Shown piece by piece: positions 1-64,000 of a DNA stretch of 64,000 nucleotides. The stretch is from the NCBI RefSeq assembly GCF_900119385.1, contig NZ_FPKO01000008.1:248001-312000 (forward strand). Direction: 5' to 3'. Below the pieces are notes generated by a model. It did not search any database. It was given only the letters and a program-made list of their open reading frames with translations, and was not told the DNA's origin. The position numbers and the translations under genes are program-made. The number at the start of each line of letters is the position of its first letter. The first letter of the stretch is position 1. The stretch comes from Thermophilibacter mediterraneus (lineage in GTDB: Bacteria; Actinomycetota; Coriobacteriia; Coriobacteriales; Atopobiaceae).

Positions 1-33
1 GTCGCCGGGCCGCGGGCGCGCCGCGCGTCGCCG

Positions 34-1017
34 CTACAGCTCGCAGGCCGCGGCGATCTTCTCCACCAGGCCGGCCCGAACCGCCGCGGCGGCCGCGAGC
101 GTGCCCTTGCGGACGGCCTGGGCGCTCGTCGCGCCGTGCCCCTTCACGACCGGCGCGCGCAGCCCCAGCAGGATCGCGCCGCCGTACTCGTCGCCGGACA
201 TCTCGGCGGCGAGGGACTTGAGCGACCTGGCGAGCAGCGCCATGCCGATCTTGTTGCCGAGCGACTCCCCCATCGCGGCCTTGAGCCGCTTGACGACGAA
301 CTTGCCGGTGCCCTCGATGGACTTGAGGGCGACGTTTCCGGTGAAGCCGTCCGCCACGATGACGTCGAAGGTGCCCGCGAGCAGGTCGGTGCCCTCGGCG
401 TTGCCCGCGAAGCCGCAGTTGCCGGCGGCGAGCGCCTCGTGGTAGGCGAGCGCCATCTCGGAGCCCTTGGTGTCCTCGGAGCCGTTGCAGAGCAGGCCGA
501 CGCGCGCGTTCTCGACGCCGAGGACGGCGTGGGCGTAGGCGCGCCCCATGTGGGCGAACTGCACCATCACGTCGGGCTTGACGTCCGCGTTGGCGCCCAT
601 GTCCAAAAAGACGGTGCTCCTTCCCGAGATGCCCGGGAAGGGCAGCGAGAGCGCGGGGCGCTTGACGCCCCTGATGCGACCCACGCCGAAGGTGGCGGCG
701 GTCAGCACCGCGCCCGTGGAGCCGGCGGAGAAGAGGCCGTCCGCCTCGCCGGCGTGCACCGCCGCGGCGGCGCGCACGATGCTCGCGTCCTTCTTCTTGC
801 GCACGGCCTGTGCGGGGTGCTCGGACATGGCGATGACCTCGGTGGTGACGAGCGCGCGGGCGCGCGCGTGCGACGCGCAGAACGGCTCGACGACGTCGGC
901 CGACCCGGCGACGAGGACCTCGAGGTCGGGGTCGTCGGCAAGCGCCATGGCGACGCCCTCGAGCAGGACGGCGGGCTCCTTGTCCGCACCCATGACGTCA
1001 ACGCAGATGGTGGTCAT
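34..1017 (-). CDS. plsX: Phosphate acyltransferase PlsX
   Basis: The 327-residue protein matches PlsX in full length. It makes acyl-phosphate from acyl-ACP for the first acylation step of phospholipid synthesis, at the inner face of the membrane. The N-terminal MTTICVDVMGADKEP, the internal LFSAGSTGAVL and the FLDMGANADVKPD segments are hallmark PlsX stretches, and FVVADGFTGN-type sequence (here VIVADGFTGNVALK, about residue 220) is the conserved C-terminal half motif. The ATG at 1017 is preceded by AAGGAGG. It is the last gene of the DUF177-rpmF-plsX order seen in many bacteria, though 670 bp of repeat-rich DNA separate it from rpmF, so it may have its own promoter (CATAAT about 40 bp upstream). 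Confidence 0.96.
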   Translation of the reverse strand: MTTICVDVMGADKEPAVLLEGVAMALADDPDLEVLVAGSADVVEPFCASHARARALVTTEVIAMSEHPAQAVRKKKDASIVRAAAAVHAGEADGLFSAGSTGAVLTAATFGVGRIRGVKRPALSLPFPGISGRSTVFLDMGANADVKPDVMVQFAHMGRAYAHAVLGVENARVGLLCNGSEDTKGSEMALAYHEALAAGNCGFAGNAEGTDLLAGTFDVIVADGFTGNVALKSIEGTGKFVVKRLKAAMGESLGNKIGMALLARSLKSLAAEMSGDEYGGAILLGLRAPVVKGHGATSAQAVRKGTLAAAAAVRAGLVEKIAAACEL

Positions 1018-1145
1018 GCTGCCTCCTTGGCTCTGGCTCGCGGTTCAACCGCTCTATTATGACGCATCGCGGGCGGCGGGGTGCGGGGCGCGGGAGAGTC
1101 GGCAGGTCGCGGGCAGCGAGGAGGTGCGGGACGGCGAGGAGGCGA

Positions 1146-1350
1146 GTTTGTCAGCTCACCCATGCGATTGGGTATAACCTTTGATGTTCCCGCGACCGGG
1201 CGGTCACGCGTTGTGGAACAGATTAATCTCTTGCATGTTCTTCTCGCCCTCTTATTGTGTGTTGAGGTTCCACGAGGGTGATCGAACCTCCCCCGACCGA
1301 GCATTTCGACCCGAGGGAGTACCCAATCAGGGCGGTCTCCTGACAAAACT
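1146..1350. repeat. Inverted-repeat element, copy A (TTGGGTATAAC family)
   Basis: The left end (1146-1181: GTTTGTCAG..., then GATTGGGTATAACCTTTGATGTT split around 1166-1188) is matched in reverse by the right end (about 1317-1350), which also reads TTTTGTCAG followed by GATTGGGTA on the other strand. The left core recurs near 51972-52014. It looks like a small non-coding repeat of MITE type. A structured RNA is the alternative. Confidence 0.45.
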
Positions 1351-1630
1351 GGCCCTCCCGTGAGCGCGGGAGCCCCAAAACACCCAATGGTGCGGGAAAC
1401 GTGGCATAGACGCGCGGGCGGTCGGGCACGCGCGCGACCGGGGCGGGCACGGGCGCGGTCGGGCACACGCGAGCGGAGCGGGCACACGCGCAGGAAACGT
1501 GGCATGGACGCGCGGGCGGGGCGTGCGCGCGCGGGCGGGGCGGACGCGCGGGCAACGCGACCCCCGCGCGGGCAACGCGGCCCCCGCGCCCCGGCGGACC
1601 CCGCACGGGGCGACCTGATCGACGCCACGC

Positions 1631-1661
1631 AAAGAGGCCGACCCATTGCTGGGCCGGCCTC
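1631..1661 (-). terminator. rpmF terminator
   Basis: On the minus strand GAGGCCG and CGGCCTC form a hairpin about 27 bases past the rpmF stop codon, with extra GGCC/GGG pairing inside, followed by a short TTT. Confidence 0.7.
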
Positions 1662-1687
1662 GAAGGTGCGTCATGCCGCGCGGCGGA

Positions 1688-1867
1688 CTACTCGGTGACG
1701 ATGACCTCGCGGTCCTTGTAGTGACCGCAGTTGGGGCACACGTGGTGCGGAAGCTTGGGGGCGCCGCACTGCGGGCACACGGAACGAGCCGCGGCCGAGA
1801 CCTTGCTGTTGGCCGAACGACGGGTGTGGGTGGCGCCGCGGCCCTTCTTTTGCTTGGGTACTGCCAT
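1688..1867 (-). CDS. rpmF: 50S ribosomal protein L32
   Basis: This 59-residue protein begins MAVPKQKKGRGATHTRRSAN, the standard L32 N-terminus. It carries two CxxC pairs (CPQC and CPNC), so it is the zinc-binding form of L32 rather than the cysteine-less paralogue. It belongs to the large ribosomal subunit. The ATG at 1867 follows GGAGAG. A TATAGT -10 box lies about 76 bp upstream, so it may be transcribed on its own as well as from the upstream DUF177 gene. Confidence 0.97.
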   Translation of the reverse strand: MAVPKQKKGRGATHTRRSANSKVSAAARSVCPQCGAPKLPHHVCPNCGHYKDREVIVTE

Positions 1868-1942
1868 GTCAAACTCTCCTGTCCAAAACCTCTGCCCCTC
1901 CGCTCGCGCAGCGGCAGGCGTGTCTGAGTCATGCGAGGAGAC

Positions 1943-1948
1943 ACTATA
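1943..1948 (-). promoter_or_regulatory. Candidate -10 box for rpmF
   Basis: TATAGT on the minus strand, between the DUF177 gene and rpmF. No convincing -35 box was found at 16-18 bp. Confidence 0.35.
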
Positions 1949-2046
1949 CCACGACTGTCCCCCGCGCGAAACGGCTCATCAGCAATTCTTCACGCGGAAG
2001 CACATCGGGACCCCGCGACGACGCCTCGGGCGAGCGCGCGGAGGCG

Positions 2047-2619
2047 TCACCCCTCCTGGTCGCCCTCGCCGAAGTCGAGCCCCGCGAGCGCGGCGAACGG
2101 CGAGGACTCGAGCCGCTCGCGCTCGCGCCGCTCCTCGAGCTGCGCCACGTGTCCGCAGTCCCCCTCGTTGAGGTTGGCGCCGCACACCGGGCAGAGCCCG
2201 AGGCAGTCCTCGCGGCAGAGCACCACGAAGGGCGTCTCCATCACGAGCGCGGCGAGCAGCGCCCCCGAGAGGTCGATCGTGCGGTCGGGCAGCACGAGCT
2301 CGTAGTCCGCCTCGTCCTCGTCCTCGGCGAGCCGCTCGGGCTCCTCGAAGAGGTAGTAGCCGTCGACCTCGCCGGCGACGTCGAACTCGGCGTCCTCGAG
2401 GCAGCGGTCGCAGGTGCCCACCACGTGGGCGCGGACGAGCCCCGTCGCGAGGATCCCCTCGCCGGCGTTGGTGAGCACGACGTCGTAGTCGATGCCCTGG
2501 GGCAGCGCGAACTCGTGGTCGCCGAGCTCGTAGCCGGTCTCGTCGAGGTGCCCGCCCACCGACCAGGTGTCACCGGGGTTGGCGAGCCGCTCGTCGAGCG
2601 CGAAGATCAGCGCGTCCAT
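2047..2619 (-). CDS. DUF177 (YceD-family) protein
   Basis: The 190-residue protein has the DUF177 arrangement: a CDRC pair near residue 89-92 and a C-terminal CREDCLGLCPVCGANLNEGDC cluster near 145, typical of family members encoded directly upstream of rpmF. The family is linked to 23S rRNA/large-subunit biogenesis in other organisms (established for plant and E. coli relatives); the role here is inferred from that and from the neighbouring rpmF. Its ATG is two bases from the stop codon of the upstream coiled-coil gene, so the two are almost certainly co-transcribed. Confidence 0.9.
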   Translation of the reverse strand: MDALIFALDERLANPGDTWSVGGHLDETGYELGDHEFALPQGIDYDVVLTNAGEGILATGLVRAHVVGTCDRCLEDAEFDVAGEVDGYYLFEEPERLAEDEDEADYELVLPDRTIDLSGALLAALVMETPFVVLCREDCLGLCPVCGANLNEGDCGHVAQLEERRERERLESSPFAALAGLDFGEGDQEG

Positions 2620-2621
2620 GG

Positions 2622-3119
2622 CTACCAGGGCACGTTGTTGGTGGTGTTGCGCGGGCCGGAGTTCTCGTCGAGCGTCTGGCGCACGCGCGAGACGGAGCTC
2701 GTGAGGCTCTTGAGGTTCTCCTCGAGGTGCGCGAGGACCGTGTCGGCGTACTCCTCCGCGTTGTAGCGGGTGTCGCGCTCGTACTGGGCGGCCTGGTCGC
2801 GGATCCCCTCGGCCTGCTGCTGGGCGAGGCGCACGATCTCCTGGTCGCCCGCGAGGATCATGGCCTGCTGCTGGGCATCGGCGATGATGGAGTTCGCCTG
2901 CTGCTGGGCGCGGTCGAGCGTCTCCTGCTCCTCCTTGAGGATGCGGCGGGCGTCCTGGAACTCCTGCGGAAAGACGCGGCGCATCTCGTCGAGGATCTCG
3001 TAGATGTCCTGGGCGTCCACGATCTTCTTCTGGCCGCTGTCCATGAGCGGGGACTTGGCCTCGCTCACGATCTGCTCGAGCTCATCCACCAAGCTCTCGA
3101 TTTCCTCACCTGGCTGCAT
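2622..3119 (-). CDS. Coiled-coil protein, DivIVA-like
   Basis: A 165-residue acidic protein that is almost entirely predicted coiled coil from about residue 55 to 140, rich in Gln/Ala/Glu (repeated AQQQA). The start MQPGEEIESLVDELEQIVSEAKS resembles actinobacterial DivIVA/SepIVA-like proteins that organise cell-wall growth. No catalytic motif is present. The ATG at 3119 has AAAGGAA upstream, with 168 bp separating it from coaD, where a promoter probably lies. An F0 ATP-synthase b-subunit label could be assigned by automated tools because of the coiled coil, but there is no membrane segment. Confidence 0.7.
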   Translation of the reverse strand: MQPGEEIESLVDELEQIVSEAKSPLMDSGQKKIVDAQDIYEILDEMRRVFPQEFQDARRILKEEQETLDRAQQQANSIIADAQQQAMILAGDQEIVRLAQQQAEGIRDQAAQYERDTRYNAEEYADTVLAHLEENLKSLTSSVSRVRQTLDENSGPRNTTNNVPW

Positions 3120-3287
3120 CTATGGTTCCTTTCACGTGATTCATCGACGCATGGCTGCGCGAATCGACCCATTTAGGGGACATGTTAGCAGATTGTCTGC
3201 GGCAACGCGTGACGGTGTCGTGACGCCGCGGCGCGAGGGGCGCGGAGAAGGACGCGGGGCCGCGGCGCCGCGAGCGGACGCGCGCCC

Positions 3288-3821
3288 TCAGGCGTAGCGC
3301 TCGCTGAGGCGCTCGGCGACGTTCGCCGGCACGAGGATGCGCACGTCCGACCCCATCGCCGCGATCTCGCGCACGATCGAGGACGAGACGTAGCCGTACT
3401 GCGGGCTCGACATGACGAAGACGCTCTCGAGGTCGGGCGCCATGTGGCTGTTGAGGTCGGCCTGCTGCAGCTCGTACTCGAAGTCGGTCATCGCGCGCAG
3501 GCCCTTGACCACGCCGCCCGCGCCGATCTCCTTGCAGAAGTTGACGAGAAGCCCCGTGAAGGGGGCGACCTCAACGTCGGGGGGCAGGCCCTCGAGCGCG
3601 ATGGCCTCCCGGATCATCTGGACCCGCTCGTCGAGCGTGAACGTGGTGCCGCGGCCGTTCTTGTTGACGGAGGCGGCGACCGCGACGGTCACGCGCGGGA
3701 AGAGGCGCCGCGCGCGCCTGATGACGTCGATGTGGCCGAGGGTCACGGGGTCGAAGGTCCCCGGGACGACGACGTGGCTGATGGTCGCGCCGACGGGGCG
3801 CGCGGGGTCGTGCGAGGTCAT
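3288..3821 (-). CDS. coaD: Phosphopantetheine adenylyltransferase
   Basis: A 177-residue nucleotidyltransferase that converts 4'-phosphopantetheine and ATP to dephospho-CoA. It has the PGTFDPVTLGHIDVI motif (T/HxGH nucleotidyl-transfer signature) and the SSIVREIAAMG C-terminal motif. The open frame continues far upstream, but the ATG at 3821 overlaps the rsmD stop by four bases (ATGA) and gives the expected length with a short N-terminal extension (about 20 residues) before the conserved block. It is co-translated with rsmD, a common pairing. Confidence 0.95.
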   Translation of the reverse strand: MTSHDPARPVGATISHVVVPGTFDPVTLGHIDVIRRARRLFPRVTVAVAASVNKNGRGTTFTLDERVQMIREAIALEGLPPDVEVAPFTGLLVNFCKEIGAGGVVKGLRAMTDFEYELQQADLNSHMAPDLESVFVMSSPQYGYVSSSIVREIAAMGSDVRILVPANVAERLSERYA

Positions 3822-4405
3822 GAGGCGTCCCTTTCGACGCGGGCGGTCAGGAGGTCGACGCAGGAGATGCCGTGGCGCCTGGAGCGCACGGGCTCGAGGC
3901 AGGCGCACGCGAGGCCGGGGGCGTCGGCGGCGTGCTCGTAGACGACCACGGCGCCGTCCGAGAGCTGGCCGGAGGCGGCGAGGCCGTCCACGAGGGCGGA
4001 CACGCGCCCGGCGTCGAGCGCGTAGGGGGGATCGAGGAACACGACGTCGAAGGGCGCGCCGGGAAGCCCGCGCGCCGCGAGCGCGAAGACGTCGCCGGCG
4101 AGGGCCGAGAGCTCGTCCGGTCGCGCGCCGAGCGCCGCGGCGCTGCGGCGGATGCGCGCGACGGCGCCGCGGTCGGCGTCCGTGAGGGTCGCGTGCGCCG
4201 CGCCGCGCGAGAGCAGCTCGAGGCCCATGGCGCCCGACCCGGCGAAGGCGTCGAGCACGGAGTCGCCCGTAAGGTCGAGGCCGCGCGCCGACAGCACCAT
4301 CGAGGCAACCTGCTCGCGCGTCCTGTCCGTGGTGGGGCGCGTGACGCCCCGCCCGCGCGGCGCCTCGATCTGGCGGCCGCGCCACCTTCCCCCTACGATC
4401 CTCAT
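3818..4405 (-). CDS. rsmD: 16S rRNA (guanine(966)-N(2))-methyltransferase
   Basis: A 195-residue Rossmann methyltransferase using S-adenosylmethionine. It starts MRIVGGRWRGRQI, the diagnostic RsmD opening, and has the SAM-binding VLDAFAGSGAMGLE (about residue 49) and the catalytic FLDPPY (about 122), the N6/N2 methyltransferase DPPY signature. It overlaps recG by four bases on one side and coaD by four on the other, so translation of the three is probably coupled. Confidence 0.95.
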   Translation of the reverse strand: MRIVGGRWRGRQIEAPRGRGVTRPTTDRTREQVASMVLSARGLDLTGDSVLDAFAGSGAMGLELLSRGAAHATLTDADRGAVARIRRSAAALGARPDELSALAGDVFALAARGLPGAPFDVVFLDPPYALDAGRVSALVDGLAASGQLSDGAVVVYEHAADAPGLACACLEPVRSRRHGISCVDLLTARVERDAS

Positions 4406-6561
4406 GCTCGCTCCAGCTCCTCGAAGTAGGCGCCAAACCTGTCGCGCACCTCGATCGCCATCGCGCGGTGCGCGGGCGCGGCGAGGCGCGGGTCGTCGGC
4501 CGCGATGGCGCGCGCGTCGGCGTGCGCGAGCTCGACGAGGTCGGCGTCGGCCTCGAGGTCGGAGATCTCGAGGCTCACGCCGCCGCTCTGACGATACCCC
4601 AGAACCTCGCCCTCGTGTCGCAGGCGCAGGTCGAGCTCGGCGAGCTCGAAGCCGTCCGAGGTCGCCTCGAGCGCGGCGAGGCGCTGGCGGGCGCGGCTGT
4701 CGCGCTTGGCGGCGCAGCTCAGGAGCACGGTGCCCGGCGCGTCGCCGCGGCCGACGCGGCCGCGCAGCTGGTGCAGCGTCGCGAGGCCGAAGCGGTCGGC
4801 GTCGAGCACCACCATCGCCGTTGCGTTGGGGACGTCAACGCCCACCTCGACGACGGTCGTCGCCACGAGCACCTTGGTGGCGCCGGAGCGGAAGCGCTCC
4901 ATCGCGAGGTCCTTCTCGCCCGCCGTCATGCGACCGGTGAGCAGGTCGCAGGGGATGTCGGGGATGATCTGGCCCCTGAGCTCGTCGAGCGTGGCCACCG
5001 CGGAGCGCGGCCGGCCCCCCGTCGAGCGCAGGGCCTCCGGGACGTCGTCGAGCGCCGAGCCGTCGTCGTCCGAGTCGACGAGCGGGCAGATGACGTAGGC
5101 CTGGTGGCCCGCGGCAACGGCGTCGCGCACGGCGCCCCAGGCGAGGTCGAGGCTGTCGGGCGTGATGACGCGCGTGGTGACGCCGGCCCCCGCGCGCGGG
5201 CGCCGGCGGATCGTCGAGAGCGAGACGTCGCCGTAGATCGAGAGCGCGAGCGTGCGCGGGATGGGCGTCGCGGTCATGGCCAGCAGGTCCGCCCCCGCCC
5301 CCTTGCGCCGCAGGGCCGCGCGCTGGTCGACGCCGAAGCGGTGCTGCTCGTCGATGACCACGAGCGAGAGCGCCGAGAACGCGATGTCCTCGGAGAGCAG
5401 CGCCGTGGTGCCGAACAGCACGCAGAGCTCGCCGCGCTCGCAGGCCAGCGCCGTGAGCGCCCGCTCGTCGGTGGGCGTGGCCCCGGTGACGAGGGCCCAG
5501 CTCACGCGCGCGGCGTCGAGCACGGGGCCGAGCTTCTCGGCGTACTGGCGGGCAAGGACGGAGGTGGGGGCCATGACGGCGGCCTGGGTGCCGGTGTCGG
5601 CCACGGCCGCGAGGGCGACGGCCGCCACGGCGGTCTTGCCCGTTCCGACGTCGCCCAGCAGCAGCCGGTTCATGACGTGCGGCGCGGCCATGTCGGCGAG
5701 GATCTCGTCGGCGGCCGTGCGCTGCTCGTCGGTGAGCGAGAAGGGCAGGGCACGGAGAAGGGCCTCCATGTGCGGGCCGTCCGTGACGTGCGTGGAGGGC
5801 TCGACGCCCGCGAGCTCGACGCTGCGACGCGTGAGCAGGGCGAGCTGCAGGCAGAGCAGCTCGTCGTAGGCGAGGCGCCGCCGCGCGCGCTCGGCCGAGG
5901 CGACCGACGCCGGGAAGTGCACCTCGCGCAGGGCGCGCGCGAGCGTCATGAGGCCGCGCCCGCTCGAGAGGCTCGCGGGCAGCCAGTCGCAGACGTCGCC
6001 CACGTCGCAGAGCGCCGCCGATACGATGCGGCGCATCCACGGCACGCTGAGCCCCTCCCCCACCGGGTGCACCGGCAGCACGCGCGCGTAGGCGGCGCCC
6101 CCTCCCGAGGACACGACCTCGTGGAACGGGGACTTCATGCGCTTGAAGCCGTAGGAGAACTCGACCCTGCCCGAGAGGGCCACCGTGTCGCCGGCCTTCA
6201 CCTGCTCGGCGATCCAGGGCTGGCGGAAAAACGACGCGACGAGCACGCCCGTGTCGTCGATGACGGAGAGCTCCACGATCTGCATGCGCGGCCTCGGGCG
6301 CTTGAGGCTCACGCGGTCCACGCGCGCGACCACGGTGACCTCCTGGCCGACGTCGGCGTAGGCGATCTTGGTCACGCGCGTGAAGTCGAGGTAGCGGTGG
6401 GGCACGTGGAGCAGCAGGTCGCGCACGCGTCGGACGCCGAGGCGCTCGAGCGCCGCCTGGCGCGCGCCCGAGACGTAGCGCAGGCGCGACACAGAGTCAG
6501 AGAGGGCGCAGGTTCGCTGCACCCTCTCTGCTGCGGACGGTATGGTCGGGAGGCGACCCAA
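4402..6561 (-). CDS. recG: ATP-dependent DNA helicase RecG
   Basis: A 719-residue superfamily 2 helicase that regresses stalled replication forks and branch-migrates Holliday junctions. It has an N-terminal wedge/OB region (about residues 55-150), Walker A GDVGTGKT at 303-310, the RecG-type DEQH box at 404-407, motif III MTATPIPRTLAL and the C-terminal QLRGRVGRG motif VI. The N-terminus is slightly shorter than in E. coli RecG (693 aa is typical, so overall length is normal). It begins three bases after the fakA-like stop codon; an internal start a few codons later cannot be excluded. Confidence 0.95.
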   Translation of the reverse strand: MGRLPTIPSAAERVQRTCALSDSVSRLRYVSGARQAALERLGVRRVRDLLLHVPHRYLDFTRVTKIAYADVGQEVTVVARVDRVSLKRPRPRMQIVELSVIDDTGVLVASFFRQPWIAEQVKAGDTVALSGRVEFSYGFKRMKSPFHEVVSSGGGAAYARVLPVHPVGEGLSVPWMRRIVSAALCDVGDVCDWLPASLSSGRGLMTLARALREVHFPASVASAERARRRLAYDELLCLQLALLTRRSVELAGVEPSTHVTDGPHMEALLRALPFSLTDEQRTAADEILADMAAPHVMNRLLLGDVGTGKTAVAAVALAAVADTGTQAAVMAPTSVLARQYAEKLGPVLDAARVSWALVTGATPTDERALTALACERGELCVLFGTTALLSEDIAFSALSLVVIDEQHRFGVDQRAALRRKGAGADLLAMTATPIPRTLALSIYGDVSLSTIRRRPRAGAGVTTRVITPDSLDLAWGAVRDAVAAGHQAYVICPLVDSDDDGSALDDVPEALRSTGGRPRSAVATLDELRGQIIPDIPCDLLTGRMTAGEKDLAMERFRSGATKVLVATTVVEVGVDVPNATAMVVLDADRFGLATLHQLRGRVGRGDAPGTVLLSCAAKRDSRARQRLAALEATSDGFELAELDLRLRHEGEVLGYRQSGGVSLEISDLEADADLVELAHADARAIAADDPRLAAPAHRAMAIEVRDRFGAYFEELERA

Positions 6562-6564
6562 CGC

Positions 6565-8235
6565 CTACTCGATCGAGAAGATCACGGGGTAGAGGGGCTG
6601 CTCGCCGCGGTGCGGGTCGACCTCGAGGTCGGGCTGGGCCTCCTCGATGGCGGCCACGAGGCGCTCGAAGGCCTCGTCGTCCATGTCCTGGCCGGCGAGG
6701 ATCGTGAGGGAGTCGCCCTCCTCCTCGTCCTGCATCCTGGCGATGAGGTCGAGGGTGACCTGGGCCACGTCGGAGCCGACGACGTCGATGGAGTCGTCCT
6801 GGATGCCCATGACGTCGCCCGCGTGGATGGGCGACCCGTCGGCGGCCTGGGAGTCGCGCACGGCGGTGGTGACCTCGCCGCCGCGGACGTCGGCGATGGC
6901 CTCGGTCATGGCCGCGACGTTGTCCTCGAGCGACGCCTCGGGGTCGACGGCGAACATCGCCGAGAAGCCCTGGAGCACGGTCTTGGTGGGGACGACGGCG
7001 ACCTCGGCGTCCTCGCAGGCGCTCGCCGCGGCCTCGGCGGCCATGCGGATGTTGCCGTTGCCGGGCAGGACGATGACCTGGTCGGCGTTCGCGCGCTCGA
7101 TGGCCGAGAGAATGTCGGCCGTGGAGGGGTTCATGGTCTGGCCGCCGGAGACGACCACGTCGACGCCGAGGGAGCGCAGGATCTCCTCCTGCCCGGAGCC
7201 CGCCGCGACCGCGACGAAGCCGAGGGGCTTGCGGGGCTCATCGTCCTTCTCGCCCTCCGCCGCGGCCTGGTCCGCGGCGATCTTGGCGGTGCGGTCGTGG
7301 GACTCCATGTCCATGTTGTGGATGAAGACCTCGTAGACCTGGCCGAACTGCAGCATGTACTCGAGCACGCGGTTGGGCTCGTTGGAGTGGACGTGCACCT
7401 TGAAGTCGGGGTAGGCGCCCACGATGAGCTCGCAGTCGCCGAGGGTGGCGAGGTGCGCGAGGGAGGCGTCGACGTCGAAGGGCTTCTCGGCCTTGAAGAG
7501 GAACTCGTTGCAGTAGCGGAACTCCGAGCCCTCCCAGTCGTCGTTGAGCTCGATCTGGACCTTGGCCGAGACGTCGGCCTTGGCGTCGACGGTGGTCTTG
7601 AAGTCGGTGAGCTCGCCGGCCTTGCCGTTGGCGGCGTTGACGAAGGCCTCGAGGAAGGTGGCGAAGCCGAAGGCGCCGGAGTCGACGACGCCGTTCTCCT
7701 TGAGGACGGGGAGCAGGTCGGGCGTGCGCGCCACCGACTCGTACGCCTCGACCACGAGGGCGTCGAGCATGTCGCGCGTGGAGATCTTGGTGCGCTCGAG
7801 CTGGTCGGCCTTGGCCGAGACGTCGCGCAGGACGGTGAGGATGGTGCCCTCGACCGGCTTGCGGACCGCCTTGAAGGCGACCTTCACGCCGCGTCGCCAG
7901 GCGTGGGCGACGTCGGAGGGCGTGGGGTGCTCCTGATTCTTGGCCTCGACGAGGCCCTCGGCGATGCCGCGCAGGATCTGGCTCGTGATGACGCCCGAGT
8001 TGCCGCGCGCGCCCATCAGCGAGCCGTGCGTGATCGCCTTGGCGATCTGGTCCATCGTGGCGTCCGCGGGCAGGGCCTGCACCTCGCCGACGACGGTGTT
8101 GAGCGTGAGTGACATGTTGGTGCCGGTGTCTCCGTCGGGCACGGGGAAGACGTTGAGCTTGTTAATCTCCTCCGCGCGGTCGGCGACGACCTTCGCGGCC
8201 GCGGGGAAGCAGGTGCGGACAACGGTGGAAATCAT
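6565..8235 (-). CDS. fakA: DAK2-domain fatty acid kinase subunit (YloV/FakA family)
   Basis: The 556-residue protein matches YloV/FakA over its whole length. The N-terminal DAK2 ATP-binding domain shows NVFPVPDGDTGTNMS (about 28-42) and GARGNSGVITSQILRG (about 94). DSGAFG near residue 200 and a C-terminal DegV-interacting half follow. FakA phosphorylates host or exogenous fatty acids held by a DegV-type FakB partner; no FakB gene is present in the window. Pairing with an upstream Asp23/Gls24 gene and a downstream recG is the conserved Gram-positive order. Confidence 0.92.
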   Translation of the reverse strand: MISTVVRTCFPAAAKVVADRAEEINKLNVFPVPDGDTGTNMSLTLNTVVGEVQALPADATMDQIAKAITHGSLMGARGNSGVITSQILRGIAEGLVEAKNQEHPTPSDVAHAWRRGVKVAFKAVRKPVEGTILTVLRDVSAKADQLERTKISTRDMLDALVVEAYESVARTPDLLPVLKENGVVDSGAFGFATFLEAFVNAANGKAGELTDFKTTVDAKADVSAKVQIELNDDWEGSEFRYCNEFLFKAEKPFDVDASLAHLATLGDCELIVGAYPDFKVHVHSNEPNRVLEYMLQFGQVYEVFIHNMDMESHDRTAKIAADQAAAEGEKDDEPRKPLGFVAVAAGSGQEEILRSLGVDVVVSGGQTMNPSTADILSAIERANADQVIVLPGNGNIRMAAEAAASACEDAEVAVVPTKTVLQGFSAMFAVDPEASLEDNVAAMTEAIADVRGGEVTTAVRDSQAADGSPIHAGDVMGIQDDSIDVVGSDVAQVTLDLIARMQDEEEGDSLTILAGQDMDDEAFERLVAAIEEAQPDLEVDPHRGEQPLYPVIFSIE

Positions 8236-8267
8236 CTCTGGGTACCTCGGTTCTCGTTCGGAGGTGC

Positions 8268-8615
8268 CTAGCGCGCGTTGCGCAGGCCCTCGATGTGCAC
8301 CTTGACGTCGACGTCGTCAAGCTCGGCGATCTGCTTGAGCAGGAACTTCACCGAGCTCGTGAGGTTACCCACGACGGAGGACATGTTGACGCCCTGCTCC
8401 ACGATGACGTGCAGGTCGACGGTCACGCGGCCGCCCGCGGAGGCCACGTCGATGCCCTTCCTCAGGCGGAAGGACGGCAGCAGCCGAGCGACGCCGGCCT
8501 GCTCGTCGATCTCCGCCATGCCGACCACGCCGTAGCACTCGAGCGCGGCGTAGCCGGCGAGGTCGGTGATGCAGTCATTGGACACCCTCAGCGTTCCTGG
8601 AACGACACCGGACAT
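8268..8615 (-). CDS. Asp23/Gls24 family envelope stress protein
   Basis: A 115-residue protein of the Asp23/Gls24 (DUF322) family; members sit at the membrane and are linked to envelope stress. The core VSNDCITDLAGYAALECYGVVGMA and the terminal VKVHIEGLR motif fit the family. An upstream ATG at 8651 would add 12 residues, but the ATG at 8615 has GAGAGGAG six bases upstream and starts next to the conserved block. A TATACT -10 box lies about 50 bp upstream inside an unusual perfect inverted repeat. Confidence 0.88.
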   Translation of the reverse strand: MSGVVPGTLRVSNDCITDLAGYAALECYGVVGMAEIDEQAGVARLLPSFRLRKGIDVASAGGRVTVDLHVIVEQGVNMSSVVGNLTSSVKFLLKQIAELDDVDVKVHIEGLRNAR

Positions 8616-8663
8616 GTGGTCTCCTCTCGCTGGCGAAAGAGTCGCTGACACCTATCCGGTCAA

Positions 8664-8724
8664 GTATAGCGCAGCGGGGCGGGCGCGGGCCGGCGGGGCG
8701 CGCGCCCGCCCCGCTGCGCTATAC
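8664..8724. repeat. Perfect 24-bp inverted repeat over the asp23-like promoter
   Basis: Arms 8664-8687 and 8701-8724 are exact reverse complements with a 13-base loop. The outer end of the left arm, read on the minus strand, supplies the TATACT -10 box of the asp23-like gene. Confidence 0.75.
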
Positions 8725-8799
8725 GGCGCGGGTGGCGCGCGGGGTCGCGGCGAATGCGCGCGGGCCTCGTCGAGTGCGCGCTCTTTCCCGTGGCGGGGC

Positions 8800-9000
8800 G
8801 CGCACTCGACGGGATTTGTGTCCGCCCGGACAGGAACGGGCCCGAGTGCGCGCCGCCCAGCGCGCACTCGACCGGATTTGCGTCCGCCCGGACAGGAACG
8901 GGCCCGAGTGCGCGCCGCCCAGCGCGCACTCGACGGGATTTGCGTCCGCCCGGACAGGAACGGGCCCGAGTGCGCGCCGCCCAGCGCGCATTCAACCGGA
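8800..9000. repeat. Tandem 62-bp repeats (3.25 copies)
   Basis: Copies start at 8800, 8862 and 8924, with a partial copy at 8986-9000, and differ at only a few bases. Each unit contains GAGTGCGCGC and GCGCGCACTC across the unit junction, making a 10-bp-stem hairpin, plus TCCGCCCGGACAGGAACGGG. The block abuts the dapH stop codon. Confidence 0.85.
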
Positions 9001-9010
9001 CGCGCCGCAG

Positions 9011-9712
9011 CTACAGCCGGCGAAGCTCCTCGACGAGCCCCGTCTTGGCGTCGGTCCGACCGTCGCGCATCTTGATCGCGCGCGCGGGCACGCCAGCGAC
9101 GACGGCGCCTGCCGGCACGTCCTCCACGCAGACGGCGCCCGCGGCCACCACGGCGCCCTCCCCCACGCGCACGCCCTCGAGCACGACGGCGTTTGCGCCG
9201 ATCATCACGCCGTCCTCCACGACCACGGGCGTCGCGCTCGCCGGCTCGACCACACCCGCGAGCACCGCGCCGGCGCCGACGTGGCAGTTCGCCCCCACAG
9301 TGGCGCGTCCGCCGAGCACGGCGTTCATGTCGATCATGGTGCCCGGACCCACCACGGCGCCGATGTTGATCACGGCGCCCATCATGATGACGGCTCCGTC
9401 GCCGATCTCGACGCGGTCGCGGATGACCGCGCCCGGCTCGATGCGGGCGTTCACGCCCGTGAGGTCGAGCAGCGGCACGGCGGAGTTGCGCCGGTCGCAC
9501 TCGACGTCGAAGTACTCGATGGCGTCGGCGTTGCTCTCCAGGATCCGGGAGAGCTCGCCCCACGCGCCAAAGACGATCTTGCCGTCGCGCCCGCCGTAGA
9601 CGCGCGCGGACCCCCAGTCCACGCGCATGCCGCACCGCTCGTGGACGTAGAGCTTGACCGGCGTGGCCTTGGGGGCGTTTGCGATGAAGTCGATGATCTC
9701 CTGGGCGTCCAT
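9011..9712 (-). CDS. dapH: Tetrahydrodipicolinate N-acetyltransferase
   Basis: A 233-residue left-handed beta-helix (hexapeptide repeat) acetyltransferase that acetylates tetrahydrodipicolinate, committing lysine/DAP synthesis to the acetylase branch. It aligns end to end with Bacillus DapH: N-terminal [19 protein letters not shown], then [43 protein letters not shown] and the C-terminal [11 protein letters not shown]. The ATG at 9712 was chosen because the frame upstream runs antisense-like through dapB. A hairpin repeat separates it from dapB. Confidence 0.95.
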
Positions 9713-9740
9713 GGTGGCTCCAATCTCTTGGTCGGGACGG

Positions 9741-9790
9741 AGTGGGACAGGGGGACGGAGCGGTGACACCCCCCGTCCCCCTGTCCCACT
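9741..9790. repeat. 18-bp-arm inverted repeat between dapB and dapH
   Basis: Arms 9741-9758 and 9773-9790 are perfect reverse complements around a 14-base loop containing GCGGTGACA. The right arm reaches into the dapB stop codon, so it may act as an attenuator or mRNA-stabilising hairpin within the operon. A related sequence (GGGGACGG with GTGACA) lies at 12978-13029 upstream of the deacetylase. Confidence 0.7.
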
Positions 9791-10526
9791 AGGCGAACAT
9801 GAGGTCGTCGAAGTCGTAGAAGCCGACGGGCCGGGAGAGCAGGCGCCCCGCCGCGGCGACGGCGCCCGCGACGAAGATCTGGCGGCTCGCGGCGCGGTGC
9901 GTGAGGCAGACCTCCTCGTCGGTCCCGAAGAAGTGGACCTCGTGCGTCCCCGCGACGGTGCCGCCCCGCAGCGCGTGCACGCCGATCTCGCCGGGGCGAC
10001 GCGGCCCCGCGATGCCCGAGCGGCCGTCCACGACGGGCCGGGAGCCCGCGGGGTCGACGGCGGCGAGCAGCGCCTTGGCGGTGCCGCTCGGGGCGTCGAC
10101 CTTCCTGCCGTGGTGCGTCTCCACGATCTCGACGTCCCAGCCGCCGAGCGCCTCGGCGACCATCGCGGTTGCCCGGCGCAGCGCCGCCACGCCGAGCGAG
10201 TAGTTCGAGGACCAGGTGACGCGGTTCGTCTCGCCCAGCGCGCGCAGCTCGGCAAGCTGCTCGGGCGCGTACCCGGTCGCCCCGCTCACGAGCGCGGCCC
10301 CCGTGCGCCGCGCGTAGGCGAGCACGTGCGGCAGCGCCGCCGGCGCCGAGAAGTCCACGACGAGGTCTGCGGCCGGGGCGCCCTCGTCGAGCTCGTCGAC
10401 GTTGTCGACGTCGTAGGATCCCGAGACGGCGAAGCCGCGCGCCGCGAGCTCCTCGCGCACGAGCCTGCCCATGCGGCCGCTGCCGCCCACCACGACCGCG
10501 CTCGTCACGCCGCCCGCGCTAGCCAA
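9789..10526 (-). CDS. dapB: 4-hydroxy-tetrahydrodipicolinate reductase
   Basis: A 245-residue NAD(P)H-dependent reductase of the DAP pathway. The Rossmann motif [13 protein letters not shown] is at the N-terminus. The catalytic [15 protein letters not shown] (E-x-H-H-x(3)-K-x-D-x-P-S-G-T-A) is near residue 132 and NYSLGV precedes it. The TTG start at 10526 overlaps the dapA stop and has GGGGAG nine bases upstream; a GTG at 10508 is an alternative that begins right at the Rossmann fold. It is slightly shorter than E. coli DapB (273). Confidence 0.94.
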
Positions 10527-11409
10527 GGAGACCAGCTCCCCTCATGGCGGCGAGGAGCCGCTCGCGGCCGGCGTCCGAGATCTTCCAGAGCGGCAGGCGG
10601 TAGTTCTCGCCGATGAGGCCCATCTCGGCGAGGGCGCACTTGACCGGGATGGGGTTGACCTCGCAGAAGAGCGCGTGGACGAGCTCGAGGTTGTCGAGCT
10701 GGAGCTGACGGGCGCCCGCGACGTCGCCGGCGAGGAACCGCGCGCACATCTCGTGGACGGTCGCCGGGGCGACGTCCGCCCACACCGAGATGACGCCCGA
10801 GGCGCCCAGGCTCATGAGCGGGACCACGATGTCGTCGTTGCCCGAGAACATGCGGAAGTCGTCCGAGAGGTAGCGCGCGACCATGGTCGCGTACTCGATG
10901 GAGCCCGACGCCTCCTTGATGGCCCAGGCGTTGGGGTGCTCGGCCAGGCGCGCGAGGTTCTTCTCGCTGATGGAGCACCCGGTGCGGCCGGGGATGTTGT
11001 AGAGGACGCAGGGCACGTCAACCTTGTCGAGCACGGCGGTGAAGTGCCGGTAGATGCCCTCCTCGTTGGACTTGTTGTAGTAGGGCGTGATGAGCAGCAG
11101 GCCGTCGACGCCGATCCTCACGAGGCCGGCCGCCTTGCGCTCCGACTCGAAGGTGGCGTTGGAGCCGGCGCCGCCGATCACGGGGACGCGGCCGGCGACG
11201 CGCTCCACCACGCAGCGCGCCACCTCGAGGTCCTCGTCGTCGGTCATCGTCGACGACTCGCCGGTGGTGCCGAGCACGAGGATGCCGTCGGTGCCGCTCT
11301 CGAGGTGGAAGTCGACGAGGCGCTCGAGCGCGGCGAAGTCGATCGAGCCGTCCTCGGCAAACGGCGTGACGAGCGCGACGATCGATCCGGTGAGGTTGGT
11401 CATGTCCAT
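10519..11409 (-). CDS. dapA: 4-hydroxy-tetrahydrodipicolinate synthase
   Basis: A 296-residue TIM-barrel lyase condensing pyruvate with aspartate semialdehyde. It has GSIVALVTPF at the start, GTTGESSTM (about 49), the YNIPGRTG segment with the catalytic Tyr (about 137), and IKEASGS carrying the Schiff-base Lys (about 167). The ATG at 11409 has AAAGG six bases upstream; a second ATG two codons later is also possible. It lies 41 bp downstream of lysA. Confidence 0.96.
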   Translation of the reverse strand: MDMTNLTGSIVALVTPFAEDGSIDFAALERLVDFHLESGTDGILVLGTTGESSTMTDDEDLEVARCVVERVAGRVPVIGGAGSNATFESERKAAGLVRIGVDGLLLITPYYNKSNEEGIYRHFTAVLDKVDVPCVLYNIPGRTGCSISEKNLARLAEHPNAWAIKEASGSIEYATMVARYLSDDFRMFSGNDDIVVPLMSLGASGVISVWADVAPATVHEMCARFLAGDVAGARQLQLDNLELVHALFCEVNPIPVKCALAEMGLIGENYRLPLWKISDAGRERLLAAMRGAGLLG

Positions 11410-11450
11410 GGCGCTGCCTTTCTCGAGATGGCCAAAGGGGGTCTCTTGGA

Positions 11451-12728
11451 TCAGCGGTTCCAGTCGGGGTTGACGTCGAGGGTGGCGAAGTAGTCGCTCG
11501 GCTTCTCGGCGCGACGGATGAGCTCGGTGGAGCCATCCTCGCGCAGCAGCACCTCCGCGGACCTGAGCCGGCCGTTGTAGTTGTAGCCCATCGAGTATCC
11601 GTGCGCCCCGGTGTCGTGGATGACGAGCAGGTCGCCGAGCTCGACCTCGGGGAGCTCGCGGTCGACCGCGAACTTGTCGTTGTTCTCGCAGAGGCACCCC
11701 GTGACGTCGTAGGTGCGCGCGGCGGGCCGGCGGGACTTGTCCGGGCCGCCCGCCTGCCCCATCACCGTTATGTGGTGGTAGGCGCCGTACATGGCCGGCC
11801 GGATGAGGTCCACCGCGCTCGCGTCGACGCCCAGGTAGTCCTTGTGGATGCGCTTCTCGTGGATGACCCGCGTGACCAGGCAGCCGAAGGGCCCCGTCAT
11901 GAAGCGCCCCATCTCGGCGAAGACGGCGACGTCGCCCATGCCGGCCGGCACGAGCACCTCCTCGAAGGCGCGGCGCACGCCCTCGGCGATGGCCCGGATG
12001 TCGCAGGGGGCCTCGTCGGGTCGGTACGGGATGCCCACGCCGCCCGAGAGGTTCACGAAGCCCACGTGCACGCCGCACTCGCGCGAGAGGCGCGTCGCGA
12101 GGCCAAAGAGGATGCGCGCGAGGGCCGGGTAGTAGTCGTTGCCGTGCGTGTTGGAGGCGAGAAACGCGTGGAGCCCGAACTCCCTCGCCCCGCGGTCGCG
12201 AAGCGCCCGGAACGCCTCGAAGAGCTGCGCCTCGGTCATGCCGTACTTGGAGTCGCCGGGGTTGTCCATGATGCCGTTGGCCAGGCGGAAGAGCCCGCCC
12301 GGGTTGAAGCGGCAGCTCACGACGGGCGGAACGGGGCCCGCCACCTCCTCGAAGAAGGGTATGTGGGAGAGGTCGTCGAAGTTCACGATGGCGCCGAGCT
12401 CGCGCGCCAGGCGAAAGTCCTCGGCCGGCGTGTCGTTTGACGAGAACATGATCCTCTCACCGGTCAGGCCCAGCCGCCGCGCGATCATGAGCTCCGTGAG
12501 GCTCGAGCAGTCGCAGCCGCAGCCGTGCTCGGCCAGGATCCTCACGATCGTGGGGTTGGGGTTGGCCTTCACGGCGAAGTACTCGCGAAACCCGGGGTTC
12601 CACGAGAAGGCGTCGAGCACGGCCTCCGCGTTCGCGCGGATGCCGGCCTCGTCGTAGAGGTGGAAGGGGGTCGGGTAGCGCTCGGCGATGTCGACGAGCT
12701 GCTCCTTGGAGACGAACGGCCGCTTCAT
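11451..12728 (-). CDS. lysA: Diaminopimelate decarboxylase
   Basis: A 425-residue PLP enzyme of the alanine racemase-like fold that makes L-lysine from meso-DAP. It has FAVKANPNPTIVRIL with the PLP Lys near residue 50, the substrate-pocket Cys in CLCENNDKF, and GAHGYSMGYNYNGR near the C-terminus. An in-frame upstream ATG would extend it by 23 residues. The ATG at 12728 is preferred because AGGGAG lies at good distance and the product begins MKRPFVSKEQLVD, as in relatives. It is the first gene of lysA-dapA-dapB-dapH. Confidence 0.94.
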   Translation of the reverse strand: MKRPFVSKEQLVDIAERYPTPFHLYDEAGIRANAEAVLDAFSWNPGFREYFAVKANPNPTIVRILAEHGCGCDCSSLTELMIARRLGLTGERIMFSSNDTPAEDFRLARELGAIVNFDDLSHIPFFEEVAGPVPPVVSCRFNPGGLFRLANGIMDNPGDSKYGMTEAQLFEAFRALRDRGAREFGLHAFLASNTHGNDYYPALARILFGLATRLSRECGVHVGFVNLSGGVGIPYRPDEAPCDIRAIAEGVRRAFEEVLVPAGMGDVAVFAEMGRFMTGPFGCLVTRVIHEKRIHKDYLGVDASAVDLIRPAMYGAYHHITVMGQAGGPDKSRRPAARTYDVTGCLCENNDKFAVDRELPEVELGDLLVIHDTGAHGYSMGYNYNGRLRSAEVLLREDGSTELIRRAEKPSDYFATLDVNPDWNR

Positions 12729-13043
12729 GCAAGCTCCCTGATAGCGCTCCTGCAGATTCGTTGCAGACAGTCCCGCGGGTCTTCCCCGAGGGCCCACCCC
12801 GCGACCGCGCCCGGGCGCAGAGTTCGGCGGGTCCGCCTCCCCGCGGGGTCGTGACGCCTGCCGGCTGCCCCGCGGATCTTCTCGCCCGCGCCTCTATCGT
12901 GTGGCGACACTGTATCACGCGAGCGCGTCGACGCGGGACCACGCGGCGCCCGGTTGATACACTGGCAACAAAGAACGTGACACGGGGACGGGGGGACTGT
13001 CACCGCTCCTCCGTCCCCGCGTCCCACTTCCCCAGGAGGACCC
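12729..13043. promoter_or_regulatory. Divergent regulatory region, lysA operon / N-acetyl-DAP deacetylase
   Basis: These 315 bases separate lysA (leftward) from the deacetylase (rightward). TGTATCA at 12911-12917 and its reverse complement TGATACA at 12955-12961 form a widely spaced dyad that could be an operator or a pair of divergent -10 boxes. The stretch 12978-13029 is a GGGGACGG/CCGTCCCC hairpin overlapped by GTGACA...TGTCAC, related to the repeat at 9741. AGGAGG lies just before the ATG at 13044. Confidence 0.45.
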
Positions 13044-14195
13044 ATGCCAGACGATAAGGACCGCGAGCTCGAGCGGCTCCGCCGGTGGCGGCGCGACCTG
13101 CACCGCATTCCCGAGCTCGACGTCGACCTGCCCGAGACCCTCGCCTACGTGCGCGCCGCGCTCGACGCGCTCTCCTGCAAGGTGGTCGAGCCCTGCGAGA
13201 GCTGCCTCGTCGCCCGGTTCGACCTCGGGCGCGGGCGCGCGACGGCGCTGCGCACCGACATGGACGCGCTGCCCGTGGCGGAGCGCACCGGGGCACCGTA
13301 CGCGAGCGCGCACCCGGGCCGCATGCACGCCTGCGGGCACGACGGCCACATGGCCATGGCGCTCGCCGCGGCGACGTGGGTCGACGACGTCGTCGCCGAC
13401 CGCGCGGGCGGGCTGAGCGCGGACGACCTCCCGCGCGACGTGGTCATCGTGTTCCAGCCCGCCGAGGAGACGACCGGCGGCGCGGCGCGCGTGTGCGGGA
13501 GCGGCGTCCTCGAGCGCTGCGGCGTCGACCGGATCTTTGGCATGCACCTCTGGCCGGACCTGCCGGCGGGGACGCTCGCCTCGCGCCCGGGCGCGCTCAT
13601 GGCGCGCTCGAGCGAGGTCACCGTGGAGTTCTCGGGGCGCGCGAGCCACATCGCGCGCTGGCAGGAGGGCCGCGACGCGCTCGCCGCGGCGGCGCGGTTC
13701 GTGCCGTCTGCGGAGGCGATGTGCGGAAGGCTCGCGCGCGAGGGGGGCGAGCCGTGCCTGCTGCGCTTCGGCCGGCTCGAGGCGGGGACGGTGAGAAACG
13801 CCATCGCCGGCTCGGCGCGGGCGGAGGGCAGCCTGAGGGTCTTCTCGGACGCGATGCTCGACCGCGCCCGCGAGGCGGTGGGCACGCTGGCACAGAACGC
13901 GGCGCGGACCGAGGGCTGCACGGTCGAGCTCAGCCTCTCGGAGGGCTACCCGCCCGTGACCAACGACCCCGAGCTGCTCTCGGCCGCGCGCCGGGCGCTG
14001 CCGGGCCTGCGCGAGCTCGACGAGCCCCTGCTCATCGCCGAGGACTTCTCGTTCTACCAGCGGAGCCTGCCCGGCGTCTTCATGCTGCTGGGGACGGGGA
14101 CGGGGACGCCCCTGCACGCCGACACGTTCGACTTCGACGAGCGGGTGCTGCTGGCGGGGGCGGACGCGTACCGGCGCCTGCTGCTCATGGCGTAG
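13044..14195 (+). CDS. M20-family amidohydrolase, probable N-acetyldiaminopimelate deacetylase
   Basis: A 383-residue peptidase family M20D protein. It has the metal/catalytic motifs RTDMDALPV (about 73), HACGHDGHMAM (about 98), VFQPAEE (about 139) and a C-terminal EDFSFY. M20D enzymes hydrolyse N-acyl amino acids. Lying divergently beside lysA-dapA-dapB-dapH, with dapH needing a deacetylase partner, the best inference is N-acetyl-L,L-DAP deacetylase. A general hippurate/IAA-type aminoacylase is the alternative. The start has AGGAGG six bases upstream. GC-rich coding with no sign of transfer. Confidence 0.8.
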   Translation: MPDDKDRELERLRRWRRDLHRIPELDVDLPETLAYVRAALDALSCKVVEPCESCLVARFDLGRGRATALRTDMDALPVAERTGAPYASAHPGRMHACGHDGHMAMALAAATWVDDVVADRAGGLSADDLPRDVVIVFQPAEETTGGAARVCGSGVLERCGVDRIFGMHLWPDLPAGTLASRPGALMARSSEVTVEFSGRASHIARWQEGRDALAAAARFVPSAEAMCGRLAREGGEPCLLRFGRLEAGTVRNAIAGSARAEGSLRVFSDAMLDRAREAVGTLAQNAARTEGCTVELSLSEGYPPVTNDPELLSAARRALPGLRELDEPLLIAEDFSFYQRSLPGVFMLLGTGTGTPLHADTFDFDERVLLAGADAYRRLLLMA

Positions 14196-14216
14196 GCGGG
14201 GGCGGAGCGGCCCGCG

Positions 14217-14255
14217 GCCCGCGGTCGGATCGCGGGCACCCCGTCCTTCTCGGTG
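14217..14255 (+). terminator. Terminator of the deacetylase gene
   Basis: GCCCGCG (14217-14223) pairs with CGCGGGC (14231-14237) 21 bases past the stop codon. It is followed by ACCCCGTCCTTCTCGG, a pyrimidine-rich tail instead of a U run, as at several other gene ends in this window. Confidence 0.55.
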
Positions 14256-14917
14256 CTAGGTCCTTCTCGGTGCTTAGCTTTTCTCTGCCGTTGCAACCGG
14301 GTGCGACTCGGCGCTTAGGAATTGTCGCCCGTTTGCGGGGGCGGCGCCGCGGAGCGCGCCCCGGAACGCGGCGTCCCCTCGGCCTGCTTAGCTTTTCTCG
14401 GCCGTCTTCGAAGCCGCCCCCGTGCTGCACAGGAATCGCAGCTCGTATGCGACGCCCCTGCCGAGAAGAGCTCGCGCGCGACAAGACCGCCGCAAACGGG
14501 CGCGAATTTCTGTGCGCAAGGACGACCCTCTCCGCAACGGCCGAGAAAAACCATGCGCTCGGGGGCGTACGGGAGCCCCGGAGGCGGCGGGGAGCGCGCC
14601 CAGAGGGCGCCGCGCCCCCCTCGATCGTCATACGGGCGCGATTTTCTATGCACGGAGGAGGCCTCTTCTGCAACGGCCGAGAATTCCTGTGCGCACGGGC
14701 GGCGCAGCAGGAGCGTCGACCACCTCGTGCTGCGGGCACCGGCAGAGTGCTTGCTGGACCTGCCGCGCGCGGCACGGACGGCTCCCCGGGGCCCGGCAAC
14801 CGGGACGGGCCGCGGGGCCTGGCGCCTCCCCGCGCCAACCCCGGCACAAAGACGCCCCCGGCGCGAGGCCGGGGGCGACGGGAGGGCACGCGGTCGGGCG
14901 GGCGCCTGGGGACGGGC
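14256..14917. repeat. Non-coding region with degenerate GGCCGAGAA repeats
   Basis: About 660 bases without a supportable gene. At least four related segments of about 45-50 bp occur. Two are forward (about 14505-14555 and 14637-14690), each reading ATTTTCTGTGCRC... then GCAACGGCCGAGAA. Two are reverse (about 14262-14310 and 14385-14455), where the same GGCCGAGAAAAGC and GATTCCTGTGC words appear on the minus strand. The remainder is GC-rich; no coding signal was seen. Confidence 0.5.
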
Positions 14918-16021
14918 CTACTCCGCCTCGGGCGCCACGACCGGGTCGGCGTTGACGAGGTCGGAGCCGCGCCCGTAGCTCGGGCGCGCCGCCTCGTGCT
15001 GCATCGACACCGCGAGGTCGAGCACGTCGGCCGCGTCGACGTTGTCGTAGCGGTGGCACGCGCACGCGTGGTCGGGCAGGACCTCGCGCAGCTTGGGGGC
15101 AGCCACGTCGCAGGCGCCGACCTTGGCGAAGCAGCGGCTCGCGAAGCGGCACCCCGCCGGCGGGTCGATGGGGCTCGGGACGTCGCCCTCGAGGATGATG
15201 CGGCGGCGCTGGAGCTTGGGGTCCGGGCTCGGGATCGCGGAGAGCAGCGCTTGGGTGTAGGGGCACAGCGGCTCGCTGTAGAGGCTGTTCTTGGGGGCGA
15301 TCTCCATGAGGCGGCCCAGGTACATGACGCCCACGCGGTCGGAGATGTGCTTGACCACGTTGAGGCCGTGCGCGATGAACAGGTAGGTCAGGCCGAACTG
15401 CTCCTTGAGGTCGTCGAGCAGGTTCAGGACCTGCGCCTGGATGGACACGTCGAGGGCCGAGACCGGCTCGTCGCAGACGATGAGCTTGGGGTTGACCGCG
15501 AGCGCCCGGGCGATGCCCACGCGCTGGCGCTGCCCGCCCGAGAACTCGTGCGGGTAGCGGTTCTTCATGTAGGACGCCAGGCCCACGCACTCGAGCAGCT
15601 CGTCCACGCGCGCCTCGACCTGGTCCTCGGGCAGCAGCTTGTTGGTGCGGATGGGCTCCGCCACGATCTGGGCGATCGTCATGCGGGGGTTCAGGCTCGC
15701 GTAGGGGTCCTGGAAGATGAGCTGGATGTCGCGGCAGAGCGCGCGGCGCTCCCTGGCCGGCATCGCGGTGACGTCGCGCCCCTCGAAGACGATCCTGCCG
15801 CTCGTGGGCTTGAGCAGGCCGACGAGCATCTTGCCGATGGTGGTCTTGCCGCACCCGGACTCGCCCACGAGGCCGAAGGCCTCGCCGCGGCGGATGGTGA
15901 AGCTCACGTCGTCGACGGCCTGCACGAACGACGTCGGCTTGCCGAAGAAGTTGGTGTCGGCCACGAAGCTCTTGGTGAGGTGCTGGACCTCGATGAGGTT
16001 CTCGGTGTTGCTGGCTGCCAT
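14918..16021 (-). CDS. oppF: Oligopeptide ABC transporter ATP-binding protein OppF-like
   Basis: The 367-residue second ATPase of the importer. It shows Walker A GESGCGKTT (about 53-61), the QLIFQDPYASLNPRMT Q-loop region, signature SGGQRQRVGIARAL, Walker B LIVCDEP and the C-terminal oligopeptide domain CRFASRCFAKVGAC that is known in Opp/Dpp ATPases to hold a Cys cluster. The C-terminal 40 residues after the Cys domain are family-atypical and acidic. It begins on the base after the oppD stop codon. Confidence 0.92.
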   Translation of the reverse strand: MAASNTENLIEVQHLTKSFVADTNFFGKPTSFVQAVDDVSFTIRRGEAFGLVGESGCGKTTIGKMLVGLLKPTSGRIVFEGRDVTAMPARERRALCRDIQLIFQDPYASLNPRMTIAQIVAEPIRTNKLLPEDQVEARVDELLECVGLASYMKNRYPHEFSGGQRQRVGIARALAVNPKLIVCDEPVSALDVSIQAQVLNLLDDLKEQFGLTYLFIAHGLNVVKHISDRVGVMYLGRLMEIAPKNSLYSEPLCPYTQALLSAIPSPDPKLQRRRIILEGDVPSPIDPPAGCRFASRCFAKVGACDVAAPKLREVLPDHACACHRYDNVDAADVLDLAVSMQHEAARPSYGRGSDLVNADPVVAPEAE

Positions 16022-17134
<1,113 letters not shown>

Positions 17135-17138
17135 ATCA

Positions 17139-18065
17139 TCACCTGTTCCTGCTCTTGGGGTCGAAGGCGTCGCGGATGCCGTCGCCGAGCAGGTTGAACG
17201 CGAGCACCGTGACGGTGATGGCGAGGCCCGGGAAGATCATGGCGTGCGGCGCCGAGAAGATGTAGTTGCGGCCGCGGCCGAGCATGTCGCCCCACTCCGC
17301 CGCCGGCGGCTGGACGCCGAGGCCAAGGAACCCCAGGGCGGCGGCGTCGAGGATGGCGCTCGAGATGCCGAGCGTGGCGCGCACGATGATCGACGGCATG
17401 ACGTTGGGCAGCACGTGACGGAAGATGATGGTGGCGTCGGAGTCGCCGATGACGCGGGCGGCGGCGACGTAGTCGGACTGCTTGACGGCGAGCACCTGGC
17501 TGCGCACGATGCGCGCGTACTCCGGGATGGAGACGAGGCCGATGGCCACGATGGCCTTGTCGATACCCTGCCCGAGCGCCGCCATGAAGGCGATGGCCAG
17601 AAGGATCGAGGGGATCGCGAGCATCATGTCCATGACGCGCATGATGATCGTGTCAACCACGCCGCCCTTGTAGCCGGCGACGGCGCCGAGCGTGACGCCG
17701 ATGGTGAGCGAGATCGCCACCGAGAGCAGGCCCACCGTGAGCGAGATCTGGCTGCCCACCAGGATGCGGCAGAAGATGTCGCGGCCCTGCTGGTCGGTGC
17801 CGAACCAGTGCTCGGGGCTCGGGCCCTGGAAGGACACCGAGAGGTCCTGCTGGTAGGGGTCGTACGGGAGCACCTGCGGCGCCACGAACGTGACGATCGC
17901 CACGACGGCGAGAAGGGCGATGACGCCGAGGCTCACCATGGCGGGGACGTTCTTGCGCAGCGAGTACCAGACGTCCTTCCACAGCGACTCGGCCTTCTCG
18001 GCACCCCGGTCCTTCTCCCCCGGGCCCTGCGTGCGGGCGGTCGTTGCCTCTGCCATGCCGATCAC
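17139..18065 (-). CDS. oppC: Oligopeptide ABC transporter permease OppC-like
   Basis: A 308-residue inner-membrane permease with an N-terminal cytoplasmic stretch, a first membrane segment near residues 38-62, and four to five more. The [21 protein letters not shown] region and the EAA-like loop [29 protein letters not shown] (about residue 190) are diagnostic of DppC/OppC. It overlaps oppB by four bases. Confidence 0.93.
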
Positions 18066-19078
18066 CCCTCTTCCTTGCCGTAGGTGATGCGCGGGTCGAG
18101 GTAGGCGTAGATGACGTCCACCACGAGGTTGATGACGATGAAGATCACGCCGATGAGCAGGACGGCGCCCTGGACCACCGGGTAGTCGGACTTGAGGATG
18201 CAGTCGACCACGTACTTGCCGATGCCGGGCCAGGCGAAGACCGTCTCGGTGAGCATGGCGCCGCCGAGGAGGCTCCCCAGCTGCAGGCCGATGACCGTGG
18301 TCACGGGCAGCATGGCGTTGCGCAGGGCGTGGTGCTTGTTGACGCGGCCGCGCTTGAGGCCCTTGGCGCGGGCCGTGCGCACGTAGTCCTCGTTGAGGGT
18401 CTCGAGCATGCTCGAGCGGGTCATGCGGGTGATGACCGCCATCGAGTACATGGAGAGCGCGAGCGCCGGCAGGATGATGTGCGAGAGCGCGTCGGCGAAG
18501 GCCTCGAGGTCACCCGAGAACAACGTGTCGATGAGGTAGAGCCCCGTCCCGCCCACCGGCTGGAGCAGCGGGTCGATGCGCCCGGAGCTCGGCAGCACGT
18601 GGAGCACGCCGGCGAACAGGATGATGAGAAGGACGCCGAGCCAGAAGATCGGCATCGAGACGCCCACGAGCGCGAGGATCGTGGCGAGGCCGTCGATCGG
18701 CGAGTTCTTGTGGGTGGCGGACACCACGCCGAGGGCGACGCCCACCACGCCGGCGATGACGATGGCGACGAGCGCGAGCTCGACGGTGGCCGGGAAGCGC
18801 GAGAGCAGCTCCTGCGCCACGGGGGCGTGCGTGTAGTAGCTCTCGCCGAGGTCGCCGGTGAGCGCGCCGGTGAGGAAGTTGAAGTACTGGATGACGATGG
18901 GGTCGTTGAGGCCGTTCTCCTGGCGCCAGGCCTCCATGGCCTCGGCCGTCGCGTGCTGGCCGAGGACGACGGGCGCCGGGTCGGCAGAGAACACGCGCAT
19001 GATCAGAAAGACGATGATCGAGACGCCAAGCAGCACGGGAATTGCCATCAGGATGCGCTTGAGCACGTACTTGAGCAC
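18062..19078 (-). CDS. oppB: Oligopeptide ABC transporter permease OppB-like
   Basis: A 338-residue permease starting MLKYVLKRILMAIPVLLGVSIIVFLIMR, the classic OppB/DppB first membrane helix. The EAA loop TRSSMLETLNEDYVRTARAKGLKRGRV lies near residue 220, and the C-terminus carries the last helix. A hairpin in the 111-bp gap to oppA suggests the binding protein is made in excess of the membrane components. Confidence 0.94.
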   Translation of the reverse strand: MLKYVLKRILMAIPVLLGVSIIVFLIMRVFSADPAPVVLGQHATAEAMEAWRQENGLNDPIVIQYFNFLTGALTGDLGESYYTHAPVAQELLSRFPATVELALVAIVIAGVVGVALGVVSATHKNSPIDGLATILALVGVSMPIFWLGVLLIILFAGVLHVLPSSGRIDPLLQPVGGTGLYLIDTLFSGDLEAFADALSHIILPALALSMYSMAVITRMTRSSMLETLNEDYVRTARAKGLKRGRVNKHHALRNAMLPVTTVIGLQLGSLLGGAMLTETVFAWPGIGKYVVDCILKSDYPVVQGAVLLIGVIFIVINLVVDVIYAYLDPRITYGKEEG

Positions 19079-19124
19079 GCTTTCCCCCTTTCCTGCGCAG
19101 GGCGGGACGAACGGAACATAATGG

Positions 19125-19155
19125 GGGAACGGGCCAGCGACGCCGACCCGTTCCC
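19125..19155 (-). terminator. Intercistronic hairpin between oppA and oppB
   Basis: GGGAACGGG (19125-19133) and CCCGTTCCC (19147-19155) form a 9-bp stem with a 13-base loop just past the oppA stop codon. There is no U run, so partial termination or 3'-end protection of the oppA mRNA is more likely than full termination. Confidence 0.5.
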
Positions 19156-19189
19156 TGACGGTCAGACCATCAAGAGCGCGCCCTTGTCG

Positions 19190-20815
19190 CTAGGCGCTCT
19201 TGGTGACGCCCTGCAGGTGCACGACGCCCGTGGGGTGATAGTAGAAGCCCTGGACGTTGGGGTTGTAGCCCGCGAGGTTCTTGGCGTGGGAGATGACCAT
19301 CCACGGCATCTGCTCGGCGACCATCTGCTCGCACTGGAGGTAGATGTTGTCGCGCTCCTCGCCCTCCTCGGTGGCAAGGCCCTGCTGGATGAGCGCCTTG
19401 TACTCGTCGTTGCTGTAGCGGCCGACGTTCATGGAGACGTTCTCGTCGGCGAGGAGGTTCATGAAGTTGTCCGGGTCGCCGTTGTCGCCCACCCAGCCGT
19501 ACAGGCAGCAGTCGAAGGAGTCGGTCTCGACCTTGGTCTGGTAGGTCGTCCAGTCGAACTGGGAGATGTTGACGGTGACGCCGACCTCCTGCAGGTAGCC
19601 CTGGATGGCCTCGGCGAGCGCGGTGCCGCCGATGGAGTTGTACGGGCGCACGTTGGAGTAGGTGTAGAGGGAGACCTCGGTGATGCCGAGCTCCTCGAAG
19701 GCGGCGCGGGCCGCCTCGGGGTCGTAGGCGGTCTGGGTGACGGCCTCGTCGTAGGGCGCCATCCACAGCGGCATGACGGAGGTCGCGACGCCGGCGTAGT
19801 CGCCGTAGAGGCTCTGGACCATCTCCTCGACGTTGACGGCCTGGCAGAACGCGCGACGGGCCTCGACGCTGGTGAACTGGCCGGAGTCGTTGCGGAACGC
19901 CAAGTAGTTGATGTTCATGCCGTCCTCCTCGAAGAGGGAGTAGCCGGCATCGGTGATGGTGGGCACCACGGAGGCGTCAATGCCGTCGATGATGTCGACC
20001 TCGCCGTTGGTGAGGGCGGTCACGCGGCTGGAGTTCTCGGCGATGAAGCGGAAGATGATGTTCTTGGTCTGGGGCATGTTCTCGGAGTCCCAGTAGTCCT
20101 CGTTGGCCTCAAGGACGACGTTCTGGCCCTTCTCCCACGAGACGAACTTGTAGGGGCCGGAGCCGATGGGGTTCTCGATGGAGTTGGCGCCGTCCTCGTA
20201 GGCGGAAGGGGCGACGACCGGCGCGGCGAGGGCCATGGCCATGTTCTTGATGAAGGCGGTGGAGGCGGAGCGCAGCGTGATGACGAGCGTGGTGTCGTCG
20301 GTGGCCTCGACAGAGGCGACGCCGCTGTTGGAGTCCTCGGCGCCGAAGACGAAGGAGGCGTAGGGCATGTCGGCCGTGCGGTTGGGCTCGAGCTGGCGCT
20401 CGATGTTCTTCTTCACGGCCTCGGCGTTGCAGTCGGTGCCGTCGTGGAACTTGACGCCCTCGTGCAGCTTGAAGGTGTAGGTGAGGCCGTCGTCGGAGAT
20501 CTCGGGCATCTCGGCGAGGCCGGCGACGACGTCGCAGGTCTCGGTGTCGTAGGCGAGCAGCGTGTCGTAGATGTTGCACATGATCTTCGCGGACTCGCCG
20601 TCGTCGACGTAGGCGGGGTCGAGGCCGCGCGGGTCGGCGCCCTGGGCGAAGGTGATGGTGTCGGCGGTGCCGCTCTCGGAGCTGCCGGAGGCGTCGTCGC
20701 CGCCGGCCTCGCTGGCGCGCTGGCTGTTGCAGCCCGCGAGCGCGAAGACGCTGGTCGCGGAGACCGCGCCCATCGCCTGGACGAAGCGGCGCCTTGAGAT
20801 GTCTGCCATGGTCAT
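19190..20815 (-). CDS. oppA: Oligopeptide-binding lipoprotein (SBP family 5)
   Basis: A 541-residue extracellular solute-binding protein. The N-terminus MTMADISRRRFVQAMGAVSATSVFALAGC combines a twin-arginine SRRRF motif with a lipobox LAGC (Cys about 29), so it is probably a Tat-exported lipoprotein anchored to the membrane. A Gly/Ser-rich linker follows, then family 5 features such as GLTYTFKLHEGVKFHDG. It is the first gene of the opp operon. The start has GGAGGGAG upstream. The substrate is inferred to be peptides, from the associated OppDF type. Confidence 0.92.
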   Translation of the reverse strand: MTMADISRRRFVQAMGAVSATSVFALAGCNSQRASEAGGDDASGSSESGTADTITFAQGADPRGLDPAYVDDGESAKIMCNIYDTLLAYDTETCDVVAGLAEMPEISDDGLTYTFKLHEGVKFHDGTDCNAEAVKKNIERQLEPNRTADMPYASFVFGAEDSNSGVASVEATDDTTLVITLRSASTAFIKNMAMALAAPVVAPSAYEDGANSIENPIGSGPYKFVSWEKGQNVVLEANEDYWDSENMPQTKNIIFRFIAENSSRVTALTNGEVDIIDGIDASVVPTITDAGYSLFEEDGMNINYLAFRNDSGQFTSVEARRAFCQAVNVEEMVQSLYGDYAGVATSVMPLWMAPYDEAVTQTAYDPEAARAAFEELGITEVSLYTYSNVRPYNSIGGTALAEAIQGYLQEVGVTVNISQFDWTTYQTKVETDSFDCCLYGWVGDNGDPDNFMNLLADENVSMNVGRYSNDEYKALIQQGLATEEGEERDNIYLQCEQMVAEQMPWMVISHAKNLAGYNPNVQGFYYHPTGVVHLQGVTKSA

Positions 20816-21152
20816 GGTGTTCTCCCTCCCGTGGGGTCAATGCACGAGCTACTGTAGCCCCGGGGAGCGGACGAACGTCACAAAAGAAACAAAAGTGCGC
20901 CAAGCGGAAACCCCGCGGCTTTGAAGCTGAAACAGCGCTGGAACATTGCGGCCGGGGCGGGGACGGCTGCGGGGCGGTCTCTTTTACACAATTCCGGGCC
21001 CACGAGACCTCTCTACATCTCGTATGCCCTCTTTTGCTTACAAAAAAAAATAGCTAGAGAATTATAGAGGTATTCTGACAGCGTAGGGGTCCGCTGCGGC
21101 GCGGAACGCCCGCCGTCCGCGCGCGGCACGCCCGCCGTCCGCGGCGCGGCAC
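20816..21152. other. oppA upstream region
   Basis: About 340 non-coding bases. On the minus strand a TATAAT box lies at 21061-21066 with no clear -35 box, and a run of nine T follows at about 21042-21051. This is the most AT-rich spot in the left half of the window. A leader of about 240 nt would result if this is the oppA promoter; no known riboswitch was recognised. Confidence 0.35.
21061..21066 (-). promoter_or_regulatory. Candidate oppA -10 box
   Basis: TATAAT on the minus strand in an AT-rich island, upstream of the opp operon and downstream of the rpmB terminator. No matching -35 hexamer. Confidence 0.35.
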
Positions 21153-21180
21153 AAAAAAGAGGAGGCCGCTCGGGCCTCCC
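21153..21180 (-). terminator. rpmB terminator
   Basis: Minus strand GGGAGGCC and GGCCTCC hairpin followed by TTTTTT, 24 bases after the rpmB stop. It is the clearest canonical intrinsic terminator in the window. Confidence 0.85.
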
Positions 21181-21203
21181 CCATGGGTGCGATTGAGCTT
21201 TTG

Positions 21204-21392
21204 CTAGCTGCGGGCGATCTTGCCGGACTTGAGGCAGCGGGAGCACACGTTGGCCTTGCGGCGGTGCCCGTCGACCACAACGGTGACGCGCTGGATATTG
21301 GGCTTGAACGTGCGGTTGACCACACGGTGGGAGTGGCTGATGGAATGACCGGCAACGGCGTGCTTGCCGCAGAACTCACAAACCTTGGACAT
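21204..21392 (-). CDS. rpmB: 50S ribosomal protein L28
   Basis: A 62-residue L28 starting MSKVCEFCGKHAVAGHSISHSHRVVNRTFKPN. Two CxxC pairs (CEFC and CSRC) mark the zinc-binding form. The ATG at 21392 has GAGGAGG five bases upstream. It is monocistronic, with a TTGCAG/TATAGT promoter at 21453-21480 and a strong terminator. Confidence 0.97.
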   Translation of the reverse strand: MSKVCEFCGKHAVAGHSISHSHRVVNRTFKPNIQRVTVVVDGHRRKANVCSRCLKSGKIARS

Positions 21393-21452
21393 GACTCGTA
21401 CCTCCTCGGGGGCGCGGCGCTCTTTCGCGCCCGCATCTTTCACAGCTCGCCA

Positions 21453-21480
21453 ACTATAGCACACGCGGCAACGCCTGCAA
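21453..21480 (-). promoter_or_regulatory. rpmB promoter
   Basis: Minus strand -35 TTGCAG (21475-21480) and -10 TATAGT (21453-21458) with a 16-bp spacer, about 60 bp upstream of the rpmB start. Confidence 0.65.
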
Positions 21481-21494
21481 GCCAGAACCCTCCC

Positions 21495-21549
21495 CAAACC
21501 CCCAAGAATTGTGGCGTTTCTGTTGTGCGTCGCCACCTGTTGGGGTTTG
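21495..21549 (-). terminator. Hairpin downstream of the HAD-ThiN fusion gene
   Basis: CAAACCCC(CA) at 21495-21504 pairs with TGGGGTTTG at 21541-21549, with an inner GTGGCG/CGCCAC stem, 29 bases past the stop codon. It is a likely terminator, although without a U run. Confidence 0.55.
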
Positions 21550-21577
21550 CGGAGTCGCCGCCCAGGGCCGCCACGCG

Positions 21578-22927
21578 CTACGCGCGCAGCAGGAACGCGG
21601 CGACGGCGCCGGAGCGGCAGGTGACCTCGGCATCGCCGCCCTCGATCACGTTGGACACGCCGAGGTCGCCGAGCAGCTCCATCGGGTGGTCGCTCAGCTC
21701 CCACCGCATGCCGCGCTCGTCGATCCGGGTCCCGGGGGCGAGCGCGATCGCGGAGAACGTCCGGCCGGCCGCGCGCTCCCCCAGCCGCCAGCTGCGCTCG
21801 CCGCCCGACGCGAGCACCCTCATCTCGTAGCCGTCCTCGACGACGCGCGCCGTCGCCCCGGACTCGGCGCACGACGCCAGCTGCCCCACGACGGCCAGCG
21901 CGTGGTCGGGCCGGCCGCCCGAGGCGCACGTGAGCGTGAGCGCCAGGGGCGCGCGGCGCCGCGACGCCTCGTGCCGGGCGCAGTCGAGCGCGAGCGAAAG
22001 GTCGGTCGCGTACTTCTCGGAGGGGAAGCCCACGCAGGTCGCCGCGGCCGCGCGGGCCCAGTCGGCCGCGGCGGACGTCGCCGAGTCGCAGTCCCCGCAG
22101 AAGACGTCGGGCACGACCCCCGCCGCGCGGCAGGCGTCGGCGCCGCCGTCGGCGCACACCACGTAGTCCGCCGCGTCCGCGAGCTCGCGGACGAGCGCCG
22201 GGGAGCTCGGGTCGGGCGATCCGGCGACCACGAGCGCGCGCAGCGGGGCGCCCTCGGCGGCGGCCGGGCGCTCGTAGTCGCGCAGCAGCGCGAGGGAGAG
22301 CTCGCCGAAGCCGTGGACGAAGACGTCGCAGTGCGGGCGCACGTCCTCCTCGCGGCGCCCGTCGTGGTCGTTCATGAGGCCGACCACGGCAAAGCCGGCG
22401 CGGCGCGACGTCCGCACGCCGAACGGGGCGTCCTCGAAGACCCAGGTCGTCTCGCGCGGGGTCCCCAGGCGGCGCGCGGCCTCGAGGTAGACGTCGGGGA
22501 ACTCCTTGTCGCGCCCGCCGACGTCCTCGGTGCTCACGACGTCGGAGAAGTAGCGCGCGAGGTCGTGGACCTCGAGCGCGAACCGCAGCTCGCGCAGGGG
22601 CGTCGACGAGGCCACGACCATGGGGACGCCCGCCGCCGAGAGCTCGTCGAGGAAGTCACGGGCGCCGGGCATGAGGGCCACCTCGCGCTCGTAGGCGTCG
22701 CGGACGTGCGCGCAGACCTCCTCGTAGAGCTCGCCCGGGCTCGCCGGGATGCCGAGCTCGTCGTGGAAGAAGTCGCAGGTGTCGCGCAGCGAGAGCGACT
22801 CGAGCCGCTCCATCGGGACGCCCTCCACGCCGTAGCGCCCGCAGAGCCAGTCGTAGGCGTGCGTCCACATGCCCATCGAGTCGACGAGCGTGCCGTCGCA
22901 GTCAAAGATCGCGCCCGAAACTTCCAT
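21578..22927 (-). CDS. HAD phosphatase / thiamine pyrophosphokinase fusion protein
   Basis: A 449-residue two-domain protein. Residues 1-215 are a beta-phosphoglucomutase-like HAD hydrolase: FDCDGTLVDS nucleophile motif at 8-17, SST motif II, and FEDAPFGV for the acidic motif. Residues about 229-449 are a ThiN-type thiamine pyrophosphokinase with DGGADACRAAGVVPDVFCGDCDSAT, EKYATDLSLALD and ASGGRPDHAL, the three conserved blocks of the family. ThiN uses ATP to convert thiamine to thiamine diphosphate. The HAD substrate is unknown; thiamine monophosphate is an attractive guess. The ATG at 22927 follows GGGGGAG. It is divergent from the FmdB gene. Confidence 0.88.
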   Translation of the reverse strand: MEVSGAIFDCDGTLVDSMGMWTHAYDWLCGRYGVEGVPMERLESLSLRDTCDFFHDELGIPASPGELYEEVCAHVRDAYEREVALMPGARDFLDELSAAGVPMVVASSTPLRELRFALEVHDLARYFSDVVSTEDVGGRDKEFPDVYLEAARRLGTPRETTWVFEDAPFGVRTSRRAGFAVVGLMNDHDGRREEDVRPHCDVFVHGFGELSLALLRDYERPAAAEGAPLRALVVAGSPDPSSPALVRELADAADYVVCADGGADACRAAGVVPDVFCGDCDSATSAAADWARAAAATCVGFPSEKYATDLSLALDCARHEASRRRAPLALTLTCASGGRPDHALAVVGQLASCAESGATARVVEDGYEMRVLASGGERSWRLGERAAGRTFSAIALAPGTRIDERGMRWELSDHPMELLGDLGVSNVIEGGDAEVTCRSGAVAAFLLRA

Positions 22928-23093
22928 CGCTCCCCCATCGTCCTTCTCGCCCGCTCGCGCCGCGGTGGCGCGCAGATATGATGATATACGCGCCCGGCGA
23001 GAAAAACCTCGCGCTCGCCGACGCGCACGTTGGGTAAAGTATCCTGCGGCTGATCGAAAGCTTCACGTTTTTCTCGCGTTATTCGGAGGGACC

Positions 23094-23324
23094 ATGGCAC
23101 GTTACGACTATCACTGCCCCGACTGCGGCGTCACCTTTGAGGTCGAGCACCCCATGAGCGCGCATCCCACCGTCAGCTGCCCGAGCTGCGGGCACGTCGC
23201 GGAGCGCGTCTTCGACCCGTCGGGCATCGTCTTCAAGGGGTCGGGGTTCTACAACACCGACCAGCGCGGCAAGGGCGCGGCGCCCAAGAGCGAGAAGTGC
23301 GAGAGCTGCGGCGCCTGCGACTAG
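23094..23324 (+). CDS. FmdB-family zinc ribbon protein
   Basis: A 76-residue putative regulatory protein of the FmdB family. It starts MARYDYHCPDCGVTFEVEHPM and has CxxC pairs at CPDC, CPSC and a C-terminal CESCGAC, so one zinc ribbon plus a second Cys cluster. The conserved PSGIVFKGSGFYNTD segment is present. The ATG at 23094 follows CGGAGGG. Function of the family is poorly known. Confidence 0.9.
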   Translation: MARYDYHCPDCGVTFEVEHPMSAHPTVSCPSCGHVAERVFDPSGIVFKGSGFYNTDQRGKGAAPKSEKCESCGACD

Positions 23325-23354
23325 CCTCGCGCGGAAAACAGCGTCTCGACCACG

Positions 23355-23384
23355 GAGGGGCGGCCACGAAGGCCGCCCCTCTTT
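23355..23384 (+). terminator. FmdB gene terminator
   Basis: GAGGGGCGGCC (23355-23365) and GGCCGCCCCTC (23371-23381) form an 11-bp perfect stem followed by TTT, 31 bases after the stop codon. Confidence 0.8.
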
Positions 23385-23435
23385 CGCTGCGTCGAGTCGC
23401 TCGGGCGCGTGGCCGGCGGGCCGGGTGCGCGGGCC

Positions 23436-24839
23436 CTACCGATAGGTCACGACCTTCGTCCCGTAGGGGATGTTGTCGTAGATCCACTTCGCCTGGTCGA
23501 TGGGCAGGCGGACGCAGCCGTGCGAGAGGTTCAGCCCGAGCCGCCCGTCGAGGACGTCGAACGTGTTCTGGTAGTACTCGACGGAGTGGATCAGGTAGTC
23601 GCCGTAGAACTGCGTGTAGTAGTAGCAGGTGTACGCCGGCAGGGACAGGGCGCCGTTGAACGAGTAGCCCTTGCCCGTAACCGTGTACTCGCCGAGGACG
23701 GTGGGCGACGAGGGGGCGCCGGTCGTGCACAGCCAGTAGCTCCTGAGGTTCCAGCCTCCCCTCCCGCCCGAGAAGATTCCCAGGTAGTTGTTGGTGGTGT
23801 CAACCATGATGAGCCAGCTGGTGGAGCTGGCGCAGCCCTGCGCCCTGGACATCATGGCGCCCAGGCCGGGGGTCTCGTTGAGCGAGCCGTCCTCGTTGAA
23901 GAGGTAGGGCGTCCCGTCGATGGTGCGCAGCCCGGTCGCCATGGCGCCGGACGTCGGGTCGAGGTAGTAGGTGCTGCCCCCGTCCTCGAACCACCCGTCG
24001 CGGCGCAGCTCGCCCGTTCCGGGGTCGAAGTAGTACCGGAAGTCCATGAGCTGCGACCATCCCCCGACGGGGGCGCCGTCCGAGCCGAGCAGGTAGTACG
24101 TCCCGTCGATGAGCGAGAGGCCCGTGTCGAGCCGGCCCCTGGCGTCGAAGTGCAGGCGGGCGCCGCCCACGCTCGCCCAGCCGGTCGCGTACGTGCCGTC
24201 CCCGTAGCCAAAGAACCGATCCGACCCCACCTCAGCCCAGCCCGAGAAGCCGTCGGCCGGCGCCTCGGACCTGGTGTCGAGCGCGTACCAGGCGACCCCC
24301 TCGTGCCGCCACCCGTGGGAGACGAGGTTGAGGTTCTCCTCGACGCTCAGCGTGAAGTTGTGCGTGCCCGTCGCGGCGTTGGGGTTGTACTGGCGCAGGA
24401 GCGGGGCGCCCTGCTCGCGGTCGGAGTACCATCCGACGCCCTCGTAGCTCCATCCCGCCGCCACGAGCGCGTCGCGCTCGTCCGCGCTCGTGGTGTAGTG
24501 GTGGTCCCCGCCGACGACGTGGGAGTTGTAGAGGCGGTAGACCGGGTCGCCCGTCGAGGGGGCCGTCCAGCCCACGCCCTCGGAGCGCCAGCCGACGAGG
24601 CAGAGCGAGTCGTGCTCGTCGGGGCTCTGGGTGTAGAAGTGCTCCCCGGTGGAGGGGTTGTAGAGCCGGTAGACGCTGATGCCCGCCGGGGCGTCGGACG
24701 TCGCGGCGGGGGTCGCGGATGGCGTCGCGGGGGGCGTTGCGGCGGGCGCGTCCCCCGCGGGCGTCGCCCCCGCCCGCGCCGGGCAGAGGGCGAGCGCGAC
24801 GACGACCAGCGCGGCAAGTAGTCCTTCTCGAGCCTTCAT
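23436..24839 (-). CDS. Secreted L,D-transpeptidase with DUF5648-like and wall-binding repeats
   Basis: A 467-residue secreted protein. A signal peptide (1-24, ending ARAGA) and a Pro/Ala/Thr linker are followed by three DUF5648-like repeats (YRLYNPSTGEHFYT, YRLYNSHVVGGDHHYT, LRQYNPNAATGTHNFT; about 55-190) and choline-binding-like Trp/Tyr repeats (about 197-330). The C-terminal YkuD domain contains DYLIHSVEY and the catalytic SHGCVRL (Cys about 442). YkuD enzymes form 3-3 peptidoglycan crosslinks or attach proteins to the wall. The start at 24839 has AAAGG rather far upstream. Confidence 0.9.
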   Translation of the reverse strand: MKAREGLLAALVVVALALCPARAGATPAGDAPAATPPATPSATPAATSDAPAGISVYRLYNPSTGEHFYTQSPDEHDSLCLVGWRSEGVGWTAPSTGDPVYRLYNSHVVGGDHHYTTSADERDALVAAGWSYEGVGWYSDREQGAPLLRQYNPNAATGTHNFTLSVEENLNLVSHGWRHEGVAWYALDTRSEAPADGFSGWAEVGSDRFFGYGDGTYATGWASVGGARLHFDARGRLDTGLSLIDGTYYLLGSDGAPVGGWSQLMDFRYYFDPGTGELRRDGWFEDGGSTYYLDPTSGAMATGLRTIDGTPYLFNEDGSLNETPGLGAMMSRAQGCASSTSWLIMVDTTNNYLGIFSGGRGGWNLRSYWLCTTGAPSSPTVLGEYTVTGKGYSFNGALSLPAYTCYYYTQFYGDYLIHSVEYYQNTFDVLDGRLGLNLSHGCVRLPIDQAKWIYDNIPYGTKVVTYR

Positions 24840-24952
24840 GATTCAGCACCGCCTTTCGGGCTGGGCGCAGCTTGCCTGTGAAGGTACCACTCCGCGGGGA
24901 CAGACGCGCCGTAGCGGGGCCCGGACGAGCGCTATGCGGCGGCGCGCGGCGG

Positions 24953-25115
24953 CGCGGGCCCCAACGCCGAGGCCTCCGCGGGCCCCAACGGCGCGGACCC
25001 CCTCCGCGGGTCCCAACGCCGAGGCCTCCACGGGCCCCAACGCCGAGGCCTCCGCGGGCCCCAACGCCGAGGCCTCCGCGGGCCCCAACGCCGAGGCCTC
25101 CGCGGGCCCCAACGC
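24953..25115. repeat. Tandem 24-bp repeats (about seven copies)
   Basis: The unit GCGGGCCCCAACGCCGAGGC + CTCC is repeated head to tail, some copies being degenerate. Being a multiple of three, it reads as an octapeptide (AGPNAEAS on the plus strand). The last copy runs directly into palindromic element copy 1. Confidence 0.85.
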
Positions 25116-25180
25116 CGAAACGGAGCGTCTGACGAAAAACGCCCCGAAAATCGGCCGTTTTTCGCAAATCGCTCCGTTTG
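25116..25180. repeat. Palindromic repeat element, copy 1
   Basis: Starts CGAAACGGAGCGTCTGACGA and ends CGCTCCGTTT. It is nearly the exact reverse complement of copy 2 (26576-26642), so the two flank the AbiEi-like gene in inverted orientation. Confidence 0.85.
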
Positions 25181-25455
25181 GGCGCGGGCGCGCGAGCCCG
25201 GGCCGGCGAGTGCGCGTGTCGGCGAGTCCGCGAGTCCGCGCCCAAGAGCGCGGCCCCGGCCACGCTGCGCTCGGCCCGACCTACGGCGCCGCTCGCCGAG
25301 AAAGCCGCCGCGCGATCCGGGCGCGCGACCCCTGCGACCTGCGCGCGAAGGCAGCTGGAAGCCGGCTGTCAGACAACGCCGGAAGATCGACGCTACGCTC
25401 TCCCCCAAAACGGAGCGGAACCGCAGCAGCGCCGCGAACATCGGAGGGAGCCCTC

Positions 25456-26511
25456 ATGAGCGCTCGCGTAGAGAAGGACGTTTGCCGGCACCTCGACGCG
25501 GCAGAGCGCAGCTGTCGCTGCCTCGTGCCCGGGGACGACGAGCTCAGGCGCGCGCTGCGATACCGCAGGCAATGGGTCGTCGAGCCGATCGCCGGGCTGT
25601 TCGTCCGTCGGGAGACCTGGCGCGCGCTCAATCCGGCCGAGCGCACGATGTGGCTCATGCGGGCGCTCGGAGAGACCCATCCCACGTGGCGGTTCTGCGG
25701 GGCGTCGGCCGCCGTGGCATACGGCCTCCCCGTCACATGGGGGCTTCTCACGCACGTGTTCGTGCTCGGCCCGTCAGGCTCGCGGAAGAAGGGGGTCAGC
25801 GGCGTCTGGCGCAGGAGCATCAGCGACGGCGACGTGACGAGCGTGGGCGGACTGCGCCTCACCCCGCTCTGGCGCACCGTCTTCGACTGCCTCGCGACGA
25901 TGCCGCCCGCGGACGCGCTGGCCGTCGCCGACCGGGCCGCGCGGCTGAGCGGGTCGTCCGCGCGGCAGGTCTGCGAGTACGTGCGCACCGCCCACCGCGG
26001 GCGCCGCGGTGTCCGGCGGGCGCTTGGGACGGCGGCGCTCGTGGACGGGCGCGCGGAGAGCGGCGGCGAGTCCATCGCGCGCCACACGATGCATGAGCTG
26101 GGCTTCGTCGAGCCGGAGCTGCAGGTGTGGATCAAGGACCCCGTCGAGCCGAAAAAGTGGTTCCGCGTGGACTTCCTCTGGGTGCTGCCCGACGGGAGCA
26201 TCGTCATCGGGGAGCTCGACGGACGCCAGAAGTCAGAGAGGCCGGAGCTCATGGGCGGGCGCAGCGCGATCCGCGTGATGCAGGACGAGCGGCTGCGCGA
26301 GTCGCACCTCACCGCGCTGCACCCGGCAATCGTGCGGTTTGACTACGACACGGCGCGCGACCCAGAGCGGCTCGGGGCGCTGCTCGAGCGCTACGGGGTG
26401 CCCAAGCGCACCCGCGAGCCGTCGCTGCCGCGCGCCACGCGCACGATCCGCGCGGAGCTCGTGCTCTCCGACGGGCAGTGGACGCTCGTAACCGAGGAGG
26501 TGCTGGCGTAG
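25456..26511 (+). CDS. AbiEi-like winged-helix protein with DUF559-like nuclease domain
   Basis: The 351-residue protein has an N-terminal region resembling AbiEi-type antitoxin/transcription-factor proteins (WVVEPIAGLFVRRETW, then WRFCGASAAVAYGLP). The C-terminal region has the RVDFLWVLPDGSIVIGELDGRQKS motif (about 240-262), i.e. D...ExDGxxK of the PD-(D/E)XK/DUF559 type. No AbiEii toxin partner is adjacent, so a toxin-antitoxin role is uncertain; Coriobacteriia and other actinobacteria carry many such orphans. The ATG at 25456 follows GGAGGG. It is bounded by inverted copies of the palindromic element. Confidence 0.65.
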   Translation: MSARVEKDVCRHLDAAERSCRCLVPGDDELRRALRYRRQWVVEPIAGLFVRRETWRALNPAERTMWLMRALGETHPTWRFCGASAAVAYGLPVTWGLLTHVFVLGPSGSRKKGVSGVWRRSISDGDVTSVGGLRLTPLWRTVFDCLATMPPADALAVADRAARLSGSSARQVCEYVRTAHRGRRGVRRALGTAALVDGRAESGGESIARHTMHELGFVEPELQVWIKDPVEPKKWFRVDFLWVLPDGSIVIGELDGRQKSERPELMGGRSAIRVMQDERLRESHLTALHPAIVRFDYDTARDPERLGALLERYGVPKRTREPSLPRATRTIRAELVLSDGQWTLVTEEVLA

Positions 26512-26575
26512 TCGCTCCTCTCGCCGCGGTGACGCGCGGCCCCCGCGGCCGGGCGCCGACGCCGCGGTGCCACGT

Positions 26576-26642
26576 CGAAACGGAGCGATTTGCGAAAATC
26601 GGCCGTTTTTCGGGGCGTTTTTCGTCAGACGCTCCGTTTCGG
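26576..26642. repeat. Palindromic repeat element, copy 2
   Basis: Starts CGAAACGGAGCGATTTGCGA and ends GACGCTCCGTTTCGG. It lies between the convergent AbiEi-like gene and ABC exporter gene, where it may also serve as a two-way terminator. Confidence 0.88.
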
Positions 26643-26727
26643 CGTGGGGAGGGGCGGCCGCGCCGGGCGCGGCCCGGCCGCGGGCGAGAAGGACCTCGCG
26701 CCGCGGCCCGGCGAGCCCCCGCGCCCG

Positions 26728-28620
26728 CTACGCGAACTGGCTGCGGTAGAGCTCGGCGTAGGCGCCGCCCGCGGCGAGGAGCTGCTCGTGCGTGCCCTGC
26801 TCGATGATCGTGCCCTTCTCCATCACGAGGATGAGGTCGGCGTCGACGATCGTGGAGAGGCGGTGCGCGATCACGAAGCTCGTGCGGTTCTCCATGATGG
26901 CCTCCATCGCCCGAACGATCGCCTGCTCGGTGCGGGTGTCCACGCTCGAGGTCGCCTCGTCGAGGATGAGGATCGCGGGGTCGGTGAGCATGGCCCGCGC
27001 GATGGTGAGCAGCTGGCGCTGGCCCTGGGAGATGTTCTCCGCGTCGTTGGACAGCATCGTGTCGTAGCCGTGCGGCAGCGTGCGCACGAAGAAGTCGACG
27101 TGCGCGGCGCGCGCGGCGGCCTCGACCTCCTCGCGGGTGGCCCCGGACTTGCCGTAGGCGATGTTGTCGGCGATGGTGCCCTCGAAGAGCCACGCGTCCT
27201 GCAGCACCATGCCGAACTGGCGGCGCAGGCCGGAGCGCGTGAGCTCGCGGGTGTCCACGCCGTCGAGCGTGACGCGCCCGCCGTCGACCTCGTAGAAGCG
27301 CATGAGCAGGTTGATGAGGGTGGTCTTGCCGGCACCCGTGGCGCCGACGATGGCGACCTTCTGCCCCGGCTCGGCCACGAGGGAGACGTCGCGCATGAGC
27401 GGGCGGTCGGGGGCGTAGCCAAAGCGCACGTGCTCGAACGCGACGCGGCCCTCGACGGGGTCGGGAAGCGCGGCGGGGCGCTCGGGGTCGGGCACGACCT
27501 CGCCCTCGTCGAGCAGGGCGAAGACGCGCTCCGCCGCGGCGAGCGCGCCCTGGAGCATGTTCACCGTGAGCGAGAGCTGCGTGAGCGGCTCGGACGCCTG
27601 CATCACGTACTGGAAGAACGCCTGGAACACGCCGACGGAGATCTGCCCCATGACGAGCATGCCCCCGGCGAGCAGGCCGACCGTCACCTGGCACAGCCTC
27701 ATGAGCAGACGGATGGCCGGGGCGATGGCGTTGGTGACGAAGTCGGCGCTCGCGGAGGTTTCGGCCAGGCGCTCGGCGGCCTCGGCGATGTCGGCCTCGC
27801 TCGCCTCCTCGCAGCCGAAGGCCTTGATGACCGCGCGGCCGCTGTACGCCTCCTCGACGCGGCCGGTCAGCGTGCCGAGCGCCTCCTGCCTCGCCGCCGC
27901 GACCTTGAGCGTGTAGGACGTCACGAGCTTGGTCACCACGCCGGCCACCAGCGCAAACGCGACGAAGATCGCGGTGAGCGCGAGGTCGTAGGTGGACATG
28001 AGGATGATCGCGCCGCCGACCATGGCAAACGCCATCAGGAGCTGGAGCAGGCCGCGCTGCAGCACCTCGGAGATCTTGTCGAGGTCGTTGGTGGCGCGGC
28101 TGATGGTGTCGCCCGGCTGGTGCGCGTCGTAGTAGGACAGGGGCAGGCGCGCGAGCTTGTCGGCGATCTGGGAGCGCAGACGCAGGTTCAGGCGCTCGGC
28201 GAAGCTCGCCATGACGAGCCCCTGCACGGTGTAGGCCGCCCATGCGGACGTCCAGATGCCGAGGAACGTGAGGATCTCGATGCCGGCGTTGTCGAGCGAG
28301 ACCACGAAGGGCTCCCCGGCGGCGAAGCTCGCCTGGATGTTCGCCCAGAGGTGGTCAATGAGGCCGGCGCTGTAGGCGGTCGCCCCGAGGCTGCCCGCCA
28401 CGTAGGCGACCGAGCAGACCGCCGCGACCACGAGCCTCCAGCGCTGTCCGGAGGCGGCGGACCACAGGCGCGCGGCGGTGCCGAGCGCGTCGGACGGGAC
28501 GTCGAGCTCCTCGTCGGGCGCGGGCTCGGGGGCGCCGGGGCGCGCGTCGCCGTCGGCGTCGTCGCGGGCGCGCTCGAGGCGCTCCAGCTCGTCGAGCTCG
28601 AGGTTCTTCTCGCTAGGCAT
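26728..28620 (-). CDS. ABC exporter half-transporter, subunit with intact catalytic site
   Basis: A 630-residue type IV ABC exporter half: six membrane helices (about 65-370) followed by an ATPase domain with Walker A GATGAGKTT (about 415), an unusual signature ISQGQ, Walker B ILILDEATSSVD with the catalytic Glu, and H-loop AHR. The N-terminal 45 residues are acidic and unusual. The ATG overlaps the stop of the partner gene by eight bases. With the 607-residue partner it forms a heterodimeric exporter; the substrate is unknown, and drug or peptide export is plausible given the MarR gene. Confidence 0.92.
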   Translation of the reverse strand: MPSEKNLELDELERLERARDDADGDARPGAPEPAPDEELDVPSDALGTAARLWSAASGQRWRLVVAAVCSVAYVAGSLGATAYSAGLIDHLWANIQASFAAGEPFVVSLDNAGIEILTFLGIWTSAWAAYTVQGLVMASFAERLNLRLRSQIADKLARLPLSYYDAHQPGDTISRATNDLDKISEVLQRGLLQLLMAFAMVGGAIILMSTYDLALTAIFVAFALVAGVVTKLVTSYTLKVAAARQEALGTLTGRVEEAYSGRAVIKAFGCEEASEADIAEAAERLAETSASADFVTNAIAPAIRLLMRLCQVTVGLLAGGMLVMGQISVGVFQAFFQYVMQASEPLTQLSLTVNMLQGALAAAERVFALLDEGEVVPDPERPAALPDPVEGRVAFEHVRFGYAPDRPLMRDVSLVAEPGQKVAIVGATGAGKTTLINLLMRFYEVDGGRVTLDGVDTRELTRSGLRRQFGMVLQDAWLFEGTIADNIAYGKSGATREEVEAAARAAHVDFFVRTLPHGYDTMLSNDAENISQGQRQLLTIARAMLTDPAILILDEATSSVDTRTEQAIVRAMEAIMENRTSFVIAHRLSTIVDADLILVMEKGTIIEQGTHEQLLAAGGAYAELYRSQFA

Positions 28621-30436
28621 TGGTCTGTCCCCCTCTCGTCTGGGAGTCGGCGATGGCGCGGTACGTGGGGCAGCCCTCCATGAGCTCGTCGTGGGTCCCC
28701 AGGCCCACGACCTCGCCGTCGCGCAGGACGACGATCTGGTCGGCGTCGTGGATGGTGCTCACGCGCTGGGCGATGATGAGCGTGGCCGCGTCCGAAAGCT
28801 CGCCCGCGAGCGCGTGGCGCAGCGCGGCGTCGGTCTTGTAGTCGAGCGCCGAGAACGAGTCGTCGAAGACGTAGAGGTCGGCCCTGCGCACGAGGGCGCG
28901 GGCGATGGCGAGGCGCTGGCGCTGCCCGCCCGAGAAGTTGGTGCCGCCCTGTGCGACGCGGGTCCCCAGGCCGTGCGCGAGCTCGCGCACGAAGCCGCCC
29001 TGGGCGACGTCGAGGGCGTGCCAGAGGCGCTCGTCGGTGGCGTCCGCGTCGCCGTGGCGCAGGTTCTCGGCGATGGTGCCCGAGAAGAGCCACGCCTTCT
29101 GCGGGACGTACGCGATGCGGGAGCGCAGCTCCTCCTGGGAGAGGCGGCGCACGTCGACGCCGCCGAAGGTGAGGCTGCCGCCCGTGACGTCGTTGAAGCG
29201 CAGCAGCATCTTGGCGATCGTGGACTTGCCGGAGCCGGTGTTGCCGATGATGGCGGTGGTCTGCCCGCGGCGCAGCGCGAACGAGATGTCGTGCAGCGTA
29301 TCCTCGTCGGCGTCCGAGAAGCGCAGGCTCACGTGGTCGAAGCGGGCGACCTCGTCCCCGGCGCCGTCGGCCGCGGCGAGCGCGGCGGGGGCGTCCGCGT
29401 CGGCGATCTCGGGCTCGACGTCGAGCACCTGCGCGGCGCGCGTGAGGCACGCGAGGGCGCGCGGCACCTGCAGGATCGCGAACTGCGCCATCATCATGAA
29501 CATCATGATGAGCATCGCGTACTCCACGAGGGCGCTGATGGAGCCGATCTGCATGGCGTGGGCGCCCACGCGGTCCGCCCCGACCCACATGATCGTGGCC
29601 TCGACGACGTTCATGAGGAAGAACGTCATGGAGTCGGTGACCGCGAAGACGAGGTTCACGCGGATCGCGTTGCTCGCGAAGTCGTTGAAGGTCTCGTCGA
29701 GGCGGCCCCGCTCGTGGGCCTCCTTGCCGAAGGCGCGGATCACGCGCACGCCGGTGATGGACTCGCGCAGGCGGGTGTTCATGTTGTCGATGAAGCCCTG
29801 GAGGCGCGTGAAGATGGGCGCGGACTTCGCCACCGCGGCGACCGAGATCGCCACGATCGCGAGCGTGACGGCCAGGAGCACCCAGCCCATGACCGCGTCG
29901 GTCGAGAACGCGAGCCAGATGGAGATCGCGCACATGAGGGGCACGGGGAAGATCATGAGGATCGACATGAGCAGCGTCTGCTGGATGACGTTGGCGTCCG
30001 AGAGCGTGCGCGTGATCATGGAGCCGGTGCCGAAGGCGTTGAAGTCCGAGCCGGATAAGGCCAGCGACGCCTCGTAGACGCGCATGCGCAGGTCGCGGCC
30101 GACCTTGGCGCAGAGGCGCGACGTGAGGAACACCGAGGTGATGTAGCCGCCCGAGCCCACGAGGGCGGCGATGAGCATGGCGACGCCATGCCCCATGAGG
30201 GCGCTCATGTCACGCGAGTTCACGGCGACGTTGACCATGGCCGAGAGCTGCGTGGGGATGTAGAGCATGCCCGTCATGTCGCAGATCGACGAGAGCAGGA
30301 TGGCGACGAGCAGGGCCTTGTACGGTGCGACGAGGCTCACGAGCAGGCGCGCGGAGGTGCGCTTGCTGTAGTCGCGCGGCGTGCGGGCGCGGGTGCGGCG
30401 GGCGGCGGCGTGCCGGTCGTGGTTCTTCTCGCTCAA
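28613..30436 (-). CDS. ABC exporter half-transporter, subunit with degenerate catalytic site
   Basis: A 607-residue half-transporter with an ATPase domain showing Walker A GNTGSGKST and a consensus FSGGQRQR signature. The catalytic Glu is replaced by Asp (VFDDSFSALD) and the H-loop His by Gln (IAQRVS). These two substitutions are characteristic of the non-catalytic NBD in heterodimeric exporters such as LmrCD and TM287/288. It sits between marR and the 630-residue partner and overlaps the marR stop by four bases. Confidence 0.92.
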   Translation of the reverse strand: MSEKNHDRHAAARRTRARTPRDYSKRTSARLLVSLVAPYKALLVAILLSSICDMTGMLYIPTQLSAMVNVAVNSRDMSALMGHGVAMLIAALVGSGGYITSVFLTSRLCAKVGRDLRMRVYEASLALSGSDFNAFGTGSMITRTLSDANVIQQTLLMSILMIFPVPLMCAISIWLAFSTDAVMGWVLLAVTLAIVAISVAAVAKSAPIFTRLQGFIDNMNTRLRESITGVRVIRAFGKEAHERGRLDETFNDFASNAIRVNLVFAVTDSMTFFLMNVVEATIMWVGADRVGAHAMQIGSISALVEYAMLIMMFMMMAQFAILQVPRALACLTRAAQVLDVEPEIADADAPAALAAADGAGDEVARFDHVSLRFSDADEDTLHDISFALRRGQTTAIIGNTGSGKSTIAKMLLRFNDVTGGSLTFGGVDVRRLSQEELRSRIAYVPQKAWLFSGTIAENLRHGDADATDERLWHALDVAQGGFVRELAHGLGTRVAQGGTNFSGGQRQRLAIARALVRRADLYVFDDSFSALDYKTDAALRHALAGELSDAATLIIAQRVSTIHDADQIVVLRDGEVVGLGTHDELMEGCPTYRAIADSQTRGGQTNA

Positions 30437-31026
30437 CGGGTCTCCTCCTTCCTGGCGCTGGGCTTGTTCGCGCCGATGGCGTTGTCTGATGCGGTGTCGC
30501 GGAGCGGTCGCGGGGACGCGGCGTCGCCCAGGCCGACGGGGGCGGCGCCGAGAGGCGGCACGGACACGCGCGCGAGCTCGCGGTCGATGGCGCGCGTGTA
30601 GGCGCGCACGAGACGCAGCAGCTCGGCACGCTCCTCGGGGGCGAGGCTCGCGAACGCGCGGTCCTCGGCCTCGATCGCGGGGCGGATGCGCTCGTCGGCG
30701 AAGGCGCGGCCGGACTCCGTGAGCGAGATGATCTTGGAGCGGCGGGCGCCGGCGACGGGGGCGAGCTCGACGAGGCCCTTGGCCTCGAGGGCCTTGATCG
30801 CGGAGTTGACCGTCTGCCGGGAGTACGAGTACGCGTCCGCGATCTCGCTCTGGGTGACGGCGCCGCCCGAGACCTCCACGGCGTAGAGAATCCAGTAGGC
30901 GGTCTCCGAGAGCCCGCAGCCCCGCGCGAACTCGTAGTAGAGCTTGTCGCTCTCGCGGTACAGGATGTCGATCTCCCGCGCGTTGCCAATCCGCCGCTGG
31001 TCAAGGCTGGTTTCCTGTGCTTCCAT
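30433..31026 (-). CDS. MarR-family transcriptional regulator
   Basis: A 197-residue winged-helix repressor. VTQSEIADAYSYSRQTVNSAIKALEAKGLV (about 55-85) is the HTH and GARRSKIISLTESGRAFADE is the wing, typical of MarR. A C-terminal 45-residue tail is longer than in most family members. It is the first gene of an operon with the two exporter subunits, and a palindrome in its own promoter spacer suggests autorepression relieved by an exporter substrate. Confidence 0.9.
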   Translation of the reverse strand: MEAQETSLDQRRIGNAREIDILYRESDKLYYEFARGCGLSETAYWILYAVEVSGGAVTQSEIADAYSYSRQTVNSAIKALEAKGLVELAPVAGARRSKIISLTESGRAFADERIRPAIEAEDRAFASLAPEERAELLRLVRAYTRAIDRELARVSVPPLGAAPVGLGDAASPRPLRDTASDNAIGANKPSARKEETR

Positions 31027-31064
31027 GTCCTCCTCTCCTCCTCGGTGCGCCGAGCGGGCCTCTC

Positions 31065-31093
31065 AAGTTAATCCGATTTCGGATGTATGTCAA
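31065..31093 (-). promoter_or_regulatory. marR-exporter promoter with operator palindrome
   Basis: Minus strand -35 TTGACA (31088-31093), a 17-bp spacer and -10 TAACTT (31065-31070). The spacer contains the palindrome ATCCGATTTCGGAT (31071-31084), well placed for MarR to block RNA polymerase. Confidence 0.75.
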
Positions 31094-31102
31094 CCCGCGG
31101 GG

Positions 31103-31155
31103 TTGACACTGGTGTTGACACTGGTGTTGACACTGGTGCCAGGGGAAAGTGTCAG
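31103..31155. repeat. TTGACACTGGTG triple repeat and TGACACTTTCCCC-family copy
   Basis: TTGACACTGGTG occurs three times in tandem (31103-31138). The overlapping segment up to about 31155 is, on the minus strand, TGACACTTTCCCCTGGCACC, the same family as the repeats at 49234-49303. Confidence 0.7.
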
Positions 31156-31207
31156 GTTTTGCGGGTCGCGGGGCCGGTGCCGCGGGGCCGGTGCGCGGGG
31201 CAGGTGC

Positions 31208-31273
31208 CGAAACGGAGCGATTTGCGAAAACGAGGCCCTCTCTGCGGCGGTTTTCGCAAGATGCTCCGTTTCG
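31208..31273. repeat. Palindromic repeat element, copy 3
   Basis: Begins CGAAACGGAGCGATTTGCGA and ends ATGCTCCGTTTCG, with loop sequence GAGGCCCTCTCTGCGG. It lies between marR and the first SLH gene. Confidence 0.88.
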
Positions 31274-31313
31274 TTGCGGGGCCGAGAAGACCCAAGACCG
31301 TCGGCAGCTGGAT

Positions 31314-31402
31314 TTATCTACCACAGAATCGGCAACAACAGGGCTCTGGAACCGTTCCCACGGCTCTGGAGCCCCAGTTGTTGCCAATCTAGTGGTAGAT
31401 AA
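31314..31402. repeat. 89-bp hairpin element with TTATCTACCAC ends
   Basis: TTATCTACCAC (31314-31324) pairs with GTGGTAGATAA (31392-31402), GGCAACAAC with GTTGTTGCC (31377-31385), and GGGCTC with GAGCCC (31369-31374). The loop holds a GGCTCTGGA direct repeat. It is less GC-rich than the surroundings. Confidence 0.7.
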
Positions 31403-31422
31403 CTCGGGACAGAGAACGCCGA

Positions 31423-31460
31423 GGGCCCGCGCCCGGCCTGATCGGCTGGGACGCGGGCCC
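31423..31460 (-). terminator. Terminator of the first SLH gene
   Basis: GGGCCCGC(G) at 31423-31431 and CGCGGGCCC at 31452-31460 form a stem 37 bases past the stop codon. The same GGGCCCGCG stem follows two other SLH genes. Confidence 0.65.
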
Positions 31461-31496
31461 GGGTGCGACTCGCTGCGTCGCTCGTCGCGCGAACGC

Positions 31497-32687
31497 CTAC
31501 CGCGCCATGCGCATCATCATCGCGGCGACCTCGCCGCGGGTGCACTGCCCCTGCGGGTCGAGGGCCACGCCGCCCTTGCCGGTGAGCACGCCTGCGCTCA
31601 CGGCCCAGCTCATCGGCTCGACCGCGTACGACGACACGCTCCCGCCGTCAACGAACCCGCCGAGGGACCCGGACGCCGACGGCTGCCCCGCCGCGCGCCA
31701 CAGCACGGTCGCGGTCTCCTCACGGCTGATCACACGGCTCACGCCGAAGTCATCACCGTAGCCACCAAAGATCCCCTGCTCGACGCACCACGCGACGGGC
31801 TCGGCATACCACGCGTCCGCGCTCACATCGGCAAACGTGGCGACAGCGCCGAGGTCGGCGGACGGCCGCCCCGCCCTGTTCCAGAGCGTCTGCGCCATCT
31901 CCGCGCGCGTGATCTTCCCGTCGGGCCCAAACGACGATCCGTCGCCATAGCCCCTCATCACGCCGTTTGACACCACCCAGTCGACAGCCTCGTGATACCA
32001 GGCATCAAGCCCCACGTCAGAGAACCCCGCGCTCGGGCAGGACTCCCCGCCGTCGCAGCCAAACGTCACCGTGACATGAACCGGACACGGGGGCATCATG
32101 AAGTCCCACTGGTCCTCGATCTTCTCGGTGCCGTCTGCCGAGTCACTTGACACAGACCAAAAGTACTCCGGCTCGTTCCCGCTCGCGTCGACCGCATCGA
32201 CCGAGACGACGCGTCCGCCGTCCTCGGGAAACGTCCACACCTTGACCCAGGAGCCCTCGTAGGCATCCTCGACGCTGATGAGAACCCTGCCTTCGCCGAC
32301 CACGTCAAGCGTCACCGGATACGTCGGGCTGCCGTCGAGGGCCTCCCACTGGGCGACGTACATCGTGCTGTGATCGGGAATCGTTGTCAGGCTGGATGAC
32401 CCCAGAAGGGTCCCGTCCTCGGCCCTCCACCCAAGGAATCGATACCCCTCACGCTCCACAAAGCCGAGCTCGAACTGTGTGCCGGGCTCTAGGCGATGCT
32501 CGGTCCAGAAGGTGTCAAACGGGTCAACAGTAAGTATCCGGACCGTCCCCTCGCGGAAGAACTCATCCTCCCAGTCGTCGATCGCGTCCGCCCGCGCGGG
32601 AATCGCCGCCGGCGCCGCGACGCATCCCACCGCCACGGCAAGTGTCGCAACAGTTCCGACCAGGACCCTCTTTAGCACAGCAATCAT
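31497..32687 (-). CDS. Small SLH-domain surface protein
   Basis: A 396-residue secreted protein. A signal peptide (about 1-33, VAAPAAIPARA) is followed by a Listeria-Bacteroides-type repeat (YRFLGWRAEDGTLLG...YVAQW), an Ig-like/bacterial repeat segment, the linker FGCDGGESCPSAGF, and three SLH repeats (about 222-396) with ITRAE, ISREE and CTRGE motifs. The start at 32687 has AAAGGAG upstream; a longer frame starting at 32837 lacks a signal peptide at its N-terminus. Unlike the other array members it has no beta-helix display region and no G-tract promoter. Confidence 0.87.
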   Translation of the reverse strand: MIAVLKRVLVGTVATLAVAVGCVAAPAAIPARADAIDDWEDEFFREGTVRILTVDPFDTFWTEHRLEPGTQFELGFVEREGYRFLGWRAEDGTLLGSSSLTTIPDHSTMYVAQWEALDGSPTYPVTLDVVGEGRVLISVEDAYEGSWVKVWTFPEDGGRVVSVDAVDASGNEPEYFWSVSSDSADGTEKIEDQWDFMMPPCPVHVTVTFGCDGGESCPSAGFSDVGLDAWYHEAVDWVVSNGVMRGYGDGSSFGPDGKITRAEMAQTLWNRAGRPSADLGAVATFADVSADAWYAEPVAWCVEQGIFGGYGDDFGVSRVISREETATVLWRAAGQPSASGSLGGFVDGGSVSSYAVEPMSWAVSAGVLTGKGGVALDPQGQCTRGEVAAMMMRMAR

Positions 32688-32850
32688 CCTCGCTCCTTTC
32701 CGCGCGAACGAACTCTGTCGCAAAGATACCAGCGAACGCTCAGCAATCTGAATGATAGGTGGCGCAGCGAGATCCAGCGGTCGGCAAACGTGGGGAGCTC
32801 GAGCTCGCAGCCCAGTTCGACGTGGAAGACGAGGCATCGAGAAGAACGAC

Positions 32851-32884
32851 GACGCCCCGGCGCTGTGCTTTGCGCCGGGGCGTC
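32851..32884 (-). terminator. Terminator of the second SLH gene (distal hairpin)
   Basis: Perfect 12-bp stem GACGCCCCGGCG / CGCCGGGGCGTC with a 10-base loop; the minus-strand tail reads GTCGTTCTTCTCG. It is about 85 bases past the stop codon, beyond the 19-bp inverted repeat. Confidence 0.6.
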
Positions 32885-32897
32885 AGGTTGACGATCT

Positions 32898-32941
32898 CGT
32901 CAGGTTATAGCGTCAACTTAACTTGACGCTATAACCTGACG
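32898..32941. repeat. 19-bp-arm inverted repeat (CGTCAGGTTATAGCGTCAA)
   Basis: Perfect arms 32898-32916 and 32923-32941, six-base loop, just downstream of the second SLH gene. A near-identical element with GGTCATAG follows the fourth SLH gene. Confidence 0.85.
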
Positions 32942-32968
32942 CTGGTGTCAAGCGTTGTGCGCAGACGG

Positions 32969-35900
32969 CTACTTCGCCATGCGCATCATCATCGCGGCGA
33001 CCTCGCCGCGGGTGCAGCCCGCCTGCGGGTCGAGGGCCACGTCGCCCTTGCCGGTGAGCACTCCGGTCGAGACGGCCCACTCGATCGCGCCGGTCGCGTA
33101 GTCGGACACGCTGGAGGCGTCGCCGTAGCCGGAGAGGTCGGCGTCGGCCTCGGGGCTGCCGGAGAGGCGCCAGAGGACGGTCGCGGCCTCCTCGCGGGAG
33201 ATCACCCTCTCGGTTCCGAAGGTGTCTCCGTAGCCGGAGAAGATGCCCTCGGAGACGCACCACTCGAGCGCGGGGGCGTACCAGCCGCCCGCGTCGACGT
33301 CCGTGAAGGCGGAGAGGTCAGCGGTCGCCTCGGGGCGCCCGGCGCGGTTCCAGAGCATCTGCGCCATCTCGGCGCGGGTGACGTCGGCCACGGGGCCGAG
33401 GGACTCGCCGCCCTCGCCGTAGCCGTTGAGGACACCCTCGGTGACGGCCCAGTCCACGGCGTCGTGGTACCAGGCGTCCTGGTCCACGTCATTGAAGCCG
33501 TGGGTCGGGCAGAGCTCCCCGCCGTCGCAGCCGAAGGTCACGGTGACGGTGACCGCGGAGCCCGGCATCTCGAAGACGTACTCGCCGTCCTTCTTGCCGG
33601 CCTTGACGGTGACGGACTCGCCGTCCTCGTCGGTGACGGTGACCTCGCGGACCTCCTGGCCCTCGTCGGGCGTGGCGGTGACGGTGACCTCGTCGCCCTC
33701 GTCGGCGCGGGTCGGGTCGACCTTCACGGTGCCGCCGTCGGTCTCGGAGACCTTGACCTGCTCGCCGGAGCTCACGGAGCCGCCGGGGTTGGAGGGCGGG
33801 TTCGTGACGCTCTGCACGGTCTCGGTAACGATCGAGCCGTCGCCCTTTTCAAGACGCACAGCAACCTGAATCGGCCCGTCGTTCCTGTTGGTGACGCTGC
33901 CAGCAATCTTCTCGACGACGTCATCGTTCGTCTGAACGCCCGGGAGCGCGCCGCGAACGGCGGACACCGTGGCGTCATCAGCCCAAACCTGGGTTACGCC
34001 ATCCTTGAACTTAACGCCATCGACCGTGAGAGAGGGGACCGTCGTCACGCCGCCGCCCATGGCGTACTCGATGTTGGCATAGGCGCCATCATTCGGGTTG
34101 AGCGCGCTGTCCTTGACGGTAACATTCGTGGCGCCGTTCACGATCACAGAGGTAAAGTTGCCGCCGTTGACCGTGACCCCATCAAGCGTGCCGCCGTCGT
34201 TCTTATAGAACTGGGTGGCGTGCTTGTTCGCATCCACGGCCACCGGAACGCTCACCACGACGTTCTTGATGGTGACGTCGTCGGCTCCCTCCCCGACCGT
34301 GATGAATGCGCCGGTGGAGTAGGTCGCATTGCATGCGATGGTGTGATCGTTGCCGTCGAGTGTCACGCCCGCGGGGACGGTAAAGGCGGCGCACTCATAA
34401 TCAGCAAGGAGCTCGACGGTCTTGTCGTCCGCGCTGGCCGCGGCATTCAAGGCCGCTTGGAGGTCAGAGAACTTATTTCCGTCGACAGTGGCAACGTAGG
34501 TGGCGACGGACGACTCCCCATCGGTCGTGGCAGCGTTGCCCGTAATCTGCCCGACAATCTCTCCCGAGCCAGTGAGCTCGAGCTCGCCGCTGTTCTCGAT
34601 GCCGCCCGTCAGCGTGTTGTCGTTGAGGTTGAGCGAGACGTTGGAGCCCACAGGGACAGAGACGTCCTCGGTGACGTTGCGGAGGAGCGTAACTTCAGCC
34701 TGCCCGCCTTCCGCGGTAGAGGCGTTCTCGAGGGCTGCACCGAGCGTCGAGTAGAGCGCGTACATGGTTTTATAGGCGCTCTGAGACTGGTCCGTACTCG
34801 AGCCTTTGGTCACCTTATTCTGCGCCTGGGCAGCGGCGTCAGCCAGTGCGGCATTGATAACGATGGCCTTACCGGAAGTGACCGAGTCGCCAGAGACGCT
34901 GAACTCGTCGAACGAGGTAACTCGCACGGGATCCTTCCCGGAGGCGGGCGTCATGGAGACGTCTGCGGAAACCTCGATCTTGCTGGACGGAATGCTGTCC
35001 TCCCCGGAGCCGTCCTCGGCTGCGTTATAGACAGAGATGGCGTTCCCGTTCTTGCTCGTCACCGTAGCGCCCGAGATGGAAACCTCCAAATCGGGATCGT
35101 CAATATACTGTCCCTCGCTGGTGCCATATAGCTGGCCAACGAACTTAAGGGCGGAGCCATCATCGTACGACCCGTCGCCGGAATAGATCGAGTCAAATTC
35201 GCCATTCGCGCTGAACGAACCGCCCGTGATGGTAATCGTCCCCATCTTCGCCTCGAGGGCGGTGGAGCCGGAGATTGAGGTTGAGGTTGAGGTTGAGTCG
35301 TCAGAGATGGAGAGCTTGCCCTCCATCGGCCAGTAGATGCTCGTGTCGCCCGTATCGATGGTGCCACCGGAGATGTTCACCTCGGTTCCTGCGGACCTGG
35401 TGTTGTTACCCGAGATGCCGAAGTACTTCGCCCCAATTGTTCCGCCGGTCATGGTCAGGGTAGAGGGATCGCTCCCCTCGTTATTGTCATTCGAATTGAG
35501 CAGCACAACGCCAAAGGCTCCGCTGAGCGCCGCGTCTCCGGAAATCTCCGCATGGGCGCCGGTCAGCTCCAGCGCCGTCGAGCTCTGCTCCAGGCTCTCG
35601 ATCCTGCCGCCGGAAATGTAAGCATGAGCCCCGCTGGTCGCGATTACAGCCTTGAGGTTGCTCTTGATCGAGCCGCCGGTCATAGTGAGGGATGCGCTTG
35701 AACCGTGCAGACGCACCGAGCTGTTGGTATTTCCAGATGCAACAGTGTTGGATATAGCCCCTCCGGCTACGGTAAGTTCCCCTGAGCAGTCAATGAAGTT
35801 AGTGGCGTAGCTGCCTACGAGGGCTCCGGTGCTGGTCACACTGCTATCGGTGATATTGAGGGAACCGCCAGGCCGTACCGTAATTGATCTGCCGAACGTG

Positions 35901-36238
35901 AATTCGACTCTATGTCCGTTCAGCTCAATGCTAATTGATCTGTTGCTAAGACTGAAACCTGGCTGGTTCGTAAGGTTATCCATCACCTCAATTTCGGCAC
36001 CATCTTCGGAGGCATTCACAGCCGCCTGAAGGGACTTATATCCAACCTTTCCAATATAGACGGGGAAGTTCTCCTCTGTTGCATCCACAGGATTGGACGC
36101 ATCTTCGGTCACGTCACCCATCGTCGCGGTTGCATTTTCAGCCATCGCCACGACCGGCGCTGAGCCAAGTGCGAGCGTGAGTCCCAGACCCGCCGCGGCA
36201 GCGAGCCACGCCGCGCTCCCGACCTCGTTCTTCGGCAT
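32969..36238 (-). CDS. Large SLH-domain surface protein with beta-helix-like display region
   Basis: A 1089-residue secreted protein. The signal peptide is about 1-33 (LALGSAPVVAMA). Residues about 50-760 are low-complexity Ser/Thr/Gly/Asn beta-strand repeats (LNITDSSVTSTGALVG type) as in right-handed beta-helix or autotransporter-like adhesins. A module ending GVTTVPSLTVDGVKFKDGVT is shared with two paralogues, and an Ig-like repeat (EGDEVTVTATPDEGQEVREV) precedes the FGCDGGELCP linker. Three SLH repeats (about 915-1089; TRAE, SREE, TRGE) anchor it to the wall. The first ~270 bases at the 3' end are essentially identical to the next paralogue. Transcribed from a G-tract promoter. Confidence 0.9.
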   Translation of the reverse strand: MPKNEVGSAAWLAAAAGLGLTLALGSAPVVAMAENATATMGDVTEDASNPVDATEENFPVYIGKVGYKSLQAAVNASEDGAEIEVMDNLTNQPGFSLSNRSISIELNGHRVEFTFGRSITVRPGGSLNITDSSVTSTGALVGSYATNFIDCSGELTVAGGAISNTVASGNTNSSVRLHGSSASLTMTGGSIKSNLKAVIATSGAHAYISGGRIESLEQSSTALELTGAHAEISGDAALSGAFGVVLLNSNDNNEGSDPSTLTMTGGTIGAKYFGISGNNTRSAGTEVNISGGTIDTGDTSIYWPMEGKLSISDDSTSTSTSISGSTALEAKMGTITITGGSFSANGEFDSIYSGDGSYDDGSALKFVGQLYGTSEGQYIDDPDLEVSISGATVTSKNGNAISVYNAAEDGSGEDSIPSSKIEVSADVSMTPASGKDPVRVTSFDEFSVSGDSVTSGKAIVINAALADAAAQAQNKVTKGSSTDQSQSAYKTMYALYSTLGAALENASTAEGGQAEVTLLRNVTEDVSVPVGSNVSLNLNDNTLTGGIENSGELELTGSGEIVGQITGNAATTDGESSVATYVATVDGNKFSDLQAALNAAASADDKTVELLADYECAAFTVPAGVTLDGNDHTIACNATYSTGAFITVGEGADDVTIKNVVVSVPVAVDANKHATQFYKNDGGTLDGVTVNGGNFTSVIVNGATNVTVKDSALNPNDGAYANIEYAMGGGVTTVPSLTVDGVKFKDGVTQVWADDATVSAVRGALPGVQTNDDVVEKIAGSVTNRNDGPIQVAVRLEKGDGSIVTETVQSVTNPPSNPGGSVSSGEQVKVSETDGGTVKVDPTRADEGDEVTVTATPDEGQEVREVTVTDEDGESVTVKAGKKDGEYVFEMPGSAVTVTVTFGCDGGELCPTHGFNDVDQDAWYHDAVDWAVTEGVLNGYGEGGESLGPVADVTRAEMAQMLWNRAGRPEATADLSAFTDVDAGGWYAPALEWCVSEGIFSGYGDTFGTERVISREEAATVLWRLSGSPEADADLSGYGDASSVSDYATGAIEWAVSTGVLTGKGDVALDPQAGCTRGEVAAMMMRMAK

Positions 36239-36296
36239 GAGATCAACCCCTTCCTATCGTCCCGCCGCGCTGGGCGAGAATCTCCAGTCAGCTCGG

Positions 36297-36324
36297 ACGA
36301 TAGGGCATACCCCCCCCCTGTCAA
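36297..36324 (-). promoter_or_regulatory. G-tract promoter of the second SLH gene
   Basis: Minus strand -35 TTGACA (36319-36324), then nine G (36310-36318) and TATGCCC, then -10 TATCGT (36297-36302). The spacer is 16 bp, one short of optimal, and its length depends on the G run. The start codon is about 52 bases past the inferred transcription start. Confidence 0.75.
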
Positions 36325-36435
36325 CGTTTTTGCTTCAGCGATACGTAAGGTATCTGTAAGTGGCTGGCAGCAGAGTCAGGCTGCAGTGTCCAGCGTCAGT
36401 CCCATGCGGAGAACGAACGGAAACAGCGTCGGCGC

Positions 36436-36502
36436 CGAAACGGAGCGGATTGCGAAAATGCGGCCCGATCGGCGGCGGTTTTCGCACGACGCTCCGTCTC
36501 GG
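36436..36502. repeat. Palindromic repeat element, copy 4
   Basis: CGAAACGGAGCGGATTGCGA at the left and ACGCTCCGTCTCGG at the right. Located between the second and third SLH genes. Confidence 0.88.
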
Positions 36503-36549
36503 CGCGGGGGCGAGAAGGGCGGCGGGGCCGGGGACGGCGCGCACGACGA

Positions 36550-36590
36550 GGGCCCGCGCCCCCAGCGCGTCTGGCCGGGGGCGCGGGCCC
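36550..36590 (-). terminator. Terminator of the third SLH gene
   Basis: Perfect 14-bp stem: GGGCCCGCGCCCCC (36550-36563) with GGGGGCGCGGGCCC (36577-36590), about 30 bases after the stop codon. Confidence 0.75.
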
Positions 36591-36620
36591 GGGTTCGGCT
36601 CGCCTGTTGTGCGCAGACGG

Positions 36621-39206
36621 CTACTTCGCCATGCGCATCATCATCGCGGCGACCTCGCCGCGGGTGCAGCCCGCCTGCGGGTCGAGGGCCACGTCGCCCT
36701 TGCCGGTGAGCACTCCGGTCGAGACGGCCCACTCGATCGCGCCGGTCGCGTAGTCGGACACGCTGGAGGCGTCGCCGTAGCCGGAGAGGTCGGCGTCGGC
36801 CTCGGGGCTGCCGGAGAGGCGCCAGAGGACGGTCGCGGCCTCCTCGCGGGAGATCACCCTCTCGGTTCCGAAGGTGTCTCCGTAGCCGGAGAACAGGCCC
36901 TCGTCGAGGCACCACGCCAGGGCGTCGGCGTACCAGCCGTCAGCGGAGACGTCAGTGAACCCGGAGAGGTCCGCGTCGGCCTCGGGCCTGCCGGCCTGGT
37001 TCCACAGCATCTGGGCCATCTCGGCGCGGGTGACGTTCGCCACGGGACCGAGCGAGGTGCCGCCGTCGCCGTAGCCGTTCAGGACACCCTCGGTGACGGC
37101 CCAGTCCACGGCGTCGTGGTACCAGGCGTCCTGGTCCACGTCATTGAAGCCGTGGGTCGGGCAGAGCTCCCCGCCGTCGCAGCCGAAGGTCACGGTGACG
37201 GTGACCGCGGAGCCCGGCATCTCGAAGACGTACTCGCCGTCCTTCTTGCCGGCCTTGACGGTGACGGACTCGCCGTCCTCGTCGGTGACGGTGACCTCGC
37301 GGACCTCCTGGCCCTCGTCGGGAGTCGCGGCGATTGTGACCTCGTCGCCCTCGTCGGCGCGGGTCGGGGTGACGGAGACCTTGCCGCCGTCGGTCTCGGC
37401 GACGTTGACGCGGTCCCCGGTCACCACGGGTGGGACGTAGTTGCTTCGCCAGAGCGCGATAAGGGTTGCATCACTGTTGACAGTGTACTTCTCCCCCGCT
37501 TGATAGGTCCGTGTTCCATCGGACCAGCCCCGGAAGGTGTAGCCAGCTCGAGTTGCGGATGGAAGTTCAATAAACTGGTCTCCGGGCGCACCGAATTTCA
37601 GCTCCGTCTTGGCATTGTCGTAGCCGTAGTCGAGCATCAAGACGATGGCCTGTTCGTCCTCTTTAATCCCAACTGAAGACACCTCATCCCCGGGCAATGC
37701 CGAAGACGCCGCCTCGCCCATGGTCTTAAAGTATCTGTAAGGGGCACTAGTATCGGAGGTCTTCAGCTGGGCGGTCAAGTCGTTCGAGAGGACATCCGCG
37801 CTGACGGGGCTGGAGAAGCTCCCGCCGCTCACGAAGTGATAGCCGTCATCCTGAATGAACGAGGCGTCGACGGCTCCGAGGCCGCCCACAAACGTTCCGC
37901 CTGAAACGCTGACGTCAACTTCTTGATCTAGCTTTGTAGCTCCAGTCGACCGGTTGCAGTCGAAGTACCGGAGGCCATAGTTTCTGTCACTCTCGAGAAG
38001 CCCCCCGTTGATGGTGACGCTGATAGACGAGTTCACATACCCGCCTCCGCGGCGCGTGACGAGGGTGACCGCGTCACCGGGACCCGCGCTGCCAGAGTTT
38101 GCTCTATATCCATCCACAAGGTATTGGTCGGTTTCACACGCTTCCGCTGAGCCCCTAAGCGTTCCAGAGTTCACGACGAGGGCGCCGCTGCACATCTCGA
38201 TGGCAGAGCCCTTGTCCGCGATGATTGAAACGGACTCGTCTCCCCAACCAGCCTGGCCAACGGTCAGGGTTCCCGCGCTCGGCCAGTAGATTGCGCTACC
38301 AGACACGGTGCGCAGCGATCCCCCCGAAATGGTTACGTCGCAAGGATCGCTGCCCCCAGACAGAACGTTGTTGGTGGTGACGGCGTAGATATCGGAAACG
38401 ATGACTCCATCCGAAATGTAAACTTGTGCTCCCTCGCCGTTGTTGTTGTATGTCCGGTTGAACGCAACAACGCCCGCGAGGGCATCGTTGTAGTTCGTCC
38501 ACTCGCTCACTGCTTTAATCTGGCCTCCGTTGATGTTCACGGCACCGCCATACGTCACAAGAGCACCGCCCCCCAGCCCGGAGCGAATGATGGAGGCAAA
38601 CGAATTGATTTCTCCGCCAAGGTTGGTAATGAGGTAGCCGTTTGCGGAACCCGTAACCGTAAGCGAGGAGTCCAGATGCAGCTCGCCCAGATTCAAAATC
38701 AATGAACCGCTCGTGGCTTGCTGCTCAACCGTCCCCCCGAAGAGATCAAGGGTTCCATGATTGATAATCGCGTACGAGAACTCCTTGTACTTTTCATCAG
38801 TTATCGAAGCGTCGGTATAATTCTCCGTGTGGGACATCGAGAGCGTGTGCCCGTCGAGGTTGATTACAACGCTCGCACCAAGGGGAATGGTGATCGCGCT
38901 ATTTTCTGTCACATCATTGAGGAGCGTCAGGCTCCGCGCGCCATCATTGAGCGCAGCGGAAACGCTGTCGTATGTCTTCCCTCTATCGTCAGAGATCAGC
39001 CCATTACCGTTTTCGGGGGCTTCCGTGGACCCCGAATCCTCATTGTTGTCCGTGTCGACCTGAATGCCCCCAGCTCCAAACTCGTCCATAATCGTCCCCG
39101 TGTCGTCGGCCACCGCCACGACCGGAGCAGCACCGAGCGCGAGCGCAAGACCAAGTCCCGCCGCCGTCGCGAGACGCGCGCGCCCATAGAGGTTCTTTCT
39201 TCCCAT
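36621..39206 (-). CDS. Large SLH-domain surface protein with beta-helix-like and InlB-type repeats
   Basis: An 861-residue secreted protein. A signal peptide (LALGAAPVVAVA, about 1-36) and a beta-strand-rich display region (about 60-560) are followed by a Listeria-Bacteroides repeat (YTFRGWSDGTRTYQAGEKYT...ALW) in place of the GVTTIPS module of its siblings, the Ig-like repeat, the CDGGELC linker and three SLH repeats (about 688-861). The start at 39206 has GAGAAGGGA eight bases upstream; an upstream in-frame start at 39239 is less likely because it puts extra residues before the signal peptide. Its 3' end is nearly identical to the preceding paralogue. Confidence 0.9.
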   Translation of the reverse strand: MGRKNLYGRARLATAAGLGLALALGAAPVVAVADDTGTIMDEFGAGGIQVDTDNNEDSGSTEAPENGNGLISDDRGKTYDSVSAALNDGARSLTLLNDVTENSAITIPLGASVVINLDGHTLSMSHTENYTDASITDEKYKEFSYAIINHGTLDLFGGTVEQQATSGSLILNLGELHLDSSLTVTGSANGYLITNLGGEINSFASIIRSGLGGGALVTYGGAVNINGGQIKAVSEWTNYNDALAGVVAFNRTYNNNGEGAQVYISDGVIVSDIYAVTTNNVLSGGSDPCDVTISGGSLRTVSGSAIYWPSAGTLTVGQAGWGDESVSIIADKGSAIEMCSGALVVNSGTLRGSAEACETDQYLVDGYRANSGSAGPGDAVTLVTRRGGGYVNSSISVTINGGLLESDRNYGLRYFDCNRSTGATKLDQEVDVSVSGGTFVGGLGAVDASFIQDDGYHFVSGGSFSSPVSADVLSNDLTAQLKTSDTSAPYRYFKTMGEAASSALPGDEVSSVGIKEDEQAIVLMLDYGYDNAKTELKFGAPGDQFIELPSATRAGYTFRGWSDGTRTYQAGEKYTVNSDATLIALWRSNYVPPVVTGDRVNVAETDGGKVSVTPTRADEGDEVTIAATPDEGQEVREVTVTDEDGESVTVKAGKKDGEYVFEMPGSAVTVTVTFGCDGGELCPTHGFNDVDQDAWYHDAVDWAVTEGVLNGYGDGGTSLGPVANVTRAEMAQMLWNQAGRPEADADLSGFTDVSADGWYADALAWCLDEGLFSGYGDTFGTERVISREEAATVLWRLSGSPEADADLSGYGDASSVSDYATGAIEWAVSTGVLTGKGDVALDPQAGCTRGEVAAMMMRMAK

Positions 39207-39272
39207 GACTGCGTCCCTTCTCGTCTCCCCGACGCACACGGAGGAGCGGCGAGGAACTTTCAGTTACGCGTC

Positions 39273-39301
39273 AGGCTAGGACATACCCCCCCCCCCGTCA
39301 A
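39273..39301 (-). promoter_or_regulatory. G-tract promoter of the third SLH gene
   Basis: Minus strand TTGACG (39296-39301) continuing into an 11-G run (39286-39296), TATGTCC, then TAGCCT (39273-39278). The spacer is 17 bp. The -10 box is weaker than in the siblings. The tract is the longest of the four. Confidence 0.65.
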
Positions 39302-39637
39302 TAGAATTATGGGTAAGCGGAACGTCAGGCATCGCACGCGGGCACCGCAACAGAAGAAAGGGCATGATCGGGGGGCGCCAATGCGCGAACAGGGATATGC
39401 GCACCCCCGTTCAATCGGTCGCCTTGACATCCCTTTCTCTGCCTCGTGAAACGACCCGTTCTCTTGCGGATCCCACTGGTTGACGCACGTAGAAGAGGGT
39501 CATGGGAGCAGCGCCGCCGTCCGACCACATCGGTTCTGCCATGACGGGTCGTCCAACGATGGGGGATGATTTACGGCGTGTTTTGTATGGCGCTTCGTTT
39601 TGGCCAAGCAGAGACGGACATGACGAGAAGAACGAAA
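39302..39637. other. Intergenic region between the third and fourth SLH genes
   Basis: About 335 bases with no recognised gene, lower GC than neighbours and no clear ORF on either strand. It may hold an activator site upstream of the G-tract promoter or the remains of a lost gene. Confidence 0.3.
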
Positions 39638-39672
39638 GGGCCGACGGCGCGTCTGCCTCGCGCCGTCGGCCC
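39638..39672 (-). terminator. Terminator of the fourth SLH gene
   Basis: Perfect 12-bp stem GGGCCGACGGCG / CGCCGTCGGCCC; the minus-strand tail is TTTCGTTCTTCTCG. It lies about 93 bases past the stop codon, beyond the 19-bp inverted repeat, the same order as after the second SLH gene. Confidence 0.7.
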
Positions 39673-39701
39673 AAGTTGACAATCTCGTCGGTTGACGATC
39701 T

Positions 39702-39740
39702 CGTCAGGTCATAGCGTCAAGTTGACGCTATGACCTGACG
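39702..39740. repeat. 19-bp-arm inverted repeat (CGTCAGGTCATAGCGTCAA)
   Basis: Perfect arms 39702-39720 and 39722-39740 with a single-base centre. It differs from the 32898 element by one transition present in both arms, so the base-pairing is kept. Confidence 0.85.
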
Positions 39741-39764
39741 CCAGTGTCAAGGCAAAGCGCGCGG

Positions 39765-42700
39765 CTACTGCGCCATGCGCATCATCATCGCGGCCACCTC
39801 GCCGCGGGTGCAGCCCGCCTGCGGGTCGAGGGCCACGTCGCCCTTGCCGGTGAGGACGCCCTCGGAGACGGCCCACTCGATCGCGCCGGTGGCGTAGTCG
39901 GAGACCTTAGACGCGTCGCCGTAGCCGGAGAGGTCGGCGTCGGCCTCGGGGGAGCCGGCAACGCGCCAGAGCACCGTGGCGGCCTCCTCGCGGGAGATCG
40001 TGCGCTCCGTGCCGAAGGTGTCGCCGTAGCCGGAGAAGATGCCCTCGGAGACGCACCACTCGAGCGCCGGGGCGTACCAGCCGTCGGCCGCGACGTCCGT
40101 AAACGCGGACAGGTCGGCCTCGGCCTCCGGGCGCCCGGCCCGGTTCCACAGCATCTGCGCCATCTCGGCGCGGGTGACGTCGGCCACCGGGCCGAGGGAG
40201 GTGCCTCCCTCGCCGTAGCCGTTGAGGACGCCGTTCTCCACCGCCCAGTCGACCGCGTCGTGGTACCAAGCGCCCTGGTCCACGTCGCCGAAGCCGTGCG
40301 TCGGGCAGAGCTCGCCGCCGTCGCAGCCGAACGTGACGGTCACGGTCACGGCGCCGTCGGGCATGGTGAACACGAACTCGCCGTCCTTCTCGCCGTCCTT
40401 GACCTGGACCTCGTTGCCGTCCTCGTCAACAACCTCGACCTCGCGGACCTCCTGGCCCTCTTCGGGCGTGGCGGTGATGGTCACGGTGTCACCCTTGTCG
40501 GCGCGGCTAGGCGAGACGACGACCTTGCCGCCCTCAGTCTCCGCAACGGTGACCTTATCACCAGACGGGGTCGACGGAATGTCCTCCCTCACGCCTTCCA
40601 CAACGATGGTCTTGAATCCATTATCAACAGCAACGTCAATCCTGACGTCCGCCTTTCCGAGGTTGACGAAGCTCTCGTCAACCTTATTCATGACGTCATC
40701 AGCCGTTGCACCGCCACCAATCGCGGACTGAACTCTCGTAACCGTATCCCCGTCCACCCAGATCTCATGGGTTGCTCGACCAAGGGTCAGGTTGTTTACG
40801 GTTATCTCGGGAATTGTTGTCACATTCTGACCCATTGCGTACTCGATGTTCGCGTACGCACCGTCAGAGGGGTTGAGGGTGCAATCGGAAATCGTCACCT
40901 TGGACCCGTTGACGATGACGGAGGTGTACCTTCCGCCGTCAACCGTGCAGCCGCTGAGAGCTCCGCCCTCGCTCTCGTAGAACTGGACGCCGTGCTTCAC
41001 ATTGTCCCTCGTGACAATTGTGAGATTGGAGATAGTCACGTCATCCGCAGCCACATCGAGAAGGCCGCCTTCGAAGGCATACGTTCCGTCGCTGGGCTCG
41101 TCGCCGACATACGTCACCTTGTGCCCATCGCCATCGATCGTAACCCCCTGCGTGACAACGCGAATCTGAGAGTCAACGTCAACATCTCCAAGAAGCGTGA
41201 CGACTTGCCCCTCGACAGCCGAGGCAAGCGCATCCTGGATTGACTCGTAGGCGGCGACGATGTTCCCCTCCGAATCGGAGACGGTCGCCACGTTCTTCTC
41301 AGCAATGCCCACGGTATGGCCGCCGTTGCCATCGTCAACGGGCTCAAGACCGTCGGCGCAGAGGTCCTCGGGGACGGCAGAGCTGAAGCTGCCCCCGGAG
41401 ACAGCAACGACAGTCCCCGCCCCCGGCCAATCAGCCTCGTACTTGTTGTCATTGCTGAAGGAGTACGCCTTGATGGCATCGACCCCCTCCGCTGACTTGA
41501 ACGTGCCGCCCACGATGCTCACGGTGCCGAGCTCCTGATAGCCGGCGCGGTCAACAACGGAAACCGCGGCGCCATCGGCAATGACGCCATCGTCTTCTTC
41601 CTTGTTCACGGGCGTCCCCGTCACGGTAATCGACGTTTGGTCGCCTTGGACCTTGAGGCTTCCGGCGCAGATCTGAACACCCGTATACTTCGCGGTAATG
41701 CTCGAATTATCGATGAGGACATGCCCGGTGCTCGGGAAGTAGATTCCCGCGCCATTTGCAACGGCGAGAGAGGAATTCCTCAGAGTGATTGCGTTGTTGA
41801 CATTGGTGCCGTTCGTGACGATGCCGTAGCTTCCGCCAGGAACCTCAACGCTGACCCCGTCGAGCGTAACGGAAGACCCGGGGTAAACCATCGTAATACC
41901 ATCACACGCGTTGCTCGCCTTGAGCGCACCGTCGGTGATGGTGAGGGCGGCACCATCATAGTTGATGTCCACAATAGACGACGTACCCGTATAGGTATAC
42001 GTGTGTCCGGCAAGGTCAAGCGTGGAGCTGTGGCCTCCCGACTTAATCTGCTCGTTTCCAGTGTAGTCGTTGAGCAGGGTCACAACCCCGTCGACCGGCA
42101 CTCCGGCGGCGTTGGCGTAGGAGCCGTATATTCTGTCTCCGCCCTCTGCAGCAACCCTGAAGCCACCGTTCTTGAAGTAGCTAGCCGTCTGCTCGCTATA
42201 GAGAAGATACGCGGAGCTTTCGAGCTTGATTGCGTTGGCGTTTGAGTCGGTCGGGCTCAGGGTGACGCCCTCCCCGATCTCAACGCCGAGCGAATAGGTG
42301 CTATCTCCTGGCTTTGCGCTCAGGGGGAGCTGCCCGCTCACTACGCCGCCCTTTCCCGGCACGCTGTTAATTAGGCTCATCGTGGTGGGGAGGCCCTCGA
42401 CGGGCTTGTTGCCGTAGTTCGTGTTGAGCTGAATGACCGCCGACGTAGCGGAGGAGCTCACGTTGTGCCCGTTCAGGTCAACGGTCACACCGAAGTTCAC
42501 CGTCTTAACGGTGGACGTGAGCTCCACGTCCTCCTGAAGAGTAACCGCGCTGCCCGCCGGCGCATTAGAGAGGGCCTTCGAAAGAGTCTCGTACCCCGTC
42601 ACCGTGCCATCCACTGCGGTCACCGTGGCCACCGCATCGGTTACCACCGCAGTCTCGCTACTCGGCGTCACACCGGCATCGTTGTCAATGCCCTCACCGG

Positions 42701-42857
42701 ATGGCTCTTGACCCTTTGGGGAGACGTGCGGCTCGTAAGTGGATCCGCCAGCCCCCTCCGCCACCGCCACGACCGGCGCGGCGCCGAGCGCCAGCGTGAG
42801 GCCCAGGCCGGCGGCCGCCGCGAACCTCGCGACGCTCCCGCACTCGAACTTCGACAT
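39765..42857 (-). CDS. Large SLH-domain surface protein with beta-helix-like display region
   Basis: A 1030-residue secreted protein. A signal peptide (LALGAAPVVAVA, about 1-34) is followed by beta-strand-rich repeats (about 65-690) with several TVDLNGHNVSSSAT/LDLAGHTYTYTG-type strands and a module AYANIEYAMGQNVTTIPEITVNNLTL shared with two siblings. An Ig-like repeat (KGDTVTITATPEEGQEVREV), the CDGGELC linker and three SLH repeats (about 857-1030; TRAE, SREE, TRGE) follow. The ATG at 42857 follows GAGAAGGGA. Likely an adhesin or S-layer-associated display protein. Confidence 0.9.
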   Translation of the reverse strand: MSKFECGSVARFAAAAGLGLTLALGAAPVVAVAEGAGGSTYEPHVSPKGQEPSGEGIDNDAGVTPSSETAVVTDAVATVTAVDGTVTGYETLSKALSNAPAGSAVTLQEDVELTSTVKTVNFGVTVDLNGHNVSSSATSAVIQLNTNYGNKPVEGLPTTMSLINSVPGKGGVVSGQLPLSAKPGDSTYSLGVEIGEGVTLSPTDSNANAIKLESSAYLLYSEQTASYFKNGGFRVAAEGGDRIYGSYANAAGVPVDGVVTLLNDYTGNEQIKSGGHSSTLDLAGHTYTYTGTSSIVDINYDGAALTITDGALKASNACDGITMVYPGSSVTLDGVSVEVPGGSYGIVTNGTNVNNAITLRNSSLAVANGAGIYFPSTGHVLIDNSSITAKYTGVQICAGSLKVQGDQTSITVTGTPVNKEEDDGVIADGAAVSVVDRAGYQELGTVSIVGGTFKSAEGVDAIKAYSFSNDNKYEADWPGAGTVVAVSGGSFSSAVPEDLCADGLEPVDDGNGGHTVGIAEKNVATVSDSEGNIVAAYESIQDALASAVEGQVVTLLGDVDVDSQIRVVTQGVTIDGDGHKVTYVGDEPSDGTYAFEGGLLDVAADDVTISNLTIVTRDNVKHGVQFYESEGGALSGCTVDGGRYTSVIVNGSKVTISDCTLNPSDGAYANIEYAMGQNVTTIPEITVNNLTLGRATHEIWVDGDTVTRVQSAIGGGATADDVMNKVDESFVNLGKADVRIDVAVDNGFKTIVVEGVREDIPSTPSGDKVTVAETEGGKVVVSPSRADKGDTVTITATPEEGQEVREVEVVDEDGNEVQVKDGEKDGEFVFTMPDGAVTVTVTFGCDGGELCPTHGFGDVDQGAWYHDAVDWAVENGVLNGYGEGGTSLGPVADVTRAEMAQMLWNRAGRPEAEADLSAFTDVAADGWYAPALEWCVSEGIFSGYGDTFGTERTISREEAATVLWRVAGSPEADADLSGYGDASKVSDYATGAIEWAVSEGVLTGKGDVALDPQAGCTRGEVAAMMMRMAQ

Positions 42858-42915
42858 CGCACGTCCCTTCTCGACCCCGGGCGCCGCGCGCCCGGAAAAC
42901 CTCCAGATGCAAAGG

Positions 42916-42943
42916 ACGATATTGCTAACCCCCCCCCTGTCAA
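42916..42943 (-). promoter_or_regulatory. G-tract promoter of the fourth SLH gene
   Basis: Minus strand TTGACA (42938-42943), nine G (42929-42937), TTAGCAA, then TATCGT (42916-42921); 16-bp spacer. It is the same layout, box sequences and spacer as the promoter at 36297-36324. Confidence 0.75.
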
Positions 42944-42996
42944 TTCTTTTCCGGCAGCGGGACGTAAGGACTTGGCAAGCACGCGTGCGGCGGCGC

Positions 42997-43548
42997 CTAC
43001 TCGATCCGCACGCTCACCGTCAGCCCGAGGGCGCGCGCAAGCCGCTCGACGGTCCCCAGCGCGGGGTTCGCGCGGCCGCGCTCCAGGCGGCTGATCGTCT
43101 CCTGCCTCACGCCGCTCGCCTCGGCCAGCTCGCGCTGCGTGAGCCCCGCGCGGGCGCGCTCCCGCGCGAGCTCGCGGCCCAGGAGCGCGGCTCCGGTGAA
43201 GCCCTCCGTCACCTCGCGGAGGTAGAAGTCGTCCTGGGGGCTGCGCCCGCCCGAAGAAGCGAGCAGCTCGCAGGCGTCGTAGCGGTCGAGCCCGTGGGCG
43301 CGCAGGACCTCCCCGATGTTGTGCCTGCTCGGCGGGGCCACGCGCTCCTCGACCCACTCCGTCGCCCAGCGCTCGGGCACCCTCCGCTCCCCCCGCTCGA
43401 CGAAGGGCGAGAACTGGACCGGCACGTCGTTGGGCCCCGCCCAAGGCGCGACTTCCGCCGTGAAGGTTCCCGAGGCCTGGTCGCACGCGAGCGTCGCGCA
43501 CGCGGGGAGCTCCGGCCGCAGCGCGTCAAGAATCTCGAACGTCCGCAT
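42997..43548 (-). CDS. HTH (XRE-family) protein paired with a HipA-like kinase
   Basis: A 183-residue protein. The C-terminal about 70 residues are a cro/C1-type HTH (LTQRELAEASGVRQETISRLERGRANPALGTVERLARALG), as in HipB antitoxins. The N-terminal about 110 residues have no recognised family, but include NDVPVQFSPFVERGERRVPE and SGGRSPQDDFYLREV. The ATG at 43548 lies inside the end of the kinase gene (23-bp overlap), implying translational coupling. It is probably antitoxin and autorepressor of the pair. Confidence 0.75.
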   Translation of the reverse strand: MRTFEILDALRPELPACATLACDQASGTFTAEVAPWAGPNDVPVQFSPFVERGERRVPERWATEWVEERVAPPSRHNIGEVLRAHGLDRYDACELLASSGGRSPQDDFYLREVTEGFTGAALLGRELARERARAGLTQRELAEASGVRQETISRLERGRANPALGTVERLARALGLTVSVRIE

Positions 43549-44341
43549 AGCGCTCCCACCTCCTCCAGACGATCTCCCACACCTTCTCGAGGTGGTGCGG
43601 GGGCAGGGCCCGGTCGAGCCCGGACATGATAAGCTCGCGATCGCCCGCGACGAGGTCTCGCGCGAGAGGGACGCGGCCGACGAGCTCCAGGTTCTTCTCG
43701 AGCGAGCGCGACCCGACGAAGTTGGTGGTCGCGACGTCGGCGAGCGGTTCGAAGGAGCGGATGCACTCCTCGTCGCCGGCCAGGGGCGCGAGCAGGGAGA
43801 AGCCCGTGTCGAAGACCGGGGAGAGGCGCCGCGTCCCGTCGCGGGCAACGAGCACCTCGATGTTGGACGAGTGCCGGTCGCGGTTGGCCACGAGATAGTC
43901 GACGAGCATCGTGCGCCGGGCGTCGTCCTCCCACCCGAATCGCCGGCAGAGCTCGTACGGCGTCTCGCCGTCGTTGCGATAGAGCTCGAAGAAGGCGCCG
44001 AGCGCCAGCTTGCGCTCGCCCGGCAGCCGGAAGCTGCGCGACGTGTTGACCCACGTGACGTGCTCGACGCTGTCTATCACGACGCGGGCGTGAACCAGCC
44101 GGTACGCCGCGTGCTCGATGCCGAGAACCTCCATGAGCCGGCTCGCGACGAGCTCGTAGACGCACTCGTAGCCGTCCACCTCGAGCCCGTTGAAGCGCGA
44201 GAGCTTGTAGTAGAGCGCGCGGGAGCCCGTCCCGGTGCGCGCCTTGAGATAGGTCCCCGCGGTGCCCGACGAGGACGCCCTCTCGCTCCACGAGAGCGAC
44301 GTGAGGTTCTGGACCCTCGTCACGAGATCGTGCCGCGCCAT
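43526..44341 (-). CDS. HipA-like kinase, candidate toxin
   Basis: A 271-residue protein, shorter than HipA (about 440). It has a Gly/Ser loop with a Lys (SSSGTAGTYLKAR, about 24-36), the catalytic DYLVANRDRHSSNIEVL (about 150-166) and the metal-binding FDTGFSLL (about 182), which match the HipA/CtkA Ser-Thr kinase core. The target is unknown; HipA and HipT kinases act on aminoacyl-tRNA synthetases. The ATG at 44341 has GGAGGGAGG upstream; a GTG two codons earlier is too close to that site. Lies upstream of its HTH partner, the reverse of the usual hipB-hipA order. Confidence 0.75.
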   Translation of the reverse strand: MARHDLVTRVQNLTSLSWSERASSSGTAGTYLKARTGTGSRALYYKLSRFNGLEVDGYECVYELVASRLMEVLGIEHAAYRLVHARVVIDSVEHVTWVNTSRSFRLPGERKLALGAFFELYRNDGETPYELCRRFGWEDDARRTMLVDYLVANRDRHSSNIEVLVARDGTRRLSPVFDTGFSLLAPLAGDEECIRSFEPLADVATTNFVGSRSLEKNLELVGRVPLARDLVAGDRELIMSGLDRALPPHHLEKVWEIVWRRWERYADVRDS

Positions 44342-44362
44342 GCGCACCTCCCTCCTGCGTCA

Positions 44363-44382
44363 ATATGAGATATATATCATAT
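44363..44382. promoter_or_regulatory. AT-rich palindrome upstream of the HipA-like gene
   Basis: A 20-bp near-perfect palindrome with ATATGA and TCATAT ends (18 of 20 positions symmetric), 22 bases upstream of the start codon and the only such AT-rich patch nearby. It is a candidate operator for the HTH partner. Confidence 0.55.
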
Positions 44383-44402
44383 CGTTCGGAGAAAGCGGCA
44401 GT

Positions 44403-44446
44403 TGACGCTTGACGCTGGCGTCAGGTCATAGCGTTCAGTGTCAGCC
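44403..44446. repeat. Degenerate copy of the CGTCAGGTCATAGCGTCAA repeat
   Basis: GCGTCAGGTCATAGCGTTCA preceded by TTGACGCTTGACGC. It is recognisably the same family as 32898 and 39702, but the arms no longer pair perfectly. Confidence 0.5.
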
Positions 44447-44480
44447 GCACGCGGAGGACGAGCGGGAGCAGCGCCGACGC

Positions 44481-44547
44481 CGAAACGGAGCGATTTGCGA
44501 AAGCGGGGCCCTCTCGGAGGCGGTTTTCGCGAGACGCTCCGTCTCGG
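44481..44547. repeat. Palindromic repeat element, copy 5
   Basis: CGAAACGGAGCGATTTGCGA at the left and GACGCTCCGTCTCGG at the right; loop GGGGCCCTCTCGGAGG. It sits just downstream of the SLH gene remnant, in the position copies 3 and 4 occupy relative to intact SLH genes. Confidence 0.88.
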
Positions 44548-44590
44548 GGCAGGAGGACGATAAGGACGGGGGGCCGGGGACAGTGCGCGG

Positions 44591-44692
44591 ACCCGGATGC
44601 AGCTCGCCTGGATGCGCCACTTCGCCATGCGCAGCATCGAGGCGACCTCGCCGCGGAGGCGCTCACCCTGCGGGTCGAGGGCCGCGCCGCCT
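44591..44692 (-). pseudogene. Remnant of an SLH gene 3' end
   Basis: Minus-strand translation gives ALDPQGERLRGEVASMLRMAKW, against ALDPQAGCTRGEVAAMMMRMAK and a stop in the intact genes. The stop codon is lost (TAG to TGG) and the sequence upstream is replaced. The GGATGCAGCTCGCCTG just downstream also matches the flank of the intact gene at 45926. It shows that another SLH gene once stood here. Confidence 0.65.
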
Positions 44693-44719
44693 CGAGTCGC
44701 ATCACCGCCACCCGCGGCA

Positions 44720-45154
44720 TCAGCCCTCCGTACGCCAAGCGCCCCCCGCCATGAGGCCACGCGCGTCGACCTTGGGAATCTCCGAGCCAAGAAACGCGCG
44801 CCTGTCATAGCTCAGGATCGCGTCGACCTGGTTGAGCTCGGCGCATGCGTGCACGACGGCATCCTCGTAGTCGGTCTCGTCAGATTCGAGCGCACGCCAC
44901 ACGACCTTCTCGCTCGTCGGGGCTATCGAGAACACGTCAACGACGTTTCTCAAGGCCTGCCTCGCCTCCGCCTCCGAGAACCCGCAATGGTGAACGAGCG
45001 TGTAGTACGTCTCGTTGAGCGACGAGGCGCACGCCAAGGCGTCATCGCCCCGCCCGATTACCCAGCGCAGGGCGTCATTGACCTCGTCGTGGCACGGCGA
45101 CTCCACAAAGAGCCAGTAGACGAGCGCGCTCGCGTCAAAGAGCGTAGTCGCCAT
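44720..45154 (-). CDS. PIN-domain toxin (VapC-like)
   Basis: A 144-residue PIN ribonuclease-like protein. It opens MATTLFDASALVYWLF (first acidic residue Asp 7), with NETYYTLVHH, YEDAVVHACAELN and DAILSYDRRAF supplying the remaining acidic residues of the metal site. The ATG at 45154 lies within the antitoxin gene (20-bp overlap); an upstream in-frame start is not needed. Toxicity is inferred from the pairing. Confidence 0.82.
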   Translation of the reverse strand: MATTLFDASALVYWLFVESPCHDEVNDALRWVIGRGDDALACASSLNETYYTLVHHCGFSEAEARQALRNVVDVFSIAPTSEKVVWRALESDETDYEDAVVHACAELNQVDAILSYDRRAFLGSEIPKVDARGLMAGGAWRTEG

Positions 45155-45434
45155 GGACTCGCTCGCCTCTCGTCCCGTCAATCAAGCTCTCGGCGGTCTC
45201 CCCCCTCGGCCACTCCTTGCCCGCGGAGAGAGCCGCATTGCTCCGGTTGGCACGCTCGAGACGCTCGAGTCGGTCGGAGGCGCGCTCGCGCCTGAAGTAG
45301 AGGACGACGACGTTCTCGCGCGGGGAGTCAAGCTCGACGGGCTCCGACGCGCTCACGCCAAGACGCTCCCTCAGCGGCTTTGGAATCGCAACGGACTCCG
45401 AGTTGCCCGACCTAGTAAGCGTTGAGGTGTACAT
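45135..45434 (-). CDS. AbrB/MazE-type antitoxin partner of the PIN protein
   Basis: A 99-residue protein with an N-terminal SpoVT-AbrB swapped-hairpin domain (YTSTLTRSGNSESVAIPKPLRERLGV) and a charged C-terminal half (ERASDRLERLERANRSN) that would wrap the toxin. The ATG at 45434 is preceded by AGGAGG four bases away. It is expected to neutralise the PIN protein and repress the operon. Confidence 0.82.
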   Translation of the reverse strand: MYTSTLTRSGNSESVAIPKPLRERLGVSASEPVELDSPRENVVVLYFRRERASDRLERLERANRSNAALSAGKEWPRGETAESLIDGTRGERVHGDYAL

Positions 45435-45447
45435 GAGTCCTCCTGTC

Positions 45448-45459
45448 ATGACGAGTCAT
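45448..45459. promoter_or_regulatory. Candidate antitoxin operator
   Basis: ATGACGAGTCAT, a 12-bp palindrome with a two-base centre, overlaps the region 14-25 bases upstream of the antitoxin start codon. Confidence 0.45.
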
Positions 45460-45854
45460 TACTTTGAGAATATCCATGTGAGCGATGGTCAACGCAATTC
45501 GAGAGAGGTGACGGAGGAGCGGCATCGGCAGATTGACGCCGTCGCCCACATCAACGTCATGAGCGTCACGCAGCGGACGCTTGCCCGACTCATGGGGCCC
45601 GCGCGCCAACGTGCGGAGCAGAGCCAGATCGGACCGGCGACGGGCGAGTTCGACCAGCTCGTTAGGTCCATGCCCGGATCTGGCCGGATGTTCGTGGGGC
45701 AGTATTGACAAGGACGAGCGGGGGCCCAGCGTCGGAACCACGCCAGGGATCGGCCTCGACGCGTGGTCTGTGCGCGCATTTCACGCATGGGGCTGGCGGA
45801 CCTCGCCGAGGGCGGCGCTCCGCATCCGCCGGGACGGGCGGCAGAGAAGAACGA
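45460..45854. other. Intergenic region between the antitoxin gene and the fifth SLH gene
   Basis: About 395 bases. A 101-codon plus-strand frame ends at 45708 and a 109-codon minus-strand frame overlaps it, but neither resembles a known family or has a convincing start, so no gene is called. It may be the remains of a gene lost together with the neighbouring SLH remnant. Confidence 0.35.
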
Positions 45855-45893
45855 GGGCCCGCGCCCCGGCCTGGTCGGCTGGGGCGCGGGCCC
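45855..45893 (-). terminator. Terminator of the fifth SLH gene
   Basis: Perfect 13-bp stem GGGCCCGCGCCCC / GGGGCGCGGGCCC about 32 bases past the stop codon; the minus-strand tail is TCGTTCTTCTC. Confidence 0.75.
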
Positions 45894-45925
45894 GGATGCG
45901 GCTCGCCTGTTGCGCGCGACGGCGG

Positions 45926-48900
45926 CTACTGCGCCATGCGCATCATCATCGCGGCGACCTCGCCGCGGGTGCAGCCCGCCTGCGGGTCGAGGGCGACGCC
46001 GCCCTTGCCGGTGAGCACGCCGTTGGCGACCGCCCACTCGACCGCGCCGGTGGCGTAGTCGGAGACCTTAGACGCGTCGCCGTAGCCGGAGAGGTCGACG
46101 TCGGCCTCGGGGGAGCCGGACAGGCGCCAGAGCACCGTGGCCGCCTCCTCGCGCGAGATCGTGCGCTCCGTGCCGAAGGTGTCGCCGTAGCCGGAGAAGA
46201 TGCCCTCGGAGACGCACCACTCGAGCGCCGGGGCGTACCAGCCGTCGGACGCGACGTCCGTGAACGCGGACAGGTCGGCCTCCGCCCCCGGCCTGCCGGC
46301 CCGGTTCCAGAGCATCTGCGCCATCTCGGCGCGGGTGACGTCGGCCACCGGGCCGAGCGAGGTCCCACCCTCGCCGTAGCCGTTGAGGACGCCGTTCTCC
46401 ACGGCCCAGTCGACGGCGTCGTGGTACCAGGCGCCCTGGTCCACGTCATTGAAGCCGTGGGTCGGGCAGAGCTCGCCGCCGTCGCAGCCGAAGGTCACGG
46501 TAACGGTCACCGCGGAGCCCGGCATCTCGAACACGAACTCGCCGTCCTTCTCGCCGGCCTTGACCTCGACGGCCTTGCCGTCGGCGTCGACGACGCTCAC
46601 GGAGCGGACCTCCTGGCCCTCGTCGGGGGTCACGGTGACGGTCACGGTCTCGCCCTTCTTCGCGCGCTCCGGGCTCACCTTGACGGTGCCGCCGTCGGTC
46701 TCGGCGACGCTGACCTTCTCGCCGGACTGCGCGGGCGGGACGACCGGCGCCGTATCGCCCTCGACGACGACCTGCTGGCTCCCGCCGTCGGAGGTCCCGA
46801 CGGAGACGGTGACGTCGGACTCGCCCTTGTTGGTGACACTCTGGGCGATCTTGTTAATGGCATCCTGCTCGGAGGCACCGTTGCCAATCGCGTTCTGAAT
46901 CGCGCTCACCGTGCCCTTGTCCGCCCAGAGCTGGGTGACGCCGTCCGCGAAGGAGACGTCGTCGACCGTGACGGACGGGATGGTCGTCACGCCGCTGCCC
47001 ATGCCGTACTCGATGTTGGCGTAGGCGCTCGCGGCCGGGTTGAGGTCGCAGCCGGTGATGGTCACGCCCGTGGCGCCGTTGACCTGGACCGCAGTCCAGC
47101 TGCCGCCGTTGACGGTGACGCCCTGGAGCTCGCCGCCCTCGTTGCAGTAGAACTGCACGCCGTGCTTGGCGTTGCCGTTGGTGTTGACGGTGAGGTTCTT
47201 GATGGTGACGTTGTTTGCGTCCTTGCCCGCGGTGACGAAGGCGCCACGCTCGAGGTTGACGCTCAGCGTGAGGGAGCGGCCGTTGCCGTCGAGCGTCACG
47301 CCCGCGGGCACGCTGACGGCGCCATCGACCGTAACGTCGGAGAGCAGCCTGACGGTGTCGCCCTCCGCGGCGCCGTCGAGCGCGGCCTGGAGGGTGTACG
47401 TGGCGCTGTCAGCCTGCCTGCCGACGACGATGGCGCCGTCCTCGGCCTCGACGGAAGCGAGCTGGTCCTGCACGTAGGCGCCGCTGTTGGCGGAGCTGAG
47501 CTGCGCGGCCTTCTTGGCGTAGTTGTTGACGTTCGACGGGTCTTCCGCGCTGTCATCAATGATCGCGATGTCGACCGCGTTGCCGGAGAACTTCTCCCCG
47601 GTGATCTCCATGTTCGAGTTGCCGCAGACGACCCACCCGCGCGTGCCGGTCACCGTGTTGCCCGAGATCGTTCCGGCACAGTCGTTGATGTATCCGGGCT
47701 GGCGGAGGTTCGTGAACGTGTTGCCGGTGATGCTGATGCCCGTTGCGCCGGCCACCCCCACGATGGCGCGGACGGTCTGTGTATCGTTGGCCGAGACGTT
47801 GAAGGAGCCGACGAACTCGCAGTTCGCGACCGACGTGCCGGCGTTCATCTGGACGATGTCAGTGTTGGCGCTCACGTCGTCGACCGTCACCTTGAGCCCC
47901 TCGAGCTTGGCGCCGTTGCTCAGGACGAACGAGCTCTTGCCGTTGCTCAGCGCCCTGAGCGTGACGCCCTCCGCCGCGGTGACGGTGATGTCGCCGTCGA
48001 CGGAGATCGTGCTCTCGATGGGGACGCTCCGCTGGACGGTGACCGTCTGGGTGCCGTCCTTGGACTCGGCGACGTCAACGGCCTCCCGGATGGTGGAGAA
48101 GGACTCGTCGCCGACCGTCGCCACGACGAGCTTCGCGGGCTTCTGGTTCGCGTCGGTAGCGGTGACCGGCTTGCCGTCGCCGAGGTCCACCGTCGCCGCG
48201 TTGCTGTTGGCGGTGCCGCTCGTGTTCTCTGCGACGACGCCGCCCGACGCCGCGGGGCCGACCATGGCGAGGTCGGCGCTCGCGGAGGGGCTGACGGAGA
48301 AGGACGCCGCGCCGTACCTGGAGTCGACGTTCGCCGCGTACCAGGAGCTCGTGCCGGTGACGAGCGTGAGGGGGCCGTCGGCGGTGACGTTCGAGGCGTT
48401 GACCACGAGCGGGGCGCCGCCGTTCTGAGCGGCGCTGTGGTCGAGGGTCACGTTGCTGAGCGTGACATCGGAGCTCGTATACACGTTGAGCACGTGCTTG
48501 TTCGCGTTGGTCGCGACGAGGTTCACGTTCTCGAGGGTCACGCCGGTGGAGCTGAGCACCTGGACGAGGTGGCAGGCGTTCTGGTTGCCCGCGTTCCAGG
48601 CGAAGCCGGAGCCCGCCGTGATGGTGTGACCGTTGCCGTTGATCGTCACGTTCTTGAGGCCCGAGAGGTCGAGCATGTGGCTGAGCTTGATGTCAGCGGA
48701 CAGGTTCCAGACGGCATTCTCTCGGTGCTCTGCCAGCGCGGTCTCGAAGTCATTCTCGTCATTGATCTCAAACGCATGCTCCTGGGCGGAGTCCGCCCCG
48801 GTGACGGCGTCGCCCGCCACCGTCGCGCCCTCGGTCGCCAGCGCCGCAACCGGCGCGGCGCCGAGCGCCAGCGTCAGGCCCAGGCCCGCAGCGGCCGCGA

Positions 48901-48934
48901 CGCGCGCGACCCTTCCGTTCCCATTGTTCGGCAT
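45926..48934 (-). CDS. Large SLH-domain surface protein with beta-helix-like display region
   Basis: A 1002-residue secreted protein. A signal peptide (LALGAAPVAALA, about 1-36) is followed by beta-helix-like strands typified by NVTINGNGHTITAGSGFAWN and CEFVGSFNVSANDTQTVRAI (about 70-620), which resemble pectate-lyase-type repeats more than those of its siblings. The AYANIEYGMGSGVTTIPSVTV module, Ig-like repeat, CDGGELC linker and three SLH repeats (about 829-1002) follow. The ATG at 48934 follows GAGAAGGGA; the longer frame adds 29 residues before the signal peptide. Its promoter has an interrupted G tract. Confidence 0.9.
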   Translation of the reverse strand: MPNNGNGRVARVAAAAGLGLTLALGAAPVAALATEGATVAGDAVTGADSAQEHAFEINDENDFETALAEHRENAVWNLSADIKLSHMLDLSGLKNVTINGNGHTITAGSGFAWNAGNQNACHLVQVLSSTGVTLENVNLVATNANKHVLNVYTSSDVTLSNVTLDHSAAQNGGAPLVVNASNVTADGPLTLVTGTSSWYAANVDSRYGAASFSVSPSASADLAMVGPAASGGVVAENTSGTANSNAATVDLGDGKPVTATDANQKPAKLVVATVGDESFSTIREAVDVAESKDGTQTVTVQRSVPIESTISVDGDITVTAAEGVTLRALSNGKSSFVLSNGAKLEGLKVTVDDVSANTDIVQMNAGTSVANCEFVGSFNVSANDTQTVRAIVGVAGATGISITGNTFTNLRQPGYINDCAGTISGNTVTGTRGWVVCGNSNMEITGEKFSGNAVDIAIIDDSAEDPSNVNNYAKKAAQLSSANSGAYVQDQLASVEAEDGAIVVGRQADSATYTLQAALDGAAEGDTVRLLSDVTVDGAVSVPAGVTLDGNGRSLTLSVNLERGAFVTAGKDANNVTIKNLTVNTNGNAKHGVQFYCNEGGELQGVTVNGGSWTAVQVNGATGVTITGCDLNPAASAYANIEYGMGSGVTTIPSVTVDDVSFADGVTQLWADKGTVSAIQNAIGNGASEQDAINKIAQSVTNKGESDVTVSVGTSDGGSQQVVVEGDTAPVVPPAQSGEKVSVAETDGGTVKVSPERAKKGETVTVTVTPDEGQEVRSVSVVDADGKAVEVKAGEKDGEFVFEMPGSAVTVTVTFGCDGGELCPTHGFNDVDQGAWYHDAVDWAVENGVLNGYGEGGTSLGPVADVTRAEMAQMLWNRAGRPGAEADLSAFTDVASDGWYAPALEWCVSEGIFSGYGDTFGTERTISREEAATVLWRLSGSPEADVDLSGYGDASKVSDYATGAVEWAVANGVLTGKGGVALDPQAGCTRGEVAAMMMRMAQ

Positions 48935-48992
48935 GTAACCGTTTCCCTTCTCGCGTCCCGGCGTCGGCCGGGGGGTCGAATGTGTCCGTGTG

Positions 48993-49021
48993 ACGTTACG
49001 ACATGCCCCCTCCCGCGTCAA
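48993..49021 (-). promoter_or_regulatory. Interrupted G-tract promoter of the fifth SLH gene
   Basis: Minus strand TTGACG (49016-49021), spacer CGGGAGGGGGCATGTCG (17 bp), -10 TAACGT (48993-48998). The G run is split by an A (GGG-A-GGGGG), which should make it more stable than the homopolymers of the siblings. Confidence 0.65.
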
Positions 49022-49233
49022 CGCTCGTCGGTCGTCGTTTGCTCATTTCAGGTACTTTTACCTGCGCTTTGTTTACTGGAAGCCAGCTGAAACGCATGCT
49101 TGGGGAACGCGCGTGGTTAAGGAATAATTGCACCCCCTCCGCCTTGGGGCGCGTGTGTTGATTTGGCGATGGCCGGCGCTCGGCCGGGCGGGCCCCGGAG
49201 CCGCAGGCGGCCCCGCCCCGACGGCCGCGGGGT
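49022..49233. other. Divergent intergenic region, fifth SLH gene / GT2-pyruvyl transferase gene
   Basis: No gene is supported. It has an AT-richer stretch at 49035-49080 next to the SLH promoter and a GC-rich stretch before the TGACACTTTCCCC repeats. Confidence 0.35.
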
Positions 49234-49303
49234 TGACACTTGACCCTGACACTTTCCCCCGGCACCAATGTCATGTGACACTTTCCCCCGGCACCAATGT
49301 CAG
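49234..49303. repeat. Direct repeats TGACACTTTCCCCCGGCACC
   Basis: Two nearly exact 28-bp copies (TGACACTTTCCCCCGGCACC + AATGTCAT/G) in tandem, upstream of the GT2-pyruvyl transferase gene. The family recurs at about 31130-31155 on the other strand. Each unit is bounded by TGACA/TGTCA, so it can fold. Confidence 0.75.
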
Positions 49304-49324
49304 AAGACACCTATGTCAGACACC

Positions 49325-49330
49325 TATAAT
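49325..49330 (+). promoter_or_regulatory. Consensus -10 box of the GT2-pyruvyl transferase gene
   Basis: TATAAT, preceded by several TGTCAGA/CACCTATG repeats but no clear TTGACA at 17 bp. It overlaps the ATG at 49329, which is therefore unlikely to be a start codon. Confidence 0.6.
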
Positions 49331-49367
49331 GGGGGCGAACGTCACACGCCAAAGAACGGAGCGCACC

Positions 49368-51773
49368 TTGAGCGCAACCCTGAGCACCAGCCAGCGCGAG
49401 CCCCTCGTCAGCGTCCTGATGGTCAACTGCAACCATGCCGACACCATAGGCCAGGCGCTCGAGAGCGTCCTCGCCCAGACGGTCACGGACCTGCAGGTCA
49501 TCGTCGTCGACGACGGCTCCACCGATGACTCGTGCCGCGTCGTCGAGGCGATCGCCGCGCGCGACCCGCGCGTGGAGCTCCACCGGCTCGAGCGCAACGT
49601 CCACATCTGCCGCGCCACCAACCTCGGCTTCTCCAAGGTCCGCGGGGAGTGGCTCGCGCGCATCGACTCCGACGACCTCTGGTACCCCACCCGCCTCGAG
49701 CGCCAGATGGCAGCCCTGCGCGAGCACCCGGGCATCGACGTCTGCTTCAGCTGGGCGGACTGGATCGACGAGCGCGGCGAGCTCATCAACGACCTCGCGG
49801 GCGACCTCATGTCCCTCACCGACGTCACCTTCTCCACGCAGCGCGAGTGGCTGCGGCGCTTCTACTACCACGGCAACTGCCTGCTCCACTCGTCGGTCCT
49901 CATGCGCTCCGCCGTCATGAGGGAGACGGGCGGCTTCGAGCTCACGTACCGCCAGCTCCACGACTTCGACTACTGGGTGCGCATCGCCAAGCGTCGCAAC
50001 CTCCTCGTGGTGCCCGAGCGCCTCATCGCCATGCGCAGGTTCGTGGGCGCGCGGGACCAGGGCAGGAACGCGAGCGAGGAGAGCGAGGACAACGTCACCC
50101 GCACGTTCAACGAATACCTCGACATCCGGGCGCACCTCTTCGACGACCTCCCCGACCAGGTCTTCGTTGACGCCTTCGGCGAGGACTTCGTGCGGGGCGA
50201 CTCTCGCACCCCCGACGAGCTCGCCTGCGAGAGGGCGCTTTTGCTCTGCCGCCCGCAGCTCGAGTGGGACGTGCCCGTCGCGCCGGCGGGGCTTCGCGCG
50301 CTCAAGGCCCTTCTCGCCCAGGAGCGCACGCGCCGGCTGCTCGAGGAGCGCTACGACTTCCCCGTCCAGCGCTTCTACGCGCTCACCACCGCCCACCTCT
50401 ACAACGACCCGCTGCTCCGCACGCGCTTCTCCATGGAGAAGGACGCCCTCTACGCAGCCATCGACACGCTGAACGGCGAGATCGAGACCCTCCGCGGGCA
50501 CGTCCGCGACCTCGAGGCGCTCGTGGGAGAGAAGGACGTCGAGCTCGCGGGCCTGCGCGGGCGCATCGGCGAGCTCGAGGGCTCCACGAGCTGGAGGCTC
50601 ACGCGCCCGCTGCGCGCCCTCGGTTCGCTCGCGCGCGGCGGGCGGCGCGCCGACGCGGGGCGCGCGGCGGACGGCCACGGGACCGACGCCCCGGGCGCCG
50701 TCGCGACCGCCGTCGAAGCCGGGCACGCGCCGTCGGGGCCCCGCGTCTTTGCCCATGCGTTTCTCGCCGGCAACCTCGGCGACGACCTCTTCGTCCGCAT
50801 GCTCTGCGCGCGCTACCCCGACGTCAGCTTTAGCGTGGTGGCCCCGGAGGGCTACGCGGGGCGCTTCGCCGACGTCGGCAACCTGACGGTGCACGACCCG
50901 TCCGACTTCAGCGACCTCGTGCGCTCCTCGGACGCGGTCGCGCACATCGGGGGGTGCTGCTTCGTCCAGCACGCGGATGACTTCTCGGACTTCCTCGCCG
51001 CCGACACCTTCCTCGCGGACAACGCGCGCCACCTGTTCTTCATCGGCGGGAACTTCGGCCCCTACTCCGATCCCGCCTACCTCGATGCGTACCGCGAGCT
51101 CTTCCGTCGCTACGACGGCGTCACCTTCCGCGACCGCTACTCCGCCGACCTCTTCGCCGGCTACCCCAACGTCGCCTACGCGCCGGACATCATCTTCGGC
51201 TACCCCGCGCGCCGCGCCGAGCGCCGCCGTAGGGTCGTCGTCTCCCCTATCTCCTTCGTCGGGCGCACCGGCAAGAACGGCATCGAGCAGTACGGCGGAG
51301 CGTACCACCGCCTCATGCTCGGCATGGTCCGCGCGCTCGCCGCGCGCGGCTACGAGGTGTCGCTCGTCTCGTTCTGCCAGGGCCAGGGCGACGAGGACGA
51401 GGTCGCGCGCATCCTCGAGGACCTCGAGCCCGAGTGGCGCGGGGCCGTGCGGACCGCATTCTACCGGACCGCGCCCGACGAGGTCGTCCGCGAGTTCGAG
51501 GGCGCGGAGTGCGTGGTGGCCACCCGCTTCCACGCGATGGTGCTCGGGTTCGCGCACGGCTGCCGCGTGATGCCGGTCGTCTACGACCAGAAGACGCGCA
51601 AGGTGCTCGACGACCTGGCGTTCGAGGGCGGCGTGGAGCTCGACGAGCTGGCCGACGCGGACCCGGAGCGCTGCGTCGACGCGCTGCTGCGGACCGACCC
51701 GATCGACGTGGCGCCGCTCGCGGAGGCCTCGACGGGGCACTTCCGCTTCCTCGACGCCCTGCTGGGGAGGTAG
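49368..51773 (+). CDS. GT2 glycosyltransferase fused to polysaccharide pyruvyl transferase
   Basis: An 801-residue protein from the TTG at 49368 (CGGAG six bases upstream; the ATG at 49329 overlaps the -10 box). The N-terminal GT-A domain (about 10-230) has VSVLMVNCNHADTIGQALESV, VVDDGSTDD and the DSDD metal site. A coiled coil lies near 360-415. The C-terminal domain (about 455-770) is a PF04230-type pyruvyl transferase with NLGDDLF, IGGCCF, FRDRYSADLF and VATRFHAMVLGFAHG. Such enzymes transfer pyruvate from PEP to wall glycans. Next to SLH genes, a CsaB-like role is likely. Confidence 0.86.
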   Translation: MSATLSTSQREPLVSVLMVNCNHADTIGQALESVLAQTVTDLQVIVVDDGSTDDSCRVVEAIAARDPRVELHRLERNVHICRATNLGFSKVRGEWLARIDSDDLWYPTRLERQMAALREHPGIDVCFSWADWIDERGELINDLAGDLMSLTDVTFSTQREWLRRFYYHGNCLLHSSVLMRSAVMRETGGFELTYRQLHDFDYWVRIAKRRNLLVVPERLIAMRRFVGARDQGRNASEESEDNVTRTFNEYLDIRAHLFDDLPDQVFVDAFGEDFVRGDSRTPDELACERALLLCRPQLEWDVPVAPAGLRALKALLAQERTRRLLEERYDFPVQRFYALTTAHLYNDPLLRTRFSMEKDALYAAIDTLNGEIETLRGHVRDLEALVGEKDVELAGLRGRIGELEGSTSWRLTRPLRALGSLARGGRRADAGRAADGHGTDAPGAVATAVEAGHAPSGPRVFAHAFLAGNLGDDLFVRMLCARYPDVSFSVVAPEGYAGRFADVGNLTVHDPSDFSDLVRSSDAVAHIGGCCFVQHADDFSDFLAADTFLADNARHLFFIGGNFGPYSDPAYLDAYRELFRRYDGVTFRDRYSADLFAGYPNVAYAPDIIFGYPARRAERRRRVVVSPISFVGRTGKNGIEQYGGAYHRLMLGMVRALAARGYEVSLVSFCQGQGDEDEVARILEDLEPEWRGAVRTAFYRTAPDEVVREFEGAECVVATRFHAMVLGFAHGCRVMPVVYDQKTRKVLDDLAFEGGVELDELADADPERCVDALLRTDPIDVAPLAEASTGHFRFLDALLGR

Positions 51774-52255
51774 GCGCGCCGCCGCGACGTGGCGCGGCGG
51801 CGCGCGAGGTGCGGCGGCGTGCGGCGTGGCCGGCGTGGCCGGCGTGCGGCGTGCGGCGCGGCCGGCGTGGCGGCGTGCGGCGGCGTGGCAGCCGGCGTGG
51901 CAGCCGGCGTTCATGCCACAGAAATGCGGCGAGTGGGTACTCCCCTCTTTTCGTGCACCCCAGAGAGCCGATTTCGTCAGTTCGCCCCTGTGGTTGGGTA
52001 TAACTTTTGATGTTCAGCATCCAGTGGGGGCAGCTCAGGAGCCCACAGAGCCCCAATTTGCCAAGATTACGGAACGATTGGGTGCCATCCGGGCCCCCGA
52101 AGAGGGGCCAACATCAAAGTTGATACCCAATCGCCCAAGGTTTCCGCCAGGGCAGAGGGATTCCCGTGCATTGTCGGCATAAGGGCCGCTCAGCCGGCGA
52201 GGGGTCGGGCGAGAAGAACGGTGCAGCCGGCGAGGGGCCGGGCGAGAAGGGCTGC
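51774..52255. repeat. Repeat-rich intergenic region with inverted-repeat element, copy B
   Basis: 51790-51915 is GCGTGGCCGGC/GTGGCAGCCGGC simple repeat. 51972-52134 is a second copy of the TTGGGTATAAC element: the forward core GTTGGGTATAACTTTTGATG begins at 51992, and an inverted core (GATTGGGTATCAACTTTGAT on the minus strand) occupies about 52110-52132. No gene is supported. Confidence 0.55.
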
Positions 52256-52290
52256 GGGGCGCGGCCCGCAGCCGCGCGCAGCCGCGCCCC
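52256..52290 (-). terminator. Terminator of the 814-residue GT2 gene
   Basis: GGGGCGCGGC (52256-52265) pairs with GCCGCGCCCC (52281-52290) 19 bases past the stop codon; the minus-strand tail is GCAGCCCTTCTCG. Confidence 0.65.
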
Positions 52291-52308
52291 GCCGCCCCTC
52301 TCCCCGCC

Positions 52309-54753
52309 CTACGGCAGGTGGTAGTACGCGTTCCTCGGCTCGGTGCGCGCGATGTTGGGGCTCATGAACGGGTCGCCCTTCACGTAGTAGGCCGCCCAGC
52401 GGTAGTTCATGTACGCGAACTCGCGGTGGAAGCGGATCTTCTTCTCCACCGAGTCCTCGGCCCCGCGCGAGACGGACTCGTAGTGGTAGAGCTCGACCTC
52501 GGGCGTGTAGACGACCTGCAGGCCCTTCTCGCGCAGCTTGAGGCAGTAGTCCACGTCGTTGAAGGCGACCTGGAGCTCCTCGTTGAAGCCGCCCACCGCG
52601 TCGAAGGCCCTCCGGCTCGACATGAGGCACGCCGCCGTCACCGCGCTCAGGTCCTGCTGCGCGTCGGCGAGCGCGAAGTAGCCCCAGCTCCCGCGCGGGA
52701 GGTCCTTGTTGAGGTGGCCCGCGACGCCGCCGGTCACGCAGACGCCCGCGTGCTGGATCGTGTCGTCGGGGTAGTACAGCCGGACGCCGACCGCGCCCAC
52801 GTCCTCGCGCGCGGCGATGCCGAGCATGACCTCGATCCAGTTGGGCGTGATGACCTCGGTGTCGTTGTTGAGCAGCAGCAGGTAGTCGCCGCGCGCCCGG
52901 TCGCGGCCGAAGTTCATGAGCTTGGAGAAGTTGAACTCCGCGCCCCAGCGCGCCACCCGCACGACGCCCGGGTGCGCGGCCTCGAGCTCGTCGTAGTAGG
53001 CGAAGGTCCCCGGCTCGACGCTGTTGTTCTCCACGATCACGATCTCGTAGTTCTCATACGTGCTGCGCGCCAGGATCGAGTCGACGCAGCGCGACAGCAG
53101 CTCGACGTGGTCCTTGTTGGGGATGATGATCGAGACGAGCGGCCGCTCGGCCGGGACGTCGTAGATCACGCGGTACGTGAACGGGCGGTCCGCCAGCGAC
53201 ACGCTCGCCGGGAGCCCCACGCGCGCGAGATGCTCGCGAACCGCGCGCAGGCCGGCCTCGGAGGCGTAGGACTTGGTCCCGGCGTTGCCCGCGGTCGAGG
53301 TGGGGCTGATGCGCCAGTGGTAGAGCACGCGCGGCACGTGGTGGACGTGGCGGGCGCGCTCTACGGCGCGCAGCGTGAGGTTGTGGTCCTGAGCGCCGTC
53401 GTACTCGCGCGTGTTGGGCTCGAGCGACTCGAGGAGGCTGCGCCGGATCGTGAGCATGTGGCACACGTAGTTGTTGTTGCGCAGCAGGTCGATCGAGAAG
53501 TCCGGCTTGAAGAACGGCTGGGCGAGCGTCCCGTCGGGCAGGAGCTTGTCCTCGTCGCAGTACATGACGTCGGTGTCGGGCCGGGCGTTCACGGCCGAGG
53601 CGTACTCGAACAGGATCGAGCGCTCGAGCACGTCGTCGTGGTCGAAGAAGCACACGAAGTCGCCCGTCGCGCGCGCGATGCCGGCGTTGGTGTTCTCGGA
53701 GATGCCGAGGTTCTTCTCGACGGTGACCACGGTGATGCGCTCGTCGGCGCGCGCCGACGCCTCGACGAGGGCGCAAAGCTCGGCGTTCTCGGGGCTGGCG
53801 TTCACGAGGACGAGCTGCCAGCCGGGGTAGGACTGCCGGCGCACGGAGTCGACCATCTCGGTGTAGAAGTCGGCCGGCGTGTTGAAGAGCGGCACCACGA
53901 TGCTGAAGGTGGGGCGCTCCGCGAACGAGAAGGACGCCTGCTCGAGCAGGGCGCCCTCGGAGTCGCGGTGCGCCTCGAACCACTGCGGGTAGGCGGGGTC
54001 GACCTGGGCGTTGCGCATGACCTCGGACGTGGCCTCGACGAGGCTGCCGTACCAGCCCGAGAAGAGCACCTCGAAGCTGTCGAACTCGGGGTGGTTGCGG
54101 TCGCGCAGCACGAAGAGGTAGCTCTGGACCTGCTGGGGGAAGCGCGCCGACCACTGGACGACGCGGCTGTCCTCGTAGACCTCCGAGGTCCCGCCCGCGC
54201 GCGGGACCGAGGCGCCCGCGCGCGCGACCGAGCTGCCCATGACCACGTAGTCGAACGGCACCGGCTCGAGCGCCTGCGTGAAGCAGGTCACCTCGAGGTC
54301 GTTGTCGTCGCGCAGGGGCAGGGTGACGCTGCCGCGCAGGACGTTTGCCCCGGCACCGGTCACGCACTGGTGGAACTCGATGCGCGCGGCGCGCGAGGAG
54401 GCCTCCTTGTCGTAGTCGCGGATGTTGTCGCAGAGGGCGGGGCGCATGCGGTAGTTGAGGCGCGACTCCCACGTGGCGCGCGACGAGGAGACGGTTAGCT
54501 CGCCGGAGTCCGACCCCGCGCTGACACGGATCTTGTAGTGCGGCGTCTGGACGATGGGCACGCAGCAGACGAACTGCGTGACGCTCGCGTCGGCGTCGAC
54601 GGGCTCGTACGGGCTGAGCGTGCAGGGGACGGCGCGGCCGTCGGCCACGGTCGCCGAGGCGACGAGGCGCGCGGCGTCGCCGAGCCGGGGGACGGAGCAG
54701 AGGACGAAGACCTTCTCGGACCCGCGGCAGATGCCCGCGATCTTGATGTGCAT
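52309..54753 (-). CDS. Double-domain GT2 glycosyltransferase (cell-wall glycan)
   Basis: An 814-residue protein: an N-terminal beta-rich region (1-275) of unknown fold, then two GT-A domains. The first (about 280-510) has FSIVVPLFNTPADFYTEMVDSV, FFDHDD and MYCDEDK. The second (about 535-790) has VSIIIPNKDHVELLSRCVDSIL, LLLNNDTEV and a FNDVDYCLKLREKG acceptor motif typical of rhamnosyltransferases. Both metal-binding motifs are intact, so two sugars could be added in sequence. No membrane segment, so cytoplasmic. The ATG at 54753 follows AAAGGG. Confidence 0.88.
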   Translation of the reverse strand: MHIKIAGICRGSEKVFVLCSVPRLGDAARLVASATVADGRAVPCTLSPYEPVDADASVTQFVCCVPIVQTPHYKIRVSAGSDSGELTVSSSRATWESRLNYRMRPALCDNIRDYDKEASSRAARIEFHQCVTGAGANVLRGSVTLPLRDDNDLEVTCFTQALEPVPFDYVVMGSSVARAGASVPRAGGTSEVYEDSRVVQWSARFPQQVQSYLFVLRDRNHPEFDSFEVLFSGWYGSLVEATSEVMRNAQVDPAYPQWFEAHRDSEGALLEQASFSFAERPTFSIVVPLFNTPADFYTEMVDSVRRQSYPGWQLVLVNASPENAELCALVEASARADERITVVTVEKNLGISENTNAGIARATGDFVCFFDHDDVLERSILFEYASAVNARPDTDVMYCDEDKLLPDGTLAQPFFKPDFSIDLLRNNNYVCHMLTIRRSLLESLEPNTREYDGAQDHNLTLRAVERARHVHHVPRVLYHWRISPTSTAGNAGTKSYASEAGLRAVREHLARVGLPASVSLADRPFTYRVIYDVPAERPLVSIIIPNKDHVELLSRCVDSILARSTYENYEIVIVENNSVEPGTFAYYDELEAAHPGVVRVARWGAEFNFSKLMNFGRDRARGDYLLLLNNDTEVITPNWIEVMLGIAAREDVGAVGVRLYYPDDTIQHAGVCVTGGVAGHLNKDLPRGSWGYFALADAQQDLSAVTAACLMSSRRAFDAVGGFNEELQVAFNDVDYCLKLREKGLQVVYTPEVELYHYESVSRGAEDSVEKKIRFHREFAYMNYRWAAYYVKGDPFMSPNIARTEPRNAYYHLP

Positions 54754-54898
54754 ACGGATGGCCCTTTCACTGGCGGGCGGGCGAGAGGGACCTCGGCCCG
54801 CGGCTTGCCTCCCCAGTGTAGCGCACTCGCCCGACGCGACCGCCGGGCGGCCGCCGGGCCGCGGCGGGGGCGACAGGCACGCCCGGCGCGCGCCGTCG

Positions 54899-56896
54899 CT
54901 ACGCCCCGGCCGGCCAGCGCAGGCAGTAGTAGCCCGACCACGGGTCGAAGTTGGGGCTCTGCGACGGGTCGCCGTCCGCGATCTGCGGGAAGAGCGCGAG
55001 CAGGCGCGCGCAGTCCGCGAGCTCGGCCTCGCACGGGGCGTCGGGCACGAGCGACCTCGGCGAGACGAGGCGCGCGGTCGCGTGCGGGAGGTAGACGCTC
55101 GCGAGGCCGGACGCGCGCCCGAGCAGCGTCGCCTCGGCGAGCGCGTGGTCGAGCGTCGAGAAGCCCCCCTCGAGCGGCAGGGCGGCGAGCTCGCGCGCGC
55201 TCACGAGGCAGCACTCGGCGTTCACGACCGCGGCGTCGTAGGGGCGCAGCGCGCGGCCCACGTAGCCGCCGTCGTCGTGCGGGAGGTAGCGCAGCAGGTG
55301 GCCGAGCGACCCGTCAGGCCGCGCGACCATGCCCGCGTAGTCGAGCAGGCCGTCGGCGCGCACCACGCGCGGGGAGGCGCAGAGCGTGCCGGGGCGCGAG
55401 GCGTAGCCCACCAGGGTCTCGAGCGCCGCCGCGTCAAGGTCGTGCGCGGGCGTCGTCAGGAGCACGAGGTCCGCACCCGCGTGCCGCGCGAGCGCGAGGA
55501 GGTCGGGCCGCTCGCCGACGGTGACGCGGCGGACCTCGGCGCCCCGCTCGGAGGAGTAGCGCGAGAGCGCGGCGCGCAGCGACGGCGCGAGCTCGCCCGC
55601 GCACGCGACCGCGATCGACGGCGCCCGGTCGCCCACCGCAAAGGTCGTGCGGTACGTGAAGTAGGCGTCGGCGCGCCGCGCGGCGCCCGAGCGCCCCGTG
55701 CGCGCGAGGTGCGCGTTGATGGCGACGGCGCCCGCGTCCTGCGCGTAGTCCTTGACCCCGGGGTCGAGCGCGGACGAGCCGGAGCAGATCCTCCAGTGGT
55801 AGAGCACGTGGGGCACGCGCACGACGCGCTCGCCCGTCTCGAAGACGCGCAGCGTCAGGTCGTAGTCCTGGGCGCCCTCCACGTCCCGCCCGGAGCGGCC
55901 CACCGACTCGAGCAGGTCGCGGCGCACGGTGAGCCAGTGCAGGACGTAGTCGTTGGAGAGCAGGAGGTCGGGGTTGGCGTCCGGCTTGATGAGCGGCAGC
56001 GAGGGCGCGCCCTCCTCGTCGACGTTGTCCTCGTCGCAGTAGAGCAGCCCGGGGCGCGCGCCGTCGGCGACCGCGCGCACGAGCTCCGCCAGGGCGTGCG
56101 GCTCGACCAGGTCGTCGTGGTCGAGGAAGCTCACGTAGTCGCCCGTCGCGTGCGCGATGCCGACGTTGGTGTTGCCCACGATGCCGAGGTTCTTCTCCAC
56201 GTCCACCACGCGGACGCGCGGGTCGTCGCAGGCGTCGAGCACCGAGCGCATCCCCTCGTCGTCGGGGCTCGCGTTCACGAGCACGAGCTCCCAGCGCGGG
56301 TAGGTCTGCGCGAGCACGCTGGCGAGCATCTCGCGCAGGAGGCGCTCGGGCGTGCGGAAGGCGGGCGTGACGATGCTCATGAGCGGGCCGGGCTCGGGCA
56401 CGGGGAGCCTGCGGCAGGCGGCGCGGTCGAGGTCGAGCCACGCGGGGTAGCGCGGGTCGACCGACGCGTTGGAGATGCGCTCCCCGTAGGCCCTGCGGAG
56501 CTCGCGACGGGTCGCCTGACCGGCAGCGATGCGCCGGGCCCCCGCGGCCACGACGAAGCGGCCGCACTCGTCGGGCACGCAGACGGAGTACTCGTCCACC
56601 GTCCAGAGCCGGCCCGGCTCGAGCTCGACGAAGTGCCGGGCGAGAAGGGCGGCGCGGGGCGCGCGCACCCCGCGGACGAGCCGCCCGCCGACGAGCGCTA
56701 GGCAGCGCACCGCCGGGGGTCGCGCGTCGCCGCGCTCGCACGAGAGGGCGACCCAGAGGTGCGAGACCGGGCCGTCGGCGAAGTCGCCCTCCGCGCTGCG
56801 CAGGCAGCACGGCATGCGCAGCGCGCGGCCGCGGCGCAGCTCGTCCGCGGCGAGCGGCTCGGCGTCGAAGTAGTCGCTGAGGCTGCGGTCCCCCAT
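54899..56896 (-). CDS. GT2 glycosyltransferase with a degenerate second GT domain
   Basis: A 665-residue protein related to the adjacent 814-residue enzyme. N-terminal extension (1-165), an intact GT-A domain (about 170-400: LMSIVTPAFRTPERLLREML, FLDHDDLVEPH, YCDEDN), and a C-terminal region (about 415-660) aligning with a second GT2 domain but with the DxD position reading LLTTPAHD, so probably inactive. It ends FDPWSGYYCLRW, as in related rhamnan-type transferases. It likely adds a sugar to the same wall glycan. The start has GGGGAG 11 bases upstream. Confidence 0.84.
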   Translation of the reverse strand: MGDRSLSDYFDAEPLAADELRRGRALRMPCCLRSAEGDFADGPVSHLWVALSCERGDARPPAVRCLALVGGRLVRGVRAPRAALLARHFVELEPGRLWTVDEYSVCVPDECGRFVVAAGARRIAAGQATRRELRRAYGERISNASVDPRYPAWLDLDRAACRRLPVPEPGPLMSIVTPAFRTPERLLREMLASVLAQTYPRWELVLVNASPDDEGMRSVLDACDDPRVRVVDVEKNLGIVGNTNVGIAHATGDYVSFLDHDDLVEPHALAELVRAVADGARPGLLYCDEDNVDEEGAPSLPLIKPDANPDLLLSNDYVLHWLTVRRDLLESVGRSGRDVEGAQDYDLTLRVFETGERVVRVPHVLYHWRICSGSSALDPGVKDYAQDAGAVAINAHLARTGRSGAARRADAYFTYRTTFAVGDRAPSIAVACAGELAPSLRAALSRYSSERGAEVRRVTVGERPDLLALARHAGADLVLLTTPAHDLDAAALETLVGYASRPGTLCASPRVVRADGLLDYAGMVARPDGSLGHLLRYLPHDDGGYVGRALRPYDAAVVNAECCLVSARELAALPLEGGFSTLDHALAEATLLGRASGLASVYLPHATARLVSPRSLVPDAPCEAELADCARLLALFPQIADGDPSQSPNFDPWSGYYCLRWPAGA

Positions 56897-56929
56897 GTCG
56901 GGCAGGCTCCCCGTCCGGGCTCGCGGGCG

Positions 56930-57517
56930 CTACCGCGCGCGCAGGGAGTCGAGGCCGGGGTGCGCCTGGTCCTTGTCGGAGAGGACCAGCTTGGAGGGGT
57001 CGAAGGCGTCGTCGCCCTCGAGCGCCGGCCACGCGACGGCGATCTGGGGGTCATTCCACATGAGGCCGCCCTCGTCGCCGGGGTGGTAGGTGTCGTCGCA
57101 CTTGTAGCAGAACTCGGCCTCGTCGGAGAGGACGAGGAAGCCGTGCGCGAAGCCGCGCGGGACGAAGAACTGGCGGCGGTTCTCGGCGGAGAGGGTGACG
57201 CCCTCCCACCTGCCCCAGGTGGGGCTGCCCGGGCGCAGGTCGACGGCGACGTCGAAGACGGTGCCGCGGACCACGCGCACGAGCTTGGCCTGCGGGTGGT
57301 TGATCTGGAAGTGCAGGCCGCGCAGGACGCCGCGCGTGCTGGAGGACTGGTTGTCCTGGACGAAGTCGGCGTCGATGCCGCCGGCCACGAAGTCGGGGCG
57401 CTTGTAGGTCTCCATGAAGTAGCCGCGACGGTCACCGTAGCTCTTGACGTCGACGATCTTGACGCCCTCGATCGAGGTGTCGGTGAAGGTGAAGTTGCCG
57501 GAAGTGATGGTGGCCAT
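56930..57517 (-). CDS. rfbC: dTDP-4-dehydrorhamnose 3,5-epimerase
   Basis: A 195-residue cupin. It has FVQDNQSSSTRGVLRGLHFQ (catalytic His region about 70), KLVRVVRGTVFDVAVDLR and FVPRGFAHGFLVLSDEAEF, all diagnostic of RmlC. It provides dTDP-4-keto-L-rhamnose, which fits the neighbouring rhamnosyltransferase-like GT2 genes. The other rml genes are not in the window. The promoter probably overlaps the 17-bp inverted repeat at 57562. Confidence 0.96.
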   Translation of the reverse strand: MATITSGNFTFTDTSIEGVKIVDVKSYGDRRGYFMETYKRPDFVAGGIDADFVQDNQSSSTRGVLRGLHFQINHPQAKLVRVVRGTVFDVAVDLRPGSPTWGRWEGVTLSAENRRQFFVPRGFAHGFLVLSDEAEFCYKCDDTYHPGDEGGLMWNDPQIAVAWPALEGDDAFDPSKLVLSDKDQAHPGLDSLRAR

Positions 57518-57561
57518 GCGCGTCCTCCCCGCGAGCTGGTTGCTTTGCTGGCTGCAAACGA

Positions 57562-57621
57562 GTCTATGATAGCGCGCCGTGACGGGGCGTGCGTGGGAGG
57601 CGGGGGCGCGCTATCATAGAC
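57562..57621. repeat. Perfect 17-bp inverted repeat upstream of rfbC
   Basis: Arms 57562-57578 and 57605-57621 are exact reverse complements with a 26-base loop. The left arm read on the minus strand contains TATCAT, a likely rfbC -10 box, so the layout mirrors the 8664-8724 repeat upstream of the asp23-like gene. Confidence 0.75.
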
Positions 57622-57688
57622 CGAAACGGAGCGATTTGCGAAAACAGGTCCTTCTCGGCGCCGATTTTCGCAAGACGCTCCGTCTCGG
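57622..57688. repeat. Palindromic repeat element, copy 6
   Basis: CGAAACGGAGCGATTTGCGA at the left and GACGCTCCGTCTCGG at the right; it directly abuts the 17-bp inverted repeat. The following 57700-57760 carries two copies of GAGAAGAACCTCGGCGCAGG. Confidence 0.88.
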
Positions 57689-57771
57689 CGCGGGGGCAAG
57701 AGTGAGAAGAACCTCGGCGCAGGGGCGCGAAGGCGAGAAGAACCTCGGCGCAGGCACCGTCGCGGCGCGCC

Positions 57772-60084
57772 CTACCGGACGCCCCGCTCCCCCGCCAGCC
57801 GCCAGATCGAGACGCCGCCCGCGCGTGACACGAGCTCGAGGCGAAGGCCCTCCCCGCCCATCACCTCGGGCAGATCCTGGGTGAGCGACACGTAGTAGTC
57901 GATGCCCAGGCGCTCCATGTCATCGAGGCCCAGGCGCACGGTAAAGGTGTCCTGCGGGTCCCACTCGTCGCGCACGAAGCTCGAGGGGCCCTCAACGGGC
58001 ACCACGGTGATGTGCGCGTAGCGGTTGTAGGCGCGCTCGTCGGAGCCGTCGGGGTCGAGCAGGCGCCAGCGGTCGAGCGCGGGATAGGTGTTGACCGAGT
58101 TGACGCACGGTGCGCCCGCGGTGATGCAGAGCTGGCCGAGGAAGCTGTACTCCCCCGCCCAGAGCGCGCCCGGGTCGTCGGCGGCGAGCTGCGCCACGGC
58201 GGCGCGGGCGGGGCTGGCCAGCAGCGCGTCGGCGCCCCGCTGCACCGGGTTCACGCTCGCGCCCGAGACCAGCACCACGAGCGAAGCCGCGACGAGAGCC
58301 GCCCCCGCGTCGGCGCCCGCGGCGGCGAGCTGCGCCGAAGCCAAAAGCGTCGCCGCAAAGAGCCCGAGGAGCGCGGAGAAGAGCGGGGCGAGGCCCGCCG
58401 ACCCGTGCGCGACCAGCGCGAGCGCGACGCCCGCGAGCGCGTCGGCGGCGAGCGCGGCGGCCCACGGCAGGGCCCGCGGCCAAGGCCTCCCGCAGCCGCG
58501 CACGGCGAGGTGCGCGCCGCCGGTCGCCGGGGCGACGTCCCACAGGGCCACCGACCTCACCATGAGCAGGAGGTCCGCCAGGCCCAGCACCTGCGCGACG
58601 CGCACGTTGAGACTGTGGGAGAGCAGCGTCGCCGCGGCCAGGGGCTCGGGAAGCCCCACGAGGCAGTACGCGGCAAGAAGGACCTCGACCGCGCCGAGGA
58701 GGACGGTGGGCGCATCGAGCGAGACGGCCCTTCTCGCCCTGCGGACCTGGCACAGCGCGGCGAAGACGAGCCCCAGGGGGAAGAGCGCGAACACGCCCGC
58801 CGACTCGCTGGCGTTGAGGGGCGCCTCCGAGGCCCGGAGCGCGTTGAAGGGCGAGGCCGCCTCGTAGAGAAAGTACTCGAGGCCCCCTCCGCCCAGGTCG
58901 CTGCGCTGCCCGGGGTAGACCGTCCCCGTCTCGAGCGCGATGACGTCCGTCACCGGGAGCAGGCACGCCGCGCCCAAGACGGCAACGACGAGAAGCATGC
59001 CGCACAGCGGCAGGGCGAGGCGGCGCAGGGCTACCTGTCGGCGCTCGGAGGGGCCGAGCTCGCGCAGGTACCCCACCGCGTCCCCCGCGCCGAGGGCGAG
59101 AAACATCCAGAAGAGCGGCACCTGCCACGCCGGGTAGACGACGAAGAGGTAGCCGAGCGCGAGCCACGCCATGAGGAGGGCGAGCCCCGCCCGGACGAGC
59201 GGGCGCCCCTCCCGCAGGCACCGGTGCAGGGCCAGCACGAGGGCCTGCCCGAAGATGAGGAGCTCGGCGATGCCGTTGATGGCGAACCACCACTGGACGA
59301 GCGGGCAGAACGCGAGCATGACGGCATAGGCGGCCGAGACGCAGCGCCTGTCGCGGGTGACGAGGCGCCCCAGCTCAAAGGACACCAGAAGCAGCGCGAC
59401 CAGGCGCGCGCTCCAGAAGAACGCGAGCCCGCGCGCGCTTCCCAGGACGAGGTAGCCCCACAGGAACGGCCTGAAGAGGGTGGGAAGGGCCCAGCAGGGC
59501 TGCGCGTAGACCATCGTCACGTCCGTGGCGGTCCCGCGGATAAGCTCCGAGACGGCGGCGTAATCGGTGTGCTCCTGCGAGAACGCGAACGGCGTGAGCA
59601 CCATGAACTCGTCGCCGCGAATCGAGCGGGAGAAGCCCAGGAGCGTGCCCTGGTCGGCATCGCCCCCGATGAGCGTGGACCACTGGGCTATGGACGACCC
59701 GCTGATCTCGAGCGCGGTGAGCGCGACGACGGCGAGCAGCCCGATGGGCACGCGCAGCCGAAAGAGCAGCCTGCGAAGCGGGGCGGCGCGGCGCGAGAAG
59801 AACGCGAGGAGCAGCGCGCACAGCGGAACCGTAACGACGGCTGCGACGAGGGGGTCCGCCGGGTCGAGCGCGGCGAGCACGTCTCCCCCGCCCCCGCGAA
59901 CCTGTGCGGTGAGCCGGGCGAACATCACCGCCCAGAGCGCCGACAGGTACGAGGCGAGCGCGACGCACGCCGCGCGCGCGATTCGGGCGCCGCGGGATGG
60001 CGCGGGCCCGGCGCCGGGCTCCCGTGTCGCGCTGCCGGTCTCGCGAGCGCGACGCACGTCGTCGCCGACCCCACCATCACGCAT
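57772..60084 (-). CDS. Large polytopic membrane protein, possibly a GT-C-type glycosyltransferase
   Basis: A 770-residue protein with about 12-14 hydrophobic helices from residue 40 to 640 and a soluble C-terminal domain (about 650-770). It resembles actinobacterial wall-glycan membrane proteins and GT-C/YfhO-like enzymes in layout, but no catalytic motif could be assigned with confidence. The ATG at 60084 has GGAG four bases upstream; the frame stays open for another 92 codons through palindromic element copy 7, which is not credible coding sequence. Placed between rfbC and an SLH gene, it probably acts on a surface polymer. Confidence 0.7.
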   Translation of the reverse strand: MRDGGVGDDVRRARETGSATREPGAGPAPSRGARIARAACVALASYLSALWAVMFARLTAQVRGGGGDVLAALDPADPLVAAVVTVPLCALLLAFFSRRAAPLRRLLFRLRVPIGLLAVVALTALEISGSSIAQWSTLIGGDADQGTLLGFSRSIRGDEFMVLTPFAFSQEHTDYAAVSELIRGTATDVTMVYAQPCWALPTLFRPFLWGYLVLGSARGLAFFWSARLVALLLVSFELGRLVTRDRRCVSAAYAVMLAFCPLVQWWFAINGIAELLIFGQALVLALHRCLREGRPLVRAGLALLMAWLALGYLFVVYPAWQVPLFWMFLALGAGDAVGYLRELGPSERRQVALRRLALPLCGMLLVVAVLGAACLLPVTDVIALETGTVYPGQRSDLGGGGLEYFLYEAASPFNALRASEAPLNASESAGVFALFPLGLVFAALCQVRRARRAVSLDAPTVLLGAVEVLLAAYCLVGLPEPLAAATLLSHSLNVRVAQVLGLADLLLMVRSVALWDVAPATGGAHLAVRGCGRPWPRALPWAAALAADALAGVALALVAHGSAGLAPLFSALLGLFAATLLASAQLAAAGADAGAALVAASLVVLVSGASVNPVQRGADALLASPARAAVAQLAADDPGALWAGEYSFLGQLCITAGAPCVNSVNTYPALDRWRLLDPDGSDERAYNRYAHITVVPVEGPSSFVRDEWDPQDTFTVRLGLDDMERLGIDYYVSLTQDLPEVMGGEGLRLELVSRAGGVSIWRLAGERGVR

Positions 60085-60249
60085 GATCTCCGGCAACGCC
60101 GCCCCTCTCGCTGAATCGACTCTGAAGAGCAAGTATGCCACTGCGCCACGTGAGTCGCTCGCGGGGAGCGCAGGGGCGAGGCCGACGACCGAGAGCCAGG
60201 GCGACGCAGGCGGCCGGGGCGACGCCGGCGGCCGGGGCGACGCCGGCAC

Positions 60250-60316
60250 CGAAACGGAGCGATTTGCAAAAACGGGGCCCTCTCGGGGGCGATTTTTGCA
60301 AGTCGCTCCGTTTCGG
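60250..60316. repeat. Palindromic repeat element, copy 7
   Basis: CGAAACGGAGCGATTTGCAA at the left and GTCGCTCCGTTTCGG at the right; loop GGGGCCCTCTCGGGGG. A base change in the left arm (GCGAAAA to GCAAAAA) is matched by TTTTTGC in the right arm. Confidence 0.88.
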
Positions 60317-60363
60317 CGCGGGGAGGCGAGAAGGACCTCGAGCCGCGCCGACCGGTACACGAA

Positions 60364-60391
60364 GGGAGGGGCCCCTCGCGGGGCCCCTCCC
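60364..60391 (-). terminator. Terminator of the sixth SLH gene
   Basis: Perfect 12-bp stem GGGAGGGGCCCC / GGGGCCCCTCCC with a 4-base loop, 26 bases past the stop codon; the minus-strand tail begins TTCGTG. Confidence 0.8.
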
Positions 60392-60417
60392 GGCGGAACC
60401 TCCCCTGGGGGCGGAGA

Positions 60418-63400
60418 CTACTCCCTCAGGCCGGTCCAGCCCTCGAAGCGGGTGCCCCCGACGCGCTCGTAGTCGTGCGCGTTGGTGGCCTCCACCACGT
60501 CGAAGAAGGCGTAGTGGCCCTGGGGCAGGTCGACGAACGTCTTGATCTGGTCCATGTGCCCCATGGCCCACGCGGTGTCGCAGGAGCGCCACAGCATGCG
60601 GTTGGTCACCATGGTGGCCTGGCCGCGCGTGATCGTGTCGTCCGGGCCGAAGCGGTGGCTGCCGTCCTGGTAGCCGTAGATCCAGCCGAAGCTCGTGGCG
60701 CCCACGACGTAGTCGCGGTACCAGGCGTCCTCGGGCACGTCGACGTAGGGGTTCTCGCCCTCGAACTCTCCGTCGGAGAAGCGCATGGCGATGGCGACGA
60801 ACTCGGCGCGGGTGATGGCGCGGTCGGGCTCGAAGGTCTCGGGGCTCGTGCCGTTGAGGATCCCGCGGGAGGCGAGCACCCTCACCGGCTCGGCGTAGTA
60901 GGCGCCATCCGGGACGTCCTCGAAGCTCACGGCCCTGTCGCCCATGCCCTTGTCGAGCAGCAGGTTGTAGAACATCTGCGCCACCTCGGCGCGGGTCATC
61001 GGGTTCTCCGGGCCGAAGGTGAACGAGCCGTCGCCGTAGCCGTGGAGGTAGGCCACGTGGTCCAAGGCGTTCAGCCAGTCGGAGACGCCGGTCTCGTCGG
61101 GGCTCGCCGGGTCGGAGCCCCTCATGAACGTGACGGAGATGGTGTGGTCGTCATCGAGGTCCTCGAAGGTGTAGGAGCCGACCTGGCGGTAGCTGACGCC
61201 GTCGACGGTGACGTCGCCGACGGTCCAGCCCTCGTCAGGCGCGATCGTGAACGTCACGTCGGAGCCCGCGGCGTAGCTGTGCGTGCCGGACGGGCTGATG
61301 GAGCCGCCCTCGCCGGCGGAGGCGGTGATGGTGTAGCGCTCGGACGGGGTGACGGAGCCGCCACCGGAGGTGGAGCGGGACGTGACGCGGAGCGCCTGGT
61401 CAGCGTCGCTGGCGGGGACCGTGACCCTGCCGTTACTGACCTGGTCGAGCACCGAGGCCCCGTCGAGCGTGACGTCCTCGATGGCGTAGCCGGCCCTCGC
61501 CGCGACGGCGAAGGTCATCCCCTCGTCGACGGGGACGGTGAAGGTGCCGCTCGGGGTCACGGTGCTGCCTCCGTCCGCGGTCGCGGTGATGGTGCGGGCA
61601 GCGGTCCTCCACGCGACGGCGAAGGGCGAGAAGCCCGAGCGGTCGACGTCGAACCTGATGCCCGCGTCAGTGAACTGGAGGTCGTCCACGGCCTCGGGGG
61701 CGCACTCCGCGATGGCCCCCTCGACCTCGTCACGGCCCGAGAAGCCGTACTCGCGGTGGAGGCCCGGGAAGTGCACGACCTTGACGCCGAGGTCCTCGGC
61801 GTTGTCCTTGGTAACACCGTCGGGGTAGGGCAGGTAGACCGTCGTGCCGTAGCTCGCGCTCACCCACGCGTTGCCGTTGTGGGCGTCGACGAGGTCGAGG
61901 TAGCGGAACTCGTAGCGCCACGCCTGGCCCTCGCCGGGGTCTTGGAGCACGGTCTCCTCGGCCCTCTTCTCGAGCAGGGCCTGCCGGTCGGTGCCGTCCT
62001 CGTCGGCGAGCAGGCCGTCGTCGAGGAGCTGGACGCCGTCGGGGTCGGCCGCGCGGCCCTCGTCGCCGTTGGTGTAGAACTCGGGCTCACCGGCGCCGGA
62101 CGCGCCGCCCTTCTTGGCGATCGCCTCGGCGTGTTCGACGGCCTTGACCGGCTCACTGGTCAGGAGCCCGTGCGTACTCGCGCCGTCCTGGGCCTCGTCG
62201 ACGTCCTCGACGTAGCGGACGACGAGCTTGCCCTCGTCGAGCTCGTCCGAGACCTCGTTGCCGTTGATGGTGATGTCGCCGGGCTTCTGACCGTACTTCC
62301 AGGAGAGCACGGCGCGGTGCTCGCCGGCGACGCTGTCGTTCTCGATCGGCGTGTTGCCGTCGTAGTAGGTAACCGTCAGGCGACCAAGGAGCTCCTGCAT
62401 CGCTTTATCCCCGGCAAGCGGTTCTCCGCCGTCGATCACGAGGGACTCGATCGGGTCGACGCTGTCGGCGATGGTGAGCGCCGGGAACCCGCCGTCGTCG
62501 TATTTCTCGTCGCCCTGGCCGCCGCCGGTGTAGACGGTGACGTCGTCGGGGGCGAGCGTGTACTCGGCGTTGTTGACGAACATGACGGCGTAGGCCGTGT
62601 CGGCCTTCAGGCCCGTCAGAGTGACGTCAATCTGGTCGGAGTTCTCGACCGGCTGGAGGACTGGATCCACCCCAGTAGCGACGGAGCCATCTTCAGCGAG
62701 CTCCACAAACGCCACGTAGAGCCCCGTGTTCTTCGGAGCGGGGCTGAGCCCACTCGCGACGAAGTGGACAGAGTCACCGGAGGGCTCCAGCCAGACGGCG
62801 TCAGAACCAACGACCTCCCATCTGGAGTCCTCACCGACAACGTATTCCCTTATCTTCTCCACAGCTTTGTCGCTGGCACTCCCAAGTTTGACAGAGGCGT
62901 AGTCCTCATCAAGCGTCACGTCAAACGGCGGAAGGTCTATCGTGGTGTTGCCCTCGATGGCGCCCGGGGCAATCTCGGCATGCCTTGCTGCATCCGTGGC
63001 AAACGTGACAAGTTTGCCCTGGCCATCCTCCCCGCGCGTAATCGACACTTGGGCGCCACCGCCATGGTTGCCGGAAATCGTCGCCGAGTCGTCAATGGTC
63101 AGAAGCGAGCCCTCATTCTTCGCCGCGTACAGGACCGCGTAACCCGCACAGTCGGTGATGGTCCCCTCGACTGTTACCTTGGAAGGGTCGCCCGCCAAGA
63201 TTGCGTGTCCACCGACATTGGTAATCACCCCAGTCTTGGTCAGCCTGACGCTGCCATCCTCCCGCGACCCGTTGGGCGAGACAAATAGCGCCGTCGTGTT
63301 GAAGTCGTCAATGGTCCCCGCGAGCTCGATCGTCGGCTTGCCACCGTTCATGTAAATCAAACTGGCGTCTGTCGTTGAGCAATCCTTGATGACACCGAAT

Positions 63401-64000
63401 TGCCCGAGCGAGAACCAGTTCACTGATCCACGCAGGCGGAAGGGGACATTATCCGTATGACAGTTCGTCACTACACCGTTGACTGAGATATGTCCCTCGT
63501 TGTTGTCAACGAGACCGATCCTTTCGATATCGGACATCATCGAGCCGCGCGTCATGGAGAACGTTGAGCCACCCGTCAGCCAGATAGCGCTGTCTGCCGC
63601 ATTCCCCGGGGTATCGGTGCAAATTGACTTTATGCTGCCGCCAGTATACGACCCGTCATCTTGCTGACTCCCCGTCAGAACAATCGTGGAGTTGCCCATG
63701 GCGGCAACGGCGATTCCCGAGAAAGCGCCCGTTTTGCCTCCGCCGAGCTCCACGCCCTCCCTGTCTGGATAAGGCATCATCACGTTATTGGCAGTGATGT
63801 CACTGATTTCGCCGGCAACGGAGGCATAGCCGCCGTCTTCTAGGTAGATGGCTCGCCCGTCGATGCCCGAGATCTTGGCCCCGGCCTTCACCTCGACCAT
63901 GCCGCCCTGGCTCCAGACCGCGGCGACACCGCCAGCGCGGCGAGTATCCGGGTCGTCGATAATCTTGCTGCCCGACTCCATGATGAGCTTACTGGTGACC
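60418..64000 (-). CDS. SLH-domain surface protein with beta-helix-like region (5' end outside window)
   Basis: At least 1193 residues; the frame is still open at the window edge, so the signal peptide and true start are missing. Beta-strand repeats with GVITNVGGHAILAGDPSKVTVEGTITDC style strands (first about 350 residues visible) are followed by fibronectin/Ig-like stretches, two bacterial repeats (YTITASAGEGGSISPSGTHS) and three C-terminal SLH repeats with MTRAE, ITRAE and ITRGQ. These SLH repeats are only distantly related to the 31-49 kb array, so it is a separate lineage. Its wall anchor should depend on the same glycan. Confidence 0.88.
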   Translation of the reverse strand, partial: VTSKLIMESGSKIIDDPDTRRAGGVAAVWSQGGMVEVKAGAKISGIDGRAIYLEDGGYASVAGEISDITANNVMMPYPDREGVELGGGKTGAFSGIAVAAMGNSTIVLTGSQQDDGSYTGGSIKSICTDTPGNAADSAIWLTGGSTFSMTRGSMMSDIERIGLVDNNEGHISVNGVVTNCHTDNVPFRLRGSVNWFSLGQFGVIKDCSTTDASLIYMNGGKPTIELAGTIDDFNTTALFVSPNGSREDGSVRLTKTGVITNVGGHAILAGDPSKVTVEGTITDCAGYAVLYAAKNEGSLLTIDDSATISGNHGGGAQVSITRGEDGQGKLVTFATDAARHAEIAPGAIEGNTTIDLPPFDVTLDEDYASVKLGSASDKAVEKIREYVVGEDSRWEVVGSDAVWLEPSGDSVHFVASGLSPAPKNTGLYVAFVELAEDGSVATGVDPVLQPVENSDQIDVTLTGLKADTAYAVMFVNNAEYTLAPDDVTVYTGGGQGDEKYDDGGFPALTIADSVDPIESLVIDGGEPLAGDKAMQELLGRLTVTYYDGNTPIENDSVAGEHRAVLSWKYGQKPGDITINGNEVSDELDEGKLVVRYVEDVDEAQDGASTHGLLTSEPVKAVEHAEAIAKKGGASGAGEPEFYTNGDEGRAADPDGVQLLDDGLLADEDGTDRQALLEKRAEETVLQDPGEGQAWRYEFRYLDLVDAHNGNAWVSASYGTTVYLPYPDGVTKDNAEDLGVKVVHFPGLHREYGFSGRDEVEGAIAECAPEAVDDLQFTDAGIRFDVDRSGFSPFAVAWRTAARTITATADGGSTVTPSGTFTVPVDEGMTFAVAARAGYAIEDVTLDGASVLDQVSNGRVTVPASDADQALRVTSRSTSGGGSVTPSERYTITASAGEGGSISPSGTHSYAAGSDVTFTIAPDEGWTVGDVTVDGVSYRQVGSYTFEDLDDDHTISVTFMRGSDPASPDETGVSDWLNALDHVAYLHGYGDGSFTFGPENPMTRAEVAQMFYNLLLDKGMGDRAVSFEDVPDGAYYAEPVRVLASRGILNGTSPETFEPDRAITRAEFVAIAMRFSDGEFEGENPYVDVPEDAWYRDYVVGATSFGWIYGYQDGSHRFGPDDTITRGQATMVTNRMLWRSCDTAWAMGHMDQIKTFVDLPQGHYAFFDVVEATNAHDYERVGGTRFEGWTGLRE

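Follow-up and report, generated by a model that had tools for sequence, protein, structure and literature searches.

A conserved fusion of a HAD phosphatase and a thiamine pyrophosphokinase in Coriobacteriia: a candidate thiamine monophosphate phosphatase

Introduction

What is the role of a HAD phosphatase joined in one chain to a thiamine pyrophosphokinase (TPK, ThiN)? The question is raised by a gene of Thermophilibacter mediterraneus, found in the 64,000-nucleotide stretch of DNA analysed here (contig NZ_FPKO01000008.1, positions 248,001 to 312,000; hereafter the window). ThiN requires free thiamine. Plants reportedly use a route, attributed to Mimura in 2016, in which the thiamine monophosphate (TMP) phosphatase TH2 and a TPK lead from TMP to thiamine and on to thiamine pyrophosphate (TPP), thus replacing ThiL. 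The fusion would likewise offer two steps from TMP in place of ThiL; the plant TH2 and TPK are said to be separate proteins, whereas here there is one chain. In bacteria, HAD TMP phosphatases of Anaerotruncus, Dorea and Syntrophomonas have reportedly been assayed. Hasnain and colleagues reportedly described, in 2016, HAD-IA and HAD-IB enzymes that dephosphorylate thiamin monophosphate and whose genes form fusions or clusters with thiamin genes.

The bacterial HAD-IA TMP phosphatases described in PMC5627462 are fused to genes such as thiD or thiE or lie in one operon with them, and HAD-IA and HAD-IB thiamin hydrolases are among the functions found through fusions in PMC4921024. The present protein is similar to the HAD TMP phosphatases in print in that it attaches a HAD-IA domain to an enzyme of the thiamin pathway in bacteria lacking ThiL. 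It differs from the fusions named in PMC5627462 (partner thiD or thiE) since its partner is the pyrophosphokinase ThiN. According to PMC2766623, Staphylococcus aureus has ThiE and TPK but lacks ThiL, and at that time there was no report of a specific TMP phosphatase. A search of the literature, supplements not covered, found no HAD-ThiN fusion in Coriobacteriia, although its absence from print is not claimed.

Architecture of the fusion protein

The gene occupies window positions 21578..22927 on the minus strand, with its ATG at 22927 and its stop codon at 21578-21580, and encodes 449 residues. The initial annotation had placed it correctly and left the strand unstated. GGGGGAG, a Shine-Dalgarno-like element read from the sequence, lies just 5' of the ATG (22930..22936, minus strand). 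Residues 1-215 (22283..22927) form a HAD subfamily IA phosphatase domain: Pfam HAD_2 matches residues 7-183 with 78.1 bits (cut-off 23.8), the NCBIfam HAD-IA model TIGR01509 gives 51 bits (cut-off 29.4), and Foldseek and VIA-align matches extend over about residues 1-217. A linker (residues 216-228; 22244..22282), located near the stop and start codons of split relatives, leads to the ThiN domain at residues 229-449 (21581..22243). Pfam places TPK_catalytic at residues 247-358 (75 bits, cut-off 30.7) and TPK_B1_binding at residues 387-441 (31 bits, cut-off 22), and the NCBIfam model for thiamine diphosphokinase, TIGR01378, is matched with 105.6 bits against a curated equivalog cut-off of 76.4. 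By score, the C-terminal half is a family member of ThiN, with a predicted role in the pyrophosphorylation of thiamine.

Four elements of the HAD half, which we take to be HAD motifs I, II, III and IV, are D9-x-D11-G-T (22889..22903), Ser107 (22607..22609), Lys141 (22505..22507) and Glu165-Asp166 (22430..22435). In an alignment of 54 sequences, motif I is intact in 53, which are all those that cover it; Ser107 is Ser or Thr in 54/54; and Lys141 and Glu165-Asp166 are invariant throughout. Within the GDCDS motif of ThiN (residues 278-282; 22082..22096), G278, D279 and D281 are also invariant in 54/54. The claim that the motifs of both enzymes are complete in one 449-residue chain agrees with Pfam, NCBIfam and this alignment.

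An AlphaFold2 model, for which 25 fused sequences were aligned, has a mean pLDDT of 90.4 and a pTM of 0.72, with a dip to pLDDT 74-75 at residues 211-230. Its Foldseek matches include HDHD1 (9m7l, 3l5k) and YniC (1te2) as well as TPKs, 3lm8 being one of them, and the HAD half aligns with 1te2_A with a Z of 27.1 and an rmsd of 2.3 over 214 residues (VIA-align). The motifs, the TIGR01509 score and the fold all place this half in HAD-IA. The ThiN half shares fold and family with the TPKs of Bacillus subtilis (3lm8) and Bacteroides (2omk), whose chains of 222 and 231 residues have no HAD half. Among solved structures, the HADs closest in sequence are HDHD1 (pseudouridine-5'-phosphatase), TM_1254 and 2-deoxyglucose-6-P phosphatase (1te2); no known TMP phosphatase is among them, which counts against TMP as the substrate.

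Distribution and history of the fusion

The full-length fusion was matched across 119 Coriobacteriia genomes. It is present and free of stops in 13 of these, including the source genome, and all 13 belong to one family, f1. This family is taken as Atopobiaceae, because Thermophilibacter, Olsenella and Atopobiaceae MAGs supply the closest named loci; two further families, f2 and f3, are probably Eggerthellaceae and Coriobacteriaceae. Among 54 loci holding both halves (a set that pools two collections and counts some genomes twice), 42 have them fused and 12 have them as adjoining genes, with -4 to 59 bp between HAD and ThiN. Since full-length matches are carried by 13/119 genomes and 42/54 loci, the fusion is neither a sequencing artefact nor a product of chance; it is real and conserved. 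A sample of 296 Actinomycetota genomes, which includes at least 26 Coriobacteriia, gave no full-length fused match outside f1 among the matches listed.

The family f1 has 20 genomes: 13 with the fusion, four with an adjacent pair (G002, G060, G086 and G098), and three in which ThiN has no adjoining HAD (G092, G096 and G104). In f3, HAD adjoins ThiN in 16 of 18 genomes, the exceptions being G050 and G064. Six f3 genomes have HAD and ThiN in one frame interrupted by TAG, and G116, also of f3, has them in one frame with one stop. HAD is thus linked to ThiN, by fusion or as its immediate neighbour, in 33 of the 38 f1 and f3 genomes, which is the fusion or clustering with a thiamin gene expected of a TMP phosphatase (ThMPase). 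Elsewhere in the class, frames of about 450-480 aa around ThiN looked like other fusions. Six such loci were read, and in three the long frame overlaps a ThiT-like gene in another frame, so there is no fusion. At L119-L124 (five in f5, one in f11), thiN has a ThiT-like importer gene (by eye) upstream and no HAD.

In a tree of 68 HADs, those of f1, those of f3 and an f2/Clostridia clade form an unresolved three-way fork. The Clostridia HADs (30-34% identity, 22 loci) have no ThiN match in the DNA examined, and no thiamin gene was recognised by eye at these loci. The ThiN-linked HAD of G060 groups with the unlinked HAD of G104, outside the main clades (100/98, both on long branches); judging by its sequence, the HAD beside ThiN in G060 is another HAD lineage. 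When mapped on a tree of the 37 linked HADs, fusion requires four changes (four in the bootstrap range), two of which are forced by starred branches. The fused state has therefore been gained or lost more than once.

Gene neighbourhood

The next gene downstream of the fusion is rpmB, encoding ribosomal protein L28 (21204..21392, minus strand; Pfam Ribosomal_L28). A terminator-like hairpin with a T run lies 3' of rpmB (21158..21182, minus strand), a weak signal, since the region has two such elements and shuffled sequence has 1.3 on average. On the other side is a divergent zinc-ribbon (FmdB-type) gene (23094..23324, plus strand; Pfam Zn_ribbon_8).

Neighbours were compared at 32 linked loci, 16 from f1 and 16 from f3, with flanks of 0.2 to 5 kb. 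The zinc-ribbon gene is upstream of the pair at 16/16 f1 loci and 0/16 f3 loci, while an APH-type kinase is near the pair at 11/16 f3 loci and 0/16 f1 loci. The pair thus outlives some of its neighbours. On the other hand, rpmB is near the pair, on either strand, at 15/16 f1 loci (2/16 in f3, close only in G116), and its persistence means that linkage in f1 could partly be plain gene-order conservation.

These observations bear on the reading of the HAD half as a general sugar- or nucleotide-phosphate phosphatase, acting for example on pseudouridine-5'-phosphate or hexose phosphates, whose link to ThiN is historical. The best sequence and fold matches are indeed other HAD-IA phosphatases, and rpmB stays nearby in f1 just as the HAD does. 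However, the pair persists in two families as other neighbours change, the fused state has been altered several times, and a second HAD lineage also adjoins ThiN in G060, so that we consider a general phosphatase unlikely.

Among the APH-type kinases of f3 are those at L136 9140-9967 and L137 6324-7211, with the others at nine further loci. One of these kinases, when scanned, gave 32 bits to the thiamine kinase ThiK, for which the cut-off is 299.45.

No over-cut-off ThiL in a class where ThiE is widespread

The initial annotation had proposed that the fusion could replace ThiL and had suggested a search for thiL as a check. Thiamine-gene profiles were run across 67 genomes of the class, and ThiL over the family cut-off is absent from the source genome and from 67/67 Coriobacteriia genomes; no functional thiL was thus found to speak against the proposal. 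Some TIGR01379 matches, at 77-110 bits, suggested a divergent ThiL. The two weak matches of the source genome score as SelD (363.9 bits) and PurM (372.1 bits), those at L125-L128 in other genomes read by eye as HypE, and L129, the fifth region examined, has no readable product.

ThiE is present in 34 of the 67 genomes: 25 are over the cut-off, and those below it are eight full-length matches at 132-139 bits and one in two pieces (G094). By family, it is found in 6/20 f1, 14/15 f2, 13/18 f3 and 1/14 other genomes. Where ThiL is missing while ThiE is present, TMP should need a phosphatase ahead of ThiN. This situation is encountered in three of the five same-genus relatives (G033, G084 and G088), which have ThiE and the fusion but no ThiL. 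In all three, both ThiE and ThiD are over the cut-off, and in G088 one region holds thiC (by eye) along with thiE and thiD. For such relatives the proposal is supported by the absence of over-cut-off ThiL (0/67) and the linkage of HAD to ThiN (33/38). The N-terminal HAD-IA domain would hydrolyse TMP to thiamine, the C-terminal ThiN domain would pyrophosphorylate thiamine with ATP to TPP, and the fusion would in this way supply the missing last two steps.

The f2 genomes point in both directions. In each of the 14 ThiE-positive members the best HAD match is at 9.3e-21 or lower, while G102, the sole member without ThiE, has none better than 1.8e-9; this co-occurrence fits a TMP phosphatase role, although it reflects one loss only. 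In 5/5 f2 loci, however, the related HAD lies beside genes read as unrelated to thiamin, which counts against TMP. There are also counter-examples: G092 and G096 have ThiE and ThiN with no HAD adjoining ThiN, their nearest HADs sitting in a general paralogue clade, and G065, which also has ThiE, lacks a close HAD (2.0e-9).

Thiamine auxotrophy and import in the source genome

For the source genome itself the proposal does not hold. The suggested thiE search did not find ThiE, its single match being one of 18.8 bits to a KDPG-aldolase-like protein (by eye). ThiM had no match, and ThiD had none over the cut-off, with weak kin only (75 bits against 204.95). Lacking ThiE, ThiM and an over-cut-off ThiD, the organism is a salvage-only thiamine auxotroph, and resembles the variant designated 'A' in PMC6593275 (Table 1). 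With no ThiE there is no ThiE-made TMP, so replacing ThiL is not the job of the fusion there: ThiL is absent, but so is the ThiE that would make TMP, and the fusion of this genome is therefore not filed under the ThiL-bypass route.

The sole TPP-riboswitch match of the source genome precedes genes for an ABC permease, an NMT1/THI5-type binding protein and an ATPase-like protein. A survey of TPP riboswitches took 30 loci, one per genome, from 46 matches listed, some of them under the gathering score. Twelve of the 30, each from a ThiE-positive genome, have thiC (the query was picked out by eye in G088). Fourteen have an ABC permease of the source type, all in genomes without ThiE (G000, G002, G015, G042, G048, G056, G060, G062, G068, G082, G104, G110, G114 and G118), and four have neither (G018, G027, G086 and G076). 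In G000, the NMT1-type binding protein of the riboswitch operon is encoded at C1:1138227-1139360. PMC6593275 counts ThiXYZ2 among thiamine importers. ThiT (PF09515) is over the cut-off in only 2 of the 38 f1 and f3 genomes, and this rarity is a hint about the importer, not proof.

One of these genomes, G114, has kept the fusion together with remnants of thiM and thiD (141 and 127 aa, respectively) at L179 4063-4850, and has no match for thiE. The remnants lie behind a TPP-riboswitch match of 53.4, against a gathering score of 54.3, and the thiamin operon seems to be in decay. With the fusion retained, thiM and thiD broken and thiE not found, it seems that a fused lineage lost TMP synthesis recently.

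Selection on the HAD half and its probable role

If the HAD half served de novo synthesis only, its decay would be expected in auxotrophs. Linkage of HAD to ThiN shows no association with ThiE in f1 and f3, occurring in 16/19 ThiE-positive and 17/19 ThiE-negative genomes; that linkage does not track ThiE favours a general phosphatase. Among six same-genus genomes, pairwise dN/dS is 0.185-0.58 for the HAD half and 0.198-0.339 for the ThiN half. The ratio of HAD dN to ThiN dN is 0.99 in three pairs without ThiE, 1.16 in nine mixed pairs and 1.48 in three pairs with ThiE, by NG86, a simple method, and with pairs that are not independent. In these six genomes dN/dS gives no sign of relaxed selection on the HAD half where ThiE is absent; the HAD half is under purifying selection in auxotrophs. 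It is hardly conceivable, then, that this half is inactive and only structural: such a reading found no supporting evidence, and both these dN/dS values and the motifs, intact in the 54 sequences wherever covered, speak against it.

Selection without ThiE also agrees with damage control, in which the HAD half would dephosphorylate damaged or unwanted (e.g., oxidised) thiamine phosphates and so spare TPP enzymes. Tnr3 is a fungal Nudix-TPK fusion whose Nudix half plays such a part, with damaged thiamin diphosphate as its substrate. The two are alike in that a TPK is fused to a phosphate-removing domain, and unlike in that this domain is HAD here and Nudix there. A further point in favour is that Table 4 of PMC4921024 (Henry 2016) includes the Tnr3/Nudix thiamin pyrophosphatase. 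Nothing specific indicates a damaged substrate, however, and ThiE without ThiL presents a simpler need for a TMP phosphatase; we regard damage control as quite improbable.

Most likely, as far as sequence can tell, the fusion combines a TMP phosphatase with a TPK. That it is bifunctional in this sense, and would serve synthesis in some relatives and salvage in the source genome, is the account we favour with some confidence. In the auxotrophic source genome, salvaged thiamine, together with TMP that is imported or arises from TPP breakdown, would be converted to TPP. Three points are inferred: that the HAD half acts on TMP, where the TMP of this genome comes from, and any handing-over between the domains. 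The substrate in particular calls for care, as phosphoethanolamine later proved to be the favoured substrate of Arabidopsis ThMPase1 in planta (PMC9911876). It is tempting to speculate further that in auxotrophic Atopobiaceae the fusion is a vitamer-salvage hub, a former biosynthetic enzyme turned to salvage, whose HAD half makes usable the TMP that the NMT1-type ABC importer linked to the TPP riboswitch would bring in besides thiamine; this more specific proposal is tentative.

The protein resembles known HAD TMP phosphatase fusions; what was unexpected is that its phosphatase half is selected for where ThiE no longer makes TMP. If the favoured account holds, it assigns a TMP phosphatase to many gut members of the Atopobiaceae and Coriobacteriaceae (Olsenella- and Collinsella-type), and offers a case of a biosynthetic fusion still under selection after pathway loss. 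Because of the requirement of ThiN for free thiamine, it would also call for caution wherever a vitamin B1 reconstruction gives 'ThiL/ThiN' as a single step. An example is Table 1 of PMC6593275.

Other features of the nearby DNA

No Rfam family matched window positions 19000-27000. Beyond the zinc-ribbon gene, an L,D-transpeptidase (YkuD) gene with choline-binding repeats and a DUF5648 domain occupies positions 23436-24839 on the minus strand. A 24-bp tandem repeat (24953-25118; 6.8 copies, 89% matches) runs into an inverted-repeat stretch. A 104-nt stretch is present in two inverted copies that are 84% complementary (25091-25194 and 26563-26666). Each copy contains a hairpin-forming inverted repeat of 35-42 nt, and the two perhaps belong to an interspersed repeat family.
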